From the NCBI RefSeq assembly GCF_030419005.1, contig NZ_CP106951.1, positions 3,782,001-3,846,000 of the forward strand: a DNA stretch of 64,000 nt, read 5' to 3'. The translations under genes and the position numbers were made by a program. This document shows, piece after piece, positions 1 through 64,000 of the stretch. The notes below the pieces were generated by a model. The model did no database searches and was not told where the DNA came from. It worked only from the letters and a program-made list of their open reading frames with translations. Each line of letters starts with the position of its first letter. Positions within the stretch are counted from its first letter, which is position 1. The stretch comes from Eleftheria terrae. Its GTDB lineage: Bacteria > Pseudomonadota > Gammaproteobacteria > Burkholderiales > Burkholderiaceae_C.

Positions 1-127
1 CGAAGCCGAGTGTGGGCACACCGGCATGGAGGTCCTGCTGCAGCAGGCCGTCCAGCTGGGCCAGGGCCAGCGACAGGCCGGTGCGCCAGTCGGGGTGGGT
101 GGCGTGGGCGTGGGGATAGCGCTTCAT
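1..127 (-). CDS. FIST-domain-like protein, N-terminal fragment (partial)
   Basis: The reverse strand opens with ATG at 127 and stays open to the window edge, giving about 42 residues that begin MKRYPHAHATHPDWRTG and end near PTLGF. This resembles the N-terminus of FIST-domain proteins that sit beside phaM in related Burkholderiales; that is recall, not a search. FIST proteins are thought to be sensory, ligand-binding modules. It lies 52 bases downstream of phaM on the same strand and could be co-transcribed. The rest of the gene is outside the window, so the family call is tentative. Confidence 0.5.
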   Translation of the reverse strand, partial: MKRYPHAHATHPDWRTGLSLALAQLDGLLQQDLHAGVPTLGF

Positions 128-179
128 GGTCGCAGTGTGCCGCAGCGCCGGGCGGCAGGCGCCCGGCGGGGGCATCCGA

Positions 180-857
180 TCAGCTCTTGGCGTCCGGGCT
201 GTCCGGCTCGCCCTTGCCGCCGTTGCCGCGGCGAGCGGCCGGCTTGCGGGCGGCTGCCGGCTGCTGGGCGTTGGCGGCGGCCTCGGTCAAGGGCGCCATG
301 GTTTGCCGCAAGCCTTCCTGGGCGGCTTCGAAGGACTGCTGCATCAACTGGCTGGCTGAAGCAGCGCCGCGGTCCTTCAGCGCTTCGTTCATCGTGTTGG
401 CCGCCAGGGTGGCGAACTGCTGGGTCAGCGCCCCCCACCATTGCATCGGGTCCACCAGCCCGGCCGCTGCCGCCGGCGGGGCCGCTGCGGACTGGCCGTC
501 GGCGCCGGCGCCGCTGCTGCTTGCCGCGGAGGCGGCAGTCGGCGGTGCCGACGGCATCTTCACCTTCATCGACTCGCGCAGGGCGTCCATCGGCACATTC
601 ATGGTCTGCAGGGTGGACAGCGTCATGCGCTGTACTTCCATCGCCTGCACCGTGGCGGCCAGCATGCGGGCGTTCTGCTCCAGCCAGAACTGCACGGTGC
701 GCAGCTCGCTGATGCGCTTGTCAAGTTCGGCCGGGTCGAGCGTGGGCGCGATCCATTGGGTGAAGCTGGGCATCGCGCTGTTGGCGCTCTTGACCATCTC
801 CTGCAGGAAGTCGAAACCGGGCACCAGCTTGCCGATGCCTTGGAGTGGGTCGCTCAT
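180..857 (-). CDS. phaM: PhaM family polyhydroxyalkanoate granule regulatory protein
   Basis: The 225-aa protein begins MSDPLQGIGKLVPGFDFLQ, has an amphipathic helical N-terminal half (residues about 1-115) and ends in an Ala/Pro-rich, basic tail (AAARKPAARRGNGG) of the kind that lets PhaM bind DNA. In the family PhaM activates the PHA synthase PhaC and tethers PHB granules to the nucleoid so that they segregate at division. Length and layout fit the family. It precedes the FIST-like fragment on the same strand. The call implies that the organism makes PHA, although no phaC or phaP lies in the window. Confidence 0.88.
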   Translation of the reverse strand: MSDPLQGIGKLVPGFDFLQEMVKSANSAMPSFTQWIAPTLDPAELDKRISELRTVQFWLEQNARMLAATVQAMEVQRMTLSTLQTMNVPMDALRESMKVKMPSAPPTAASAASSSGAGADGQSAAAPPAAAAGLVDPMQWWGALTQQFATLAANTMNEALKDRGAASASQLMQQSFEAAQEGLRQTMAPLTEAAANAQQPAAARKPAARRGNGGKGEPDSPDAKS

Positions 858-980
858 GCCGGGTCTCCTTGCTAATGGGTGGGGTGCAGCAACGATTGTG
901 CGCCAGCGACCGCGCGGTGTGCGCCCGGCCGGCCCCAGGTTTTCTACGAGGGAGGACAGGCAGATCCGGTGCCCGCCCGG

Positions 981-1466
981 TCAGCGTTGGTCGCGCAGGT
1001 CGATGGTGAGGGTATCCCCCTGCTGGGAGATGCGCAGGCGGCCGAGCACGTCCATGCCCAGCAGCGCGCCGTCCAGTCCTGGCAGCACCACCACCCGCAG
1101 CCGGCTGGCGCGCACGCCGCCCTGCAGTTCCAGGTCGGCGGTGGCCAGCGTGCCGGTGGCCAGGCCGCCGGCGGTGCTGGAGGTGACCGTGCCGCCTGTC
1201 TCCAGGCGGGCGGCACGGGCCAGCCCGGCGGGCAGCGCCGTGCCGGTGGCACCGGTGTCGACCAGGAAGTCCACCGGCACCCCGTTGATGGTGCCCGGCC
1301 AGTGGTAGTGGCCGTCGGCCGCGCGGCGCAGGGTGACCACCTCGCCATCCGCCTCGAAGCGGGTGCGCTGCTGGCGGTGCTCATGCACCTTGAAGCCGAG
1401 GAAGATCAGCAGACCGACCACCATCCACACGGTGACGATCTTGAGCGTATGAGGGAACTCACTCAT
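981..1466 (-). CDS. Membrane-anchored retropepsin-like aspartic protease
   Basis: This 161-aa protein has one N-terminal membrane segment (residues about 8-25) followed by a clan AA retropepsin-like domain. The catalytic triplet is seen as D70-T-G-A in FLVDTGATGTALP, and the family's C-terminal LLGMDVLGRL block is at 135-144. Bacterial proteins of this type (TIGR02281-like) carry one aspartate per chain and presumably act as dimers, with the protease domain in the periplasm. The natural substrate is unknown. It is divergent from the pirin gene with only 64 bases between start codons. Confidence 0.8.
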   Translation of the reverse strand: MSEFPHTLKIVTVWMVVGLLIFLGFKVHEHRQQRTRFEADGEVVTLRRAADGHYHWPGTINGVPVDFLVDTGATGTALPAGLARAARLETGGTVTSSTAGGLATGTLATADLELQGGVRASRLRVVVLPGLDGALLGMDVLGRLRISQQGDTLTIDLRDQR

Positions 1467-1530
1467 GATGGCAGCTCGGCAAGCGGTTGTTCAAGACTGG
1501 GCGGGCGGACGCCCGCGGACGGGAGGGTAC

Positions 1531-2421
1531 ATGGAACCGGTGCGGCTGCAGTCGCAGATCAAGGCGCTGAGCGCGGAACTGAAGGTGCGTCGCCTGCTGC
1601 CCGCGCGCGAGGTGAGGGCGGTCGGGCCCTTCGTGTTCTTCGACCATATCGGGCCGGCCGACTTCCCGCCCGGTGCAGGCATGGACATCGGCGTGCACCC
1701 GCACATCGGGTTGGCGACGGTGACCTACCTCTTCGAGGGCGCGATTCTGCACCGTGACAGCCTGGGCACGGTGCGCGAGATCCGCCCGGGCGAAGTGAAC
1801 TGGATGAGCGCCGGCCGCGGCATCGCTCATTCCGAGCGCACGCCACCGGCCGAACGGGCGTCCGGCCACCGCCTGCACGGCATCCAGACCTGGATGGCCC
1901 TGCCGCTGGCCGAGGAGCAGTCGCCGCCGCAGTTCTTCCACGTCGACGCCGACGCCTTGCCCCGGCTGGACACCCATGGCGTGGAGTTGCGGGTGGTGGT
2001 GGGCGAAGCCTTCGGCCTGCGCTCGCCGGTGCCGGTGCCCAGCCGCACGCTTTACATCGCGGCCGAGATGCCGTTTGGCAGCAGCATCGAAGTGCCGCTG
2101 GATCACGCCGAGCGCGCGGTGTATGTGGCCAGCGGCTCGCTGAGCGTGGACGGTGATCCGCTCGATACCGGCGAGATGCTGGTGCTGCCGCCGCGCCCGG
2201 TGCGCCTGCGGGCGCTGGAGAAGACCCAGGCGATCCTGTTCGGTGGGGATCCGCTCGACCTGGGGCCCGAGAACACCGCCGGCCAGCCGCGCCACCTGCG
2301 CTGGAATTTCGTGTCGTCGCAGCAGGCGCGCATCGAGGCAGCGGTGGCGGCATGGCACCGGCAGGACCAGGCGATCTTCGGCGCGGTGCCTGACGAGAGC
2401 GGATTCATCCCCTATCCCTGA
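1531..2421 (+). CDS. Pirin family protein (bicupin)
   Basis: The 296-aa protein is a pirin-type bicupin. The metal ligands of the first cupin are all visible: H56 and H58 in HPHIG, H100 and E102 in GRGIAHSER, almost the same numbering as human pirin. Some bacterial pirins have quercetin 2,3-dioxygenase activity; others act in regulation, so the substrate here is unknown. The ATG at 1531 is chosen because GGGAGGG lies 4-10 bases upstream; an in-frame ATG at 1468 would add residues unlike pirins. The gene ends before a bidirectional terminator shared with the convergent porin gene. Confidence 0.88.
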   Translation: MEPVRLQSQIKALSAELKVRRLLPAREVRAVGPFVFFDHIGPADFPPGAGMDIGVHPHIGLATVTYLFEGAILHRDSLGTVREIRPGEVNWMSAGRGIAHSERTPPAERASGHRLHGIQTWMALPLAEEQSPPQFFHVDADALPRLDTHGVELRVVVGEAFGLRSPVPVPSRTLYIAAEMPFGSSIEVPLDHAERAVYVASGSLSVDGDPLDTGEMLVLPPRPVRLRALEKTQAILFGGDPLDLGPENTAGQPRHLRWNFVSSQQARIEAAVAAWHRQDQAIFGAVPDESGFIPYP

Positions 2422-2452
2422 CCGGCGGCCGCGAGATTCGTGGCGCACCATG

Positions 2453-2480
2453 AAAAAAACGGCCCCGAGGGGCCGTTTTT
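2453..2480. terminator. Bidirectional intrinsic terminator
   Basis: AAAAACGGCCCC, a two-base loop GA, then GGGGCCGTTTTT make a perfect 12-bp inverted repeat whose outer bases are A-tract on one side and T-tract on the other. It can therefore stop transcription from both sides. It lies between the stop of the pirin gene (2421) and the stop of the convergent porin gene (2505). Confidence 0.9.
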
Positions 2481-2504
2481 AGCGTCGATACAGGCAAGCC
2501 TGGA

Positions 2505-3467
2505 TCAGAAGTTGTGGCGGATGCCGACGGCGAAGGACGAGAAGTCAGCGGGAGCGACGTTGCCGTTGTCGCCGCCGGCGCTGTACAGGCCATTCTTGTC
2601 GTTGTTCAGCTTCGTGTAGAAGGCGTACAGCTTGGTGCGCTTGGACAGGTTGTAGTTGTAGCCCAGGGTGAACTGCTTGGCGCCCGTGTCGTCAGCGTCG
2701 CCCAGGTCACCGGCCACGCCGAAGTTCACGTGGAACTCGGAAGCACCCATGGTGTACATGCCGGACAGGCGGAAGTTGTTGCGCTTGTCGTCGTCCAGCT
2801 TGTCACGCTCGTAGTAGCCGCCGAAGGTGAAGGCGCCCAGCTCGTACAAAGCACGGATGCCGAACAGCTTGTCGTCACCGGTTTTGATGAAGCCCGCGCC
2901 CAGGTGCAGGGGGCCCATGTCGTAGTTGGCGGCCAGATCGATGGTCGAATCGTCGCCGGTTTCCTTCAGTGCGTATTGCACTTCAGCAGTGAAGCCGCTC
3001 AGCGACGGCGTCGTGTACGAGATCTTGTTGGCCTTCTTGTGGTTCTTCTCGATCGCGTCGTCACCGTACAGCTTGTCGGCGGACGTGCCGGTATCGTGGT
3101 TGTGCAGGCTGACATAGTCGGCCAGCGCGTAGTAAGCGCCGCTGGTCATGTTGCCCAGGCGCACGCTACCAAAGTTGCCCGACAGACCCACCCAGCTCTC
3201 ACGACCCCACATGTCGCCAGAAGCTGCGCCAGTGTCCGCACCGAAACCGTGCTCCAGCTGGAAGTTGGCCTTCAGACCGCCGCCCAGGTCTTCCGAGCCC
3301 TTGAAGCCCAGACGCGAGCTGTTGTTCTGCATCACGGTCTTGGAGGTGTCGCCAGCCTTTTGACGCTCGACCGAGGTGTTCAGGCGGCCATAGACCTGGA
3401 CGGTGCTTTGTGCAAACGCGGGGGCGGCGATGGCGGCCAGGGCAGCCACGAGAGCGATTCGTTTCAT
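2505..3467 (-). CDS. Gram-negative general porin, copy 1
   Basis: The 320-aa outer-membrane protein starts MKRIALVAALAAIAAPAFAQ, a clear signal peptide cleaved after AFAQ, and ends in RHNF; the terminal Phe is the beta-barrel assembly signal. It carries porin_4 family hallmarks: QVYGRLN at the first strand, SRLGFKGSEDLGGGLKA, and GYNYNLSKRTKLYAFYTKL near the end. It would form a trimeric diffusion pore. The ATG at 3467 is preferred over one at 3482 because it gives a canonical signal peptide. It is a paralogue of the next gene, on the same strand, and each has its own promoter-like element and terminator. Confidence 0.92.
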   Translation of the reverse strand: MKRIALVAALAAIAAPAFAQSTVQVYGRLNTSVERQKAGDTSKTVMQNNSSRLGFKGSEDLGGGLKANFQLEHGFGADTGAASGDMWGRESWVGLSGNFGSVRLGNMTSGAYYALADYVSLHNHDTGTSADKLYGDDAIEKNHKKANKISYTTPSLSGFTAEVQYALKETGDDSTIDLAANYDMGPLHLGAGFIKTGDDKLFGIRALYELGAFTFGGYYERDKLDDDKRNNFRLSGMYTMGASEFHVNFGVAGDLGDADDTGAKQFTLGYNYNLSKRTKLYAFYTKLNNDKNGLYSAGGDNGNVAPADFSSFAVGIRHNF

Positions 3468-3543
3468 GTTTTCGTATCTCAAGAGTTAGAGAAGAGGTTC
3501 CGACCGAACCTTGCACCGAAGCGCATCGCGGGTCGGTGAACCG

Positions 3544-3549
3544 ATTGTA
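3544..3549 (-). promoter_or_regulatory. Putative -10 element of porin 1
   Basis: On the reverse strand TACAAT occurs 77 bases upstream of the porin 1 start codon. The surrounding bases (ATTTCTACAATCGG) are nearly repeated before porin 2 (ATTTTTACAATCGA), so the element appears to have been duplicated with the gene. No convincing -35 hexamer is visible, so an activator may be needed. Confidence 0.45.
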
Positions 3550-3670
3550 GAAATGACATGGGGCTTTCCCCCGCACGAACCCCTAGAAGAGGGGACACAG
3601 GCGGTGAAACTGACGCGAGAGTGCAACACTTCTGTGGCAGAAACGCTGGCCTGGGCGGCAAATGGCCAAA

Positions 3671-3696
3671 CAAAAACGGCCCCGCAGGGCCGCTTC
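3671..3696 (-). terminator. Intrinsic terminator of porin 2
   Basis: Read on the reverse strand, GCGGCCCTGCGGGGCCG followed by TTTTTG forms a GC-rich stem-loop and U-tract, 27 bases past the stop codon of porin 2. It separates porin 2 from porin 1 transcription. Confidence 0.8.
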
Positions 3697-3722
3697 TGAA
3701 AGTCTGAACGAAAAACTTTCGA

Positions 3723-4667
3723 TCAGAAGTTGTGGCGCACACCGACGGCGAAGGAAGAGAAGTCGCCGCCATCACGTCCCGTCAGATAAGCAGCATTGGA
3801 GTCGTTGCGGACCCGGGTATAGAAGGTGTACAGCTTCGTGCGCTTGGACAGGTTGTAGTTGTAGCCCACCGTCGCTTGCTTCGAGCTGCTGTCGTCGGAA
3901 TCGTCCCAGTCGTCCGCGAAACCGAAGTTCAGGTGGAATTCCGAGGCGCCCATCGCATACATGCCGGAGAGCCGGAAGTTGTTGCGCTTGCCCAGGTCGT
4001 CGTCATCGTCGCGTTCGTAGTAGCCGCCGAAAGTGAAGGCGCCGAATTCATACAAGGCGCGCACCACGCCCAGCTTGTCATCGCCCGACTTCACATAGCC
4101 GCCACCGAGGTGCAGGGGCCCGAGGTCGTAGTTGAGGGCAACTTCCCAGTTGTTGTCGATGCCGTCTGCTTCCTTCAGGCTGTATTGCAGTTCTGCCTGA
4201 AGTCCGCCCATGTTCGGCGTGATATAGGAGACCTTGTTGGTCGGGCGAGACCAATCAAACATATACAGGGCGTCCGACGAGGTGCCCGTGTCATGGTTGT
4301 GCAGGCTCACATAGTCGGCCGAGGCGTAGTACACCGCGCTCGTTTGCCGGCCGAGACGCACGGCGCCGAAACCACCGGACAAGCCGACCCAGCTGTCGCC
4401 TTTCCAGAAGACGTCCGCGGAGGTGCCGTCGTCGACATTGAAGCGGTGCTCCAGCAGGAAGTTGGCCTTCAGGCCGCCGCCCAGATCTTCCGTGCCCTTG
4501 AAACCGAGACGCGAGCCGTTGTTCACCAGCCGGACTTCCGTCTCATTTCGTTCACGCTGCCGCTCGATCGTGGTGTTCAGCCGACCATAAACCTGCAGGG
4601 AGCTTTGCGCGAGGGCCGGAGCCACTACCGCGCCGGCCAGAACGGCCGCGAGAGCGATTCGTTTCAT
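3723..4667 (-). CDS. Gram-negative general porin, copy 2
   Basis: The 314-aa protein has signal peptide MKRIALAAVLAGAVVAPALAQ and the same blocks as its neighbour: QVYGRLNTTIERQ, SRLGFKGTEDLGGGLKA, LHNHDTGTS, YNYNLSKRTKLYTFYT and terminal RHNF. By eye the two are close paralogues that differ mainly in surface-loop segments (for example residues corresponding to the KLYGDD and YMFDWSR stretches), as expected for outer-membrane proteins under loop diversification. The start at 4667 gives the signal peptide; the longer in-frame ORF to 4847 has no porin-like sequence. It is a diffusion channel of the outer membrane. Confidence 0.92.
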   Translation of the reverse strand: MKRIALAAVLAGAVVAPALAQSSLQVYGRLNTTIERQRERNETEVRLVNNGSRLGFKGTEDLGGGLKANFLLEHRFNVDDGTSADVFWKGDSWVGLSGGFGAVRLGRQTSAVYYASADYVSLHNHDTGTSSDALYMFDWSRPTNKVSYITPNMGGLQAELQYSLKEADGIDNNWEVALNYDLGPLHLGGGYVKSGDDKLGVVRALYEFGAFTFGGYYERDDDDDLGKRNNFRLSGMYAMGASEFHLNFGFADDWDDSDDSSSKQATVGYNYNLSKRTKLYTFYTRVRNDSNAAYLTGRDGGDFSSFAVGVRHNF

Positions 4668-4764
4668 TGTGCGTTTCCTATCAAGAGAGAGTGAGAGAGA
4701 TTGAAGGAGCACTACCGGCCGGCGCTGCCGAGACGAGCTGCAGCTGTCGCAGGCGAGTGAATCG

Positions 4765-4770
4765 ATTGTA
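4765..4770 (-). promoter_or_regulatory. Putative -10 element of porin 2
   Basis: Reverse-strand TACAAT, 98 bases before the start codon, sits in the same sequence context as the porin 1 element. The repetition at both paralogues is the main support. Confidence 0.4.
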
Positions 4771-4893
4771 AAAATGGCCCCTCGCCTGCGTCCTGAGGAA
4801 GCCCCAGGATTCGCTCGTTTCAGTCCACAAGTGATGCGGCTTAGCAACAGCTAGCCGACAAATGGTTCGAGTGAGGTCCTCTGTGGCCGTATT

Positions 4894-5877
4894 TCAACCC
4901 AGGCCTGCCACGTCCTGGTCGATCGCGCCAAACACCGAGACCTCGTCCTCCCCCTTGACCTCGATGCGCACCGAATCGCCGAAACGCAGGTAGCCGGTCC
5001 TTGCTTCGCCATGCGCCAGGCGCTCTCTCGCCCGCTGGACGGCAATGCTGCAATAGCCTGCCTTGGCGTCGCTGTCGACCACGCGGCCGCTGCCGACGAT
5101 GGCCCCGGCCCGCAGCCGGCGGGTTTTGCACAGGTGGGAGATCAACTGCCCGAAATGGAAATGCATGCCGGCACCCGCGTCGCAGGCGCCGGCCTTGCGG
5201 CCGTTCCAGTCGACCCGCACCGGCAGGTGCACCCGGCCGCCTTGCCAGGCGCTGCCGAGCTCGTCCGGTGTGACGGCCAGGGGCGCAAAGGCGGCCGCCG
5301 GCCGGCCAAGCACCGGCGCTTGGTCCCGCGCCAGCTCGGCCTGCCCAAGGTGGCGCAGGCCGACGTCGTTCACCAGCAGCACGAGGCGGACGCCGTCCAG
5401 TGCCGCTGGCGGGCTGACGCCCATCGGGATGTCACCGGTGACCACGGCCAGCCCTGCGCCGAAATCAATGCCGCCTTCCTCGCTGCGCACGACGATGTCG
5501 TCGCACGGCCCGAGGAAATCGTCGCTCGCTCCCTGCAGCAGCAGCGGCTCTCCACCCCCGGGCGGCGGCAGCTCGCCGGCGCCGGCCTGGCGCAGGTCGT
5601 CGAGGGGCTGCAGGTAGGCTTCCGCGCTGATCCATTGGTAGGCCCGCGGCAGCGGTGCCATGCACAGCGACGGGTCGAAGGGAAAGGCGTGGCGGGCGCG
5701 GCCCTGGTTCAGCTGGGTGGAGAGGTCCTGCAGCTGGGGCAGGAGGAAGTTCCAGTCGTCCAGTACTTGTTGCAAACGGGTCGCGATGCCGCTCGCATAA
5801 TGCGCCATGCCCAAGTCCCGCGAAACCACGACGAGCTGGCCGTCGCGCGAGCCATCCTTGTAGGTGGCGAGCTTCAT
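4894..5877 (-). CDS. Fumarylacetoacetate hydrolase family protein lacking the E-x-E metal motif
   Basis: The 327-aa protein begins MKLATYKDGSRDGQLVVVSR and follows the FAH family along its length: N-terminal FAA_hydrolase_N-like domain (about 1-75), then the catalytic fold with TGDIPMGVSPPAALDGVRL and LVNDVGLR (D171). In relatives the segment reads IDFEAEVAVV and both Glu bind the divalent metal; here it reads IDFGAGLAVV, so residues 140 and 142 are Gly. That should weaken or abolish metal binding. FAH-type enzymes hydrolyse C-C bonds of acylpyruvates in aromatic and tyrosine breakdown; the substrate here cannot be told. ATG 5877 is chosen because the open frame upstream is shadow of the opposite-strand DUF3108 gene. 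Confidence 0.85.
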   Translation of the reverse strand: MKLATYKDGSRDGQLVVVSRDLGMAHYASGIATRLQQVLDDWNFLLPQLQDLSTQLNQGRARHAFPFDPSLCMAPLPRAYQWISAEAYLQPLDDLRQAGAGELPPPGGGEPLLLQGASDDFLGPCDDIVVRSEEGGIDFGAGLAVVTGDIPMGVSPPAALDGVRLVLLVNDVGLRHLGQAELARDQAPVLGRPAAAFAPLAVTPDELGSAWQGGRVHLPVRVDWNGRKAGACDAGAGMHFHFGQLISHLCKTRRLRAGAIVGSGRVVDSDAKAGYCSIAVQRARERLAHGEARTGYLRFGDSVRIEVKGEDEVSVFGAIDQDVAGLG

Positions 5878-5961
5878 GTCTGACGTTCCGATGTATCGAG
5901 CCCGCGATTTTATGGAGGCGGCGCCCCCCGGCCTCACGCCCACCCCTTCAAGGAGCCTGCA

Positions 5962-6729
5962 ATGACTCCTGCGCGTTCTGGCCGGCCGGGCCTGCTGCCT
6001 CGACGCCGCCTGTTGCTGGCCCTGCCGGCAGCCGTCCTGGCTGTGGCGGGTTCGGCCCGTGGTGCGGCCGAGGTGAAGCCGCCGCCGCTGTATTCGACCC
6101 GCCTGCCGGCCGCCTTCACCTGGGTCTACCAGTTGCGGCGCGGCGCGCTGGGTGGCACTGGCGAGTTGGCATGGCGGCCGCAGGCTGGCGCATACCGGTT
6201 GAGCATCGAAGGCCGGGTGGCCCTGTTCGGTGCCGTCATCGAGCAGGTCAGCACCGGGCTCCTGGGCGCTTCCGGCCTGCAACCCAGCCGCTTCACCGAC
6301 CGGCGCCGCGGCCGCCCGGAGCAGGCGGCCGAGTTCCGCCGCGACCGCGGCAAGATCACCTTCAGCGCCGCCGACGCCGAGTACCGTCTGCTGCCGGGTT
6401 CGCAGGACCGGGTGAGCTGGATGGTGCAGCTGGCCGCCATCGCACAGGCCGATCCGCGCCGTGTCGCCGCCGGCCGCAGCATTTCGATGTACGTGGTCGG
6501 TGCACGGGGCGATGCCGCTGTCTGGGTGTTCCGCTCGGAAGGGCTGCAGCCTGTCACCCTGGGGGAGCAACGGGTGCAGGCAGTGAAGCTGGTGCGCCAG
6601 GGCAGCGAGCCGCACGACACTCGCGCCGAAGTGTGGTTGGACCCCGCACGGCAACACCTGCCGGTCAGTGCCCGCCTCAGCGATGGGCGCGGTGACCCCT
6701 TGGAACTCTTGTTGCAGACCGACAGCTGA
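5962..6729 (+). CDS. DUF3108 domain protein, exported
   Basis: The 255-aa protein starts with a basic stretch and hydrophobic segment (RRRLLLALPAAVLAVAGSARG), a signal peptide with possible Tat character, followed by a DUF3108 domain: FTWVYQLRRG, YRLSIEGRVALFGAVIEQ and GRGDPLELLLQT. DUF3108 proteins are periplasmic beta-rich proteins of unknown role. It is divergent from the FAH gene (84 bases between starts), and followed by the DUF3567 gene on the same strand after 163 bases. Function unknown. Confidence 0.8.
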   Translation: MTPARSGRPGLLPRRRLLLALPAAVLAVAGSARGAAEVKPPPLYSTRLPAAFTWVYQLRRGALGGTGELAWRPQAGAYRLSIEGRVALFGAVIEQVSTGLLGASGLQPSRFTDRRRGRPEQAAEFRRDRGKITFSAADAEYRLLPGSQDRVSWMVQLAAIAQADPRRVAAGRSISMYVVGARGDAAVWVFRSEGLQPVTLGEQRVQAVKLVRQGSEPHDTRAEVWLDPARQHLPVSARLSDGRGDPLELLLQTDS

Positions 6730-6892
6730 CCCCTGCTGCGCAATTCCCGCTGCGTGCCTTTTGCCCGCTTGGGTGGGAGGGAATACCCGGGATGCTGGGG
6801 GTGGCTTGAAATTTGCGTGTCATGCTTCATCTACGTCGAGTCGCGAGAACCCCCGGCACTCCGCAGGGTGGTCTCCTGCAAGGAGTACGGTC

Positions 6893-7171
6893 ATGCAAAT
6901 GCTCTACAACTCTGAGAACTTCGCTGTGGTCGAGTTCGAGGTGCCGACCTCGGCGCCCGAGTTCGACGCCGAGCCGGGCAGTCTCACGCGGGGCGGTTAT
7001 GAGATCGTCGACAAGTTCAAGCGCAAAGAGATCTATATAGAAGGTGCGCTTGCCGAGAGCTTCAAGCAGGGCGTGGAAGCGCTGATCGAGGCCTCGCCGA
7101 CGGTGGAAGACATCGACGCCTATATCGAGCGCTTCTCCTCCCTGATGTTGCAGCCGGTCGTGCTGCACTGA
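6893..7171 (+). CDS. DUF3567 family protein
   Basis: A small acidic 92-aa protein, MQMLYNSENFAVVEFEVP onward, matching the DUF3567 family typical of Burkholderiales (start motif, RGGYEIVDKFKRKEIYIEG core, and C-terminal SLMLQPVVLH). The family has no known function. The ATG at 6893 is preferred because AGGAG lies 12 bases upstream and the protein begins at the conserved MQMLYNS block; upstream in-frame codons read through non-coding sequence. Confidence 0.85.
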   Translation: MQMLYNSENFAVVEFEVPTSAPEFDAEPGSLTRGGYEIVDKFKRKEIYIEGALAESFKQGVEALIEASPTVEDIDAYIERFSSLMLQPVVLH

Positions 7172-7807
7172 TCCGGGCGCGCGGCGCCGGGTGGCGCCTG
7201 ATCTGCCGGTGCGCGGCTTCTTGCGGTCCGCCCGGCATTTCATGCCGGGCCACTGGTTGACGGGGCGGGCCTGCAGTCGCGCTTGAAGACCTGGGCCAGG
7301 GCCTGCTTGGCCAGCGCGGCACGCTGTCCCCGGCGGCCTGGGCCGGGTGGCCTGGGGCGATCTTGGTGAACGTCGAGATCGGTTAACCGCTTCGCGGGTC
7401 GGCCCGATCCGGGAAGCCATGCCGGCCAGTGCCCGCGGTTCCTCGTCAATGGTGGGACCGCCCGGGCCGGCTGGCCGATTCTCGGCCGGGGCCGGCCAGC
7501 CGGAGGTGCACCTTCTTCCAAGCTTGGCGTCGGCTTCTCGGCTGCGGACGAACGCCGCTTCTGCCGACGCTGTCCTCTGTTCGAACGAGCAGGCGCCCGG
7601 CAGTGCTGGAGGACCGGCCTTCAGCTCGCCGCATGAGCGGGCCGCCGGGCGGGCCTGGACGACGTTGATCGCCCATCAAGCAGCGCCCCTCGCGGGGGAC
7701 CGCCTGTGCGGGCTGCGAGCCCGCTCCCCGTCGAGTGCCGGTGCGCCCCGCAGCCTGCCGGGCATCGGTGGATCTGCCCCGGGCGGCCGCATCGGGCATG
7801 TCCCGCC
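7172..7807. other. 636-base gap with no convincing gene
   Basis: Open frames exist on both strands but they are Arg/Pro/Gly/Ala-rich and resemble no protein I know, as expected for random high-GC DNA. A perfect hairpin (GCCCGGCAT, loop TTC, ATGCCGGGC; 7230-7250) lies 59 bases past the DUF3567 stop and may act as a terminator, although it has no T-tract. The rest looks like spacer or decayed sequence. It separates the housekeeping genes from the accessory cluster. Confidence 0.5.
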
Positions 7808-9052
7808 TCAGCGCTGCTGGACCACCGGTTGTGCCGGCTCTGCCGTCCAGCGAGCAAGGCACAACAGCGAGAAGCCCATCAGCATCAGCCCGTAGGCCGC
7901 ATAGGCCCACCACACCGGCGTGCCATCGAGGACCACGCTGATCAGCTGGATGCTGCCGGTGGCCAGCAGCGAGAGCAGGAAGTTGTAGAGGGAAATGATG
8001 CGTCCCTGGACCTGCGTCGGCAGCGACCCCTGCAGTTCGCTCATCAAGGCCACACCGCTGTGGAAGAACACGCCGGCCAGGAAATAGGTGATGCCCAGCC
8101 ACACCGTGTGGGCCGAGGAGGGGAAGACGGCCAGCACCGCCCCGTAGGCGAAGACCCCCGCCACCATCATGCGGCGCTCACCCAGCCGCTGTTCCACCGC
8201 GTGCACCGCCAGCCCGGCCGCGATGCTGCCGACACCGAACAGGGCATCGATGATCCCGAAAGCGGTGACGTCGAGGTGGAACTGGCGCACCAGCAATAGC
8301 GGCAGCAGGAAGTTCACCAGCGGCACCGAGACGTAGAAGGCCAGGCAGGCGAGGAACATCCGGCGCGCCACGCGGTGGCGGTGCAGCATGAGCAGGCCGT
8401 CGCGGTAGTCCGCGACCCAGCTCCAGGCGGTGCGTGGGCCTGTGGCCGGCGCCGGGGGGGTGGCCGCAATGCGGGCGACACTCAGGCCGCCCAGCACCGA
8501 CAGCAGGCCCGCAGTGGCCAGCGCGCCGGGCTCGGACAGGTAGGCGGCCAGCAGGCCGCCGGCCACCGGTCCCAGCAGTGCGCCGGCCTGCGACGCGATC
8601 GAAATGGTCGAGCTGCCGAGCAGCAGTTGGTCCTTGTCGACGATCTCGCGCAGCAGCGCGCGCGCGGCAATCTGGTGCAGCAGCGTCGAGATCCCCACCG
8701 CCACCGTCATGGCGTAGACGTACCAGACGCCGCTGAAATCGAACATCAGCAGCACGACGGTCAGCAGCACCAGCCCGCCCTGGAACAAGTCGGCCGCCAT
8801 CACGATGCTGCGGCGACTGATCCGGTCGGTCCATACGCCCACCACCGGCGATAACAGCGCGCTGGGCAGTAAGGTCAGTGTCAGCTGAAACGCCACCGAC
8901 GACGCCTGGCCGGTGAGTTTCAGCAGCAACCAGGCGGTGACCACATAAACGATTCCATCTGCCGCGCGGTTGCAGAACATGCGGATGAATAGGCTGGTGA
9001 AAGCCGGATCATTCAGCAAGGAAAAGCGGCGCCGTAAGTATCCCGTCAGCAT
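7808..9052 (-). CDS. MFS exporter beside the biosynthetic operon
   Basis: This 414-aa protein has about 12 hydrophobic helices and the MFS loop motif between helices 2 and 3 (VGVWTDRISRRS). It resembles the MFS_3/enterobactin-exporter (EntS)-like group with a central loop near residue 200. It is transcribed away from the eight-gene cluster starting at 9387, across a 334-base divergent promoter region. An exporter in that position usually carries the cluster's product out of the cell or gives self-protection; that role is inference. The substrate is unknown. Confidence 0.85.
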   Translation of the reverse strand: MLTGYLRRRFSLLNDPAFTSLFIRMFCNRAADGIVYVVTAWLLLKLTGQASSVAFQLTLTLLPSALLSPVVGVWTDRISRRSIVMAADLFQGGLVLLTVVLLMFDFSGVWYVYAMTVAVGISTLLHQIAARALLREIVDKDQLLLGSSTISIASQAGALLGPVAGGLLAAYLSEPGALATAGLLSVLGGLSVARIAATPPAPATGPRTAWSWVADYRDGLLMLHRHRVARRMFLACLAFYVSVPLVNFLLPLLLVRQFHLDVTAFGIIDALFGVGSIAAGLAVHAVEQRLGERRMMVAGVFAYGAVLAVFPSSAHTVWLGITYFLAGVFFHSGVALMSELQGSLPTQVQGRIISLYNFLLSLLATGSIQLISVVLDGTPVWWAYAAYGLMLMGFSLLCLARWTAEPAQPVVQQR

Positions 9053-9386
9053 TTGAAGGCAGGGCTTTCTTGAATGGGCTAAAGAGGGGCGGCGTCATAT
9101 TGCCGTCACGGAAAATGGCATGAATCGCGCGGGATCCTGCGGCCGCGGCGATCTTGCGTGTAAGGATATTTGCATCGATAGGTGACAGAGCTGACAGTAA
9201 TGTCCCAAGGTGCAGGTGAGAACGTTGACAGCTAGCGACTCCCCCAAACGGGGTGCTGTAATTCCATGCAGTGCACGGTACTGCCTTTGAATCGGCTTCT
9301 CCAATGGCCGGCAGTCAGGGGTGAAAAGCAGCCGTGTGGCCACTCCTCAAAATCATTCAACGCACCCAGCGCACGCGGAGTCATAA
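9053..9386. promoter_or_regulatory. Divergent control region between MFS exporter and biosynthetic operon
   Basis: No gene is seen in these 334 bases, which are clearly less GC-rich than their neighbours. TGACAG occurs three times (9183, 9192 and 9226); the second overlaps the inverted repeat GACA-GTAA-TGTC (9193-9204). TTGACA at 9225-9230 matches a -35 consensus, but no matching -10 at normal spacing is clear. CCCC-AAAC-GGGG (9242-9253) can form a small hairpin. The repeats could be operator sites for a regulator not encoded in the window. Confidence 0.4.
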
Positions 9387-10460
9387 ATGCTGTCTTTGAA
9401 AAACCGGCGAGTCGCTATATTTGCGGAAGGCCGCTTCGGCCCCACGACCAGCAAAGTCGCCACGTCTTACCTGAGGTATTGCCACCCGGATTGCGTGGCC
9501 GTCATCGACACCAAGCTGGCCGGCCGTGATGTCGGTGACATCATCGGCTACGGCCACGGTATTCCCATCGTCAATTCGCTGTCGGAGGCGCTCGAATATC
9601 GTCCCGACGTTTTCATGATCGGCGTCGGCCTGTTCTCCAATGCCTTGCCGGCCGAATGGCGGGAGCAGATCGTCCAGGCGCTCAAGCTCGGCATGGACGT
9701 GGTCAGCGGCCTGCATTTCCGCATTGCCAAGGATCCTGAATTCGAAGCGCTGGCCGCCGCATCCGGCAGCCGCATCTGGGACACCAAGGAGCCGCCGGAG
9801 GCGCTGAGCACCAGCGCCGCCAAGGTCGGCCAGCTCGGCAACTACGTGGTGCACACGGTGGGCAGCGACTGCCGTGTCGGCAAGAAGACCACCGCCATCG
9901 AGATCACGCAGGCGGCCCGCAAGAAGGGCTACAACGCCGGCTTCGCGGCCACCGGGCAGAGCGGCATCTACATCAGCGGCTCGGGCGTGGCGGTGGATGC
10001 CGTGCCGGCCGATTTCATCGCCGGCGTCAGCGAGGCGCTGGTGCTGGACAACGCGCCGCACCACGACTGGATCGTCGTCGAGGGCCAGGGCTCGATCTCT
10101 CACCCGGCCTACAGCGGCGTGACGCTGGGCCTGCTGCACGGCGCGATGCCGCAGGCGCTGGTGCTGTGCCATGAAGCGAAGCTGCAGCACCACAAGGACT
10201 GGCCGCAAGTGCCGCTGCGGCCGCTCAACGAACTGATCGCCCTTTACGAGCAGCTGGCCTCGCACATGCGCCCGGCCAAGGTGGTGGGCATCAGTGTCAA
10301 CTGCGCCAGCCTGGGGAGGGAGGAAGCGGCCGAATATGTCCGGCAGATCGAGGAAGAAACCGGCCTGCCGGCCACCGACGTGATTCATTTCGGCGCCGAC
10401 CGCCTGGTCGATGCACTGGCACTTTATCAACAGCAGATTCCGGAAAAGCTGGCGGCCTGA
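9387..10460 (+). CDS. DUF1611 family P-loop protein (DgcN-like)
   Basis: The 357-aa protein has the two-domain layout of DUF1611: a Rossmann-like N-terminal domain (about 1-140, RVAIFAEGRFG at the start) and a P-loop domain with Walker A-like VGSDCRVGKKTT (about 158-169). A DUF1611 member, DgcN, has been described as a D-glutamate N-acetyltransferase, so an acyl-transfer step on an amino acid is a reasonable guess here, not more. It is the first gene of the 9.4-17.7 kb operon. The ATG at 9387 follows CGGAGTCAT, a weak ribosome site. Confidence 0.78.
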   Translation: MLSLKNRRVAIFAEGRFGPTTSKVATSYLRYCHPDCVAVIDTKLAGRDVGDIIGYGHGIPIVNSLSEALEYRPDVFMIGVGLFSNALPAEWREQIVQALKLGMDVVSGLHFRIAKDPEFEALAAASGSRIWDTKEPPEALSTSAAKVGQLGNYVVHTVGSDCRVGKKTTAIEITQAARKKGYNAGFAATGQSGIYISGSGVAVDAVPADFIAGVSEALVLDNAPHHDWIVVEGQGSISHPAYSGVTLGLLHGAMPQALVLCHEAKLQHHKDWPQVPLRPLNELIALYEQLASHMRPAKVVGISVNCASLGREEAAEYVRQIEEETGLPATDVIHFGADRLVDALALYQQQIPEKLAA

Positions 10461-10475
10461 CCAGCGTCACATGTG

Positions 10476-10494
10476 CCGGCGGCTTGACCGCCGG
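10476..10494 (+). terminator. Hairpin after the DUF1611 gene (attenuator-like)
   Basis: CCGGCGG, loop CTTGA, CCGCCGG is a perfect 7-bp stem 16 bases after the DUF1611 stop, followed by CGGTTCTCCC rather than a T-tract. It may reduce read-through into the 146-base gap before the next gene, or protect mRNA ends. Weak evidence. Confidence 0.35.
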
Positions 10495-10606
10495 CGGTTC
10501 TCCCTGTGATTTGCAGGACACCGTGCGTTGCCTTTGGGTCGCGCAGGGATGCGTCTTGCCGAGCCGCGGCCCTGCCGCTTTCTGAACCCCATTATTTGCC
10601 ACGAAT

Positions 10607-11980
10607 ATGCGTCTCCAAGTCTCACCCACCCAGAAACTGGCCGGCCAGGCCGTCATTCCGTCTTCCAAGCCGGAAACCCAGCGTGCCATTCTCACCGCCA
10701 CCCTGGCGCGCGGCGTCTCTTATGTGCGCAATGACCTGCGCTGCACGGAAACCACCGCGATGAAAAATGCCTGCCGTGCGGTCGGTGCGGTCATCGAGGA
10801 AAACGACGGCTATCTGAAAATCACCGGTGTCGGCCGCGACCTGCGTCCGGGCCAGCGCGTCATCGATGCGCTGGGCTCCGGCCTGGTATTCCGCGTATTT
10901 ACCGCGCTGAGCTGTTTTGCGGCATCGCCGGCCATCATCACGGGCGACCGCATCCTGCGCGGCCGGGTGATGGCGCCGCTGTTCAATGCCTTGCGCGACC
11001 TGGGCGCGCGCATTCACTGCATCGGCGACGAAGGGCATGCGCCGGTCGTCAACTGGGGCGGCGGCCTGAATGGTGGGCGCTGCGTGCTGCCGGGAAATGT
11101 CAGCTCTCAGTTCATCACCGCCATCATGTTTTCGGCGCCGCTGGCTTCGACACCGACCGAAATCGTGATCGAAGGCGAAATCCTGTCGATTTCCTACATC
11201 CGCCAGACCATCGAGGCGATGGTGCGCGCCGGCATCCGCGTGGAGCATTCGGACGATTTCTCCACCGTCACGGTGCACCCGGGCGAATACCAGCCGATCG
11301 ACTACCGCGCCGGTGGCGACTACACGTCCTCGTCCTACCTGGTGGCGGCGGCGGCGATCTTCCGCGGCACCACCGTGCTGGGCAATCTGAACAGCCAGAG
11401 CCTGCAGGGCGAGCGCGCCATCATCGACGTGGTGCAGGCGCTGGGCGTCAAGGTCAGCTTCGACGACAGCCGCAACACCCTCACCCTCGTGAACGACCAG
11501 GACGAGCTGCGCGGCGACTACGAGTTCGACGCCAGCGACTATCCGAACATCGTGCCCACGCTGGCCGCCATCGGCGCCTTCGTGAAGGGGCGCTTCCGCG
11601 TGGTGGGCGGCTCCATCACCCGGCTGCACAAATCGCCGCGCATCAAGGCGATGGTGAGCGAGCTGGGCAAGATGGGCGTCAACATCAAGCCGCTGTTCAA
11701 GGACGACGTCTACGACGGCTTCGAGATCCATGGCGAGAGCCACTATGCCGGCGGCGTGTCGCTGTCGAGCTGGGGCGACCACCGCATCTTCATGTCGCTG
11801 TTCGTCGCCTCGCTGCGCTGCCGCCAGCCCAACCTGCTGGAAGGCTATGCCGACGTGCACTGCTCCTTCCCGGACTTCTTCGAGCAGTTCGAGAAGCTGG
11901 GCATCCAGTTCAAGGAAGTCGGCGCCCCGCTGGCCGCAGAGCTGCAGCCCGCGCAGCAGCCCGCGCTGCTGACGGCCTGA
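10607..11980 (+). CDS. EPSP-synthase (AroA) homologue with a rewritten active site
   Basis: The 457-aa protein aligns along its length with 5-enolpyruvylshikimate-3-phosphate synthase. Kept: K21 and R26 (SSKPETQR), R96, S166-S167-Q168 (GNVSSQF), R345 and R393 (DHRIFM), which hold shikimate-3-phosphate and PEP in AroA. Changed, by eye against E. coli numbering: Ser23 to Pro22, Asn94 to Gly90, Asp313 to Asn314 (DYPNIVP), Glu341 to Lys342 (LHKSPR) and Lys411 to Cys419 (VHCSFPDFF). Asp313, Glu341 and Lys411 are central to catalysis, so this is unlikely to be the housekeeping AroA. It may transfer enolpyruvyl to another acceptor, do other chemistry or be inactive. No strong ribosome site precedes 10607. 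Confidence 0.85.
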   Translation: MRLQVSPTQKLAGQAVIPSSKPETQRAILTATLARGVSYVRNDLRCTETTAMKNACRAVGAVIEENDGYLKITGVGRDLRPGQRVIDALGSGLVFRVFTALSCFAASPAIITGDRILRGRVMAPLFNALRDLGARIHCIGDEGHAPVVNWGGGLNGGRCVLPGNVSSQFITAIMFSAPLASTPTEIVIEGEILSISYIRQTIEAMVRAGIRVEHSDDFSTVTVHPGEYQPIDYRAGGDYTSSSYLVAAAAIFRGTTVLGNLNSQSLQGERAIIDVVQALGVKVSFDDSRNTLTLVNDQDELRGDYEFDASDYPNIVPTLAAIGAFVKGRFRVVGGSITRLHKSPRIKAMVSELGKMGVNIKPLFKDDVYDGFEIHGESHYAGGVSLSSWGDHRIFMSLFVASLRCRQPNLLEGYADVHCSFPDFFEQFEKLGIQFKEVGAPLAAELQPAQQPALLTA

Positions 11981-12022
11981 GCCCCTGCCGCCCCGCCGCT
12001 CCCACACAGGAATCCCCTCCCC

Positions 12023-12880
12023 ATGATTTCCGAAGACGACATCCGCTTCTACAAGGACAACGGCTACCTGGTGGCCAAGGACCTCTTCTCCCGCGAGCAG
12101 GTGGACCAGGCCCTGCGGGCCATCGACGAGGTGCTCGACCCGCGCCGCGCCGAGAAGGCCTACGAGATGGAGCCGCGCGACACGCAGACCGTGCGTCGCA
12201 TCTGGTCGCCCACCAAGAAGCACCCCACCTTCTGGCAGATGGCCAAGGACGACCGCCTGCTCGACGCCATCCAGGGCCTGATCGGCGAGAACGTGCTGTT
12301 CCACTACAGCAAGCTCAACATGAAGGGCCCCAAGGTCGGCAGCGTGGTGGAGTGGCACCAGGACTTCTCCTACTACCCCCACACCAACAGCGACCTGCTG
12401 ACCGCGCTGATCTTCTTCGATGACGCCACGAAGGAGAACGGCTGCCTGCGGGTGATTCCCGGCTCGCACAAGAAGGGCCTGGTCTCGCACGATGTTGGCG
12501 GCTACTTCCGCGGCAAGGTCAGCAACATCGACGAGAGCCAGGCGGTGTCGGTGGAAGTGCCGGCCGGCGGCGTGCTCTTCCTGCACTGCCTGACGCTGCA
12601 CGCCTCGGCCCGCAACGAGTCGGACCAGCCGCGCCGCACCTTCCTGCCGGCCTACCGGGCGGCCGATGCCTTCCCCATCTATTTCGGCCCGCATGCCGCC
12701 CACAACGAGCCGGGCATCGAGCTGCTGCGCGGCAAGCGGGCCCGCACCGCGCGGGTCGAGGCGGGCGTGCATCCGCTGCCGCTGGCCGAGCGCGAGTTCG
12801 GCTCCATCTACGAGGTGCAGGAAGGCTCGCACCTCACCAAGGACCTGGCGGAGATGAAGACCGCCGGCTACGCCGTCTGA
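12023..12880 (+). CDS. Phytanoyl-CoA dioxygenase (PhyH) family Fe(II)/2OG oxygenase
   Basis: The 285-aa protein shows the PhyH facial triad: H112-Q-D114 in VEWHQDFSYY and the distal His193 in CLTLHASARNES, with Arg204 or Arg205 nearby for the 2-oxoglutarate carboxylate. Such enzymes hydroxylate, halogenate, desaturate or rearrange unactivated carbons and are common tailoring enzymes of small metabolites. AGGAAT 15 bases upstream of ATG 12023 is a fair ribosome site. It lies 42 bases after the EPSP-synthase homologue and 22 before the aminotransferase, within the operon. Confidence 0.88.
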   Translation: MISEDDIRFYKDNGYLVAKDLFSREQVDQALRAIDEVLDPRRAEKAYEMEPRDTQTVRRIWSPTKKHPTFWQMAKDDRLLDAIQGLIGENVLFHYSKLNMKGPKVGSVVEWHQDFSYYPHTNSDLLTALIFFDDATKENGCLRVIPGSHKKGLVSHDVGGYFRGKVSNIDESQAVSVEVPAGGVLFLHCLTLHASARNESDQPRRTFLPAYRAADAFPIYFGPHAAHNEPGIELLRGKRARTARVEAGVHPLPLAEREFGSIYEVQEGSHLTKDLAEMKTAGYAV

Positions 12881-12902
12881 GATCCGAAGCGGGGGTGTGA
12901 AC

Positions 12903-14036
12903 ATGATCGATTGGGGACGTCTGGTGGCGCCGGGGATCCGGCAGCTGCGCCCGTACCGGCCTGGCATCACCGAGGAGCGCCTGCAGCGCGAACGCGGGCT
13001 GTCGCGCATCTTCAAGTTCTCCAGCAACGAGACGCCGGTGGAGCCGTCGCCCGCCATCGCGGCGGCCATGGCCGAGGCGCTGCGCAAGGCCAACCGCTAT
13101 CCCGACGCGCATGCGCTGCTGGAACGGCTGTCGGCCAAGCTGCAGGTGCCGGCGCAGGGCCTGATGCTGGGCAACGGCTCGATCGACCTGATCGAATCGG
13201 TGGTGCGCACCTTCGTCGCGCCGGGCTGCAATGTGGTGCTGTCGGAGTACGGCTACTGCGCCTATCCCCCGCTGGTCACCGCGCAGGGCGGGGAGGTGCG
13301 GGTGGCGGCCTCCAGCGGTGGCTTCGGCCACCAGGTGGACCGCATCCTGGCCAGCATCGACGACAACACCCGCATGGTGATCGTCGACAGCCCGAGCAAC
13401 CTGGCCGGTGCCAGCCTGGCCCTGGCCGAGCTGGACCGCCTGGTGCATGCGCTGCCGCCGCGGGTGATCCTGCTGCTGGACGAGGCCTACATCGAGTTCG
13501 CCGACATCGATCCGACCCACACCGCCGCCCTGCCGCTGGCCTTCCCCAACGTCATCGTGGCGCGCACCTTCTCCAAGGCCTACGGCCTGGCGGGCATGCG
13601 CGTCGGCTATGCCATCGCCGATCCCGACCTGGCCAGCTGGGTGCAGCGCCTGCGCCCGCCGTTTCCGGTGGGGCGGGTGGCGATGGCCGGCGCATTGGCG
13701 GCGCTGGACGACACCACCCACCTGCAAGGCGTGGTGCAGGCGGCCCGGCGTGGGCGCGAGCAGCTGGCGACGGGCCTGCGCGAGCTGGGCGTGAAGGTGC
13801 TGGCCAACGAGGGCAACTTCGTGCTGGCCGACTTTGGCGACAACGGCCGGCGCGTCTACGAGGGCTTGCTGGCCCAGGGCCTGATCACCCGTGCAATGGA
13901 GGCCTACGGCCTGCCGCAGCAGCTGCGCATCTCCATCGGCGCGCCGCATGAAGTGGCACGGCTGGTGGAAGCGGTGCGCGAGCTGCTGCAGCAGCCCACC
14001 GGCCGGGCCGAGAAGCTGCAGCGGAGCGAGGCATGA
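12903..14036 (+). CDS. Histidinol-phosphate aminotransferase-like PLP enzyme
   Basis: This 377-aa class I/II aminotransferase resembles HisC: SSNETP near residue 41, SPSN at 163-166 (NPNN in HisC), D193-E-A-Y, PLP lysine K225 in TFSKAYGLAGMR, and the arginine in the final LRISIG block. The GGGGG just upstream supports ATG 12903; a GTG two codons earlier is also possible. Its place between a dioxygenase and ATP-grasp ligases suggests it makes the amine of a pathway intermediate rather than histidine; HisC-like enzymes are often recruited this way. Its last four bases overlap the next start codon (ATGA), so the two are translationally coupled. Confidence 0.88.
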   Translation: MIDWGRLVAPGIRQLRPYRPGITEERLQRERGLSRIFKFSSNETPVEPSPAIAAAMAEALRKANRYPDAHALLERLSAKLQVPAQGLMLGNGSIDLIESVVRTFVAPGCNVVLSEYGYCAYPPLVTAQGGEVRVAASSGGFGHQVDRILASIDDNTRMVIVDSPSNLAGASLALAELDRLVHALPPRVILLLDEAYIEFADIDPTHTAALPLAFPNVIVARTFSKAYGLAGMRVGYAIADPDLASWVQRLRPPFPVGRVAMAGALAALDDTTHLQGVVQAARRGREQLATGLRELGVKVLANEGNFVLADFGDNGRRVYEGLLAQGLITRAMEAYGLPQQLRISIGAPHEVARLVEAVRELLQQPTGRAEKLQRSEA

Positions 14037-15274
14037 ACATCGTCATCGTCAGCAACTTCGCCCGCTTTCCCGGCACGGCCCGCTGGGACTTCGAACTGGT
14101 GCGCTACGAGGACTTCATCGACCACACCGCCCACCAGGTCACCTACCTTGCCAACCGCAAGGGCCGCAGCGCCATCACCGCGCCGGCCGGCAGCTACACG
14201 CTGCACGAGCTGGAGGCGCTGGACGACATCGCCGCCTGGCGCAGCGTGCTGCAAGGCGTGATCCGCGAGCGCGGGCCGGTCGACCGGCTCATCGTGTTCT
14301 CGGAATTCCTGCTCGACATCGCGGCCGAGCTGCGTGAGGAGCTGGGCATTCCCGGCAACCGCCCGGCCGACAACCGCCTGGGCCGCGACAAGCTGCTGAT
14401 GAAGCACAAGGTCGGTGGGGCCGGCCTGCGCGTGCCGCACTACACCGGCGTGGCCGCCGGCGAGGTGGACAAGGCGCTGGCCTTCGCCCGCGACAACGGC
14501 TTTCCGCTCATCCTCAAGCCGGTCGACGGCGCCTCCAGCGCCGGCGTGCAGACCCTGCAGGACGAAGCCGCCCTGCGCGCTGCCGTGGCCGCGTTGCCGC
14601 CGGGCGAATGGGACCTGGAAGAGTTCATCGACGGCCGGCTCTTCCACATCGACGGGCTGGTGGACGTGGACGGGAAGGTCACCTTCATCGTGCCGTCGCG
14701 CTACGTCAACAACTGCCTCGACTTCACCCGCGGCGCGCCGCTCGGCTCGGTGATGCTGGCGCCCGGCAGCGAGCTGCACGAGCGCGTCTGCCAATTCACC
14801 ACGGCCTGCATCGAAGCCATCGGCCTGAAGGCCTGCCCCTTCCACCTGGAGCTGTTCCACAGCCAGCGCGACGAGCTGGTCTTCCTGGAGGTGGGGGCCC
14901 GCGTCGCCGGGGCCGACGTGCCGTACATGATCCATCGCAGCACCGGCGTCAACCTGTTCGCCGAATGGGTGGCAATGGCCATGGGTGGCAGCGGCCGCCT
15001 CTCGGCCCGGGCCACCTCGGTGGGCGGCTGGCTCATGTTCCCCCGGCCGGCCGGCCTGCCGCTGCGCGTGACCGGCGTCACCACCTTTGCCGGCCGGCTG
15101 CCCACGGTGTGGCGACAGCTGGTGCCGCCGGTGGGTGAGCTGCTGCAGCCGGACTCGGGCTATGCCTCCATGCAGGCGGGCCGTTTCCTGTTCGAGGCCG
15201 AGCGGCCCGAGCCGATCGAGCGCGACATCGAGACCGTGCTGCGCGAGTTCTCGCTGAGCACCGAACAACCCTGA
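14033..15274 (+). CDS. ATP-grasp ligase 1
   Basis: The 413-aa protein has an ATP-grasp fold: FPLILKPVDGASSAGV (phosphate-binding loop, about 157-172), EEFIDGRLFHIDGLV, and the magnesium site VFLEVGARVAGADVPY. ATP-grasp enzymes join a carboxylate, activated as acyl phosphate, to an amine or other nucleophile; carbamoyl-phosphate synthetase-like members of this length often make dipeptides or amides in antibiotic pathways. Substrates cannot be read from sequence. It overlaps the aminotransferase by 4 bases and precedes a second ATP-grasp gene by 15 bases. Confidence 0.87.
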   Translation: MNIVIVSNFARFPGTARWDFELVRYEDFIDHTAHQVTYLANRKGRSAITAPAGSYTLHELEALDDIAAWRSVLQGVIRERGPVDRLIVFSEFLLDIAAELREELGIPGNRPADNRLGRDKLLMKHKVGGAGLRVPHYTGVAAGEVDKALAFARDNGFPLILKPVDGASSAGVQTLQDEAALRAAVAALPPGEWDLEEFIDGRLFHIDGLVDVDGKVTFIVPSRYVNNCLDFTRGAPLGSVMLAPGSELHERVCQFTTACIEAIGLKACPFHLELFHSQRDELVFLEVGARVAGADVPYMIHRSTGVNLFAEWVAMAMGGSGRLSARATSVGGWLMFPRPAGLPLRVTGVTTFAGRLPTVWRQLVPPVGELLQPDSGYASMQAGRFLFEAERPEPIERDIETVLREFSLSTEQP

Positions 15275-15289
15275 GCTTCAGGCATCGAC

Positions 15290-16615
15290 ATGGCTAAACA
15301 ATCATTGCTGCTGCTGGTCCACCAGGCGCGCTCCTATGTCGCGATGATCCAGCAGTACCTCGACCAGATGGGGCTGGCCTGCCTGGTGCTCAGCTCCCGC
15401 CCGCTCGATGCGCGCGACCTGGAGCAGACCGGCCGGCACTGTGCGCGCCTGTGGCATGTGCCGGAGGATCACCTCGCCGAGGAGCACCTCGACCCGGTGC
15501 TGCAGGAAGCGCGCGCCGAAGGCTACGAGGTCATCGCGGCGCTGGCCAGCTTCGAGGGCCTGCGCCTGCTGATGGCGCAAGCCAACCGCCGCATCGGCGC
15601 CACCGACGCCGACGTGCAGGCGCTGCGCCACTGCATGGACAAGTTCACCTGCCGCAACCTGCTGCACGAGGCCGGCCTGAGCCGGGCTCGCGCCCGGCTG
15701 GTGGAGGCGGATGGCATCGAGGCGCTGCACCGCGAGCCGGGCAAGCTGTTCATCAAGCCACGGCGCGGTGCGGGCTCCTTTGCCTGCTTCCGGCTCGACG
15801 CGAGCTTCGACGCCGGCAAGCTCGCCGAGCTGCAGGCGCAGATGCAGCGCGACCGGGCCTTCAACGCGATCTTCGCCGGCCAGTTCGACTTCATTGCGGA
15901 AGACTGGCTGCCCGGCGACGAATACAGCTTCGAGGTGCTGGTGGTCGACGGCGAGAGCTACGTGATCGGGGTGCATGCCAAGTACCTCGACGACTCAGGC
16001 GGCACCACGCTGGAGACCAGCAATTCCCTGCCCGCGCCGCGCCTGCCGGACGACGCCCAGGCGGCCGGCGAGCGCTACATCGACCGCTGCCTGGCGGCGC
16101 TCGGCCTGCGCGAAGGCTGCTACCACATCGAGACCCGCTACGACGCCGCCACCCGGCACTGGGACATCATCGAGATCAACGCCCGCATGGGCGGCGCGCT
16201 GATCAACCAGAGCGTGGGCGTCTTCACCGGTGGCCTGTCGATGCTGCAGCTGTGGGTGCAGACCGTCTGTGCCCGCAGCCCGGCGCAGCGCGAGACGCTG
16301 CAGGCACAGCTGGCCTGGCTGCGCGAGAGCACCCGCCGCCGCGAAGGCCGCCTGCAGCACGGCACCGTGTTCCTCAGCCGCTACGGCGAGCGCAACCGCG
16401 TGCTGGAGCGCATCTCGCTCGAAGCGGTGCCGCGCCAGCCCGATATCTACGACATCCCCGTGCGGGAGGGCGCCCGCCTGCCCGATTCCGAGCGGGGCAT
16501 CTTCCTGTTGAACGCACTGTGGAAGGTCGACATCGCCCGCATCGCCGAGGAGCTGCAGACGCTGCCCGCGATGCTCGATGAAAGCCTGATCGTGCGATAC
16601 GCCCCGAGCGAATGA
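15290..16615 (+). CDS. ATP-grasp ligase 2
   Basis: A 441-aa ATP-grasp protein: KLFIKPRRGAGSF (about 149-161), ED-W-LPGDEYSFEVLVVDGE, and metal site IIEINARMGGALINQSVG. The C-terminal about 110 residues extend past the grasp core, as in carboxylate-amine ligases such as BacD-type or L-amino acid ligases. It is not a close copy of its neighbour, so the two probably act on different substrates in sequence, for example adding two residues to a scaffold. Activity as a peptide or amide ligase is inference from family and context. Confidence 0.87.
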   Translation: MAKQSLLLLVHQARSYVAMIQQYLDQMGLACLVLSSRPLDARDLEQTGRHCARLWHVPEDHLAEEHLDPVLQEARAEGYEVIAALASFEGLRLLMAQANRRIGATDADVQALRHCMDKFTCRNLLHEAGLSRARARLVEADGIEALHREPGKLFIKPRRGAGSFACFRLDASFDAGKLAELQAQMQRDRAFNAIFAGQFDFIAEDWLPGDEYSFEVLVVDGESYVIGVHAKYLDDSGGTTLETSNSLPAPRLPDDAQAAGERYIDRCLAALGLREGCYHIETRYDAATRHWDIIEINARMGGALINQSVGVFTGGLSMLQLWVQTVCARSPAQRETLQAQLAWLRESTRRREGRLQHGTVFLSRYGERNRVLERISLEAVPRQPDIYDIPVREGARLPDSERGIFLLNALWKVDIARIAEELQTLPAMLDESLIVRYAPSE

Positions 16616-16652
16616 CCTTGTTGTGTCTGCTTTACCCAAGGAGAAGAGAGAA

Positions 16653-17396
16653 ATGAACCGAGTCAGCCAGTGCGGCATCGAGCGTCCCGCACCGTTCTAT
16701 TCGCTGGCGGATGGCGCCAAGGTGCGCGAGCGCCTGGACCGCTACCTGGACCAGAAGATGGCCGAATGGGCCGCCACCGTGCCCTATGCCAACCACCTGG
16801 AGAGCAAGGACCTCAACAGCGCCTGGTACCGCCGCCACACCATCGAGCATGTCTGGCGCATCCGCCTGAGCCGCGCGGCCCACTGCAAGGCGCTGCACGC
16901 CATCACCAAGATCTCGCCCGAGGCCGCCCAGCTCTATGCCGAGTACCAGGCCGAGGAGATGAACCACGACACGCTGTTCATGCAGGACTGCAAGGCCATG
17001 GGCGTGACGCAGGAGGAACTGCTGCGCACCGAGCCCTTCCTGGCCACGCGGCTGCTGCAGGGCTTCTTCTACTTCGTCTGCGAGCACGAGAGCCCGATCG
17101 GCGTGGTGGCGTCCAGCTACCTGGTCGAGTACACCACCGCCAAGCTCACGCCCAAGCAGATCACGGCGCTGAAGGAGTCGGTCGGCACCGACAAGATCAA
17201 GGGCCAGCTGGCCCACATCAACACCGACATGGGCGACGACCATGCCGGCGAGATGTGGCGCATCCTGCGCTACCTGATCCACAGCGAAGCCGATGTCGAG
17301 AAAGTGCTGCGCTACTTCGATGACATCCAGACCATCCTGGCCATGTACTTCCGCGAGCTGTACGAAGCCACGGTGGCCGAGAAGGCGGCGGCATGA
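16653..17396 (+). CDS. Haem-oxygenase-like diiron protein (iron-containing redox family)
   Basis: The 247-aa all-helical protein has the TenA/haem-oxygenase-like fold with candidate diiron ligands in EYQAEEMNHDTLF (EExxH), FVCEHESPIG, and HINTDMGDDHAGEMW. Members of the haem-oxygenase-like diiron oxidase superfamily (UndA, BesC, SznF, CADD types) carry out N-oxygenation, C-C cleavage or desaturation with O2. AAGGAGAAG about 6-15 bases before ATG 16653 fixes the start. It overlaps the ferredoxin gene by 4 bases, which suggests that the ferredoxin supplies its electrons. The reaction is unknown. Confidence 0.82.
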   Translation: MNRVSQCGIERPAPFYSLADGAKVRERLDRYLDQKMAEWAATVPYANHLESKDLNSAWYRRHTIEHVWRIRLSRAAHCKALHAITKISPEAAQLYAEYQAEEMNHDTLFMQDCKAMGVTQEELLRTEPFLATRLLQGFFYFVCEHESPIGVVASSYLVEYTTAKLTPKQITALKESVGTDKIKGQLAHINTDMGDDHAGEMWRILRYLIHSEADVEKVLRYFDDIQTILAMYFRELYEATVAEKAAA

Positions 17397-17731
17397 CGGA
17401 GGAGGGCGCGCTGCAGGAGGCCGCCGCCCTCGCACCCTCGGGGGTGCGCATGCACACGGTGCGCATCCCCGGGACCGGCGAGCAGTTCACGCTGCCGGAC
17501 GGGGCCTACCTGTCCGACGCCGCCGAGCTGGAGCTGGCGGGGCTGATCTTCGGCTGCCGGGCCGGTGCCTGCGGCATCTGCACGATCGAGATCGTGTCCG
17601 GCGGCCACAACGTCTCCCGCCAGCAGGACGGCGAGCGCAGCTTCGTCGCCTCGCTCGGCTACTCGCCCGATTCGGTGCGGCTGGCCTGCCAGTGCCAGCT
17701 GCGCGGCGATATCGAGATCCGCCAATGTTGA
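17393..17731 (+). CDS. [2Fe-2S] plant-type ferredoxin
   Basis: The 112-aa protein carries the plant-type [2Fe-2S] ligand set: [19 protein letters not shown] (C-x4-C-x2-C) and the fourth cysteine in LACQCQL. It is a small electron carrier. The start codon overlaps the stop of the diiron protein (ATGA), which argues for a dedicated redox partner made in fixed ratio. No ferredoxin reductase is encoded in the window, so a general reductase would have to serve. It is the last gene of the operon; a 133-base gap precedes metH. Confidence 0.92.
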
Positions 17732-17864
17732 GGCGGTACCCGGCGGCGGCCTTCGGTGCCGCCGCCGCACCTGCGGGCGCCAGCTGCGGAACTTGCCCCG
17801 GTTTGGCGCCGCGCGCCCGCCCCCACGCGCCGCGCGGTCAGCAGCCGGTGCCTACAATCGGCGC

Positions 17865-18914
<1,050 letters not shown>

Positions 18915-18928
18915 GGCCGGCAGCGGCA

Positions 18929-18976
18929 GCGCCGCAAGGCGGCGCTGACCAAGGCGCCGCGGGCGCGGCGCCTTGG
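18929..18976. terminator. Double hairpin between convergent metH part 1 and OmpA gene
   Basis: Two perfect stem-loops sit in 66 bases: AGCGCCGC-AAG-GCGGCGCT (18929-18947) and an 11-bp stem CAAGGCGCCGC-GGGC-GCGGCGCCTTG (18951-18976, shown in parts). They lie between two stop codons facing each other and probably serve as a two-way terminator, although neither has a T-tract. Confidence 0.6.
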
Positions 18977-18980
18977 GCGC

Positions 18981-19577
18981 TCAGCGCGCGCCCTGGGAGA
19001 TCAGCAGCTCGACGCGGCGGTTGCTCGCGCGGCCTTCGGCACTGTCGTTGCCGGCCACCGGCTCGCGCTCGCCGCGGCCTTCGGCGCTGATGCGCTCGGC
19101 GGCCACGCCCTTGGCGGCCAGGTAGTCCTTGGCCGAGGTGGCGCGCTCCAGCGAAATGCGGTCGTTGACCGCGTTGGAGCCGACGTTGTCGGTGTGGCCC
19201 ACCACATGCACCTTCACGCCCGGCACCCGGGCCAGCGGTTCGGCCACGCTGTCGAGGAACTGGCGGAAGCGCGCGTTGATCGTGGTGCGGCCGGAGTCGA
19301 AGGCGGCGTCGCCGGTGGCGCGCACCAGCAGTTCGTTGGCGGGCGTGCGGGTGATCTCGACACCGCGCCCTTGCGCCGCGCGCTGGGCGGCTTCGAACAC
19401 CGCGGCCAGAGCCGGGCTCCATGCCGGCTGGGCGGGCTGGGCCGCCGAGGCGGCCGGCTTGCTGGGCGAGCTGGCCGGGGCGCTGGGCGCCGGCGCCGGT
19501 TCGGTGGCACAGCCGGCAGCCAGGACCAGCAGGGGCAGCACGCACAGGGCTGCGCCGCGACGCGAGATTGCATTCAT
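18981..19577 (-). CDS. OmpA-family peptidoglycan-binding lipoprotein 1
   Basis: This 198-aa protein has a lipoprotein signal (MNAISRRGAALCVLPLLVLAAGC, lipobox LAAGC), an Ala/Pro/Ser-rich linker (about 24-50), and a C-terminal OmpA domain with VHVVGHTDNVGSNAVNDRIS and GRASNRRVEL, the residues that hold diaminopimelate in peptidoglycan. It would link the outer membrane to the cell wall. ATG 19577 has AAGGAGT 5-11 bases upstream. It lies downstream of a second OmpA-family gene on the same strand, and both sit between the two halves of metH. Confidence 0.9.
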   Translation of the reverse strand: MNAISRRGAALCVLPLLVLAAGCATEPAPAPSAPASSPSKPAASAAQPAQPAWSPALAAVFEAAQRAAQGRGVEITRTPANELLVRATGDAAFDSGRTTINARFRQFLDSVAEPLARVPGVKVHVVGHTDNVGSNAVNDRISLERATSAKDYLAAKGVAAERISAEGRGEREPVAGNDSAEGRASNRRVELLISQGAR

Positions 19578-19741
19578 TCCAGTACTCCTTGAATGGCGCG
19601 CGCGCCGCACCCCTTGCAGGCCGGCGGCGCCCGTGAAAAGCAATGTGCCGGAGCCCGTCTTGCGTCTCCGGCACACCGCATTTTCACATTGCGCCGCCCA
19701 TTGCGGGTCCCTCAAGAATGGGGGCCCCGCGGGCGAGGGGT

Positions 19742-20413
19742 TCAACGGGTCTGGGCGACCTGCTCGCGCTCGGCCACGTAGATCTCGACCCGGCGGTTCT
19801 GGGAGCGGCCATTGTCGCTGTCGTTGCTGGCCACCGGCTCGTGGCTGCCGCGGCCGTCGATGGCGATGCGGGCGAAGGGCACGCCGCGGGCCACCAGGTA
19901 GTCGCGCGTGCTGGCTGCGCGCTCCATCGACAGGCGGTTGTTGATGCTGTCGTTGCCGGTGTTGTCGGTGTGGCCGATGATGCGGATCTCGGTCGCGCTG
20001 TTCTCGCGCATGCTGGTGGCGAACTTGTCGAGCACGGTGGACAGTTGCGGCTTCACCGCCGCGCGGCCGGTGTCGAAGCCCGCGTCGCTCGGGATCTGGA
20101 CCTTGATCTGGTTGTCGCTGGTGCGGGCCACATCGATGCCGGTGCCGGCGGTGGCCTGGTCCATCTTGGCCTTCTGCTCTTCCATGCGCTTGGACCAGAT
20201 GTAGCCGCCGAGCGCCCCGACCGCCGCACCGGCAGCCGCGCCGGTGGCCGCGCTCTTGCCCTTGTTGCCGCCGGCAGTGACGGCACCGAGCACCGCGCCG
20301 GCAGCCGCGCCGATGCCGGCGCCCTTGGCCGTGTTGCTCTGCGTCTCGGACATGTTGGCGCAGCCGCTGGCGAGGACGGCGATGGCGCAGAGCGAGAGGA
20401 TGGTACGTTTCAC
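19742..20413 (-). CDS. OmpA-family lipoprotein 2 with glycine-zipper segment
   Basis: The 223-aa protein has lipoprotein signal VKRTILSLCAIAVLASGC, then a Gly/Ala-rich glycine-zipper stretch (GAGIGAAAGAVLGAVTAGG, about 32-50, and a second one to about 75), then an OmpA domain with IRIIGHTDNTGNDS and GRSQNRRVEIYV. This layout matches YiaD/Pal-like outer-membrane proteins. The GTG at 20413 is chosen because AAGGAG lies 7 bases upstream and it puts the lipobox at the right place; an ATG upstream would add a hydrophilic leader before the signal. It is divergent from metH part 2. Confidence 0.88.
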   Translation of the reverse strand: MKRTILSLCAIAVLASGCANMSETQSNTAKGAGIGAAAGAVLGAVTAGGNKGKSAATGAAAGAAVGALGGYIWSKRMEEQKAKMDQATAGTGIDVARTSDNQIKVQIPSDAGFDTGRAAVKPQLSTVLDKFATSMRENSATEIRIIGHTDNTGNDSINNRLSMERAASTRDYLVARGVPFARIAIDGRGSHEPVASNDSDNGRSQNRRVEIYVAEREQVAQTR

Positions 20414-20693
20414 GTTGGGCTCCTTCTTCTGTTGGACAGCTGCCCGCATTGCAATCGATGCGCCCGCAGGGGGCAACGCCGGCCGAGTGAAACCTGTAAC
20501 AGGGCGCCGGGGCTGCTCGGTGTGCTGTCGTCTGTCGAGTGTGGGCGCGCACTCCGGGGTGTCCGTGCGGCTTGCGACCGCTCCGGCGCCGTCCTGATCA
20601 CGCGCCTGCCTGCATGGAAAGACTGCCGCAGCGGTGCGGAAGTTCCTGCGTCACCGCCGCTCATTCCCTGATGCTGTCGGGACAGGGCTGGCA

Positions 20694-20699
20694 TAAAAT
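20694..20699 (+). promoter_or_regulatory. Putative -10 of metH part 2 promoter
   Basis: TAAAAT (in GGCATAAAATCGG) lies about 6 bases upstream of the first base of the SAH riboswitch P1 stem at 20705, the place expected for the start of a riboswitch transcript. No good -35 hexamer is seen. Confidence 0.5.
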
Positions 20700-20704
20700 C
20701 GGCA

Positions 20705-20778
20705 GTTCCAAGGAGCGTTGCAGCGCGGCCGCAATCCGGCGCGTCAGGCTTGGAACTTCACATCGCAACGACGCTCAC
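20705..20778 (+). promoter_or_regulatory. S-adenosylhomocysteine (SAH) riboswitch
   Basis: The 5' leader of metH part 2 matches the SAH riboswitch: P1 is a perfect 8-bp helix, GTTCCAAG (20705-20712) with CTTGGAAC (20749-20756). The conserved core reads AAGGAGCGTTGCAGC and GGCGCGTCAGGCTTGG, and GAGCGT (20713-20718) can pair with downstream ACGCTC (20771-20776), within AACGACGCTCACC. Bound SAH is known to turn on such genes, so metH should be induced when SAH builds up and methyl-group recycling is needed. The start codon is 47 bases further on. Recognition rests on consensus bases and pairing; no covariance model was run. Confidence 0.9.
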
Positions 20779-20824
20779 CCGCGCCACGGGTGAGCCGTGG
20801 CCGGCCCAACCTAGCCGCTGCGCC

Positions 20825-23578
<2,754 letters not shown>

Positions 23579-23852
23579 GCCCAGCGCACCGGGGCGAGCC
23601 GGCGGCCGGCGTGGGGCTGAACATGGATTTGGTTACATAAGCGACAAAATTTCACGCTAACGCGACCGAAGCCGGCCCTCACAAGGACCGGCTCCGGCGC
23701 GCGCGGAGTGACAGGCTTTGGCCGCTGTGGCGCTTTTCCTGCCTGCGGCGGGTTCTTTCGTGCGGTATTGCCGCTTCCGCCGTGTGGCCTGGAAGCTGCT
23801 TTTTTCCTCCCGCGCCTCGCGCGTCCACGACAAGAACTGCTGGAGGATCCCC

Positions 23853-25637
23853 TTGAGACCGTACCGCTCCGCCTGGCCGGCGCTGCGCCCTGCGCGCCTG
23901 TTGTCTGCCGCCACCCTGGCCCTGCTGCTGGCTGCCTGCGGCGGCGGCAGCAGCGACGACAACGACAGCCAAGGGGACACCGCCGTCCCCGCAGCCGCCC
24001 GGCCGGCCACCCGCACCGATGCCGCCCGCTTCCTGACGCAGGCCACCTTCGGGCCGACCGAGCGGGAGGTCGATGCCCTGATGGCGACCAGCTACAGCCG
24101 CTGGATCGACCAGCAGTTCCAGCGTGGCGGCGGCTCGGTGCACCGGGCCTACTGGGACGCGGCCGACGCCGCGATCAAGGCGGGTGACCCGCAACGCAAT
24201 GCCGGGCAGCGCGAGGTGCTGGACACCTTCTGGCGCAGCGCGGTGGCGGGCGACGACCAGCTGCGCCAGCGGGTCGCGTATGCGCTGTCCCAGATCTTCG
24301 TGATCTCGATGGCCGACGGCAATGTGAGCGACCGCCCTCGCGGCGTGGCCGGCTACATGGACACGCTGGCCGACCATGCCTTCGGCAACTACCGCGACCT
24401 GCTCGAAGCCGTGGCGCGCCACCCGATGATGGGTGTGTACCTGTCGCACCTGCGCAACCAGAAGGAAGACCCTGCCACCGGGCGCGTGCCCGACCAGAAT
24501 TTCGCCCGCGAGGTGATGCAGCTGTTCTCGATCGGCCTGAACCAGCTCAACCCCGATGGCAGCGTGAAGCTGGACGGCCGCGGCCAGCCGCTGGAGAGCT
24601 ACGGTGCCGACGACATCGTCGGCCTGTCGCATGTCTTCACCGGCTTCAGCTGGTACAGCACCGGCAGCGCCGACGCCTGCTTCTACGGCTGGTCGCAATG
24701 CCTCGACCCTGATCGCTTCTGGCGGCCCATGAGCGGCTATGCCAAGTTCCACTCGTCGCAGGAGAAGAAGTTCCTCGGCCGCACGGTGCCCAAGGGCACC
24801 GGTCCCGAGGAGAGCCTGGACGCCGCGCTCGACGCGCTCTTCATGCACCCCAATGTCGGGCCCTTCATCGGCAAGCAGCTGATCCAGCGGCTGGTCACCA
24901 GCAACCCCAGCCCGCAGTACGTGGCCCGCGTCTCGGCCGCTTTCAACAACAATGGCGCCGGCGTGCGGGGCGACATGCGCGCGGTGATCCGCGCCATCCT
25001 GCTCGACCCCGAGGCGCGCGACGCCGAGCGGGCCAAGGCGCCCGGCTATGGCAAGCTGCGTGAGCCGGTGCTGCGCCTGTCGGCCTTCCTGCGCGCCTTC
25101 GGCGCCCGTTCCGCCAGCGGCAGCTACCTGGTGGGCAGCACCGACGATCCTGGCCGGTCGCTGGGGCAGACGCCGATGCGCTCGCCCTCGGTGTTCAACT
25201 TCTACCGTCCCGGCTATGTGCCGCCGAACACCGCGCTCGCCACGGCCGGCCTGGTGGCCCCGGAGATGCAGATCACCCACGAGACCACGGTGGCCGGCTA
25301 TGCCAACTACATCCGCGAGGCGGTGGTGCGCGGCGTGGGCCAGAACGGGGTCGACTACACCGCGAAGGAGCGCGACCTGCAGCTGGACTACAGCGGCGAG
25401 CGGGCCCTGGTGGAGCAGCCCGAGCAACTGGTGGAGCGCATGAACCAGCGGCTGCTGAACGGGCAGATGTCCACAGCGCTGCGCAGCGAGTTGCGCACGG
25501 CGGTCGACAGCATCGTCATTCCGGCGCGCAAGCCCAACGGCAGCAACGACAGCACCATCGAGCAGGCCAAGGCCAACCGCCTGTACACGGCGGTCTACCT
25601 GACGCTGCTGTCGCCCGAGTTCATCGTCCAGAAGTAA
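23853..25637 (+). CDS. DUF1800 domain lipoprotein
   Basis: The 594-aa protein begins at a TTG codon: GGAGGA lies 5 bases upstream and the resulting N-terminus is a proper lipoprotein signal (LRPARLLSAATLALLLAAC, lipobox LLAAC) followed by a Gly/Ser/Asp linker. The DUF1800 domain starts at ARFLTQATFGPTEREV and includes NFAREVMQLFSIGLNQLNP and RSPSVFNFYRPGYVPP. DUF1800 proteins are secreted, of unknown function, and nearly always paired with a DUF1501 gene, as here (14 bases downstream). The pair is suspected of acting on sulphated or complex polymers at the surface; that is unproven. Confidence 0.85.
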   Translation: MRPYRSAWPALRPARLLSAATLALLLAACGGGSSDDNDSQGDTAVPAAARPATRTDAARFLTQATFGPTEREVDALMATSYSRWIDQQFQRGGGSVHRAYWDAADAAIKAGDPQRNAGQREVLDTFWRSAVAGDDQLRQRVAYALSQIFVISMADGNVSDRPRGVAGYMDTLADHAFGNYRDLLEAVARHPMMGVYLSHLRNQKEDPATGRVPDQNFAREVMQLFSIGLNQLNPDGSVKLDGRGQPLESYGADDIVGLSHVFTGFSWYSTGSADACFYGWSQCLDPDRFWRPMSGYAKFHSSQEKKFLGRTVPKGTGPEESLDAALDALFMHPNVGPFIGKQLIQRLVTSNPSPQYVARVSAAFNNNGAGVRGDMRAVIRAILLDPEARDAERAKAPGYGKLREPVLRLSAFLRAFGARSASGSYLVGSTDDPGRSLGQTPMRSPSVFNFYRPGYVPPNTALATAGLVAPEMQITHETTVAGYANYIREAVVRGVGQNGVDYTAKERDLQLDYSGERALVEQPEQLVERMNQRLLNGQMSTALRSELRTAVDSIVIPARKPNGSNDSTIEQAKANRLYTAVYLTLLSPEFIVQK

Positions 25638-25651
25638 AGCCGAGGTCCCGC

Positions 25652-27193
25652 ATGACGCACTCACACGCTTCCCGCCGGGAGTTCCTGCGCCGCGCTGGCG
25701 CGCTGTCGCTGCTCGGCACCTCGGCCGCGCCGTTCGCCCTCAATCTCGCGACGATCGGTGCGGCAGCCGCACAGTCGGCGCCGAGCGACTACAAGGCCCT
25801 GGTCTGCCTGTTCCTGTTTGGTGGCAACGACACCTACAACACGGTGCTGGCCACCGACGCCGCGTCCTGGGAGAACTACCGCCAGGTGCGCCAGGGCGGG
25901 GCCGACGCCATCGCGCTGCTGGCGCCCGGGGTTGCTGCCGATGCGGCAGCCGCGGCCGCGTCGCCCGCCCGGCTGGGCGGCGTGCTGCCGCTCAACCCGG
26001 CCACGGCCCAGGCCGGCCGCAGCTTCGCCCTGCATCCCCTGCTGGGGGGCATGCAGGGCCTGTTCAATACCCACAAGCGCCTGGCCGTGGTGGCCAACGT
26101 CGGCCCGCTGCTGGCGCCCACCACCAAGGCGCAGTACGCGACGTCCAGCCATCCCAAGCCGCCCAAGCTGTATTCGCACAACGACCAGCAGTCCACCTGG
26201 CAGGCCTTTGCGCCGGAGGGGGCCAAGGCCGGCTGGGGCGGCCGCATGGCCGACCTGCTGCGCTCCGGCAATGGCAGCAACACCCTGTTCAGCAGCATTT
26301 CGGCCTATGGCAATGCGGTGTGGCTGTCGGGCGAGCAGGTGGAGCAGTACCAGGTGGGCAGCAACGGCGCCATCCTGTTGGGGGTCGACAGCCAGCGCCG
26401 GCTGTTTGGCTCGTCCACCGTCGCGGCCTCGATGGAGCGCATTGCCGCCACCGCGCGCTCCGGCAACCTGCTGGAGGCGGCCTATGTCGAGACCACCCGC
26501 CGGTCGATCGAGGCCGAGCGTGCGTTGGGCAGCGCGCTGGGCAGCCTGGCGCCGCCCTTCGGCAGCGCCGGCGTCACCAATCCGCAGAACGATCCGCTGC
26601 TGCAATACGACAGCCCGGTGACGGGCGCCAAGGGCTTCAACGGCCTGGCCCAGCAGCTGCAGGTGGTGGCCCGCATGGTGGCGGCCGCCGGCTCGCTGGG
26701 CGTGCGCCGCCAGGTGTTCTTCGTCGGCCTGGGGGGCTTCGACACCCACGACTTCCAGAACCGCAACCATGCCGATGCCATGGCCCGGCTGTCGCATGCG
26801 CTGGGCTATTTCGACACCGTGCTGAGCGCCATCGGCGCGCAGGACAAGGTCACCACCTTCACCGCCTCCGACTTCGGGCGCACCTTCACCAGCAATGGCG
26901 ACGGCACCGATCACGGCTGGGGCGGCCATCATTTCGTGATGGGTGGCGCCGTGCGCGGCGGCGACCTCTATGGCCGCTTCCCCGCCTACGGCCAGAGCAC
27001 CGGCAAGGGCGATTTCACGAGCCCCAACCAGATCGGCAGCAACGGCGCGCTGTTGCCGGAGATCTCGGTGGACCAGTACGCCGCCACGATGGGCCAGTGG
27101 TTCGGCCTGAGCGCCTCTCAGCTGCTGGAGGTCCTGCCCAATCTGCGCAACTTCGACGCCTCGCAGCGCAACCTGGGCTTCATGCGCGCCTGA
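25652..27193 (+). CDS. DUF1501 family protein with Tat signal
   Basis: The 513-aa protein opens with a twin-arginine signal (SRREFLRRAGALSLLG) and an Ala-rich h-region ending near AAAAQS, so it is exported folded. The DUF1501 domain, related to sulfatase/alkaline-phosphatase folds, begins KALVCLFLFGGNDTYNTV and includes FVGLGGFDTHDFQNRNHADAM and SDFGRTFTSNGDGTDHGWGGH, which contain likely metal ligands (D, H). It forms a two-gene operon with the DUF1800 gene. Substrate unknown. Confidence 0.86.
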   Translation: MTHSHASRREFLRRAGALSLLGTSAAPFALNLATIGAAAAQSAPSDYKALVCLFLFGGNDTYNTVLATDAASWENYRQVRQGGADAIALLAPGVAADAAAAAASPARLGGVLPLNPATAQAGRSFALHPLLGGMQGLFNTHKRLAVVANVGPLLAPTTKAQYATSSHPKPPKLYSHNDQQSTWQAFAPEGAKAGWGGRMADLLRSGNGSNTLFSSISAYGNAVWLSGEQVEQYQVGSNGAILLGVDSQRRLFGSSTVAASMERIAATARSGNLLEAAYVETTRRSIEAERALGSALGSLAPPFGSAGVTNPQNDPLLQYDSPVTGAKGFNGLAQQLQVVARMVAAAGSLGVRRQVFFVGLGGFDTHDFQNRNHADAMARLSHALGYFDTVLSAIGAQDKVTTFTASDFGRTFTSNGDGTDHGWGGHHFVMGGAVRGGDLYGRFPAYGQSTGKGDFTSPNQIGSNGALLPEISVDQYAATMGQWFGLSASQLLEVLPNLRNFDASQRNLGFMRA

Positions 27194-27322
27194 GCCAGGC
27201 CGGCCCGCTGCACGGCGGGCCGCCTGCTGGCCGGGCCTGAAGAGGGCGTCCGGCGTTCCGGCGGGCACAGGCGCCCGGCGGCGTCGCACCGGTGCCGGCC
27301 CGCACACCGCACTGCCGGCCCC

Positions 27323-27351
27323 GGGCTGGGCTGGGCTGGGCTGGGCTGGGG
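27323..27351. repeat. (GGGCT)n tandem repeat, potential G-quadruplex
   Basis: Five consecutive GGGCT units followed by GGGG give six runs of three or more G, each separated by CT, on the forward strand. It lies between the convergent DUF1501 and TetR genes and only 12 bases past the TetR stop. Such a pattern folds readily into a G-quadruplex and is prone to slippage. Confidence 0.85.
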
Positions 27352-27362
27352 CGCCAGCGGCC

Positions 27363-27992
27363 TCAGGCGGTCGCCGCCACCCGCATGCCGTCCACATGGG
27401 CGCCGATGACGCCCTTCAACTCGCTGCCCTTCTGCAGCACCGGCATGCCCAGCAGGCGCAGCCGCAGCAAGCCGGTCAGGAAGATCAAGGTCTCGAGGGC
27501 GGCCCGCCGGGGTGCCAGCCCGGCCCGCAGCTGGCCGTCGCGCTGCGCCGCCTGGTAGGCTTGCTGCAGCTTGGCGAGGCACTCCTCGCTGTGCTCGATG
27601 TAGTCGGCCAGGTCGCGCTGCATCTCGCCGACAAATTCACACTTGAAGTTCAGGATCTCCATCGTGCAGCGCAGGCCGCCGTCTTCGCTGAGCGCGTCGA
27701 CCAACTGCTGCAGGAAGTTGCGCACGCGCTCCAGTGGGTCGGCCTCGGGGTCGAGCAGCAGGGCATAGTCCATCCGGTCCACCAGTGCGATCGTGACCTC
27801 GTCGCACATCGCCTTGAACAGCTCTTCCTTGTTGGCGAAATGCCAATAGATGGCGCCACGTGTCAGGCCCGCTGCCTGGGCGATATGCTCCAGGCTGGTG
27901 TTGCCGACGCCACGCAGGTGGAAGGTCGCACGGGCGGCGTCTAGGATCTGGCGGCGAGTCTGTTCAGCTTCCTCTTTGGTCCGGCGCACCAT
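27363..27992 (-). CDS. TetR/AcrR family repressor of the RND pump
   Basis: The 209-aa protein has a TetR N-terminal helix-turn-helix (about 10-56: FHLRGVGNTSLEHIAQAAG, LTRGAIYWHFANKEELF) and a C-terminal TetR_C_2 (AcrR/TtgR-type) ligand domain. It is divergent from the adaptor gene of the adjacent efflux operon with 145 bases between starts, and a palindrome like the E. coli AcrR operator lies in that gap, so it most likely represses the pump and itself until a drug or metabolite binds. Confidence 0.92.
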   Translation of the reverse strand: MVRRTKEEAEQTRRQILDAARATFHLRGVGNTSLEHIAQAAGLTRGAIYWHFANKEELFKAMCDEVTIALVDRMDYALLLDPEADPLERVRNFLQQLVDALSEDGGLRCTMEILNFKCEFVGEMQRDLADYIEHSEECLAKLQQAYQAAQRDGQLRAGLAPRRAALETLIFLTGLLRLRLLGMPVLQKGSELKGVIGAHVDGMRVAATA

Positions 27993-28017
27993 GGCGGTAC
28001 TTCACCTCGTCTTCATA

Positions 28018-28041
28018 CATACATACAAGAATGTATGTATG
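28018..28041. promoter_or_regulatory. AcrR/TtgR-type operator
   Basis: CATACATACA and TGTATGTATG form a perfect 10-bp inverted repeat around a 4-base spacer AGAA. E. coli AcrR binds the closely similar TACATACAT...ATGTATGTA. The right arm overlaps TATGAT (28038-28043), a likely -10 for the adaptor gene, so binding would block transcription. It is 26 bases from the tetR start and 97 from the adaptor start. Confidence 0.85.
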
Positions 28042-28137
28042 ATAGTCGTATCTCGCCATTGGTTCCCTGGCGTTTTCCTCAGTCCCCCGACCTTCTTGCC
28101 CCAGCGCAAGAGGGCGCTTCCTTATCTGGACTCATTC

Positions 28138-29379
28138 ATGGCTTCTCTCCCTGCTTCCCCAGCACGGGCCGCTGCTGTCCAAGCGGTCTCCGCTCCCCGG
28201 CTGCGCTTGCCCCTCCTGATCTCGACCCTGGCCGCTGCGGTGCTGCTGGCGGCTTGTGGTGCGAAGCAGCAGGAAGGTGACGGCCATGGCGGCGCCCCTG
28301 GCGGCGCCATGCCACCCATGCCGGTGAGCGTGCGCAGCGTCAAGCTGGAGTCGGTGCCGCTCACGCTGGAGGCGGTGGGGCAGGCCGAGGGCTCCAAGGA
28401 AGTGGAGGTGCGCGCCCGGGTGAGCGGCCTGATCGAGCGCCAGCTGTACCAGGAAGGCGAGCGGGTCAAGGCGGGTGCGCCGCTGTACCAGATCGAGCGT
28501 GCGCCCTTCGAGATCGCGCTGCAGCAGGCACGCGCCAACCTGGGCCAGCAGACGGCCCAGCTGGAGCAGGCCCGTCGCGAGGCGCAGCGGCTGAAGCCGC
28601 TGGCCGAGCAGCAAGCGGTGAGCCAGCGCGAATACGACGACGCCACCTCCGGCCTGCGCCTGGCCGAGGCCGCAGTCGCGGCGGCCCAGGCGCAAGTGCG
28701 CGAGGCCGAGCTGAACCTGTCCTACACCTCGGTGACGGCGCCCATCGCCGGCATCAGCGGCCGCTCGCAGAAGTCGCAAGGCAGCCTGGTGTCTCCCGGC
28801 ACCGACAGCCTGCTGACCACGGTGACCCAGACCGACCCGATCTGGGTTCGCTTTGCGTTCTCGGAAGCCGAGCAGTCGCAGCTGCGTGACGCGCGTCAGG
28901 CGCAGGTGCGCCTGCTGGACGCCAATGGCAAGCCGCTGGCCGCCCAAGGCCGGCTCAACTTCGCCGGCTCCACCGTCGATGCCCGCGTGGGCACGGTGCA
29001 GTTGCGCGCCGAGTTCCCGAACGCCGACCTGGCGGTGCTGCCCGGGCAGTTCGTGCGGGCCCAGGTCGTGGCCGGCCAGGTGCAGGGCTTCCTGGTACCC
29101 AAGGCGGCGGTGATGCAGACCGACAAGGGCACCCTGGTGTGGACGGTGCGCGACGGCAAGGCCACGCCCGCGCCGGTCGAGGTCGGCAACTGGGTCGGCG
29201 GCGACTGGGTGGTCCGCAAGGGCCTGAACGAAGGTGACCAGGTCATCGTCGACAACCTGATGAAGCTGCGCCCCGGCGCGCCGGTCAAGCCGCAGGCGGC
29301 CGGTGCGGCGCCTGGCGCGGCCCCGGCCTCGGCGGCCAGCGCCCCGGCAGCGGCGTCGGCTGCTTCCGCGGGGCAGTGA
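28138..29379 (+). CDS. RND efflux periplasmic adaptor (AcrA/MexA type)
   Basis: The 413-aa membrane-fusion lipoprotein has signal/lipobox STLAAAVLLAACGAKQ, a lipoyl/hairpin section (AEGSKEVEVRARVSGLIERQ to about residue 190), beta-barrel and membrane-proximal domains (WVRFAFSEAEQSQL, LVPKAAVMQTDKGTLVW) and an Ala/Pro-rich C-terminal tail. It bridges the inner-membrane pump and the outer-membrane channel. First gene of a three-gene operon; ATG 28138 gives the lipoprotein signal although the ribosome site is weak. Confidence 0.92.
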   Translation: MASLPASPARAAAVQAVSAPRLRLPLLISTLAAAVLLAACGAKQQEGDGHGGAPGGAMPPMPVSVRSVKLESVPLTLEAVGQAEGSKEVEVRARVSGLIERQLYQEGERVKAGAPLYQIERAPFEIALQQARANLGQQTAQLEQARREAQRLKPLAEQQAVSQREYDDATSGLRLAEAAVAAAQAQVREAELNLSYTSVTAPIAGISGRSQKSQGSLVSPGTDSLLTTVTQTDPIWVRFAFSEAEQSQLRDARQAQVRLLDANGKPLAAQGRLNFAGSTVDARVGTVQLRAEFPNADLAVLPGQFVRAQVVAGQVQGFLVPKAAVMQTDKGTLVWTVRDGKATPAPVEVGNWVGGDWVVRKGLNEGDQVIVDNLMKLRPGAPVKPQAAGAAPGAAPASAASAPAAASAASAGQ

Positions 29380-29390
29380 CGGGAGCGAGC

Positions 29391-32300
29391 ATGTCGTCCA
29401 AGTTTTTCATCGAACGGCCGATCTTCGCGGCCGTCCTGTCCATCATCATCGTGCTGGCGGGCCTGGTCTCGCTGAAGGTGCTGCCGATCTCGCAGTACCC
29501 CGAGATCGCGCCGCCGACGGTGACCATCACCGCCAACTACCCAGGCGCCTCGGCCGAGACGCTGGCCAAGACGGTGGCCGCGCCCATCGAGGAGCAGCTC
29601 TCCGGCGTCGAGAACCTGCTGTACTTCAGCTCCACCTCGTCGTCCAACGGCCAGACCGTCATCACTGCCACCTTCGAGGTCGGCACCGACGTCGACAAGG
29701 CCACCTTCAACGTCAACAACCGGGTGCAGCTGGCCACGCCACGCCTGCCTGACGAGGTACGCCGCAACGGCGTGATGGTGGCCAAGCGCTCCAACAACTT
29801 CCTGCTGGTCATCGGCCTGAACTCGCCCAAGGGCAGCTACGACTCGCTGTTCCTGTCCAACTACGCCACGCAGAATGTGGTGGACGAGCTCAAGCGCATC
29901 CCCGGCGCGGCCGACGTGCAGATCTTCGGTGCCCGCGACTACTCGATGCGCCTGTGGCTGCAGCCGGACCGCATGGCCCGGCTGGGCGTGACCACGGCCG
30001 ACATTGCGGCCGCGGTGAACGCGCAGAACGCCCAGTACGCCGCCGGCAAGATCGGTGCGGAGCCCGCACCGAAAGGCCAGGACCTGGTCTACACCGTGAC
30101 GGCCCAGGGCCGGCTGGTGGCACCCGAGGAGTTCGGCGAGATCATCGTGCGGGCCAGCGGCCCGGGCGGGGTGTTGCGGCTGAAGGATGTGGCCCGCATC
30201 GAGCTGGGTGCGCAAAGCTACGACGCCTCCAACAGCGTCAACGGCCAGCCGGCCATTGCGCTGGCGGTGTTCCTGCAGTCCGGCGCCAATGCACTGGACG
30301 TCGGCGATGCCGTCAAGCAGCGCATGGTCGAGCTGAAGAAGGACGTGTTCCCGGAAGACGTGGACTACGTCATCCCGTATGACACCACCCGCTTCGTCTC
30401 GGCGTCGATCAGCGAGGTGGTGCAGACGGTGGTCGAGGCAGCCGTCATCGTGCTGATCGTCGTCTTCGTCTTCCTGCAGACCTGGCGCGCCACGCTGATC
30501 CCGATGCTGGCGGTGCCGGTGTCGCTGATCGGCACCTTCGCCGGCCTGTGGCTGTTCGGCTTCACCATCAACACGCTGACGCTGTTTGCCATGGTGCTGG
30601 CCATCGGTATCGTGGTGGACGACGCCATCGTCGTGCTCGAGAACGTCGAGCGGCTGATGCGCGAGGAGAAGATGAGCCCGTTCGCCGCCTCGGTGGAGGC
30701 CATGCGCGAGGTCTCCGGCGCGGTGGTGGGCATCGTGCTTGTGCTGTGCGCGGTGTTCATCCCGGTGGCCTTCATGGGCGGCATCGCGGGCCAGCTCTAC
30801 CGGCAGTTCGCCGTCACGGTGGCGATCTCGGTGGTGCTGTCCGGCGTGGTCGCGCTGACGCTGACGCCGGCGCTGTGCGCGCTGCTGCTCAAGCCGCACC
30901 ATGACGGCGTGACGCGCGGCGAGCGCTTCTTCGCGCCCTTCAACCGTGCCTTCGACTGGATCACCCACCGCTACCTGGGCGGCGTCAACGGCGTGCTCAA
31001 GCAGCGCATCCTGGCGGTGCTGGCCTTCGCGCTGATGATGGCGGGCGCCGGCTGGCTGCTGTACAAGGTGCCGAGCAGCTTCGTGCCGCCGGAAGACCAG
31101 GGCTACATCCTTGGCATCGCGGTGCTGCCCGACGGCGCCACGCTGGAGCGCACCGGGCGCACCACCGAGCAGCTGCGCCTGATGAACAGCAAGAACGAGG
31201 CGATCGAGCACTTCTTCATCGTCAACGGCTTCGACCTCATCAGCGGCGGCAGCAAGAGCAATGCGGCCACCTTCTTCGTGCCGATGCGGCCCTGGGAAGA
31301 CCGCAAGCAGACCGCGCAGGAGCTGGCCCAGCAGGTCAGCGGCATGGGCTTCGCGCTGCAGGACGGCATGGCCTTCGCGTTCAACCCGCCGGCCATCCAG
31401 GGCCTGGGCCAGGCCGGTGGTTTCGAGGTTTACGTGCAGGGCCGCACCGAGTCCGATCCCCAGCGCCTGGCGCAGGTGACGCAGGACTTCATGGCCGCGC
31501 TCGGCAAGCACCCGGCCCTCACCGGCCTGAACACCTTCTACCGGCCCACCGTGCCGCAGCTGAAGGTGGAGGTGGACCGCGAGAAGGCGCTGGCGCTCGG
31601 TGTGCCGGTCAATGAGGTGTTCGCGGCGCTGCAGGCGCAGATGGGCTCGCTGTATGTGAACGACTTCAACCGTTCCGGCCGCACCTATCGCGTCACCATG
31701 CAGGCCGATGCGCCGTTCCGCTCGAAGCCGGAAGACCTGGGGCGCCTCTACGTGCGGTCCACGACCACCGGCAACATGGTTCCGCTGAAGGCGCTGATCC
31801 GCGTCGACAACGTGATCGGCGCCGAGCAGCTGGAACGCTACAACGCCTACCTGGCCGCCAAGGTGATGGGCAGCGCCAAGCCGGGCTACAGCTCGGGCGA
31901 TGCCATCGCCGCGGTCGAGCAGGTGGCGCGCGAGACGCTGCCGCCCGGCTACGGCTACGAGTGGACCTCGCAGGCCTTCCAGGAAAAGCGCACTGGCAGT
32001 GCGTCCATCTTCGCCTTCGGCTTTGCGCTGGTGATGGTCTACCTGATCCTGGCCGCGCTGTACGAGCGCTGGGGCGTGCCGATGGCGGTGGTGCTGGCGG
32101 TGCCGTTCGCACTGACCGGCGCGCTGCTGATGGTCTTGTTGCGCGGCATGGAGAACGACATCTACTTCCAGATCGGCTTGGTGGTGCTGATCGGCCTGGC
32201 GGCGAAGAACGCGATCCTGATTGCCGAGTTCGCGATGCAGGGCATGGAGCAGGGCAAGAGTGCGGTGGAAGCGGCGCGCGAGGCGGCACGCCTGCGGTTC

Positions 32301-32534
32301 CGCCCCATCGTGATGACCTCGCTGGCCTTCGTGTTCGGCGTGCTGCCGCTGATGTTCGCCACCGGTGCCGGCGCGGCGGCGCGGCAGTCGATGGGCACCG
32401 GCGTGGTGGGCGGCATGCTGGTCGCCACCTTCGTGGCGCCGATCTTCGTCCCGCTGTTCTTCACCTTGCTGGCCCGCAAGCCGCGGCCGCAGCACTCCCA
32501 CACGCCTGGCGCAACGCAGGAGATCCCGGTATGA
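29391..32534 (+). CDS. RND efflux pump permease (AcrB/MexB type, HAE1)
   Basis: The 1047-aa protein is a full-length HAE1-family pump: N-terminal SKFFIERPIFAAVLSIIIVL, TM4 proton-relay aspartates at about 410-411 in GIVVDDAIVVLENVER, TM10 lysine at about 939 in AAKNAILIAEFAM. Two large periplasmic loops follow TM1 and TM7. It exports drugs, solvents or dyes using the proton gradient. GGGAGCGAG lies just before ATG 29391; an in-frame ATG at 29376 overlaps the adaptor stop. It overlaps the outer-membrane gene by 4 bases. Confidence 0.95.
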   Translation: MSSKFFIERPIFAAVLSIIIVLAGLVSLKVLPISQYPEIAPPTVTITANYPGASAETLAKTVAAPIEEQLSGVENLLYFSSTSSSNGQTVITATFEVGTDVDKATFNVNNRVQLATPRLPDEVRRNGVMVAKRSNNFLLVIGLNSPKGSYDSLFLSNYATQNVVDELKRIPGAADVQIFGARDYSMRLWLQPDRMARLGVTTADIAAAVNAQNAQYAAGKIGAEPAPKGQDLVYTVTAQGRLVAPEEFGEIIVRASGPGGVLRLKDVARIELGAQSYDASNSVNGQPAIALAVFLQSGANALDVGDAVKQRMVELKKDVFPEDVDYVIPYDTTRFVSASISEVVQTVVEAAVIVLIVVFVFLQTWRATLIPMLAVPVSLIGTFAGLWLFGFTINTLTLFAMVLAIGIVVDDAIVVLENVERLMREEKMSPFAASVEAMREVSGAVVGIVLVLCAVFIPVAFMGGIAGQLYRQFAVTVAISVVLSGVVALTLTPALCALLLKPHHDGVTRGERFFAPFNRAFDWITHRYLGGVNGVLKQRILAVLAFALMMAGAGWLLYKVPSSFVPPEDQGYILGIAVLPDGATLERTGRTTEQLRLMNSKNEAIEHFFIVNGFDLISGGSKSNAATFFVPMRPWEDRKQTAQELAQQVSGMGFALQDGMAFAFNPPAIQGLGQAGGFEVYVQGRTESDPQRLAQVTQDFMAALGKHPALTGLNTFYRPTVPQLKVEVDREKALALGVPVNEVFAALQAQMGSLYVNDFNRSGRTYRVTMQADAPFRSKPEDLGRLYVRSTTTGNMVPLKALIRVDNVIGAEQLERYNAYLAAKVMGSAKPGYSSGDAIAAVEQVARETLPPGYGYEWTSQAFQEKRTGSASIFAFGFALVMVYLILAALYERWGVPMAVVLAVPFALTGALLMVLLRGMENDIYFQIGLVVLIGLAAKNAILIAEFAMQGMEQGKSAVEAAREAARLRFRPIVMTSLAFVFGVLPLMFATGAGAAARQSMGTGVVGGMLVATFVAPIFVPLFFTLLARKPRPQHSHTPGATQEIPV

Positions 32535-33958
32535 CCCCCCGACTGACCCCGCTGGCCCTGGCCGTGCTGGCCGCCGCCGTGCTGGCCGGTTGCGCCCTGG
32601 GCCCCGACTACCGCCGCCCCGAGGCGGCCTTGCCGGCGGCCTACCCGGCCGATGCGGCCGCAGTGCCTGCGGCTGGCCAGCCGCAGGCGGTGGCGCCGGA
32701 CTGGTGGAAGCTGTTCGGCGACCCGCAGCTCGACGCGCTGGTGGATACGGCCCTGGCCCGCAACACCGACCTGCAGCAGGCCGTCGCCCGCGTCGAGCAG
32801 GCCGAGGCGCTGGAGCAGCAGGCGCGTGCGGCCCAGTGGCCGAGCGTCGACCTCGGCGCCAACGCCACCCGCTCGCGTTCCAGCGCCACCACCGGCCAGC
32901 CCGGTGGCGGCGGCACCGGCAACGACTTCCGCGCCGCCCTGTCCACCGCCTTCGAGCTGGACTTCTGGGGCAAGCTCAGGCGTGCCTCGGAAGCGGCGCG
33001 AGCCGAGGCGCTCGCCACCCGCTATGCCGGCGAGGTGGTGCGCCAGACGGTGGCCGGCCTGGTGGCGCAAAGCTACTTCTCGCTGCGCGCGCTGGACCAG
33101 CAGGTCGTCCTGACGCGCGAGACCCTCAAGACCCGGGAAGAGGGCGTGCGCATCCTCGGCATCCGCCTGAAGGGCGGCGCCAGTGGCCGCCTGGACCTCG
33201 ACCAGGCCGAGGCCTTGCGGGCCGATGCGGCGCTGCAGCTGCGCGAACTGGAGCGCCAGCGGGCGCTGGCCCAGTCGCAGCTGGGGCTGCTGACGGCCCA
33301 GGCCGGGCTGGCCGTGGCGGATGCGCCCCTGCAGGCCGCCCCCTTGCCGCCGGTGCCGCCGGCCGGCCTGCCGTCGGAGCTGCTCGCGCGGCGGCCCGAC
33401 GTGCGGCAGGCCGAGCAACTGCTGGTGTCCGCGAACGCGCGGATCGGGGTGGCCAAGGCTGCCATGTTCCCCTCGCTGTCCCTGACCGGTCTGGCCGGTG
33501 GCGAAAGCGCGGAGCTGTCCGACGTGTTCAAGAGCGGCTCCCGCATCTGGTCGCTCGGCTTTGGCCTGAGCCTGCCCATCTTCGACGCCGGCCGCCGCTC
33601 GGCGCAGACCACCCAGGCAGAGGCGCGCCAGCGCGAGGCGGTGGCGGCCTACCAGGGGGCGGTGCAGTCCGCCTTCAAGGACGTGGCCGACGCGCTGGTC
33701 AATCTGCGCGCCGCACGCGAGTCGCAGGCGGATGCCGAAGCCAGCGAACGCGCGACCCTGAACGCGCTGAAGGTGGCCCAGCAGCGCTACGACGCCGGCT
33801 ATTCCGCCTACCTGGAGCTGCTGGACGCTCAGCGCAGTGCCAACGCCACCCGCCTGCAGACGGTGGCCAACCGGCAGGCGCAGCTGAGCGCCACGGTGCA
33901 GCTGTTCAAGGCCCTTGGCGGCGGCTGGACCGACCCGGCTGCCACCGAAGCGCGCTGA
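32531..33958 (+). CDS. RND outer-membrane channel lipoprotein (OprM/NodT family)
   Basis: The 475-aa protein starts with lipoprotein signal LALAVLAAAVLAGCALGPDYRR, where GPDYRRP is typical of NodT-family channels, and carries two TolC/OEP repeats (WWKLFGDPQLDALV..., SELLARRPDVRQAEQLL and SLSLPIFDAGRR blocks). It completes the tripartite pump. The start overlaps the permease stop (ATGA), so all three parts are coupled. A 12-bp perfect hairpin follows the stop. Confidence 0.94.
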   Translation: MTPRLTPLALAVLAAAVLAGCALGPDYRRPEAALPAAYPADAAAVPAAGQPQAVAPDWWKLFGDPQLDALVDTALARNTDLQQAVARVEQAEALEQQARAAQWPSVDLGANATRSRSSATTGQPGGGGTGNDFRAALSTAFELDFWGKLRRASEAARAEALATRYAGEVVRQTVAGLVAQSYFSLRALDQQVVLTRETLKTREEGVRILGIRLKGGASGRLDLDQAEALRADAALQLRELERQRALAQSQLGLLTAQAGLAVADAPLQAAPLPPVPPAGLPSELLARRPDVRQAEQLLVSANARIGVAKAAMFPSLSLTGLAGGESAELSDVFKSGSRIWSLGFGLSLPIFDAGRRSAQTTQAEARQREAVAAYQGAVQSAFKDVADALVNLRAARESQADAEASERATLNALKVAQQRYDAGYSAYLELLDAQRSANATRLQTVANRQAQLSATVQLFKALGGGWTDPAATEAR

Positions 33959-34336
33959 GGCGTGCCGCCCGGCAGGCCGCTGCGGCGGCCTGCCGGCTTC
34001 CCGCCCTCCCTTCGGCGGCGACTCCCGCCGGACAAAAGTGTTCTGCAAAGTAACCGCTCACCGCGCGGGTCTCGGCTCGGTGGCGGGCCGCGCCCTCACC
34101 ACCTCCTCTTGTTCGCGCTGAACCGGGCGGGAGCGGCCGATACCTCGCCCGCGCCCTGCCAGCACTGGATCTCGCCGCGTTCGCCGAGGGACGGCCCGCG
34201 GGTTCTCCCGGGGGCAGGGCCCCCTCAACCTGGGGGGAGGCCGACGTGTGGATGCCAGGAAGCGACGTTCGGGCGTCTGACATCTCATCACACATGTCAC
34301 CATCGCGGCTGTGCCAATCTGTCTGTGGTCCGCGCC
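33959..34336. terminator. 378-base gap with terminator-like hairpin at 33969-33996
   Basis: CCGGCAGGCCGC, loop TGCG, GCGGCCTGCCGG is a perfect 12-bp stem 10 bases after the RND operon stop, followed by CTTCCC; it probably ends the operon. The rest of the gap, up to the 2OG oxygenase start, holds no gene I can support. Confidence 0.55.
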
Positions 34337-35230
34337 ATGAGTTTGCCCGCCGCGGCCTTGCCGCTGCCTGAAGCGGCTTTCGAGCCGTCCGTCGTCCCGG
34401 AAGCGACCTACGTCAGCATCCGCGGCCGCAGGCTTGCCTTCGACGAGCTGCTCAACCCGCAGGCCCTGCAGGCCGGCTGGCAGCAACAACTGGCCCAGCA
34501 GACCCAACAGGCCCAGCCTTTCCCGCACTTCGTGATCGACGGCCTGTTCAACCCCGAGCTGCTGCGCCTCATCGCCGAGGAATTCGACGATTGCGGCGAA
34601 GGCGGCTGGCGGGTGGTGCAAAGCCGGCACGAAACCACCCACCGCTCCACGCCCGATGCGCGGCTCGGCCCGGCCTCTCGGCTCTACTTCAGCCTGGTGA
34701 ATTCACCGCAGTTCGTCGAGCTGCTGTCCACCGTGACGGGGGTGGAAGACCTCATCACCGATCCCAAGCTGTACGGCGGTGGACTGCACGAGACCCGCAA
34801 CGGCGGGCGCTTCGGCATCCATCGCGACTTCAACCGGCATCCCTCCACCGGGCTGGACAACGAGATGGTGTTGATCACCTACCTCAACGAAGGCTGGGAC
34901 CGGCAATGGGGCGGCGCGCTGGAGCTGTGGGACAGCGACGCCAAGAGCTGCGTGCGCCAGATCTGGCCCGACTTTGGCCGCACCGTGCTGCTGCGGCATT
35001 GCGACATCAGCTACCACGGCCACCCCCATCCCCTGCAGGCACCGGACGGCGTCACGCGGCGCTCGGTCGCCTGCTACTACTACTCCTACAGCCATGCCCG
35101 GCGTGAACGCGAGCGGCGGCACAGCTCGCTGTTCCTCTTCAGCGAGCCGATGGAGCGCGTCAAGGCGGCCGCCCGGCTCGCCACCCCGCCCATCATCTGG
35201 AGTGCGCTGAAGCGCCTGTCCGGCGGCTGA
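34337..35230 (+). CDS. 2OG-Fe(II) oxygenase (prolyl 4-hydroxylase-like)
   Basis: The 297-aa protein has the double-stranded beta-helix signature of the P4Hc/2OG-FeII_Oxy_3 group: GGGLHETRNGG then FGIHRDFNRHPS (H-x-D), NEMVLITYLNEGWDRQWGG, distal His in DISYHGHPHPL and the 2OG-binding arginine in TRRSVACYYYS. Substrates may be proteins or small molecules. The ATG at 34337 is chosen because the frame upstream reads non-coding Arg/Pro sequence. It stands alone, downstream of the efflux operon but separated by 378 bases and a hairpin. Confidence 0.85.
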   Translation: MSLPAAALPLPEAAFEPSVVPEATYVSIRGRRLAFDELLNPQALQAGWQQQLAQQTQQAQPFPHFVIDGLFNPELLRLIAEEFDDCGEGGWRVVQSRHETTHRSTPDARLGPASRLYFSLVNSPQFVELLSTVTGVEDLITDPKLYGGGLHETRNGGRFGIHRDFNRHPSTGLDNEMVLITYLNEGWDRQWGGALELWDSDAKSCVRQIWPDFGRTVLLRHCDISYHGHPHPLQAPDGVTRRSVACYYYSYSHARRERERRHSSLFLFSEPMERVKAAARLATPPIIWSALKRLSGG

Positions 35231-35430
35231 CGCCTGCGGCGCTGGCCGTCGGCCCTGTTCACGGTGGCGGGCCCCGGCCCCCTTTCTAGGGATGGGCACG
35301 GCGCGGGCCGGCCGCTTCAATCTCGTGATGCGCGGTGCCCGGCCTCCTGCCGGGCGACGGTTCACATCGAAAGCAGCATCGCGGCCGCTCGCGCCGGCCG
35401 TGACGCTGCGTGTCTGCGGAGCCCACCCTC

Positions 35431-35985
35431 ATGGAGCTTGTCTGGCCCAGCAAACACCATCTGCCCGACTACCGGTCCGCCCTGCAGCGCGGCTGGTCGC
35501 CGGACAACCTTCGCGGCGCCGTGACCGCGCGACGCGAGCTCGAACAGATCGAGCGCGACCCGGTGTCCTTCCTCGCCTCGCTGGTTGACCGTGAGGCCAA
35601 GGGCCCGCCACTGGAGTTGCCGGACCATCGCCCTGTGCCACGGCTGCCCGGGTACCGCCGCTGGCTCTGGGACGGCAGCTTCTGCGGCAGCATCGGCCTG
35701 CGCTGGAAGCCCGGCACCTCGGCGCTGCCGGACTGGGCCTGCGGGCACATCGGCTTCTCGGTGGTGCCGTGGAAGTCCGGCCGGGGCTATGCCACCCGGG
35801 CGCTGGAGCTGATGCTGCCAGCTGCCCGTGCCGAGGGCCTGCACTACGTCGATCTGACCTGCGACCCCGACAACGTCGCTTCACAGAAGGTCATCGCGGC
35901 CAATGGCGGCCAGCTGGTGGAGCGCTTTCACAAGCCGCAGCAGTACGGCGGCGCCCAGCGACTGCGATATCGCATCGAGCTCTGA
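35431..35985 (+). CDS. GNAT family N-acetyltransferase
   Basis: The 184-aa protein has the GNAT core: GSIGLRWK (beta4), CGHIGFSVVPWKSGRGYATRAL (acetyl-CoA pyrophosphate loop, here SGRGYA), and DLTCDPDNVASQKVIAANGG. These are acetyltransferases for small amines, antibiotics or proteins; the acceptor is unknown. A GTG at 35410 would add seven residues; 35431 is preferred since MELVWPSKHHLP is the usual family start. Confidence 0.87.
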   Translation: MELVWPSKHHLPDYRSALQRGWSPDNLRGAVTARRELEQIERDPVSFLASLVDREAKGPPLELPDHRPVPRLPGYRRWLWDGSFCGSIGLRWKPGTSALPDWACGHIGFSVVPWKSGRGYATRALELMLPAARAEGLHYVDLTCDPDNVASQKVIAANGGQLVERFHKPQQYGGAQRLRYRIEL

Positions 35986-36075
35986 GGCCCGCTTTTGGGG
36001 GGTAGGCGAGCGACCCTGCAAGGGCTCCAATGTGCCCCTCATCCTGGCCGCCTTGTCTAACTTGTGAACAAAGTC

Positions 36076-36765
36076 ATGAAGAAGATCACCTTCTCCGCCC
36101 TCGTGTGCTCGCTGGCCCTGGTGGCCTGTGGCAAGAAGCCACCCCAGCAGGAAAGCCAGGCGCCGGAGCCTGCGCCGGCTGCCGCTCAGGCGCCCGCACC
36201 CGCCCCGGCGCCCGCCCCTGCGGCCGAGCCCGCGGTCGATGACAAGGCGCAGAAGGAGCGCAAGGAGAAGGAGGCCCTGATGGCCTACGCCTCGATGGAG
36301 GACGGCTATCTCGGTGACGCGCGCGGCCAGTGGGCCACCTCGGCCAAGGCCAGCTCCAGCTTCAGCGAGGAGACCCCGCCGGCCTCGCCAAGCGAAAGCA
36401 AGGCCTGGCGGGCCACCGGCCAGCCTGACGGAAAGGAATGGACCAACAACCACCAGGACATGGGCATGGACTGGCTGGAACTGGGCTACGACAAGCCAGT
36501 GGCTGCCACCGAGGTGCGGGTGGTCTTCCTCGGCGATGGGGTGGAAGCGGTCAGCAAGGTCGAGCTGATCGATACCGACGGCAAGCTGCACAGCGTCTGG
36601 TCCGGCATCAGCGACGTGAAGGCCGACCAGCGGGGCCGCCGCACCTGGTTCGTTCGCAGCTTCGAGAAGACGCCGTACCCAGTGAAGGGCGTGAAGGTGA
36701 CGATCGCCAACAACCTGGAGCGCGGCTACAAGCAGATCGACGCGGTTCAGCTGGTCGGCGACTGA
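36076..36765 (+). CDS. Lipoprotein with discoidin-like domain, unknown function
   Basis: The 229-aa protein has lipoprotein signal MKKITFSALVCSLALVACGKK, a Pro/Ala/Glu-rich linker (about 25-60, repeated AP), a short charged helix, and a C-terminal domain (about 80-229) with WRATGQPDGKEWTNN, DWLELGYDKPVAATEVRVVF and KQIDAVQLVG. This strand pattern is like F5/8 type C (discoidin) or NPCBM-like carbohydrate-binding folds. No catalytic residues are evident. A GTG at 36064 could add four residues. Function unknown; surface ligand or glycan binding is a guess. Confidence 0.75.
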   Translation: MKKITFSALVCSLALVACGKKPPQQESQAPEPAPAAAQAPAPAPAPAPAAEPAVDDKAQKERKEKEALMAYASMEDGYLGDARGQWATSAKASSSFSEETPPASPSESKAWRATGQPDGKEWTNNHQDMGMDWLELGYDKPVAATEVRVVFLGDGVEAVSKVELIDTDGKLHSVWSGISDVKADQRGRRTWFVRSFEKTPYPVKGVKVTIANNLERGYKQIDAVQLVGD

Positions 36766-36940
36766 CCCGCCTTGCCGGTGCGCCGGCCTACTTGCGCCGG
36801 AACGGATGGGCCGGCAACGACTTGTCGGCCGGCAGCGGCTTGGAGTCGTCGGGCATCGAGGCGATGGCCGCAGCCGCGGCGGGCCGGCTTCAGTATTCGG
36901 GCCGGTCGGTGCAGCGCACAAGCTGTGGGCTAGGCGCGTT

Positions 36941-38116
36941 TCAGGCCGGCTGTTGCGGTGCTTGCGGATAGCGCAGCACCAGGGCCAGGCTGGCCAGGCA
37001 GAGGGCGAGCATGCCGGCCGCCAGCGGCACCACCGATGTGCCGCCCATGAAGGGTGCGACGGACTGGGTGCCCAGGGCGCCGGCCAGCAGCAGGGCCAGC
37101 ACCATCATGGCCGAGGCCCGTCCCATCTGTGCCGGCGGCAGGGTCAGCGCCTCGCTGAAGGCGGCCGGCCCGCGGACCGCCAGCGAGGCACAGAAGCAGA
37201 ACCAGAACACCGCCACCGCGGCGAAGGGCAGCCGCGTCACGAGACCGGCCAGCAGCAGCAGACCGCACAGGCCCGCCTGCAGCCAGGCGCCCAGTTGCAC
37301 GATGCGCGGCGCCCCCAGGGACGCGCTGAGGCGGCCCGCCTGGCTGGCGACCACCATGAAGCCGGACACGCCGATGACCTGCAGAGCCGCGAACGCCGAG
37401 GCGGGCAGGGCCAGCGCATTGACCACCAGCTGCGGGCCGCTGGCGACGAAGGTCAGTAGCGCACCGAAGCTCAATGCATGCGAGAGGGTGAGTCGCAAAT
37501 AGCGGTGGTTGCGCAGGATGCTGCTGTAGCGGGCATCGACGCTGCGGTCGAGGCCGGGCAGCTCCCGCGGGGTGACACGCACGACAAACGGCAGCACCAG
37601 CAGCGTCAGCACGGCCAGCACCCAGAAGGTGCCCCGCCAGTCGGTCACGGTGAGCAGCGCCGCTCCCAGCACCGGCCCGGCCGCGGGGATGGCCGACTCG
37701 ATCATGGCGATGGTGGCAATGCCACGCACCGCATCGGCATCTGACAGCGTGGCACGCACGACGCTGGGCGCCACGACCGTCGCGGCACCGGCGGCGATGC
37801 CTTGCAGCAGCCGCATCGCCAGCAGCACCTCGATGCCGGGCGCCAGGGCACAGCCGAGCCCGGCTGCCACCAGCAGGCAGACACCGGCCTGCACGGTGCG
37901 CCGCGGACCCCAGCGGTGCAGCGCCTCGGCCCACAGCAGCTGGGAGGCCGCCAGGCCGGCCAGGAACACCGCCACGGTGGCCTGCGCCAGGCTGACGCCG
38001 ATGCCGAGCGCGGCCTGCAGCACCGGCACGGCGGGCAGGAACAGGTCCATGGCCAGCATGCTGGTGCAGGTGACGATGGACAAGGGGAGGATGGTGCGGA
38101 CAGTGGTGTTCGACAT
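36941..38116 (-). CDS. MFS drug exporter (Bcr/CflA type)
   Basis: The 391-aa membrane protein has 12 predicted helices and Bcr/CflA-type features: TSMLAMDLFLPAVPVLQ in helix 1, LLWAEALHRWGPRRTVQAG (loop 2-3 motif) and RLLQGIAAGAATVVAPSVVR in helix 4. Family members export bicyclomycin, sulphonamides or chloramphenicol. It is divergent from the GH74 gene, which has a LacI-type operator in the shared gap; the operator is 165 bases from this gene's start, so co-regulation is uncertain. Confidence 0.88.
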   Translation of the reverse strand: MSNTTVRTILPLSIVTCTSMLAMDLFLPAVPVLQAALGIGVSLAQATVAVFLAGLAASQLLWAEALHRWGPRRTVQAGVCLLVAAGLGCALAPGIEVLLAMRLLQGIAAGAATVVAPSVVRATLSDADAVRGIATIAMIESAIPAAGPVLGAALLTVTDWRGTFWVLAVLTLLVLPFVVRVTPRELPGLDRSVDARYSSILRNHRYLRLTLSHALSFGALLTFVASGPQLVVNALALPASAFAALQVIGVSGFMVVASQAGRLSASLGAPRIVQLGAWLQAGLCGLLLLAGLVTRLPFAAVAVFWFCFCASLAVRGPAAFSEALTLPPAQMGRASAMMVLALLLAGALGTQSVAPFMGGTSVVPLAAGMLALCLASLALVLRYPQAPQQPA

Positions 38117-38280
38117 GCAGGTGCCTCGAAGGGCCTGAAGCCTAACCGACCTGCGCGAGCGCTGCGACGCAGCGCGACAGGCGGGCAGTGCGGTGCCTGG
38201 TCCTCACCGTCGGAGCTGAAGGCCCTCCCTGTAAGTGCTGACACATACTTCCTGGTTGCACAGGTGCTCGAATGAAGAGA

Positions 38281-38294
38281 TGAAAGCGCTTTCA
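38281..38294. promoter_or_regulatory. LacI-family operator upstream of GH74 gene
   Basis: TGAAAGCGCTTTCA is a perfect 14-bp palindrome with the central CG typical of LacI-family operators. It is 121 bases before the GH74 start. An identical copy lies at 42512-42525 before the sugar-binding protein gene, so both genes probably belong to one regulon. No LacI-type regulator is encoded in the window. Confidence 0.8.
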
Positions 38295-38414
38295 TATGGG
38301 TCGGGGGCGGCCACTGGCAGGGGACTGCCTGGCTGCCTCTTGCCGCGGCTGTGCATGGCCGCGGCGTGGTCCTGTCCCGCGTCCTACCCGTCTTACATGA
38401 GGAGACCCGTCACC

Positions 38415-40958
38415 ATGAATTTCGCGCGTTTGCGTCCGGCACCGCTGTGCCTGGCCTTGTGGATCGGCCTGGGAGCCAGCGGTGCCGGCGCGGCCACACC
38501 GCCGTATGTGTGGAAGAACGTCCGCATCGATGGCGGCGGCTTCGTCTCCGGCATCGTCTTCAGCCCGGCCGAGAAGGACCTCATCTATGCGCGTACCGAC
38601 ATCGGCGGCCTCTACCGCTGGGAGGAGGCTGGCCGGCGCTGGCTGCCGCTGCTGGACTGGGTGGGACAGGACAACTGGGGCTGGAACGGCGTGGTGAGCG
38701 TCGCCACCGATCCGGCCGACCCGCGGCGTGTCTATGCGGCGGTGGGCATGTACACGAACGGCTGGGACCCGAACAACGGCGCCATCCTGCGCTCGGCCGA
38801 CCAGGGCCGCACCTGGTCGGCCACCGTGCTCCCGTTCAAGCTCGGCGGCAACATGCCGGGCCGCGGCATGGGCGAGCGCCTGGCGGTCGACCCCAACCGC
38901 AACAGCGTGCTCTACTTCGGCGCGCCCAGCGGCAAGGGTCTGTGGCACAGCGTGGACGCCGGTGTCACCTGGACCCCGGTGGCCAGCTTTCCCAACCCCG
39001 GCAACTATGCGCAGGATCCGAACGACCCCAACGGCTACCTGAACGACAACCAGGGCGTGGTGTGGGTCACCTTCGACAAGGCGAGTGGCAGCCGCGGCGC
39101 CGCCAGCCGGACGATCTACGTTGGCGTGGCCGACAAGCAGAACACGGTCTACCGCTCGCGGGATGCGGGTGCCACCTGGGAGCGGGTGCCGGGCCAGCCG
39201 GTCGGCTACATCGCGCACAAGGGGGTGCACGATCCTGTCAACGGCGTGCTCTACATCGCCACCAGCGACACCGGCGGCCCCTACGACGGCGGCAAGGGCG
39301 ACGTCTGGAAATTCGAGACCGCCAGCGGCAGCTGGACCCGTATCAGCCCGGTGCCGTCCACCAGCGCCGACAACTTCTTCGGCTACAGCGGGCTGACCAT
39401 CGACCGGCAGAACCCGAAGGTGCTGATGGTGAGCACGCAGGTGGCGTGGTGGCCCGACACGGTGTTCTTCCGCAGCACCGACGGTGGCGCCAGCTGGTCG
39501 CGCATCTGGGAGTACGCCGGCTACCCTGCGCGCAACCTGCGCTACACCATGGACATCAGCGAAGTGCCGTGGCTGAGCTTCGGGCAGAACCCGCAGCCAC
39601 CGGAAGCCACCCCGAAGCTGGGCTGGATGAACGAGGCGGTGGAGATCGACCCCTTCAACGCCAACCGCTTCCTCTACGGCACCGGCGCCACGCTGTACGG
39701 CAGCGAGAACCTGCAGAGCTGGGACCGCGGCGAGCGCATCACCATCAAGCCGATGGTGAAGGGCCTCGAGGAGACCGCGGTGCTCGACTTGCTCAGCCCG
39801 CCTCAGGGGGCGCCGCTGCTGTCCGCCCTGGGCGACATCGGTGGTTTCCGGCACGACGACCTCGGCAAGGTGCCGGCGCTGATGTACCAGTCGCCCTTCC
39901 TGGTGTCGACCACGAGCATGGACTACGCCGAGCTCAAGCCGCAGGTGGTGGTGCGTGTCGGCAATGCCGAGCGGCAGCACCTCGGCGTGTCCACCGATGG
40001 CGGCACCTCCTGGTACGCCGGGCAGGAACCGGCCGGCACCAAGAGCGGCGGCATGGTGGCGGTGTCAGCCGATGCCAATGCCATCGTGTGGAGCACGGAA
40101 GGCGTGGGGGTCCAGCGCTCGACGACCTACGGCGCGTCCTGGACGCCCAGCCAGGGCCTGCCGGCCGGGGCACAGGTGCGTTCGGACCGGGTCAACCCGC
40201 GCCGCTTCTACGCCTGGGCCGGCGGCCGCTTCTACGTCAGCCAGGATGCAGGCGCCAGCTTCACCGCGACGCCGGCCGCGCTGCCGCAAGGCGGGCGGGT
40301 GCGCTTCAAGGCCACGCCTGGCCGCGAGGGCGAGCTCTGGCTCGCCCACGACGGCACCGGCCTGTGGCGCTCGACCGACGGCGGCACCAGCTTCAAGCGG
40401 CTGGGCTCGGTGGAGCAGGCGAGCAACATGGGCTTCGGCAAGGCGGCGCCGGGTCGCAATGAGCCGGCGCTGTATGCCATTGCAAAGGTCCAGGGCGTGC
40501 GCGGCGTGTTCCGCTCGGACGACAGCGGCACCAGCTGGACCCGCCTCAATGACGACCAGCACCAGTGGGGCAACATCGGCGACGCACTGACCGGCGATCC
40601 GCGCGTCTACGGCCGGGTCTACGTCGGCACCAACGGCCGCGGCATCGTCTACGGCGAGCCGGGCGCCGCCTCGGGCGGCGGCGGTACGCCGCCGGGGGAG
40701 GGCGGCAGCAACGTCACTGCAAGCCTGAAGGTCGACAACGAATGGGGCGGCGGCTATTGCGCGAGCGTCACGCTGGCCAACCCGGCCGCGACCCCGGTGG
40801 TGTGGCAGGCGAGCGTGACGGTGCGCGGCAAGGTCAACAACCTCTGGAATGCGCAGTGGTCGCAAGCCGGCTCGACGCTGCAGCTGTCCGGCGTGGGCTG
40901 GAACAGCACACTGGCGCCCAAGGCCTCGCAGGTGGTGGGCTTCTGCGCGGACAGGTAG
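38415..40958 (+). CDS. GH74 xyloglucanase with C-terminal CBM2
   Basis: The 847-aa secreted enzyme has signal peptide MNFARLRPAPLCLALWIG...AGAA, then a two-propeller GH74 domain (about 29-750) with BNR repeats such as SADQGRTWS and STDGGASWS. The two catalytic aspartates are visible: D62 in YARTDIGGLYRW and D474 in ALGDIGGFRHDD. A Gly/Pro linker (about 752-765) leads to a CBM2-like domain ending GFCADR, with the usual terminal cysteine pair. It cuts the beta-1,4-glucan backbone of xyloglucan outside the cell. GAGGAGAC lies 8 bases before ATG 38415; an ATG at 38397 is less well placed. Confidence 0.93.
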   Translation: MNFARLRPAPLCLALWIGLGASGAGAATPPYVWKNVRIDGGGFVSGIVFSPAEKDLIYARTDIGGLYRWEEAGRRWLPLLDWVGQDNWGWNGVVSVATDPADPRRVYAAVGMYTNGWDPNNGAILRSADQGRTWSATVLPFKLGGNMPGRGMGERLAVDPNRNSVLYFGAPSGKGLWHSVDAGVTWTPVASFPNPGNYAQDPNDPNGYLNDNQGVVWVTFDKASGSRGAASRTIYVGVADKQNTVYRSRDAGATWERVPGQPVGYIAHKGVHDPVNGVLYIATSDTGGPYDGGKGDVWKFETASGSWTRISPVPSTSADNFFGYSGLTIDRQNPKVLMVSTQVAWWPDTVFFRSTDGGASWSRIWEYAGYPARNLRYTMDISEVPWLSFGQNPQPPEATPKLGWMNEAVEIDPFNANRFLYGTGATLYGSENLQSWDRGERITIKPMVKGLEETAVLDLLSPPQGAPLLSALGDIGGFRHDDLGKVPALMYQSPFLVSTTSMDYAELKPQVVVRVGNAERQHLGVSTDGGTSWYAGQEPAGTKSGGMVAVSADANAIVWSTEGVGVQRSTTYGASWTPSQGLPAGAQVRSDRVNPRRFYAWAGGRFYVSQDAGASFTATPAALPQGGRVRFKATPGREGELWLAHDGTGLWRSTDGGTSFKRLGSVEQASNMGFGKAAPGRNEPALYAIAKVQGVRGVFRSDDSGTSWTRLNDDQHQWGNIGDALTGDPRVYGRVYVGTNGRGIVYGEPGAASGGGGTPPGEGGSNVTASLKVDNEWGGGYCASVTLANPAATPVVWQASVTVRGKVNNLWNAQWSQAGSTLQLSGVGWNSTLAPKASQVVGFCADR

Positions 40959-41224
40959 TGGGTGCCTGAGCGGCCACCCCGGGCCCGGCGGTGCGCGGTC
41001 CCGGGGTTGCCGCATGCGGCCTGCCACGGCTCGGCCGGTGCCGCGTCGACCCGAGTGCTGGGTCGTCGCTTCACCGTGGCGTTGGGCCGGACGGAAGGAC
41101 GAAGGGCAGGACGAAGGGCCGCGGTGCGCAGGCGAGGGCCCGTGCGGCCCGGCGCCACCAGGACGCAGGGCCGGGCCCGGCCTTGCGCCAGACCCGGCCC
41201 TGGGCCGGAAAGCGGGCCCGCTCC

Positions 41225-42481
41225 TCAGCGGATGCGCCGCTCGATGGCCAGCTTGGCGTCGGCCAGCGCCTTCTTGATGTCCTTGTTCTGGTCGAGCACC
41301 TTGTCGAGCTCGGCCGTCACGGCGGCCTGGGCGATCGGGTCGAGCTTGTTGACTTCCAGGGCCGGGATGCGGGCTGCCGCGGCGCGCCACTGCTGCCGTG
41401 CCTTCTGGCCCCCCAGGAACTCGATCGGCTGGTCGATGAAGGGGTCGCTGGTGGCGGCGATCAGTGCCGGGAAGGAATCGGCCTTGCGCAGCGACTCGAT
41501 CTGCATTTCCTTGTTCAGCGTCATGAAGCGCACGAACTCCCAGGCCAGCTTCTTCTGCGCCTCGCTGTTCTTCTTCGGAATGCCGTAGTAGGAGCCGCCC
41601 CAGGCCGCGAAGGCGCCGTTGGGCAGGCTGGCCGAGCGCCACTGGCCCTTGGTGTCGGGCGCCAGCCACGAGGCCAGGTGGCCGGCGAGCCAGCCGCCCA
41701 TCATCTCGGTGGCCACCGCGCCGCGCTTGAAACCTTCGGCCCACTCGTTGGTCCAGGCGTTCACCTTGCCATCGATGCCGGCCGTGCGGGCGGCCTTCGC
41801 CAGCTCGAAGGCCTTCTGGAAGCGCGGCGTGTTCACCAGGACCTGGTTGTTCTTGCCGAAGAACAGGCCCTCGCCATCCTTCAGGTTGCTGCGGATGTAG
41901 ATGCCCATCAGCGCGTTCGCATGCGGCAGCATGTAGGCCCCGGTCTTGGCCTTCACCGTCTTGCCGGCATCGATGAAGCTTTCCCACGACTGCGTCATCT
42001 GCGCTTCGGTGACGCCGGCCTTGTCCATCAGGTCCTTGCGGTAGAACAGCGCGCCGGGACCCACGTCGGCCGGCATGGCCGACAGCGAGCCGCCCTTGCT
42101 CATGGCCTGAGGGTAGGTGAACTTGTAGAACTGGTCGCGGTACTGCAGCGCGTTGTACGGTGGCTTGGCCAGGTCTTCCAGCCCGCCGGACTCGGCGAAC
42201 TTGCCGAGGTAGCCAATCTCGATGCCCATCACGTCGGGCAGGTTCGAGCCGGTGGCCAGCGCGGTGGTCATCGCGTTGTGGTGGTCGGCGATCTGCAGCG
42301 AGACGAGCTTGATCTCCACGTCGGGCCGCACCTTCTTGAACAGCGGGATGGCCGCCTTGACGTGTTCGTCGAAGTTGGGGAAGGACGCCACGGTCAGCGT
42401 CGTGGTCTGGGCGCTGGCGGCGCCGGCGCAGGCCAGGGCGAGGGCGGTCGGCAGCAAGGGGCTCAGCAGGGACGGTCTCAT
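41225..42481 (-). CDS. Sugar ABC transporter substrate-binding protein
   Basis: The 418-aa protein has a signal peptide (MRPSLLSPLLPTALALACAGAASAQ) and a family 1 solute-binding fold (MalE/UgpB-like, COG1653): TTLTVASFPNFDEHVKAAIPLFKK, DVMGIEIGYLGKFAESGGL, and the C-terminal KKNSEAQKKLAWEFVRFM block. It should bind an oligosaccharide in the periplasm. No permease or ATPase gene follows: the next gene downstream is the convergent GH74. A LacI-type palindrome identical to that of GH74 lies 31 bases before the start. A link to xyloglucan oligosaccharides is inferred from this. Confidence 0.92.
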   Translation of the reverse strand: MRPSLLSPLLPTALALACAGAASAQTTTLTVASFPNFDEHVKAAIPLFKKVRPDVEIKLVSLQIADHHNAMTTALATGSNLPDVMGIEIGYLGKFAESGGLEDLAKPPYNALQYRDQFYKFTYPQAMSKGGSLSAMPADVGPGALFYRKDLMDKAGVTEAQMTQSWESFIDAGKTVKAKTGAYMLPHANALMGIYIRSNLKDGEGLFFGKNNQVLVNTPRFQKAFELAKAARTAGIDGKVNAWTNEWAEGFKRGAVATEMMGGWLAGHLASWLAPDTKGQWRSASLPNGAFAAWGGSYYGIPKKNSEAQKKLAWEFVRFMTLNKEMQIESLRKADSFPALIAATSDPFIDQPIEFLGGQKARQQWRAAAARIPALEVNKLDPIAQAAVTAELDKVLDQNKDIKKALADAKLAIERRIR

Positions 42482-42511
42482 GTGTCTCCTCTTTTCAGTC
42501 GAAAATCATTG

Positions 42512-42525
42512 TGAAAGCGCTTTCA
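42512..42525. promoter_or_regulatory. LacI-family operator upstream of sugar-binding protein gene
   Basis: TGAAAGCGCTTTCA, identical to the site at 38281. It lies 31 bases before the reverse-strand start codon at 42481, where a bound repressor would cover the promoter or block elongation. Confidence 0.82.
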
Positions 42526-42731
42526 AGAAGGCGACATGAATGTAGGGCGGGGGGCCAGCGCCGTCAACCAGGGGCGGTACGGGGGTGCGGCGGCACGCCG
42601 ACTTTCGGGACGGCGGCCTGCCGGGGACGTGGCGGCTTCGCGTGCTGTGCAGGCGCTTCGCGGCGCCACGGCCGGCGCGTCATGCGGTGGCCCACAGTGG
42701 TCGCCAGCCTACCCCAGCAAGGAGTGTCCGG

Positions 42732-44381
42732 ATGACCATCGGCTCGATACCGCCCCAGGCCTTGACCACCCCGCCCACCGCCGACGGTGGCCCGACGCCC
42801 GGCTCCGCAACGCCACGCCCCGCTGCGCCCGGAGGGGGCGGCCCGCCTGGCTTGCCGACCCGTGTGCTGGTGAAGAACCGGGACGGCCTGCAGGCCATCC
42901 ACAGCGCCCGCAGCGTCGCGGTGCAGCAGGCCCTGCAGACCGAGATTGCCAAGGCCAAGGCCTTCGAGATCGGTGCCGCGCTGGCGGTGCTCGATCATCC
43001 GGGCGCGATGGGCGCGGTCTTCGACCGGCAGGCGCGCAAGCTCGACACCCTGCTCGGGGCCCTGTTCCAGCAGGGATCGCCGCTGGGCCAGCGCCAGGTG
43101 CAGTTCCAGGGCCAGCAACGGGCGCTGGCCGATGTCTTTGCCGAGACCTTGCTGAGGCCGCTGTCGCCCACCTCCGACCAGATTGGCCGCTGCACCGATC
43201 CGGCGCTGCGCGACGCGATGCAGGCCAGCGGCATGAACGACCTGCAGTTCATGCGGGCCGACGGGCTGGCCTGGCTGAGGGGCAAGCTGAGCACCGCTTC
43301 GGTGGACAACGGGCAGCACCAGACGCTGCCAGGCTACAGCTTCCAGGACATGCTCACCAAGATCCGGGCCACCAGCGCCTTCGGCACCACGGTGTGGCAG
43401 CTGATGAGCACGCCCGAGCTGCGCCGCGCCAATGCCGCGCCCCTGGCGGAGCTGATGTCCTTGGCAAACCCGCAACTCGCGGCGGCCGGCTCGTCCGCCG
43501 TCGATGGCCTGAACCAGCGCTTCACCGAATTCCAGTCCCGCACGCGCAATGGGACCTTCGACGACCCGGTGGCGCGGGCACGCCGGGAGCGGGTGCCTCT
43601 CGTGAACGGCCAGCCGGTGCAGACCTGGCAGTACGAGAGCGCTGCCCGGTACGGGCTGGGCTTTGGCCAGGTCATCCAGCCCGGCGGGGTGCAGGACCCG
43701 GCCCAGGCGGCAGCCTTGCAGGCGGCCCTGGACCAGCACGGCGGCGTGAACGGCATTCCCCGCGAGGGCCAGCCCATCCAGGACGGCCGGCGCCCCGGTA
43801 CGCTGTCGGAAGCCGAACTGGGCGCGCTGTTGGCGCCCTTTGAGAACGCCGGCCTGCGGCAGGCGCTGCAGGCGCATGAACTGCAGCACGGCACCGGGGT
43901 GAATCGGTGGGAGCCCTACGGCACCTTCGCCGACGACAGTGCCGGCAAGGGCTTCCCGTCGGCCGGGGCCCAGTCGGGCGGCACCTGCGACATCCTGTTG
44001 GCGCTGCACTGCATGAGCGGGCAGTCGCTGTACGGCAATGCCCAGGAGGTGCTGCCGGCGACGGTCGGCATCGCGGCCTTCATGAACTTCGGCGCCTACC
44101 ACACCTTCGCGGAGACACTGCCCATCGGCATGGCCATGGCCGCGAACCAGAAGGCGTATGTGCCGCACGTCGGGCAGCGGCAGGAGGGGCTGTACGAGGA
44201 CTTCTACCGGCTGGTGCGGCAGCATGTCGGCGGCGAGGCGCACGCCGCGGTGCAGCCGTTCAAGCAGGCCTTCGACAGCGTTTCGCAGATGCAGGGCCGG
44301 CGCCAGCCGGACCCGGCGATCGAGCTGTACCTGACCTCGCAGCAGTACCAGCAGCACTTCCCGCAGGGCGGAGCGGGCTGA
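42732..44381 (+). CDS. Unrecognised 549-aa protein, possible secreted effector
   Basis: I do not recognise this protein. It has no signal peptide or membrane segment. Residues 1-45 are a Pro/Thr/Gly-rich disordered leader (MTIGSIPPQALTTPPTADGG), as in type III secretion substrates; the rest is mostly helical and Gln/Ala-rich. A C-terminal region has C419 in SGGTCDILLALHC and H457/E461 in GAYHTFAETLPIG, a spacing that could be a Cys-His hydrolase site, but this is a guess. AAGGAGTG about 7-14 bases upstream fixes ATG 42732. Its neighbours are single genes facing other ways, so context says little. Confidence 0.7.
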   Translation: MTIGSIPPQALTTPPTADGGPTPGSATPRPAAPGGGGPPGLPTRVLVKNRDGLQAIHSARSVAVQQALQTEIAKAKAFEIGAALAVLDHPGAMGAVFDRQARKLDTLLGALFQQGSPLGQRQVQFQGQQRALADVFAETLLRPLSPTSDQIGRCTDPALRDAMQASGMNDLQFMRADGLAWLRGKLSTASVDNGQHQTLPGYSFQDMLTKIRATSAFGTTVWQLMSTPELRRANAAPLAELMSLANPQLAAAGSSAVDGLNQRFTEFQSRTRNGTFDDPVARARRERVPLVNGQPVQTWQYESAARYGLGFGQVIQPGGVQDPAQAAALQAALDQHGGVNGIPREGQPIQDGRRPGTLSEAELGALLAPFENAGLRQALQAHELQHGTGVNRWEPYGTFADDSAGKGFPSAGAQSGGTCDILLALHCMSGQSLYGNAQEVLPATVGIAAFMNFGAYHTFAETLPIGMAMAANQKAYVPHVGQRQEGLYEDFYRLVRQHVGGEAHAAVQPFKQAFDSVSQMQGRRQPDPAIELYLTSQQYQQHFPQGGAG

Positions 44382-44408
44382 GCCGGCGGCTCGCCGCCGA
44401 CCGGCCGA

Positions 44409-45005
44409 TCAATCCGGCAGGTCGCGGCGCCGCTCGATGATGCGTGAAACCAGGCCGTAGCCCACCGCTTCCTCGGCCGACATCCAGTGGTCCCGCTCGA
44501 TGTCGGCCTGCACCTTGTCCAGCGGCTGGCCGGTCTCGCGCGCAATGACGCGGGCGATGCGCTCCCGGGCCTTGACGATCTCGCGCGCCTGGATCGCGAT
44601 GTCGCTGGCCGGCCCGCCGGCACCGCCGCTCGGCTGGTGGATCAGGAAGCGCGTGTGTGGCAGGCAGAAGCGGCGCTCGCGCGGCACCGACAGGTAGAGG
44701 TGGGCCGCTGCGCTGCCGACCCAGCCGGTGCCGATCATGTGCACCGGCGCGTCGATGAAGCGCACGATGTCGTGGATCGCGTCGCCCGATTCCAGGTGCC
44801 CGCCCGGCGAGGACACCAGCAGCTGGATAGGGGCCGCCGAGGCCGCGTCCAGGGCAATCAGCCGGCGGGTGACCTCGCCGGCCAGCTGGTCGGTGATGGT
44901 CCCGAAGACCAGCACGATGCGCGACTGGAAGGCCTTCTCCTCGAGGAAGGCGGCGCCGGCATCGGGGCTGGCCGGCACGGCGGAGGGGGGAGCGGGGGTG
45001 TCCAT
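44409..45005 (-). CDS. ClpP-family serine protease subunit
   Basis: The 198-aa protein is a ClpP homologue with the full catalytic triad: S98 (GTGWVGSAAAHL), H123 (RFLIHQPSGG) and D172 (ERDHWMSAEEA). The Ser-containing loop differs from housekeeping ClpP (GQAASMG type), and an Ala/Pro-rich N-terminus of about 20 residues replaces the usual start, so this is a second, variant ClpP rather than the main one. No Clp ATPase is nearby. GGAGAACCG precedes ATG 45005. It is divergent from an ECF sigma gene, 89 bases between starts. Confidence 0.88.
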   Translation of the reverse strand: MDTPAPPSAVPASPDAGAAFLEEKAFQSRIVLVFGTITDQLAGEVTRRLIALDAASAAPIQLLVSSPGGHLESGDAIHDIVRFIDAPVHMIGTGWVGSAAAHLYLSVPRERRFCLPHTRFLIHQPSGGAGGPASDIAIQAREIVKARERIARVIARETGQPLDKVQADIERDHWMSAEEAVGYGLVSRIIERRRDLPD

Positions 45006-45094
45006 CGGTTCTCCATGAATGGGTGGAACGGGTGAGACGAACGAGGCAGCGGCTTCGTGACACCGGGCCGCCCGCTTCATGGCAAGCTGCGCGG

Positions 45095-45949
45095 ATGGAT
45101 GATCGCAGTGCACCCCTGTTCCTGGACCCGGCCCTGTTCCAGCGTCATCGGCGCCGCCTGACGGAGGTGGCCCGCGGGCTGCTCGGCAACCAGGCGGACG
45201 CCGAGGACATCGTGCAGGACGCCTACCTGCGCAGCCAGGCGGCGGCCGCCGCCCCACCGCGCAGTGCGGAGGCCTGGCTGCTGACCGTGGTGCGCCACCT
45301 GGCGATCGACCGGCTGCGCCGCCGGCGCCGGGAAGGCGAGGCGTTGCACCAGTGGCAGCAGGACGCGGTGGCGCTGCGGCACCTGAGCGCCCCGGCGGCC
45401 GAGCAGACCGCGCGGCTGAGCCTGGATGCCGCCGTCGCGCTGCGCGTGCTGCTGCAATGCCTGGATCGGGTCGAAGCCGCCGCCGTGCTGCTGCGCGAAG
45501 TGTTCGAGGCCGACTATGCCGAGATCGCGCGCAGCGCCGGCCGCAGCGAGGCCGCCTGCCGCCAGCTGGTGCACCGCGCACTGCGACGGCTTGGCGCAAC
45601 GCCGCCCAGGCCTTCGCGGGTGGACGGCAACGGCGCGGAGGATGCCCTGTTCAGCCTGTGCTGGCGGGCCCTGCAGACCGGCAGCCCGGCCGCCCTGTTC
45701 CGCTTGCTGGCGCTGCCGGCTGGCGCACCGGCGGCCCGTGCTGCAGCGGCGGCGCCGCCCTGTCCCCGTGGCGGCACGCCGGCGAGCCACTTTGCGATGG
45801 TGCAACTGGGCGGCCGCTTCGCCGTGGCCCTGATGCTGGACGGCCAGCTGCTCTGCACCTTGCCGGTCGGCCCTTGCGGCGACGCACCGTCGGGCCCCGC
45901 CCGGGACGACTCGGCGTTCGAGCCGCGAGCGGTGGGACAGGCAGGGTAG
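45095..45949 (+). CDS. ECF sigma factor with shortened C-terminal extension (SigJ/ECF41-like)
   Basis: The 284-aa protein has sigma region 2 (about 10-85: GNQADAEDIVQDAYLR, LLTVVRHLAIDRLRRRR) and region 4 (about 115-175: LREVFEADYAEIARSAGRSEAACRQLVHRAL). About 100 further residues follow, ending in a strand pair (FAMVQLGGRFAVALMLDGQLL) like the last strands of the SnoaL-like domain of ECF41 sigma factors; the middle of that domain seems missing. In ECF41 the extension controls activity. No anti-sigma gene is adjacent. Start ATG 45095 is chosen from the sigma fold. Confidence 0.85.
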   Translation: MDDRSAPLFLDPALFQRHRRRLTEVARGLLGNQADAEDIVQDAYLRSQAAAAAPPRSAEAWLLTVVRHLAIDRLRRRRREGEALHQWQQDAVALRHLSAPAAEQTARLSLDAAVALRVLLQCLDRVEAAAVLLREVFEADYAEIARSAGRSEAACRQLVHRALRRLGATPPRPSRVDGNGAEDALFSLCWRALQTGSPAALFRLLALPAGAPAARAAAAAPPCPRGGTPASHFAMVQLGGRFAVALMLDGQLLCTLPVGPCGDAPSGPARDDSAFEPRAVGQAG

Positions 45950-46169
45950 CGTCGTCGTCCGCCGCGGGCGCGGCAGGTGGGGCGCCTGGCCCGCCGCCGG
46001 TGCGGCAGGCGCGCTTTGGCGGCGGCCAGGCCCGGCGGTAGGCCGCCGTGCGTCGGCCTGCACCCGGGCAGGCCGGGCCGGTGAGTCGGCGAGCCGCCGC
46101 GATGCCGCAGCCGCCTTCTTCCTCAGCCACCGGGTGGCGGCAGATGATGGCATGCCGCCGGGGGCGGCC

Positions 46170-46637
46170 TCACTGGCGACAGGAGAGGCTGGAGAAGCTG
46201 TAGTACTGCACCGAATCGCGGTCGCTGCGGTTCCACACTTCACCGACCGACTTGCTGCCCTGGCTCTGGGCTGAGCCGATGCTGCCGCCCCACACCAGCG
46301 GATACTTGCTGCGGTACAAGGGACCGTCGACGACCACTGCCACGTGCCCATTGGCCCGCGCCGGCCGATGATCGCTCGACTTCAGCACCGCCAGCACGAA
46401 GTAGCCGGTGGCCGCCTTCTTCGCGGCTGCTTCGCCCGAATCGATCTTCTCCCAGGAAGCCGCCACGGCGTCTGAAATGCCATCGGCGTTCAGCGTCGCG
46501 TCCAGCGGAATCCCCAGCTTGCGCGCTACCGCTTTCACAAAGCCGGAACAATTGTTGGCGTTCTTGGTGCCAGGCAGGAACTCTTCGTCCCAGCTTTCCT
46601 TGCACTTCTCAATAATGCAGCGGTCGAGTGAAGCCAT
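46170..46637 (-). CDS. Putative NlpC/P60-like amidase toxin (T6SS Tae2-like)
   Basis: The 155-aa protein lacks a signal peptide and carries a papain-like pair: C30 in NANNCSGFVKAVARKLG and H98 in ANGHVAVVVDGPL. The NCSGF and GHVAVV blocks resemble the small peptidoglycan amidases delivered by type VI secretion, Tae2-like by my recall. These cut the peptide stems of rival cell walls. The gene lies 21 bases after one for a small exported protein, the expected place of an immunity partner. No T6SS structural genes are in the window, so it would be an orphan effector. Confidence 0.7.
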   Translation of the reverse strand: MASLDRCIIEKCKESWDEEFLPGTKNANNCSGFVKAVARKLGIPLDATLNADGISDAVAASWEKIDSGEAAAKKAATGYFVLAVLKSSDHRPARANGHVAVVVDGPLYRSKYPLVWGGSIGSAQSQGSKSVGEVWNRSDRDSVQYYSFSSLSCRQ

Positions 46638-46658
46638 GGTCAGGGTCTCAGGTTGTCA

Positions 46659-47183
46659 TCAACGGGGTCGGGCCCCGGGGTTGGGCAAGCAGTTCGCCTC
46701 GAGCCGGTACTGCTTCGGTTTCGGGCTCGACGGCCCGGCATCCACCGGGGTCAGCGTGATGAACCTGCCATCGAGCGCCCACTTGGCGTTGGACACGTCG
46801 ATGGAACTCAGCCGCTTGCAGGTCGAGGTGCTGTAGAAATTGAGCTGGGTGGACGAGCCGCTGTACTCCTCGGTCAGGAGCACCCGCCGGTTGCCGCTGA
46901 GGTGGACCGAATGGCGGACCCAGACGCCGCCGTCGTCGATCGTGCAGCTGCTGCGGGCCTGGGTGTCCTCGATTTCGAGGGGAGGCTCCGGAAAGACGGT
47001 GACCTCGCCGTCGGCGCGCTCGTTATGGAAGCGCACCAGCGTTGCCCCTTGGCGACCGACGAAGGTCTCGCGCTTGTCGGCGAACTCCGGTTCGATCGGC
47101 ATCGGGGTGAACTTGCAGGCTGCCGCCACGCCGGGCAGTGCAAAGAGCACCACCAGGGCCAGTTTCTGTAGTTGCTGGTGCAT
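46659..47183 (-). CDS. Exported protein, candidate immunity partner of the amidase
   Basis: The 174-aa protein has a signal peptide (MHQQLQKLALVVLFALPGVAAA) and a beta-rich mature part with four or more cysteines (ARSSCTIDDGG, STSTCKRLSS, LEANCLP) that could form disulfides in the periplasm. I recognise no family. It is first in a two-gene operon with the amidase-like gene. Periplasmic immunity proteins for cell-wall amidases (Tai) have just this size, location and gene order, so that role is proposed from context only. Confidence 0.65.
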   Translation of the reverse strand: MHQQLQKLALVVLFALPGVAAACKFTPMPIEPEFADKRETFVGRQGATLVRFHNERADGEVTVFPEPPLEIEDTQARSSCTIDDGGVWVRHSVHLSGNRRVLLTEEYSGSSTQLNFYSTSTCKRLSSIDVSNAKWALDGRFITLTPVDAGPSSPKPKQYRLEANCLPNPGARPR

Positions 47184-47473
47184 AGGTGAAGGTGTCTGGG
47201 CGAGGGCATCACGGTTGCCCCGCGGTTCCGTGCCGCGTGAGCCCTGCGGTCGAGCCGGCGTCCGCGGATCGCCAGCGGGCCCGACCCCGGGCAGCGTGCC
47301 GGCCGGAGTATCGCAGCCAACGGCTCGGTTGGCCCCCCCGCCAATTGGGGGTTCGCCGGTCGTGCTTCACGCCGGGGCGCTGCAGCGCGATGGGGCGGCG
47401 CGGGCCGGACCGCTGCTGGGCAACCGGGGCGGGCGGCCCGCCATGCTGCGCCAGCGCTTCAGGGCCACCGGCT

Positions 47474-48646
47474 TCACGCCATCAGCTTCGCGCCGGCCAG
47501 CAGGTCGTCCACCACCGAGGCGCGGAACCTGGCGGTCTGTTTGGTGCCGTCGACGTTCATCAGCAGGGCGACCGCCTGGGCCTGATCCTGCGACAAGGCC
47601 ACCATGTTGGACGCACCGTTGTCGCTCCCGGTGTGCCCGACGACGGCATGGCTCGCCGTTGCCTCTTGGGTCCAGCCAAGGCCCTGATAGCCATGGAGCC
47701 GGCTGTCCACCTGGCGGCGCAGCATCTGCTTGACGGCGCCCGGCGACAAGAGGGCCTGGGCGCCCGTCGCCTGCCCCAGCATCGCGCGTAGCGCCTTTGC
47801 AAGGTCGCTGACCGAGCAACGCAGCATGCCCGCGGGCACATCGGGATATCCCTGCTGGGGCAGCTCGACGAACCTTCCGTTCTGCAGCCGATAGGGCTTG
47901 GCCAGGACCTCGGGTGCGAAGTCGCCGATATACCAGTGCGCGTTGCCCATACCGAGCGGCCGGAGCAGGTTCTCCTCCACATAGGAAGCAAAGCTCTGCC
48001 CGCTCGACTTTTCCACGATATGGCCGGCCAGCGCGACACCGACATTGCTGTAATTCCATTGGGCGCCAGGCTGCGTCTTCAGGAACGAGCCGTCGGGCGA
48101 ATACGCGGCGCCGCCTTTCACCAGATAGCCCTGCAGGAAATCGGACAGGCTCTGTTTCGGATCACCCGGGAAGGACACGTCGCCATACCCTTCATCGGAA
48201 ATGCTGGAGGTGTGCGTCAGGAGCTGATGCGGCGTGATCGGGGTTGCGGGATGGTGCGGATTCCTGATGCGGACATCGATGAAGTCGTTGACATCTGCAT
48301 GCAGGTCATCGCCGCGGCGCTCGAACAGCTGCACCAGCGCGCAAGCCGTGAACAGCTTGCTGACTGAAGCGAGGTGCATCGGTGTGTCGACCGTCAGCCT
48401 CCTGTGCCGCCGGAGATTCGCGAAACCAAAGGAAGCCGCATAGTGCGACGCCGTATCCCGGGCGGTGATGGCCACCGAGGCGCCCACCACCTTGGCGGCC
48501 CGCATGCGTGCCGGCACGCTGGCCTCGAACGCCTGCCGCCACTTTTCAAAGCGGGCCTGCCTGCCGTTAGCCATCACGAGGCAAGCCTGCGGAAGCACCA
48601 GGCCCGCCGTTCCCATTTTGAGCAATGAACGTCTTGTTGAACTCAT
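47474..48646 (-). CDS. Serine beta-lactamase-fold hydrolase (class C/EstB-like)
   Basis: The 390-aa protein has the class C beta-lactamase/DD-peptidase fold with S94-V-S-K97 (HLASVSKLFT), Y199-S-N201 and H338-T-G340 (VVGHTGSDNG). The N-terminus (TRRSLLKMGTAGLVLPQA) may be a Tat or Sec signal. Such proteins may be esterases, D-aminopeptidases or carboxypeptidases and only sometimes beta-lactamases; HTG in place of KTG suits an esterase/peptidase. ATG 48646 is preferred over one 12 codons upstream because it places the twin-Arg signal near the start. Confidence 0.87.
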   Translation of the reverse strand: MSSTRRSLLKMGTAGLVLPQACLVMANGRQARFEKWRQAFEASVPARMRAAKVVGASVAITARDTASHYAASFGFANLRRHRRLTVDTPMHLASVSKLFTACALVQLFERRGDDLHADVNDFIDVRIRNPHHPATPITPHQLLTHTSSISDEGYGDVSFPGDPKQSLSDFLQGYLVKGGAAYSPDGSFLKTQPGAQWNYSNVGVALAGHIVEKSSGQSFASYVEENLLRPLGMGNAHWYIGDFAPEVLAKPYRLQNGRFVELPQQGYPDVPAGMLRCSVSDLAKALRAMLGQATGAQALLSPGAVKQMLRRQVDSRLHGYQGLGWTQEATASHAVVGHTGSDNGASNMVALSQDQAQAVALLMNVDGTKQTARFRASVVDDLLAGAKLMA

Positions 48647-49020
48647 GGTCGGTCTACATGCGCGCGGACGGTATCCATCCACTGGCCACTGCGGGCCGAG
48701 GCCGCGAGGCCGCCAGGGCTGGATCGAACATCGCGCTCGATTCTGAAAGGGCCTGCGGTGCTGGAACCCGGCGATATGGGTGGGCCAGATCCGGATCCTG
48801 GATTCAGGAGCCGTCGCGCAGGCAAGATCGACCGCCCCTCTGACGGCCTCCTCCCAGAGGCACGATCAGCGGCGCTCGAGCGAAAGATCCTCGCCCGGCT
48901 GGCTGGCGGCCGCATCGACCCTGCCATCGTAGCCAATGATCACCGCCGCCTCTGCAGCGAGCCGAGGGGCGGGCGGGGCAGGCAATGGCGCGCACGCGCC
49001 CAGGGGCTCGCAGCGAGGGT
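48647..49020. other. 374-base gap, nothing recognised
   Basis: The stretch lies between the start of the beta-lactamase-fold gene and the end of comM. It holds the upstream region of the former, but I see no clear promoter, repeat or protein-like frame. Confidence 0.5.
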
Positions 49021-50562
49021 TCACGGCTGGGCTTGCAAGGCCCGGCGCAGCTGCATCGCCTCAGCCAGGTGCGTCCGGCCAAGGCGAGGGTGGCCCTGCA
49101 GGTCGGCCACCGTGCGGGCCACCTTGAGCACCCGGTGCAGGCTGCGCGCCGACCAGCCCAGCCGGCCGGCGGCCGTGTGCAGCAGGTCGGCGGCGGCCGG
49201 CTCCAGTGCGCAGTGCGTGTCGATGGCCGGCCCTGTCAGCCCAGCATTCGGATGGCCCTGGCGGGCCTGCTGCCGGTCGAGCGCTGCAGCCACCCGCCGT
49301 GCGACCGACTCACTCGTCTCGCCATCCGGCACGGCCAGCAGCGCCTCGGCCGACAGCGGCGCCACCTCCACTTGCAGGTCGATCCGGTCGAGCAGCGGTC
49401 CGCTGAGCTTGCCCGCATAGCGGGCCACCGCGTCCGGGCTGCAGCGGCAGGCATGCAGGCTGGACCCCAGGTAGCCACACGGGCAGGGGTTCATGGCCGC
49501 CACCAACTGGAAGCGCGCCGGAAACTCCGACTGCCGGGCCGCCCTCGAGATCACGATGCGGCCGGTCTCCAGCGGTTCGCGCAGGGCTTCGAGGGCCGGG
49601 CGTGGCAGCTCGGGCAATTCGTCGAGGAACAGCACGCCATGGTGGGCCAACGAGATCTCGCCCGGCCGCGGCGGCGAGCCGCCACCCACCAGCGCAGCCG
49701 AGGAGACGCTGTGGTGCGGCGCGCGGAACGGCCGCTGCCGCCAGCGTTGTGGATCGAAGCCGCCAGCCAGGCTGAGCACCGCGGCCGATTCCAGCGCCGC
49801 CTCGGTGTCCAGCGGCGGCAGCAGCCCGGCGAAGCGTTGCGCCAGCATCGACTTGCCGGTGCCCGGGGCGCCGACCAGCAGCAAACTGTGGCCGCCGGCG
49901 GCGGCAATCTCCAGCGCCCGCTTCGCGAGTGCCTGACCCTTCACGTCCCGCAGGTCGGGATACAGCGGTCGGGCCGGAGGCGGCGCCTCCGACACGCGCT
50001 GCCAACCGGGCGACTCCGGGTCGCTCCCGGCGTCGCTGCCGTGGTGGGGCAGCATGGCCTGCACCACGTCCAGCAGGTGCCGGGCGCCCCACACCTCGGC
50101 CTGTTGCACCAGCGCTGCCTCGCGGGCGCTGTCCTGCGGCAGCACCATCGCACGCGGCATGCCGGCGCGTTGCAGCGCCAGGCACATGGCCAGCGCGCCA
50201 CGCACCGGTCGCAGGTCACCGGCAAGCGACAGCTCGCCGGCAAACTCGTGCGCGGCAAGGCGAGAGGCGTCGAGCTGGCCGCTGGCGGCCAGGATGCCGA
50301 GGGCGATCGGCAGGTCGAAGCGGCCAGATTCCTTGGGCAGGTCGGCCGGTGCCAGGTTGACCGTGATGCGCTTGTTGTGGGGGAAGGCCAGCCCGCTGTT
50401 GAGCAGGGCCGCCCGCACCCGTTCCCGGGCTTCCTTGACCTCGGTGTCGGCCAGCCCCACCAGGGTGAAGCTGGGGAGCCCGTTGGCCAGGTGCACTTCC
50501 ACCGTGACCTCGGGCGCCGACAGCCCGGCCAGCGCACGGCTGCGTATGACGGCAAGCGACAT
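49021..50562 (-). CDS. comM: YifB/ComM family Mg-chelatase-like AAA+ ATPase
   Basis: The 513-aa protein has the ComM layout: N-terminal Lon-protease-like S5 domain (MSLAVIRSRALAGLSAPEVTV; about 1-180), AAA+ domain with Walker A GAPGTGKS (231-238) and Walker B LFLDELPEL, zinc-finger-like CPCGYLGSSLHACRC, and a Mg-chelatase C-terminal domain. ComM is a helicase that helps branch migration during recombination of DNA taken up in natural transformation. GGGAGG about 8 bases upstream supports ATG 50562; the longer open frame upstream is shadow. Confidence 0.94.
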   Translation of the reverse strand: MSLAVIRSRALAGLSAPEVTVEVHLANGLPSFTLVGLADTEVKEARERVRAALLNSGLAFPHNKRITVNLAPADLPKESGRFDLPIALGILAASGQLDASRLAAHEFAGELSLAGDLRPVRGALAMCLALQRAGMPRAMVLPQDSAREAALVQQAEVWGARHLLDVVQAMLPHHGSDAGSDPESPGWQRVSEAPPPARPLYPDLRDVKGQALAKRALEIAAAGGHSLLLVGAPGTGKSMLAQRFAGLLPPLDTEAALESAAVLSLAGGFDPQRWRQRPFRAPHHSVSSAALVGGGSPPRPGEISLAHHGVLFLDELPELPRPALEALREPLETGRIVISRAARQSEFPARFQLVAAMNPCPCGYLGSSLHACRCSPDAVARYAGKLSGPLLDRIDLQVEVAPLSAEALLAVPDGETSESVARRVAAALDRQQARQGHPNAGLTGPAIDTHCALEPAAADLLHTAAGRLGWSARSLHRVLKVARTVADLQGHPRLGRTHLAEAMQLRRALQAQP

Positions 50563-50828
50563 CCAGGAGCCCTCCCGCTTCGGGTTCGTTGTTCTGAGCG
50601 CCCCTTGGCGCTGCGGCGATTCTCGCGGGGGTGTGCCGCCGCGGGGTCGCCCGCCCCCGGTGGAGGCGCGGGCTTCCTGGCGCCGCTTGCCGAGCGGCGC
50701 GTGCCTTTGCCCGGCCCCATGGCGCCGCCCCGCGCAGGATCCGGCGGGCCTGGCGCAGCGACGCAGCCGGCAAGGGGCGCTGCGGCCGCGGCCGGGACGC
50801 GCTCGTATTTGGTGCGCCCGCCTGCGAA

Positions 50829-50843
50829 GCACACTCCCGGTGC
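50829..50843. promoter_or_regulatory. Putative NtrC-binding site
   Basis: GCACACTCCCGGTGC fits the NtrC dyad GCAC-N7-GTGC; the inner base of the left half is A where the consensus has C. It lies about 65 bases upstream of the sigma-54 promoter element, a normal distance for an enhancer. Confidence 0.6.
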
Positions 50844-50906
50844 AGTTCGCCGGTGGTTACCCGCCGATACAGCGCCTTTCTGGGGCACATGCACTGCAGG
50901 AGGTCA

Positions 50907-50922
50907 TGGCACAGATCGTGCA
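50907..50922 (+). promoter_or_regulatory. Sigma-54 (-24/-12) promoter of glnK-amtB
   Basis: TGGCACAGATCGTGCA has GG and GC exactly ten bases apart and matches TGGCAC at the -24 part. Transcription would start near 50933, about 60 bases before glnK. With the upstream NtrC-like dyad this predicts induction under nitrogen limitation. Confidence 0.85.
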
Positions 50923-50969
50923 CTTCAGGGTCCCGAGCGCATCGCTAGGGCGCTGAAGACGCCGCCTGA

Positions 50970-51332
<363 letters not shown>

Positions 51333-51359
51333 GTTGACCAACGTGCGAGTGAGACATCC

Positions 51360-52739
51360 ATGATGAAGAAACTCTCCACCCTTCTGGCGCTCGGCGTCGC
51401 CGGCCTCGGCCTGGCCGACCTGGCCGTGGCGCAGGAAGCGGCCTCGGCGCCCGCCGCCGTGCTGGACGCCGCCTCGGCGGCCGCTGCTGCGGTCCCTGCC
51501 GCCGCCTCTACCGTGAACAAGGGCGACGTCGCGTGGATGCTCACCTCCACGCTGCTGGTCATCCTGATGACCATCCCCGGCCTGGCGCTGTTCTACGGCG
51601 GCCTGGTGCGGGCCAAGAACATGCTGTCGGTGCTGATGCAGGTGTTCGTGGTGTTCGCGCTGATCGTCGTGCTGTGGGCGGTCTACGGCTACACGCTGGC
51701 CTTCGGCGGCGGTGGCGAATTCATCGGTACCTTCGACAAGCTGTTCCTCAGCGGCGTCACCAAGGACTCGCTGGCTGACACCTTCACCAAGGGCGTGCAG
51801 ATTCCCGAGTACGTCTTCATCGCCTTCCAGTCCACCTTCGCTGCCATCACCTGCGGCCTGATCGTCGGCTCCTTCGCCGAGCGCATCAAGTTCTCGGCGG
51901 TGTTGCTGTTCTCGGTGCTGTGGTTCACCTTCAGCTACCTGCCGATCGCGCACATGGTGTGGTTCACCGAAGGCTACCTGTTCAAGGACGGCGCGATCGA
52001 CTTCGCCGGCGGCACGGTGGTGCACATCAATGCCGGCATCGCCGGCCTGATGGGCGCCTACCTGGTGGGCAAGCGCATCGGCTACGGCAAGGAGGCGATG
52101 CCGCCGCATTCGCTGACGCTGACGATGGTCGGTGCCTCGCTGCTGTGGGTGGGCTGGTTCGGCTTCAATGCCGGCTCCAACCTGGAAGCCAACTCGGGCG
52201 CCGCGCTGGCCCTGATCAACACGCTGTTCGCCACCGCCGCAGCCACCCTGTCCTGGATCGGCGGCGAATCGCTCGCCAAGGGCAAGGCCTCGATGCTGGG
52301 TGCCGCCTCCGGCGCGGTGGCCGGCCTGGTGGCCATCACGCCGGCCTGCGGCACCGTGGGCCCGATGGGCGCCATCGTGCTGGGCCTGCTGGCGGGGGTG
52401 GTCTGCCTGTGGGGCGTGAACGGCCTGAAGCGCATGCTGGGCGCCGACGACGCGCTGGATGTCTTCGGCGTGCACGGCCTGGGCGGCATCGTGGGTGCGC
52501 TGCTCACCGGCGTGTTCACCTCGCCGAGCCTCGGCGGCACCGGCGCCGCCGACTTCTCGATCGCCCACCAGTTGTTCGTGCAGGCCAAGGGCGTGCTGAT
52601 CACCATCGCCTGGTCGGCCATCGTCTCGGTGGTCGCCTACAAGGCGGTCGACCTGCTGATCGGCCTGCGTGTCACCGAGGAAGCCGAACGCGAAGGGCTG
52701 GACATCACCTCGCACGGCGAAACTGCATATCACAAGTGA
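51360..52739 (+). CDS. amtB: Ammonium transporter
   Basis: The 459-aa protein has a cleaved signal peptide (to about AVAQ, then an Ala-rich spacer) and 11 membrane helices. Amt hallmarks: FYGGLVRAKNMLSVLMQ in TM1, the pore histidines in LPIAHMVWFTEGYL and DVFGVHGLGGIVGAL. The trimer conducts ammonium under low nitrogen and is gated by GlnK from the adjacent gene. Two ATGs lie at 51360 and 51363; either fits. An intrinsic terminator follows. Confidence 0.95.
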   Translation: MMKKLSTLLALGVAGLGLADLAVAQEAASAPAAVLDAASAAAAAVPAAASTVNKGDVAWMLTSTLLVILMTIPGLALFYGGLVRAKNMLSVLMQVFVVFALIVVLWAVYGYTLAFGGGGEFIGTFDKLFLSGVTKDSLADTFTKGVQIPEYVFIAFQSTFAAITCGLIVGSFAERIKFSAVLLFSVLWFTFSYLPIAHMVWFTEGYLFKDGAIDFAGGTVVHINAGIAGLMGAYLVGKRIGYGKEAMPPHSLTLTMVGASLLWVGWFGFNAGSNLEANSGAALALINTLFATAAATLSWIGGESLAKGKASMLGAASGAVAGLVAITPACGTVGPMGAIVLGLLAGVVCLWGVNGLKRMLGADDALDVFGVHGLGGIVGALLTGVFTSPSLGGTGAADFSIAHQLFVQAKGVLITIAWSAIVSVVAYKAVDLLIGLRVTEEAEREGLDITSHGETAYHK

Positions 52740-52781
52740 CATGCCCCGCCCCGCAGCAGGGGCGGACGGTGCATGCAGCCC

Positions 52782-52809
52782 GGGCCTCCGCGATGCGGAG
52801 GCCCTTTTT
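52782..52809 (+). terminator. Intrinsic terminator of glnK-amtB
   Basis: GGGCCTCCGC, loop GAT, GCGGAGGCCC, then TTTTTC. A perfect 10-bp stem with T-tract, 42 bases after the amtB stop. It makes gshA an independent unit. Confidence 0.92.
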
Positions 52810-52913
52810 CTTTTCTTGCGCAACGTCCCCCTCTTGCGTCAAGGCGGCGGCGTCCCCATTTGCCTAGAATCGTCTGCCCGACACCCACTCGAACAGCCCG
52901 AGAGGCACTGCGC

Positions 52914-54209
52914 ATGGTCCCCCATCTCATCACGGCGCTCACCGGCCCGATCAATGAACTCGAACAACGCATCCTGGAGTCCATGCCCGCCATCGAGCGC
53001 TGGTTCCGGCTGGAGTGGATGGAGCACACGCCGCCCTTCTACACCTCGGTGGACGTGCGCAACGCCGGCTTCAAGCTGGCGCCGGTGGACACCAACCTCT
53101 TCCCCGGGGGCTTCAACAACCTGACCGAGGAAATGCTGCCGCTGGCGGTGCAGGCGGCGATGGCGGCCATCGAGAAGATCTGTCCGGAGGCCAAGAACCT
53201 CTTGCTGATTCCCGAGAAGCACACCCGCAACACCTTCTACCTGACCAATGTGCAGCGCCTGGTGCAGATCTTCCACCAGGCCGGGCTGAACGTGCGCCTC
53301 GGTTCGCTGGACGAAACCGTCACCGAGCCCACGCAGCTGGTGCTGCCCGACGGCAGCACGCTGACTGTCGAGCCGCTGGTGCGCACCAAGCGCCGCCTGG
53401 GCCTGAAGGATTTCGACCCCTGCACCATCCTGCTGAACAACGACCTCTCGGCCGGCCTGCCCCAGGTGCTGGACAACCTGCACGAGCAGTACCTGTTGCC
53501 GCCGCTGCATGCGGGCTGGGCGGTGCGGCGAAAGTCCAACCACTTCCAGGCCTACGAAGAAGTGGCGAAGAAGTTCGCCAAGCTGCTGGGCATGGATCCT
53601 TGGCTGATCAACCCGATGTTCGCCAAGTGCGGCCAGGTCAACTTCGCCGACGGCACCAACATCGACTGCCTGCAGAGCAACGCCGATGCGCTGCTGAACA
53701 AGATCCGGCGCAAGTACAAGGAGTACGGCATCCAGGAGAAGCCCTTCGTCATCGTGAAGGCCGATGCCGGTACCTACGGCATGGGCATCATGACGGTGCG
53801 GGACGCGAAGGACCTGGCCGAGCTGAACCGCAAGACGCGCAACAAGATGTCGGTCATCAAGGACGGCCAGGAGGTGAGCGAGGTCATCATCCAGGAAGGC
53901 GTGCCGACCTACGAGCGCATCAACGAGGCGGTGGCCGAGCCGGTGGTGTACATGCTCGACCGCTACGTGGTCGGCGGCTTCTACCGCGTGCATGCCGAGC
54001 GCGGCATCGACGAGAACCTCAACGCCCCGGGCGCCAGCTTCGTGCCGCTGGCCTTCGCCGAGTCCAACCAGCTGCCCAAGGCCGGCGCGCGTCCGGGCGC
54101 CAGCGCCCCGAACCGCTTCTACATGTATGGCGTCATCGCCCGGCTGGCCATGCTGGCGGCGAGCTACGAACTGGAAGCCACCGACCCGGACGCTGAAACC
54201 TACGAGTGA
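52914..54209 (+). CDS. gshA: Glutamate-cysteine ligase (proteobacterial GshA type)
   Basis: The 431-aa protein belongs to the beta/alphaproteobacterial glutamate-cysteine ligase family (different from E. coli GshA). It starts MVPHLITALTGPINELEQR and includes PVDTNLFPGGFNNL, KPFVIVKADAGTYGMGIMT (ATP-grasp-like nucleotide loop) and the C-terminal YMYGVIARLAMLAASYELE. It joins glutamate and cysteine in the first step of glutathione synthesis. GshB lies 3.3 kb downstream on the same strand. Confidence 0.92.
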   Translation: MVPHLITALTGPINELEQRILESMPAIERWFRLEWMEHTPPFYTSVDVRNAGFKLAPVDTNLFPGGFNNLTEEMLPLAVQAAMAAIEKICPEAKNLLLIPEKHTRNTFYLTNVQRLVQIFHQAGLNVRLGSLDETVTEPTQLVLPDGSTLTVEPLVRTKRRLGLKDFDPCTILLNNDLSAGLPQVLDNLHEQYLLPPLHAGWAVRRKSNHFQAYEEVAKKFAKLLGMDPWLINPMFAKCGQVNFADGTNIDCLQSNADALLNKIRRKYKEYGIQEKPFVIVKADAGTYGMGIMTVRDAKDLAELNRKTRNKMSVIKDGQEVSEVIIQEGVPTYERINEAVAEPVVYMLDRYVVGGFYRVHAERGIDENLNAPGASFVPLAFAESNQLPKAGARPGASAPNRFYMYGVIARLAMLAASYELEATDPDAETYE

Positions 54210-54324
54210 GGCCCTGGCCGCCAGCGCCGGCAAAGGTCGCGTTGCTGCACTGCAACATGGCGGGGCTGGCACTCCTGGCGGCTAGGAGCACAATGGCGTC
54301 CTCTTCGCCTCTGTCCGTTGTGCT

Positions 54325-56214
54325 GTGCAATCCAGCCCTACTGCTTCCGCTTCCGGCCTCAAGCTGGCCTCCTTGACCCTCGGCGCCATCGGCGTCGTCT
54401 ACGGCGACATCGGCACCAGCCCGCTGTATGCCATGAAGGAGGTCTTTACCCACGGACACCTGCCGGTGAACGCCGAGAACATCCTGGGCATCCTGTCCCT
54501 GGTGTTCTGGACGCTCACGGTGATCGTCTCGCTCAAGTACGTCAGCCTGATCCTGCGGGCCGACAACAACGGCGAAGGCGGGCTGGTGGCCATGCTGGCC
54601 CTGGCCTCGCAGGCGGTCAAGGACCGCCCGGTGCTGCGCAGCTACCTGCTGGTGCTCGGCATCTTCGGCACCGCGGTGTTCTTTGGCGACGGTGTCATCA
54701 CGCCGGCCATCTCGGTGCTGTCGGCAGTGGAGGGGCTGAAGGTCGCCGCGCCGGCGCTCGGGGAATACGTGGTGCCGACCACGCTGATCGTGCTGACCCT
54801 GCTGTTCGCCATGCAGAAGCACGGCACCGGCAGCGTGGGCAAGCTGTTTGGCCCGGTCATGGTGGCCTGGTTCGCGGTACTGGCCTTGCTGGGGCTGTCT
54901 CACCTGGTGGACAACCCGACGGTGCTGGTGGCCTTGAGTCCGTTGTATGCGCTCCACTTCATCCTGAACCAGCCGGGCGTGGCCTTCGTGGCGCTGGGCG
55001 CCATCGTGCTGTGCGTCACCGGGGCCGAGGCGCTCTATGCCGACATGGGCCATTTCGGCAAGCGGCCGATCCGGCTGGCCTGGTTCGGCCTGGCGATGCC
55101 CGCGCTGGTGCTCAACTATTTCGGCCAGGGGGCGATGCTGCTTGCCCATCCGGAGAACGTCACCAACCCCTTCTTCGAGATGGCGCCGCACTGGGCGCTG
55201 TATCCGCTGGTGGTGCTGGCGACCTGCGCCACGGTGATCGCCTCCCAGGCGCTGATCTCGGCCGCCTTCTCGGTCACCAAGCAGGTGATCCAGCTCGGCT
55301 ACCTGCCGCGGCTGCGGGTGGCGCACACCTCGGTGCGCGAGGCCGGCCAAATCTACGTGCCCTTCGTCAACTGGACGCTGTATGGCTGCATCGTGATCGC
55401 GGTGGTGTCCTTCGGCTCCAGCAGCGCGCTGGCCTCGGCCTACGGCATCGCCGTGACGGTGGACATGCTGATCACCACCGTGATGACCTTCTTCGTGATC
55501 CGCTATGCCTGGCACTACCCCTGGGCCCTGTGCATGGCGGCCACCGGCACCTTTTTCGTGGTGGACCTGCTGTTCTTCGGCGCCAACGTGGCCAAGGTGC
55601 TCGACGGCGGCTGGTTCCCGCTGCTGATCGGTGCCGTCATGTTCACGCTGATGATGACCTGGAAGCAGGGCCGCCAGCTGCTCAGCGATCGCCTGCGCGA
55701 CGAATCGATCGAGCTGCGCACCTTCCTCGACTCGGTCTTCCTCAGCCCGCCGCTGCGCGTGCCGGGCACCGCGGTCTTCCTCAGCGCCGAACAGGGCATC
55801 ACTCCGAACGCCTTGCTGCACAACCTCAAGCACAACCGGGTGCTGCACGAGACCAACGTCTTCGTCACCGTACGGCACCACGAGGTGCCCTGGATCGGCT
55901 TTGACCGCCGCGTCGAGGTCGAGCCGCTCGGGCGCGACTGCTGGCTGGTGGTGCTGCACTTCGGTTTCAAGAACGATCCCGACGTGCCGGAGGCGCTGAA
56001 GCTGCTGCGCAACCGGGGGGTGCACATGGACGACATGGAGACCTCCTACCTGCTGTCCCGCGAAACGGTGGTGCCCTCCAGCATCAAGACCGGCATGTCC
56101 TCGTGGCGCGAGAAGGTGTTTGCCGGCATGCACCGCAATGCCGCAGCCGCGGCCGACTTCCTCAACCTGCCGGCCAACCGGGTGGTGGAGCTGGGCACCA
56201 AGATCCCGTTCTGA
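54325..56214 (+). CDS. kup: Potassium uptake protein Kup
   Basis: The 629-aa protein has about 12 helices in the first 430 residues, with Kup signatures [19 protein letters not shown] and [20 protein letters not shown], followed by a cytosolic C-terminal domain ending TKIPF. Kup imports K+ with protons, mainly at low pH or under osmotic stress. The start is a GTG at 54325. It sits between gshA and benE on the same strand, 115 bases after gshA. Confidence 0.94.
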
Positions 56215-56296
56215 GCGCCGGCCGCACGCTGTCGGCCGGCATTCGCTAACCTTGCGCCTTTGCTGAACATCTTCAACAAGGGCCGGGGTGACGCCG

Positions 56297-57484
56297 ATGC
56301 GCTTTTTCAGGGACCTCTCGCTGTCTGCCGTGGTGGCCGGCTTCGTCGCCGTGCTGGTGGGCTTCACCAGTTCGGTGGTGCTGGTGTTCCAGGCCGCCGC
56401 AGCGGTGGGCGCGTCGCCGGCGGTCACCGCGTCCTGGATCTGGGCGCTTGGCCTGGGCATGGGCCTCACCAGCATCGCCCTCTCGCTGTACTGGCGCGAG
56501 CCGGTGCTGGTGGCCTGGTCCACCCCCGGCGCCGCCGTGCTGGCCACCGCCAGCGTCGGGCTGCCCGAGGCGGTGGGCGCCTTCATCGTGGCGGCGGCGC
56601 TCATCACGCTGTGCGGTGTCACCGGCCTGTTCGCACGGGTGATGAACCGCATTCCCATCGCGCTTGCCTCGGCCTTGCTGGCCGGCGTGCTGGCGCGCTT
56701 TGGCATGGATGCCTTCCTGTCATTCAAGACCGAGCCCCTGCTGGTGGGCGCGATGTTCGCTGCCTACCTGCTGGGTCGCCGCTGCTGGCCGCGCTACGCG
56801 GTGCCGGGGGTCTTGCTGGCCGGCATGCTGGTGGCCCTGCTGCTGGGCCGGCTGCACCTGGCCGAGGTGCAGTGGCAGCTGGCCTCGCCGGTCTGGACCT
56901 CGCCGCAGTTCTCGCTGCGCGCCGCGGTGGGGGTGGCGCTGCCGCTCTTCGTGGTCACCATGGCGTCACAGAACCTGCCCGGCGTGGCGGCCATCCGGGC
57001 CGCCGGCTACCGCACGCCGGTCTCGCCGCTGGTGGGCGCCACCGGCCTGGCCACCTTGCTGCTGGCGCCTTTCGGCGCCTATGCACTGAACCTGGCCGCC
57101 ATCACCGCCGCCATCTGCCTCGGCCGCGAGGCGCACGAGGACCCGGCCCGCCGTTACACCGCGGCCGTGATGGCCGGCGTGTTCTACGTTGCCATCGGCC
57201 TGGTGGGTGGAGCGGTGGTCGGACTGCTCGCGGCCTTCCCGCGGGAACTGGTGATGGCGGTCGCCGGCTTTGCGCTGCTGGGCAGCATCGGCGCCGGCCT
57301 GGCGTCGGCAGTCAAGGACGACCAGCACCGCGAGAGCGCACTTATCACATTCCTCGTCACGCTGTCGGGCGTCTCTCTTTGGGGGATCGGCTCGGCGTTC
57401 TGGGGCGTGGTCGCCGGCACGATTGCGCTGGCGGTGCAACACTACCGGATCCGTGCCGTGCAACCCGAACCTGGCCTCCGATGA
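56297..57484 (+). CDS. benE: BenE family benzoate/H+ symporter-like protein
   Basis: The 395-aa membrane protein has about 12 helices and BenE family blocks: FVAVLVGFTSSVVLVFQAA, LSLYWREPVLVAWSTPGAAVLA and FVVTMASQNLPGVAAIRAAGY. The family imports benzoate; no benzoate catabolism genes are near, so the substrate is uncertain. ATG 56297 is preferred; a GTG at 56288 is possible. The stop overlaps the gshB start (ATGA), which couples the two genes. Confidence 0.9.
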   Translation: MRFFRDLSLSAVVAGFVAVLVGFTSSVVLVFQAAAAVGASPAVTASWIWALGLGMGLTSIALSLYWREPVLVAWSTPGAAVLATASVGLPEAVGAFIVAAALITLCGVTGLFARVMNRIPIALASALLAGVLARFGMDAFLSFKTEPLLVGAMFAAYLLGRRCWPRYAVPGVLLAGMLVALLLGRLHLAEVQWQLASPVWTSPQFSLRAAVGVALPLFVVTMASQNLPGVAAIRAAGYRTPVSPLVGATGLATLLLAPFGAYALNLAAITAAICLGREAHEDPARRYTAAVMAGVFYVAIGLVGGAVVGLLAAFPRELVMAVAGFALLGSIGAGLASAVKDDQHRESALITFLVTLSGVSLWGIGSAFWGVVAGTIALAVQHYRIRAVQPEPGLR

Positions 57485-58434
57485 AGCTGCTTTTCATTGC
57501 CGATCCGCTCGACCACTTCAAGATCTACAAGGACACCACCTTCGCCATGATGCGCGAGGCGGCCGCCCGCGGGCACACGCTGTGGGCCTGCGAGCCGCAG
57601 CAGCTGTCCTGGCGCAGCGGCGGGCGCGTTACCGCGCTGGCCCAGTCCATCACGCTGACCGGCGAGGCCGAGCGCTGGTGGCGGGCCGAGCCGGCGGCGC
57701 CGCTGGCGCTGGCCGAGTTCGACGCGGTGCTGATGCGCAAGGACCCGCCCTTCGACAGCGAGTACTTCTACGCCACCCACCTGCTGGAGCAGGCCGAGCG
57801 CGAAGGGGCGCGCGTCTTCAACAGCCCGCGCTCGCTGCGCGACCATCCCGAGAAGCTGGCGGTGATGGAGTTCCCGCAGCACGTCACGCCCACCCTGGTG
57901 AGCCGCGATGCGGACGAGATCCGCCGCTTCCATGCCGAGCACCGCGACATCATCCTCAAGCCGCTGGATGGCATGGGCGGCATGGGGATCTTCCGGGTGG
58001 GCGCCGACGGGCTCAACCTCGGCAGCATCATCGAGACGCTGAACCAGCACGGCAGCCGCACGGTGATGGTGCAGCGCTTCATCCCGGAGATCGTCCACGG
58101 CGACAAGCGGGTGCTGATCGTCGGCGGCGAGCCGGTGCCCTTCGTGCTGGCCCGCATTCCGCAGGGCAGCGAGGTGCGCGGCAACCTGGCCGCAGGCGGC
58201 AAGGGGGTGGCCCAGCCGCTGGACGCGGTGGACCGCGAGACGGCACAGGTCATCGGCCGGGTGCTGGCGCCGCGCGGGCTGCTGCTGATCGGTCTGGACA
58301 TCATCGGCGACCGGGTCACCGAGATCAACGTGACCAGCCCGACCTGCTTCCAGGAGATCCAGCAGCAGACCGGCTTCGATGTGGCGCGATGCTTCATCGA
58401 CGCCCTGGAGCGCGCCGCGGCCGCGGCGCGCTGA
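57481..58434 (+). CDS. gshB: Glutathione synthetase
   Basis: The 317-aa ATP-grasp enzyme begins MKLLFIADPLDHFKIYKDTT and has the GshB sequence run: VLMRKDPPFDSEYFY, FNSPRSLRDHPEKLAVMEFP, ILKPLDGMGGMGIFR (phosphate loop), GDKRVLIV and EINVTSPTCFQEI (metal and substrate loop). It adds glycine to gamma-glutamylcysteine. It overlaps benE by 4 bases; this link is unusual and may be only positional. Confidence 0.95.
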   Translation: MKLLFIADPLDHFKIYKDTTFAMMREAAARGHTLWACEPQQLSWRSGGRVTALAQSITLTGEAERWWRAEPAAPLALAEFDAVLMRKDPPFDSEYFYATHLLEQAEREGARVFNSPRSLRDHPEKLAVMEFPQHVTPTLVSRDADEIRRFHAEHRDIILKPLDGMGGMGIFRVGADGLNLGSIIETLNQHGSRTVMVQRFIPEIVHGDKRVLIVGGEPVPFVLARIPQGSEVRGNLAAGGKGVAQPLDAVDRETAQVIGRVLAPRGLLLIGLDIIGDRVTEINVTSPTCFQEIQQQTGFDVARCFIDALERAAAAAR

Positions 58435-58461
58435 ACACTGCCTCGCACCGGGAGCACCGTG

Positions 58462-59292
58462 ATGGACGACCACCGCCTCGACCTGGACGCCTACCTGCAG
58501 CACATCGGCTACGACGGCCCGCGCACGCCGACACTGGCGACCTTGCGCGGGCTGGTGGGCTGCCACGCCCAGACCCTTCCGTTCGAGAACCTGAGCCCGC
58601 TGCTGGGCCAGCCGGTGGAGCTCGATGTCGGCGCGCTGCAGCGCAAGCTGGTGGAGGGGGGCCGCGGCGGCTACTGCTACGAGCACAACCTGCTGTTCGC
58701 CGAGGTGCTGCGGGCCATCGGCTTCGAGGTTGGCGGCCTGGCGGCGCGCGTGGTGTGGGGGCGCGGCGACGACACCATCACGCCGCGCAGCCACATGCTG
58801 CTGCGGGTCGAGCTGGAAGGCCGCAGCCGCATCGTCGACGTCGGCTTCGGCGGCCTCACGCTGACCGGCGTGCTGGACCTGCAGGCCGAGGTCGAGCAGG
58901 ACACGCCGCATGAGCGCTTCCGCCTGCTGCCGGCCGAGCATGGCAGCTACCTGATGCAGGCCCAGCTGGGCAGCGAGTGGAAGTCGCTGTACCGCTTCGA
59001 CCTGCAGCCGCAGGAGCGCATCGACTACGAAGTGAGCAGCTGGTACCTCTGCCACCATCCCGACTCCCACTTCCTGCAGGGACTGATGGCCGCCCGCGCG
59101 GCGCCCGGCGGCCGGGTGGCCCTGCGCAACAACCAGCTCAGCGTGCACCGGCTGGGCGGCGACGCGCAGCGCCGCACGCTCGGCACGGCCGCGGAGCTGC
59201 GCGCGGTGCTGGAGACTGACCTGCTGATCGCGCTGCCCGACCTGCCGGAGCTGGATGCGCTGCTGGAGCGGCTGGCGGCCCTGCCCGCCTGA
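58462..59292 (+). CDS. nat: Arylamine N-acetyltransferase
   Basis: The 276-aa protein shows the NAT catalytic triad: C72 (RGGYCYEHN), H111 (PRSHMLLRV) and D126 (IVDVGFGG). NATs transfer acetyl (or other acyl) groups from CoA to arylamines, hydrazines and some small-molecule precursors. GGGAG about 8 bases upstream supports ATG 58462; a GTG directly before is in frame. It follows gshB by 27 bases and may be in the same transcript. Confidence 0.94.
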   Translation: MDDHRLDLDAYLQHIGYDGPRTPTLATLRGLVGCHAQTLPFENLSPLLGQPVELDVGALQRKLVEGGRGGYCYEHNLLFAEVLRAIGFEVGGLAARVVWGRGDDTITPRSHMLLRVELEGRSRIVDVGFGGLTLTGVLDLQAEVEQDTPHERFRLLPAEHGSYLMQAQLGSEWKSLYRFDLQPQERIDYEVSSWYLCHHPDSHFLQGLMAARAAPGGRVALRNNQLSVHRLGGDAQRRTLGTAAELRAVLETDLLIALPDLPELDALLERLAALPA

Positions 59293-59404
59293 GGCCGGGC
59301 ACGCCGGCGGCCGCCTGGGCGCGGCATGATCCGGCCGGCAGGGTGGGGGCGGATAATCGGCGGTTTTCGCCGCCTGCGGCCGCGCTGCCGTCTACTCTCC
59401 CATC

Positions 59405-61285
<1,881 letters not shown>

Positions 61286-61375
61286 AGCGTCAGGCCGGCG
61301 GCAAACGGACGGGCGCCGGCCCGTCGTTGGCCAGCCGCGGCAGCGCGCTGGCGGCCGCGGCCGCTCGGCCGCACC

Positions 61376-62170
61376 TCAGCCGTGGCGGCGGCGCAAGCCC
61401 AGGTTGGCCAGCCAGGACTCGGCGGACGAGCTGGGCAGCGCCCGGCTGATGATCAGGCCCGACTGCAGGTAGAGCGCATTGAGCAGCCGCACCGCATGCT
61501 CGCGGCCCTGGCCGATGAGGTCGGACAGTTCGCGCAGCGTCACCGGCTGGGTGCGCATGTGGCGCACCACCGCGCGCTGTGCGGCGGTCAGCGGCAGCAT
61601 GCGCAGGTCCAGGCCGGGGGTGGTGCGGTAGCAGGCATTGCCGGCGATCTCGGGCAGCAGCTCGGTGCGGCTGCCCCGCATGGCCAGGTCCCACAACAGC
61701 GGTGCGATGGGGTGGTAGCACGACAGCGGTGCCACCAGCGAGGCTTCGTCATTGCCGGGAGCGCGCAGCACCGCCGGCTCGATGCGCAGCACCTTCAACA
61801 AGGCCAGGCGCTGCAGCAGGTAGGTGTCGGGCTCGGCCGGGCAGTGGAACAGGCGCTCGCGCGGGAACACGGTGACCGGCACCACATAGCCGCCCGCTTC
61901 GCAGTGCACCACCACGCTCTGGGCGTGGCGCAGGCAGGCGGCCAGTACCTCGAGCACCTCGGTGCCGCTGGGGCGGTGCTCGAAGCGCTGCAGGTCGGCC
62001 AGCAGCGACGGGCTCAGCGCCGTCAGGCGGGGCAGGGCGGTGGTCGCGCCAGGCTGGCGTGCCAACTCGTCCAGATATCGCTGGAAGACGCTGGCACGCA
62101 TCAACTCGGGTTCGCCGAAGGGGATGGTGGTTTCGTTCATCAGCAGGAAGGGGTGCCCTGGCAGCGTCAT
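61376..62170 (-). CDS. Unknown protein with C-terminal winged-helix-like segment
   Basis: I do not recognise the family of this 264-aa protein. No signal peptide or membrane helix. Residues about 60-150 look mixed alpha/beta (VVVHCEAGGYVVPVTVFPRERLF). The C-terminal part (LTAAQRAVVRHMRTQPVTLR, then ELSDLIGQGREHAVRLLNALY) reads like a winged-helix DNA-binding segment. It could be a regulator or a cyclic-nucleotide/PilZ-type signalling protein; neither is shown. The start may also be ATG 62140 (MNETTIPFGEPE). It is between uup (convergent) and the MocR gene. Confidence 0.72.
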   Translation of the reverse strand: MTLPGHPFLLMNETTIPFGEPELMRASVFQRYLDELARQPGATTALPRLTALSPSLLADLQRFEHRPSGTEVLEVLAACLRHAQSVVVHCEAGGYVVPVTVFPRERLFHCPAEPDTYLLQRLALLKVLRIEPAVLRAPGNDEASLVAPLSCYHPIAPLLWDLAMRGSRTELLPEIAGNACYRTTPGLDLRMLPLTAAQRAVVRHMRTQPVTLRELSDLIGQGREHAVRLLNALYLQSGLIISRALPSSSAESWLANLGLRRRHG

Positions 62171-62331
62171 TGGTGGAGACGCTGGAGCTCCACAATGCCC
62201 GTCTCAACAGAAACGAGGCCTTGCATTTGTATGTGTTGGTGACTGTACTTGAGGAAGGGGGCCCTCCAGCCAGAAAACAATGCGGCGAGCTCGGCATTAG
62301 GGTAAATACCACGATTGTGACCGGTCGGAAG

Positions 62332-63780
62332 TCACAAGCGGCCGCGGATCCGGTTGAAGTCGGTCCAGAACTGGCTGTCCTGCGTGTTGGCGAAATTGAT
62401 GCGCATCAGCGTCGACGGCTGCCGCACCGCGTGGAAGAGGGAGCCCGGCGCCAGCAGGTAGCCCTCATCCAGCATCACCTGCGCGAGGCGGTCGGTGTCC
62501 ACCCCGGTGTCGAGCCATCCGAACAGGCCGGCCGGCTCGTTCACGAAGCGGCAGCCGGCCTTCAGCGCCAGCTGCACGCTGCGTGAGCGGGCCCCGTCCA
62601 GCCGGGCGCGCACACGCTCGGCATGGCGGCGAATCTGGCCCTGCTCCAGGCAGTGCGCCAAGGCCTGCTCGAACAGCGCCGGCGTGGTGAGCGTGGTGAG
62701 CAGCTTGGTGTCGATGAAACGCTCCACCAGTGCCGGGGGTGCCGCCAGGTAGCCGACGCGCCAGTTCGGCGCCAGGATCTTGGCAAAGCCGCTGACATAG
62801 ATGGTGCGCTGCAGCGCGTCCAGGGCGCACATGCGGGTGGCGTGCGGCGTGGCCAGGTGCGAGTAGGTGTCGTCCTCCACCACCAGGAAGTCGTGCTGCT
62901 GCGCCAGGCGCAGCACGCGATGGGCGTTGCTGGGCGTCAGGCACAGGCCGGTGGGGTTGTGCAGCACGCTGACGCTGATGAACAGCTTGGGCCGGTGTTG
63001 CGGCTCATGCGCCTCGCAGTAGTTGGCGATGACGTCGAGGTCCGGGCCGTCTTCGCGGCGCGGCACGGGCAGGATGCGCATGCCCATCTGCGTCAGCCGC
63101 GCGAACTCCACCGCCCAGCCCGGCTCGTCCACCATCACGGCATCACCTGCCTTGAGCAGGGTGCGGCAGATCACGTCCAGCGCATGGGTGGCGCCCACCG
63201 TGGTGACGATCTGGCCCGGCGCGGCCTCGATGTCCATGCTGCGCAGCTTGTGGCTCAGGGCCCGGCGCAGCGCCGGGTCGCCGGCCGGTTCGCCGTACTG
63301 CAGCGACAGCGCGCGCAGGTTGGCGGCGTGCGTGACGCGCCGCACGGCGGCCCCAAGGATCGGGCTTTCCAGCCAGTCGGCCGGCAGCACGCCCATGCCG
63401 GGCGCCCCCTTCATCTGCTCGCCATGCGCATCGACCTGCCGGAACATGCCGCGGATCAGGGTGGCTGCGTCCACCGGCGGCTGCACCCGCGGCCCGGCGG
63501 GCGGCCGTGCCTGGCGCTCGCCGGCGGCCACCTCCGCCCGCGGATCACCCCGCGATTCCCGCACGTAGAAGCCGCGGTTGCGGCGTGCCTCGATGAGGCC
63601 CTGCGCCAGCAGCTGGTCATAGGCAGCCACCACGGTGTAGGGGCTGACTTCATGCCGCTGCGCGCACTCGCGCACCGAGGGCAGGCGGGCACCCGGCGGC
63701 AGCAGTCGGTCGCGGATGCGCTGGGCATAGCGGTTGGCAAGCTGGTCGGTCAGGGTTTCTGACGGGGAGCGGGTGAGCAT
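62332..63780 (-). CDS. MocR/GntR family regulator with aminotransferase domain
   Basis: The 482-aa protein fuses an N-terminal GntR winged helix (about 5-75: PPGARLPSVRECAQRHEVSP, YTVVAAYDQLLAQGLIEARR) with a fold-type I aminotransferase domain (about 115-482) whose PLP lysine is in SGFAKILAPNWRVGYL. MocR regulators use PLP or its adducts with amino compounds as signals (PdxR, GabR and TauR are examples). ATG 63780 begins at the helix-turn-helix; the longer frame upstream overlaps the repeated operator sites. It is divergent from the gene at 63966. Confidence 0.92.
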   Translation of the reverse strand: MLTRSPSETLTDQLANRYAQRIRDRLLPPGARLPSVRECAQRHEVSPYTVVAAYDQLLAQGLIEARRNRGFYVRESRGDPRAEVAAGERQARPPAGPRVQPPVDAATLIRGMFRQVDAHGEQMKGAPGMGVLPADWLESPILGAAVRRVTHAANLRALSLQYGEPAGDPALRRALSHKLRSMDIEAAPGQIVTTVGATHALDVICRTLLKAGDAVMVDEPGWAVEFARLTQMGMRILPVPRREDGPDLDVIANYCEAHEPQHRPKLFISVSVLHNPTGLCLTPSNAHRVLRLAQQHDFLVVEDDTYSHLATPHATRMCALDALQRTIYVSGFAKILAPNWRVGYLAAPPALVERFIDTKLLTTLTTPALFEQALAHCLEQGQIRRHAERVRARLDGARSRSVQLALKAGCRFVNEPAGLFGWLDTGVDTDRLAQVMLDEGYLLAPGSLFHAVRQPSTLMRINFANTQDSQFWTDFNRIRGRL

Positions 63781-63805
63781 GGTGCGTCTCTGTGCTGGCA
63801 ATTGA

Positions 63806-63857
63806 ACCGGTACAGCCGATGTGATGAGACGGCGAGCTGTATCGGTGCTGTATTGGT
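63806..63857. promoter_or_regulatory. MocR operator: one inverted and two direct half-sites
   Basis: ACCGGTACAGC (63806-63816) is the reverse complement of GCTGTACCGGT; GCTGTATCGGT (63836-63846) and GCTGTATTGGT (63847-63857) are adjacent direct repeats of nearly the same 11-mer. MocR proteins commonly bind such direct and inverted repeats between their own gene and the divergent target, which fits this position. Confidence 0.75.
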
Positions 63858-63965
63858 GTCTGATCATAGACTGGCTTGCATGAAGCCTCCAGTGCCGTCT
63901 TCTCCTTGTTGCAGCGCCCGTTGCGCCGGGCCGAGGCCCGGCCACATCATGGGAGGCCGGCCGTG

Positions 63966-64000
63966 ATGGATCGAGAGTCGGCCGCGCTGCGGGCGCAGGG
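63966..64000 (+). CDS. Start of a divergent gene, probable MocR target (partial)
   Basis: ATG at 63966 follows GGGAGG by 9 bases and opens a frame (MDRESAALRAQG) that runs off the window. Position opposite the MocR gene, with operator repeats between, suggests it is the regulated gene, often a transporter or an enzyme of amine metabolism. Twelve residues are too few to name it. Confidence 0.4.
   Translation, partial: MDRESAALRAQ

Follow-up and report, generated by a model that had tools for sequence, protein, structure and literature searches.

An island of nine genes in Eleftheria terrae, consisting of an eight-gene operon (A to H) and a divergent MFS exporter gene, probably makes and exports a short peptide of two or three residues with neither a non-ribosomal peptide synthetase (NRPS) nor the ribosome, a reading to which a probability of about two in three is given. 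The island lies in a stretch of 64,000 nucleotides, called the window hereafter. In the proposed scheme, A, B, C and D would together make or protect a non-protein amino acid. B would join phosphoenolpyruvate (PEP) or a similar phosphorylated anion to an acceptor other than shikimate-3-phosphate, D would carry out a transamination and C a hydroxylation, and A may N-acylate the amino acid for protection or self-resistance. The ATP-grasp ligases E and F would then form the peptide bonds, and G, reduced by the ferredoxin H, would oxidise the peptide, most likely by desaturating a residue other than arginine to an alkene or alkyne, before the MFS pump exports the product. Within this scheme, the order of the steps, what B acts on, what A does and the exact product are guesses.

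Table 1. Features of the island, numbered from the first nucleotide of the window.
Feature	Position	Strand	Domain or note
MFS exporter, divergent from the operon	7808..9052	-	PF07690, E 6.8e-31
Divergent intergenic region, presumed promoter region	9053..9386		334 bases, MFS to A
Gene A, DUF1611 P-loop protein, DgcN-related (N-acetyltransferase)	9387..10460	+	PF07755, PF17396
Gene B, EPSP-synthase-fold protein, remodelled active site	10607..11980	+	PF00275
Gene C, PhyH-type Fe(II)/2-oxoglutarate oxygenase	12023..12880	+	PF05721
Gene D, HisC-like PLP aminotransferase	12897..14036	+	PF00155
Gene E, ATP-grasp ligase 1	14033..15274	+	PF13535
Gene F, ATP-grasp ligase 2	15290..16615	+	PF13535
Gene G, MboA-like haem-oxygenase-fold diiron oxidase	16653..17396 (start corrected from 16623)	+	PF14518
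Gene H, plant-type [2Fe-2S] ferredoxin, presumed donor of electrons to G	17393..17731	+	PF00111

All nine open reading frames are present, and Pfam and NCBIfam assign them to the same families as the preliminary description, which had claimed an NRPS-independent small-molecule operon with its own exporter. This claim is supported. The coordinates and the 334-base gap also hold, but the "several" 4-base overlaps come down to two, D/E and G/H; the other neighbours are separated by 146 (A–B), 42 (B–C), 16 (C–D), 15 (E–F) and 37 bases (F–G). The earliest in-frame start of G is the GTG at 16623. The residue encoded by the ATG at 16653 is the exact N-terminus in 16 of 24 aligned G homologues, the remaining 8 starting 1–3 residues earlier, and this ATG is preceded by AAGGAG. 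The homologue starts and the upstream AAGGAG therefore place G at 16653–17396. A scan of the operon ends found no sigma-70-like promoter and no intrinsic terminator, an Rfam scan of 7000–18500 matched no family, and the MFS–A region contains neither a sigma-70 consensus nor an Rfam match.

The operon is a genuine unit and not a chance grouping. Relatives of G that passed a pattern filter numbered 97, of which 80 were kept, and the class counts refer to those 80; the stretches examined reach no further than 10 kb on either side of G, and a gene not seen in them may lie beyond. Classes I to III comprise 28 loci, the window itself being extra: 9 of class I, 16 from Streptomyces and 3 from Burkholderia (class III). 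The class I loci are the related proteobacterial ones, from Sphaerotilaceae, Chitinibacteraceae, Burkholderiaceae and Pseudoalteromonadaceae, and the order A-B-C-D-E-F-G-H is kept in 8 of the 9, the contig of the ninth being cut. The gene set is rearranged in the 16 Streptomyces and 3 Burkholderia loci. Comparison of gene neighbourhoods, which the preliminary description had proposed as a check, thus shows homologues that are not scattered, since the set is conserved in clusters across two phyla. A quick tree of G, which carries long-branch warnings, gives SH-aLRT supports of 97, 95 and 94 for classes I, II and III, respectively, and one branch sets apart all 29 rows of these classes (28 loci and the window); its support is only 83, which counts against the proposal.

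Among 150 sampled Burkholderiaceae genomes, 7 contain B at E 1e-90 or better, as do 3 of a further 150 from Streptomyces (10 of 300 in total); each sample includes a centre genome picked as a cluster carrier, and 2 of the 10 positives are these centres. G is present in all 10 genomes and lies on the same contig as B, less than 7 kb away, in 9 of them; in the tenth, where G is on a different contig, about 530 bases separate B from a contig end. Chance clustering is rejected because G is found less than 7 kb from B in 9 of these 10 cases. The island occupies the DUF3567–metH interval in 2 of the 9 genomes of the window's genus, as judged by a protein-based comparison of the flanks with all nine proteins. 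Of 369 genomes in the class, a single one, that of the window, contains the exact B-motif pattern, which indicates rarity only, and a plasmid search returned seven records, each below 60% identity.

The earlier best guess, that the two ligases assemble a modified amino acid or small peptide, agrees with the structural matches of E and F. The best match of E in the PDB is the L-amino acid ligase 4wd3 (E 1.3e-12), and those of F are the L-amino acid ligase 3vot (E 1.1e-13) and BacD, so that by homology both would act as peptide-forming ligases. A role of G as an oxidase is likewise suggested by homology. In a profile search of the PDB, where only two sequences reach E ≤0.001, the nearest solved structure is MboA (9ypi, E 1.9e-28). 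Tyr82, Glu86, His89, Asp90, Glu143, His172, Asp176 and His181 are kept in 28/28 loci, and all ligands of the 3-His/3-carboxylate diiron site are among these residues. In contrast, the arginine-binding residues Asn57, Asp61 and Asp139 of MboA are found in none of the 28: position 57 is Ser in all, position 61 is His in 9 and Gln in 19, and position 139 is Ser in 9 and Asn in 19. H is a protein of 112 amino acids with a Fer2 domain only, and its cysteines 55, 60, 63 and 99 fit C-X4-C-X2-C...C, which is taken here to be the motif of plant-type [2Fe-2S] ferredoxins. Within the stretches examined, H is seen in none of the 16 Streptomyces and none of the 3 class III loci, so the electron donor presumably differs there; this too counts against the proposal.

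According to the available part of the report on mangotoxin (PMC13185094, 2026), MboA desaturates a tripeptide built by the ATP-grasp ligases MboC and MboD and makes an alkyne in it, for which the redox partner MboB, a reductase carrying flavin and Fe2S2, is required; Tyr82 of MboA is the proposed base for desaturation. As far as that text describes it, the mboABCDE(F) cluster of Pseudomonas syringae resembles the island in three respects: its MboA-type oxidase has identical iron ligands and also Asp90 and Tyr82, it has two ATP-grasp ligases (here E and F, compared at the level of family), and the oxidase gene adjoins one that encodes an Fe2S2 redox protein. However, the arginine deiminase MboE belongs to a family not represented among the nine genes of the island, and A to D are four extra genes. 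H, as a lone ferredoxin, also differs from MboB with its flavin, which counts against the proposal. Mangotoxin itself was rejected as the product, there being no deiminase and no arginine-binding residues in G, and the island appears to be mangotoxin-like but other than mangotoxin. The preliminary description could match the set to no pathway. This stands for the A–D half, for which no characterised precedent was found in the open-access literature, but not for the ligase and diiron half, for which mangotoxin is a characterised precedent.

The peptide may be made as proposed and G may nevertheless catalyse another diiron reaction, namely N-oxygenation, C–C cleavage, ring formation (an azetidine) or nitrile formation. 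Consistent with this, the haem-oxygenase-like diiron fold supports many reactions (PMC13185094; PMC13108848, in the parts available), and the substrate-pocket residues of G differ from those of MboA. Such a reaction is unlikely, though it is the most serious alternative to desaturation: Tyr82 and Asp90 are kept throughout, and the grouping of ligase, oxidase and electron-carrier genes is similar to that of mangotoxin.

Other known systems share parts of the island. Core clusters of class IV, for example on an annotated Burkholderia stagnalis plasmid, group the genes for a ferredoxin, a G-type oxidase and ATP-grasp ligases in a single run. They differ in often having a third ATP-grasp gene, and B, C and D are all unmatched in the class IV stretches examined. 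A is matched only in locus L077, where A and G are present with no B within 10 kb, an observation that counts against the proposal. The bacilysin system has the BacD ligase, the MFS protein BacE and the aminotransferase BacF, and also the prephenate decarboxylase BacA and BacB/BacG. An ATP-grasp dipeptide ligase, an aminotransferase and an MFS exporter are thus shared, but the nine families of the island include no BacA or BacB/BacG type and do include a diiron oxidase and an EPSP-like protein. The thiovarsolin cluster has a haem-oxygenase-like protein, VarO, with a proposed role in dehydrogenation of an arginine side chain, and the ATP-grasp VarL and MFS VarP nearby. Its product, however, is a ribosomal thioamidated peptide, VarL is dispensable for the products seen, and the seven-gene set contains no A–D type gene in the available part of its description (PMC6511847). 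The whole gene set of the island was not found described in the open-access literature.

The P-loop G-K-K-T of A is kept in 27/27 readable loci. A scores 263 bits against NF041892 (DgcN), well under the cut-off of 480, and this shortfall counts against the proposal; searches on DUF1611/DgcN found nothing relevant. C keeps HxD in 24/24 and the distal His and Arg in 25/25 readable loci of the 28. D scores 279.0 bits against TIGR01141 (hisC equivalog; cut-off 276.55), keeps five checked PLP/substrate residues in 24/24 readable loci of the 28, and has further related genes in its own genome (best 32% identity). The Streptomyces matches to D show 35–36% identity and are called D by position. In the stretches examined, D is missing from class III (0/3) and from one Streptomyces locus, so the cluster family can do without it; these absences count against the proposal. 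The exporter scores 141.8 bits against TIGR00900 (H+ antiporter subfamily), below the cut-off of 319.6. Its type recurs in only one of the nine class I loci, that of Aquabacterium sp. A7-Y (same position, 73% identity), and a different MFS gene adjoins the cluster genes in five others.

Homologues of DUF1611/DgcN and of AroA/HisC occur in primary metabolism, and the genes might therefore serve ordinary amino-acid metabolism or catabolism with no secreted metabolite. This is very improbable in view of the patchy presence (2/9 in the genus, 7/150 and 3/150 elsewhere with centres counted), the ligase pair, the exporters, and the LuxR-type regulators that adjoin 15 of the 16 Streptomyces loci.

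B scores 300.3 bits against TIGR01356 (AroA equivalog), above the cut-off of 287.25. It keeps the fold and the anion-binding residues of EPSP synthase, and Lys22, Arg27, Arg124, Ser169, Ser170, Gln171, Ser197, Tyr200, Arg344, His385 and Arg386 are unchanged. Compared with the housekeeping AroA of the same genome, a separate gene elsewhere that keeps the canonical residues including Asp313 and Glu341, B has Ser23Pro, Thr97Leu, Asp313Asn, Lys340His, Glu341Lys and Lys411Cys, position 411 being Cys or Leu among B homologues. Pro23, Asn313, His340 and Lys341 are found in 27/27 readable loci of the 28. A homologue search scored 8000 candidates, of which 310 reached E 1e-60, and residues were read in the 120 listed. 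Among these matches listed, which include the window's own, the same four residues occur in 120/120, Thr97 is replaced in 120/120 (Leu in 118, Phe in 2), and all named members are labelled AroA. Asp313 and Glu341 are catalytic residues of EPSP synthase. Since Asp313, Glu341, Lys340 and Ser23 are replaced in all 120 listed homologues, B is predicted to be no working copy of this enzyme and appears to represent a homogeneous subfamily, with the catalytic residues replaced throughout the matches listed.

Producer clusters commonly carry resistant copies of the target, and B and D score above the NCBIfam equivalog thresholds of the aroA and hisC families, respectively, so that B could serve as a resistant second EPSP synthase (with D as a second HisC) and shield the producer from its own natural-glyphosate-like inhibitor of aromatic amino acid synthesis. 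This is highly improbable and was rejected, because a target copy should keep catalysis, whereas Thr97 and the four residues named above are replaced in every listed homologue, and the canonical AroA is encoded separately. A nikkomycin/polyoxin-like nucleoside pathway, in which B would be the enolpyruvyl transferase for the nucleotide, is equally improbable and was also rejected. The likeness drawn in the preliminary description lies in a list of shared families (EPSP-like protein, HisC-like aminotransferase, Fe oxygenase, ATP-grasp). The polyoxin pathway also has the diiron protein PolF, according to the available part of PMC12614342, but the likeness is not supported: no radical SAM protein for the octosyl-acid step occurs among the nine genes or among 20 genes chosen for scanning beside related loci, MboA is the closest solved relative of G, and B, as compared with EPSP synthase, lacks its catalytic residues.

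Within the reading of the island as a source of a short exported peptide, a bolder version is possible but, on balance, not probable. B would be a new type of enzyme, with His-Lys in place of Lys340-Glu341 and with Asn313, that makes a new amino acid by joining a non-shikimate acceptor to PEP or another phosphorylated anion; E and F would build this into a peptide, and G and H would place an alkene or alkyne on a non-arginine residue. The clusters would then specify an NRPS-free family of unsaturated peptides in Proteobacteria and Streptomyces, hidden by the AroA annotation of B.

Only very recently have diiron oxidases been found to introduce double or triple bonds into peptides, and the cluster family adds 28 loci with an MboA-like enzyme and a different substrate pocket. 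Since the pocket differs from that of MboA, these enzymes allow the determinants of substrate choice and reaction outcome to be tested directly. The B subfamily, labelled AroA despite its replaced catalytic residues, bears on how shikimate-pathway genes are annotated and suggests new chemistry on the glyphosate-target fold.

Pfam and NCBIfam searches have confirmed the nine genes and families of the preliminary description, namely a gene for an MFS exporter (MFS) and genes for a DUF1611 P-loop protein (A), an EPSP-synthase-fold protein (B), a PhyH oxygenase (C), a HisC-like aminotransferase (D), two ATP-grasp ligases (E and F), a haem-oxygenase-fold diiron protein (G) and a ferredoxin (H), in a genome of 7.03 Mb in 4 contigs. 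Overlaps of 4 bases are present as described, at two junctions only, D/E and G/H, rather than several. The most probable start codon of G is ATG 16653 rather than GTG 16623. H carries the four cysteines typical of plant-type ferredoxins. The methionine synthase downstream (17565-23578) is split into two ORFs, and OmpA-family sequence is encoded between them on the opposite strand.

Coordinates of the cluster and of the downstream methionine synthase in the window
Feature	Position	Strand
MFS	7808-9052	minus
A to H	9387-17731	plus
Methionine synthase, homocysteine-binding part	17565-18914	
Methionine synthase, pterin/B12/activation part	20750-23578	

A profile built from 25 G homologues was run on 84,980 species genomes, and 97 G relatives passed a subsequent pattern filter. 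The 80 loci kept, each matched against the nine window proteins, form four classes by gene content. Class I comprises nine proteobacterial loci with the order A-B-C-D-E-F-G-H in eight; the ninth (L017) is cut by a contig end, and the Pseudoalteromonas locus has a short-chain dehydrogenase gene inserted between B and C. In the 16 class II loci, from Streptomyces, one strand carries D and B and the opposite one E-A-F-G-C, with C and D each found in 15 of the 16; H was matched in none of these 16 stretches, and genes for a LuxR-type regulator (15/16) and a flavin reductase (10/16) are present. The three Burkholderia loci of class III have G-B and F-A together with a malic-enzyme-like gene. The remaining 52 loci, class IV, have G, mostly with ferredoxin and ATP-grasp ligase genes, and no match to B.

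In samples of 150 Burkholderiaceae and 150 Streptomyces genomes, B (E 1e-90 or better) was found in 7 and 3 genomes, respectively, corresponding to 6 and 2 independent finds because each sample includes its centre genome, picked as a cluster carrier, and G (E 1e-40) was found in 14 genomes of each sample. All 10 B genomes, centres counted, also have G, and in 9 of them B and G lie on the same contig within 7 kb; the scattering of homologues that the preliminary description named as a refutation is thus not seen. The tenth has B and G on different contigs, B about 530 bases from the end of its own. G occurs without B in 7 Burkholderiaceae and 11 Streptomyces genomes.

A luciferase-like monooxygenase is encoded in 6 of the 9 class I loci, where it adjoins the cluster (L013, at 12430-14818, and, upstream, L014, L015, L016, L018 and L044), and in 7 of the 16 class II loci. 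The two scanned are relatives of alkanesulfonate monooxygenase, with about 200 bits against cut-offs of 510 and 518. Five of these six class I loci also have a second MFS gene; this arrangement is not seen in the window. Runs that lack B but encode a ferredoxin, a G-type oxidase and two or three ATP-grasp ligases occur at L048, L049, L053, most other class IV loci and L117. They come from Pseudomonas, Trinickia, Frankia, Rahnella, Aeromonas and Streptomyces and seem to form a second peptide family, as yet uncharacterised. L077 (Aestuariibacter) has A near G and ATP-grasp genes, with B absent within 10 kb, and L116 (an Enterobacter plasmid) has a distant G homologue (35%) with genes for an aminotransferase, an M14 peptidase, an MFS protein and a second iron-containing redox enzyme.

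B scores 300.3 against the AroA equivalog model, above the cut-off of 287.25, and all named entries among its listed homologues are called 3-phosphoshikimate 1-carboxyvinyltransferase. The genome encodes its housekeeping AroA in a separate gene; that protein carries an additional fused domain, is 31% identical to B and has the canonical residues at every checked column except N336. In E. coli AroA numbering, B retains Lys22, Arg27, Arg124, Ser169, Ser170, Gln171, Ser197, Tyr200, Arg344, His385 and Arg386, the residues that bind the anionic groups of shikimate-3-phosphate and PEP in E. coli AroA, and carries the replacements Ser23Pro, Thr97Leu, Asp313Asn, Lys340His, Glu341Lys and Lys411Cys. Among the 120 homologues listed of 310, the B of the window included, Pro23, Asn313, His340 and Lys341 are present in all and Lys22 in 119, with Leu (118) or Phe (2) at position 97 and Leu (64) or Cys (56) at position 411. 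Such uniformity of the replacements would not be expected of a decaying copy. The residue pattern suggests that B no longer recognises shikimate and lacks the original acid-base pair but retains the anion sites, and the His-Lys pair may substitute for the original one.

The G profile matches MboA of the mangotoxin pathway (9ypi, E 1.9e-28) and the structural-genomics protein 3dde (E 2.5e-12), with no further PDB match at E 0.001 or better. According to PMC13185094, MboA introduces an internal alkyne into Leu-Ala-Arg at its C-terminal arginine, and two ATP-grasp ligases, MboC and MboD, assemble this tripeptide; the second desaturation by MboA requires the redox partner MboB, and Asn57, Asp61 and Asp139 bind the arginine side chain. 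Judged by eye, the printed alignment pairs Tyr82, Asp90 and the six iron-binding residues of MboA with identical residues of G, and these are kept in all 28 class I-III loci, whereas Asn57 is replaced by Ser, Asp61 by His or Gln and Asp139 by Ser or Asn in these loci. Therefore, G probably performs MboA-like chemistry on a residue other than arginine. The same source gives VarO of the thiovarsolin pathway as an MboA relative of about 30% identity, for which arginine dehydrogenation is proposed in PMC6511847, and counts at least 25 unique clusters pairing such an oxidase with an ATP-grasp ligase (PMC13185094); the present cluster may be one of them.

Wherever readable in the related loci, the iron and 2-oxoglutarate motifs of C, the PLP residues of D and the P-loop of A are kept. 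E is nearest to the L-amino acid ligases 4wd3 and 3vot, and the nearest matches of F are 3vot and BacD. A is a relative of DgcN (263 bits, below the cut-off of 480), and an acylating role for it in this cluster is a guess. B, D and C, and perhaps A, would produce a non-protein amino acid to be ligated by E and F; G, reduced by H, would then oxidise the peptide, most likely by desaturation, and MFS would export the product. The likeness to mangotoxin thus lies in the second half of the pathway, ligation and oxidation. However, the mangotoxin deiminase and flavin reductase were looked for and are absent from the cluster, as are the MboA arginine-binding residues from G, and so the cluster is not a member of the mangotoxin family.

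Strong matches to E place the cluster in two of nine genomes of the genus, that of the window and its relative G002, whereas the downstream metH is found in all nine. Searched at E 1e-5, the stretches from five of the seven cluster-less genomes (L104-L108) contain no match to the nine cluster proteins, and all nine match the G002 stretch in the same comparison. The distance from the upstream DUF3567 gene to metH is about 3 kb in L104-L107, with an AAA ATPase gene between them in both of the two scanned. In L108, from the relative G007, the interval is about 12.6 kb and none of the nine genes has a match in it; the spot may be open to other inserts. The cluster thus sits at a spot that is variable within the genus.

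In a quick tree of G, classes I (97), II (95) and III (94) are each set apart by a single branch, and the 29 entries of classes I-III group together with a support of 83, a value made weak by the program's long-branch warnings. Class I alone covers four families, and so the cluster has probably been transferred between lineages, which fits its uneven distribution within the genus. The type of pathway has a precedent. The gene set was not reported in the open-access literature searched, which, as far as seen, also holds no description of the A-D module or of the B subfamily.
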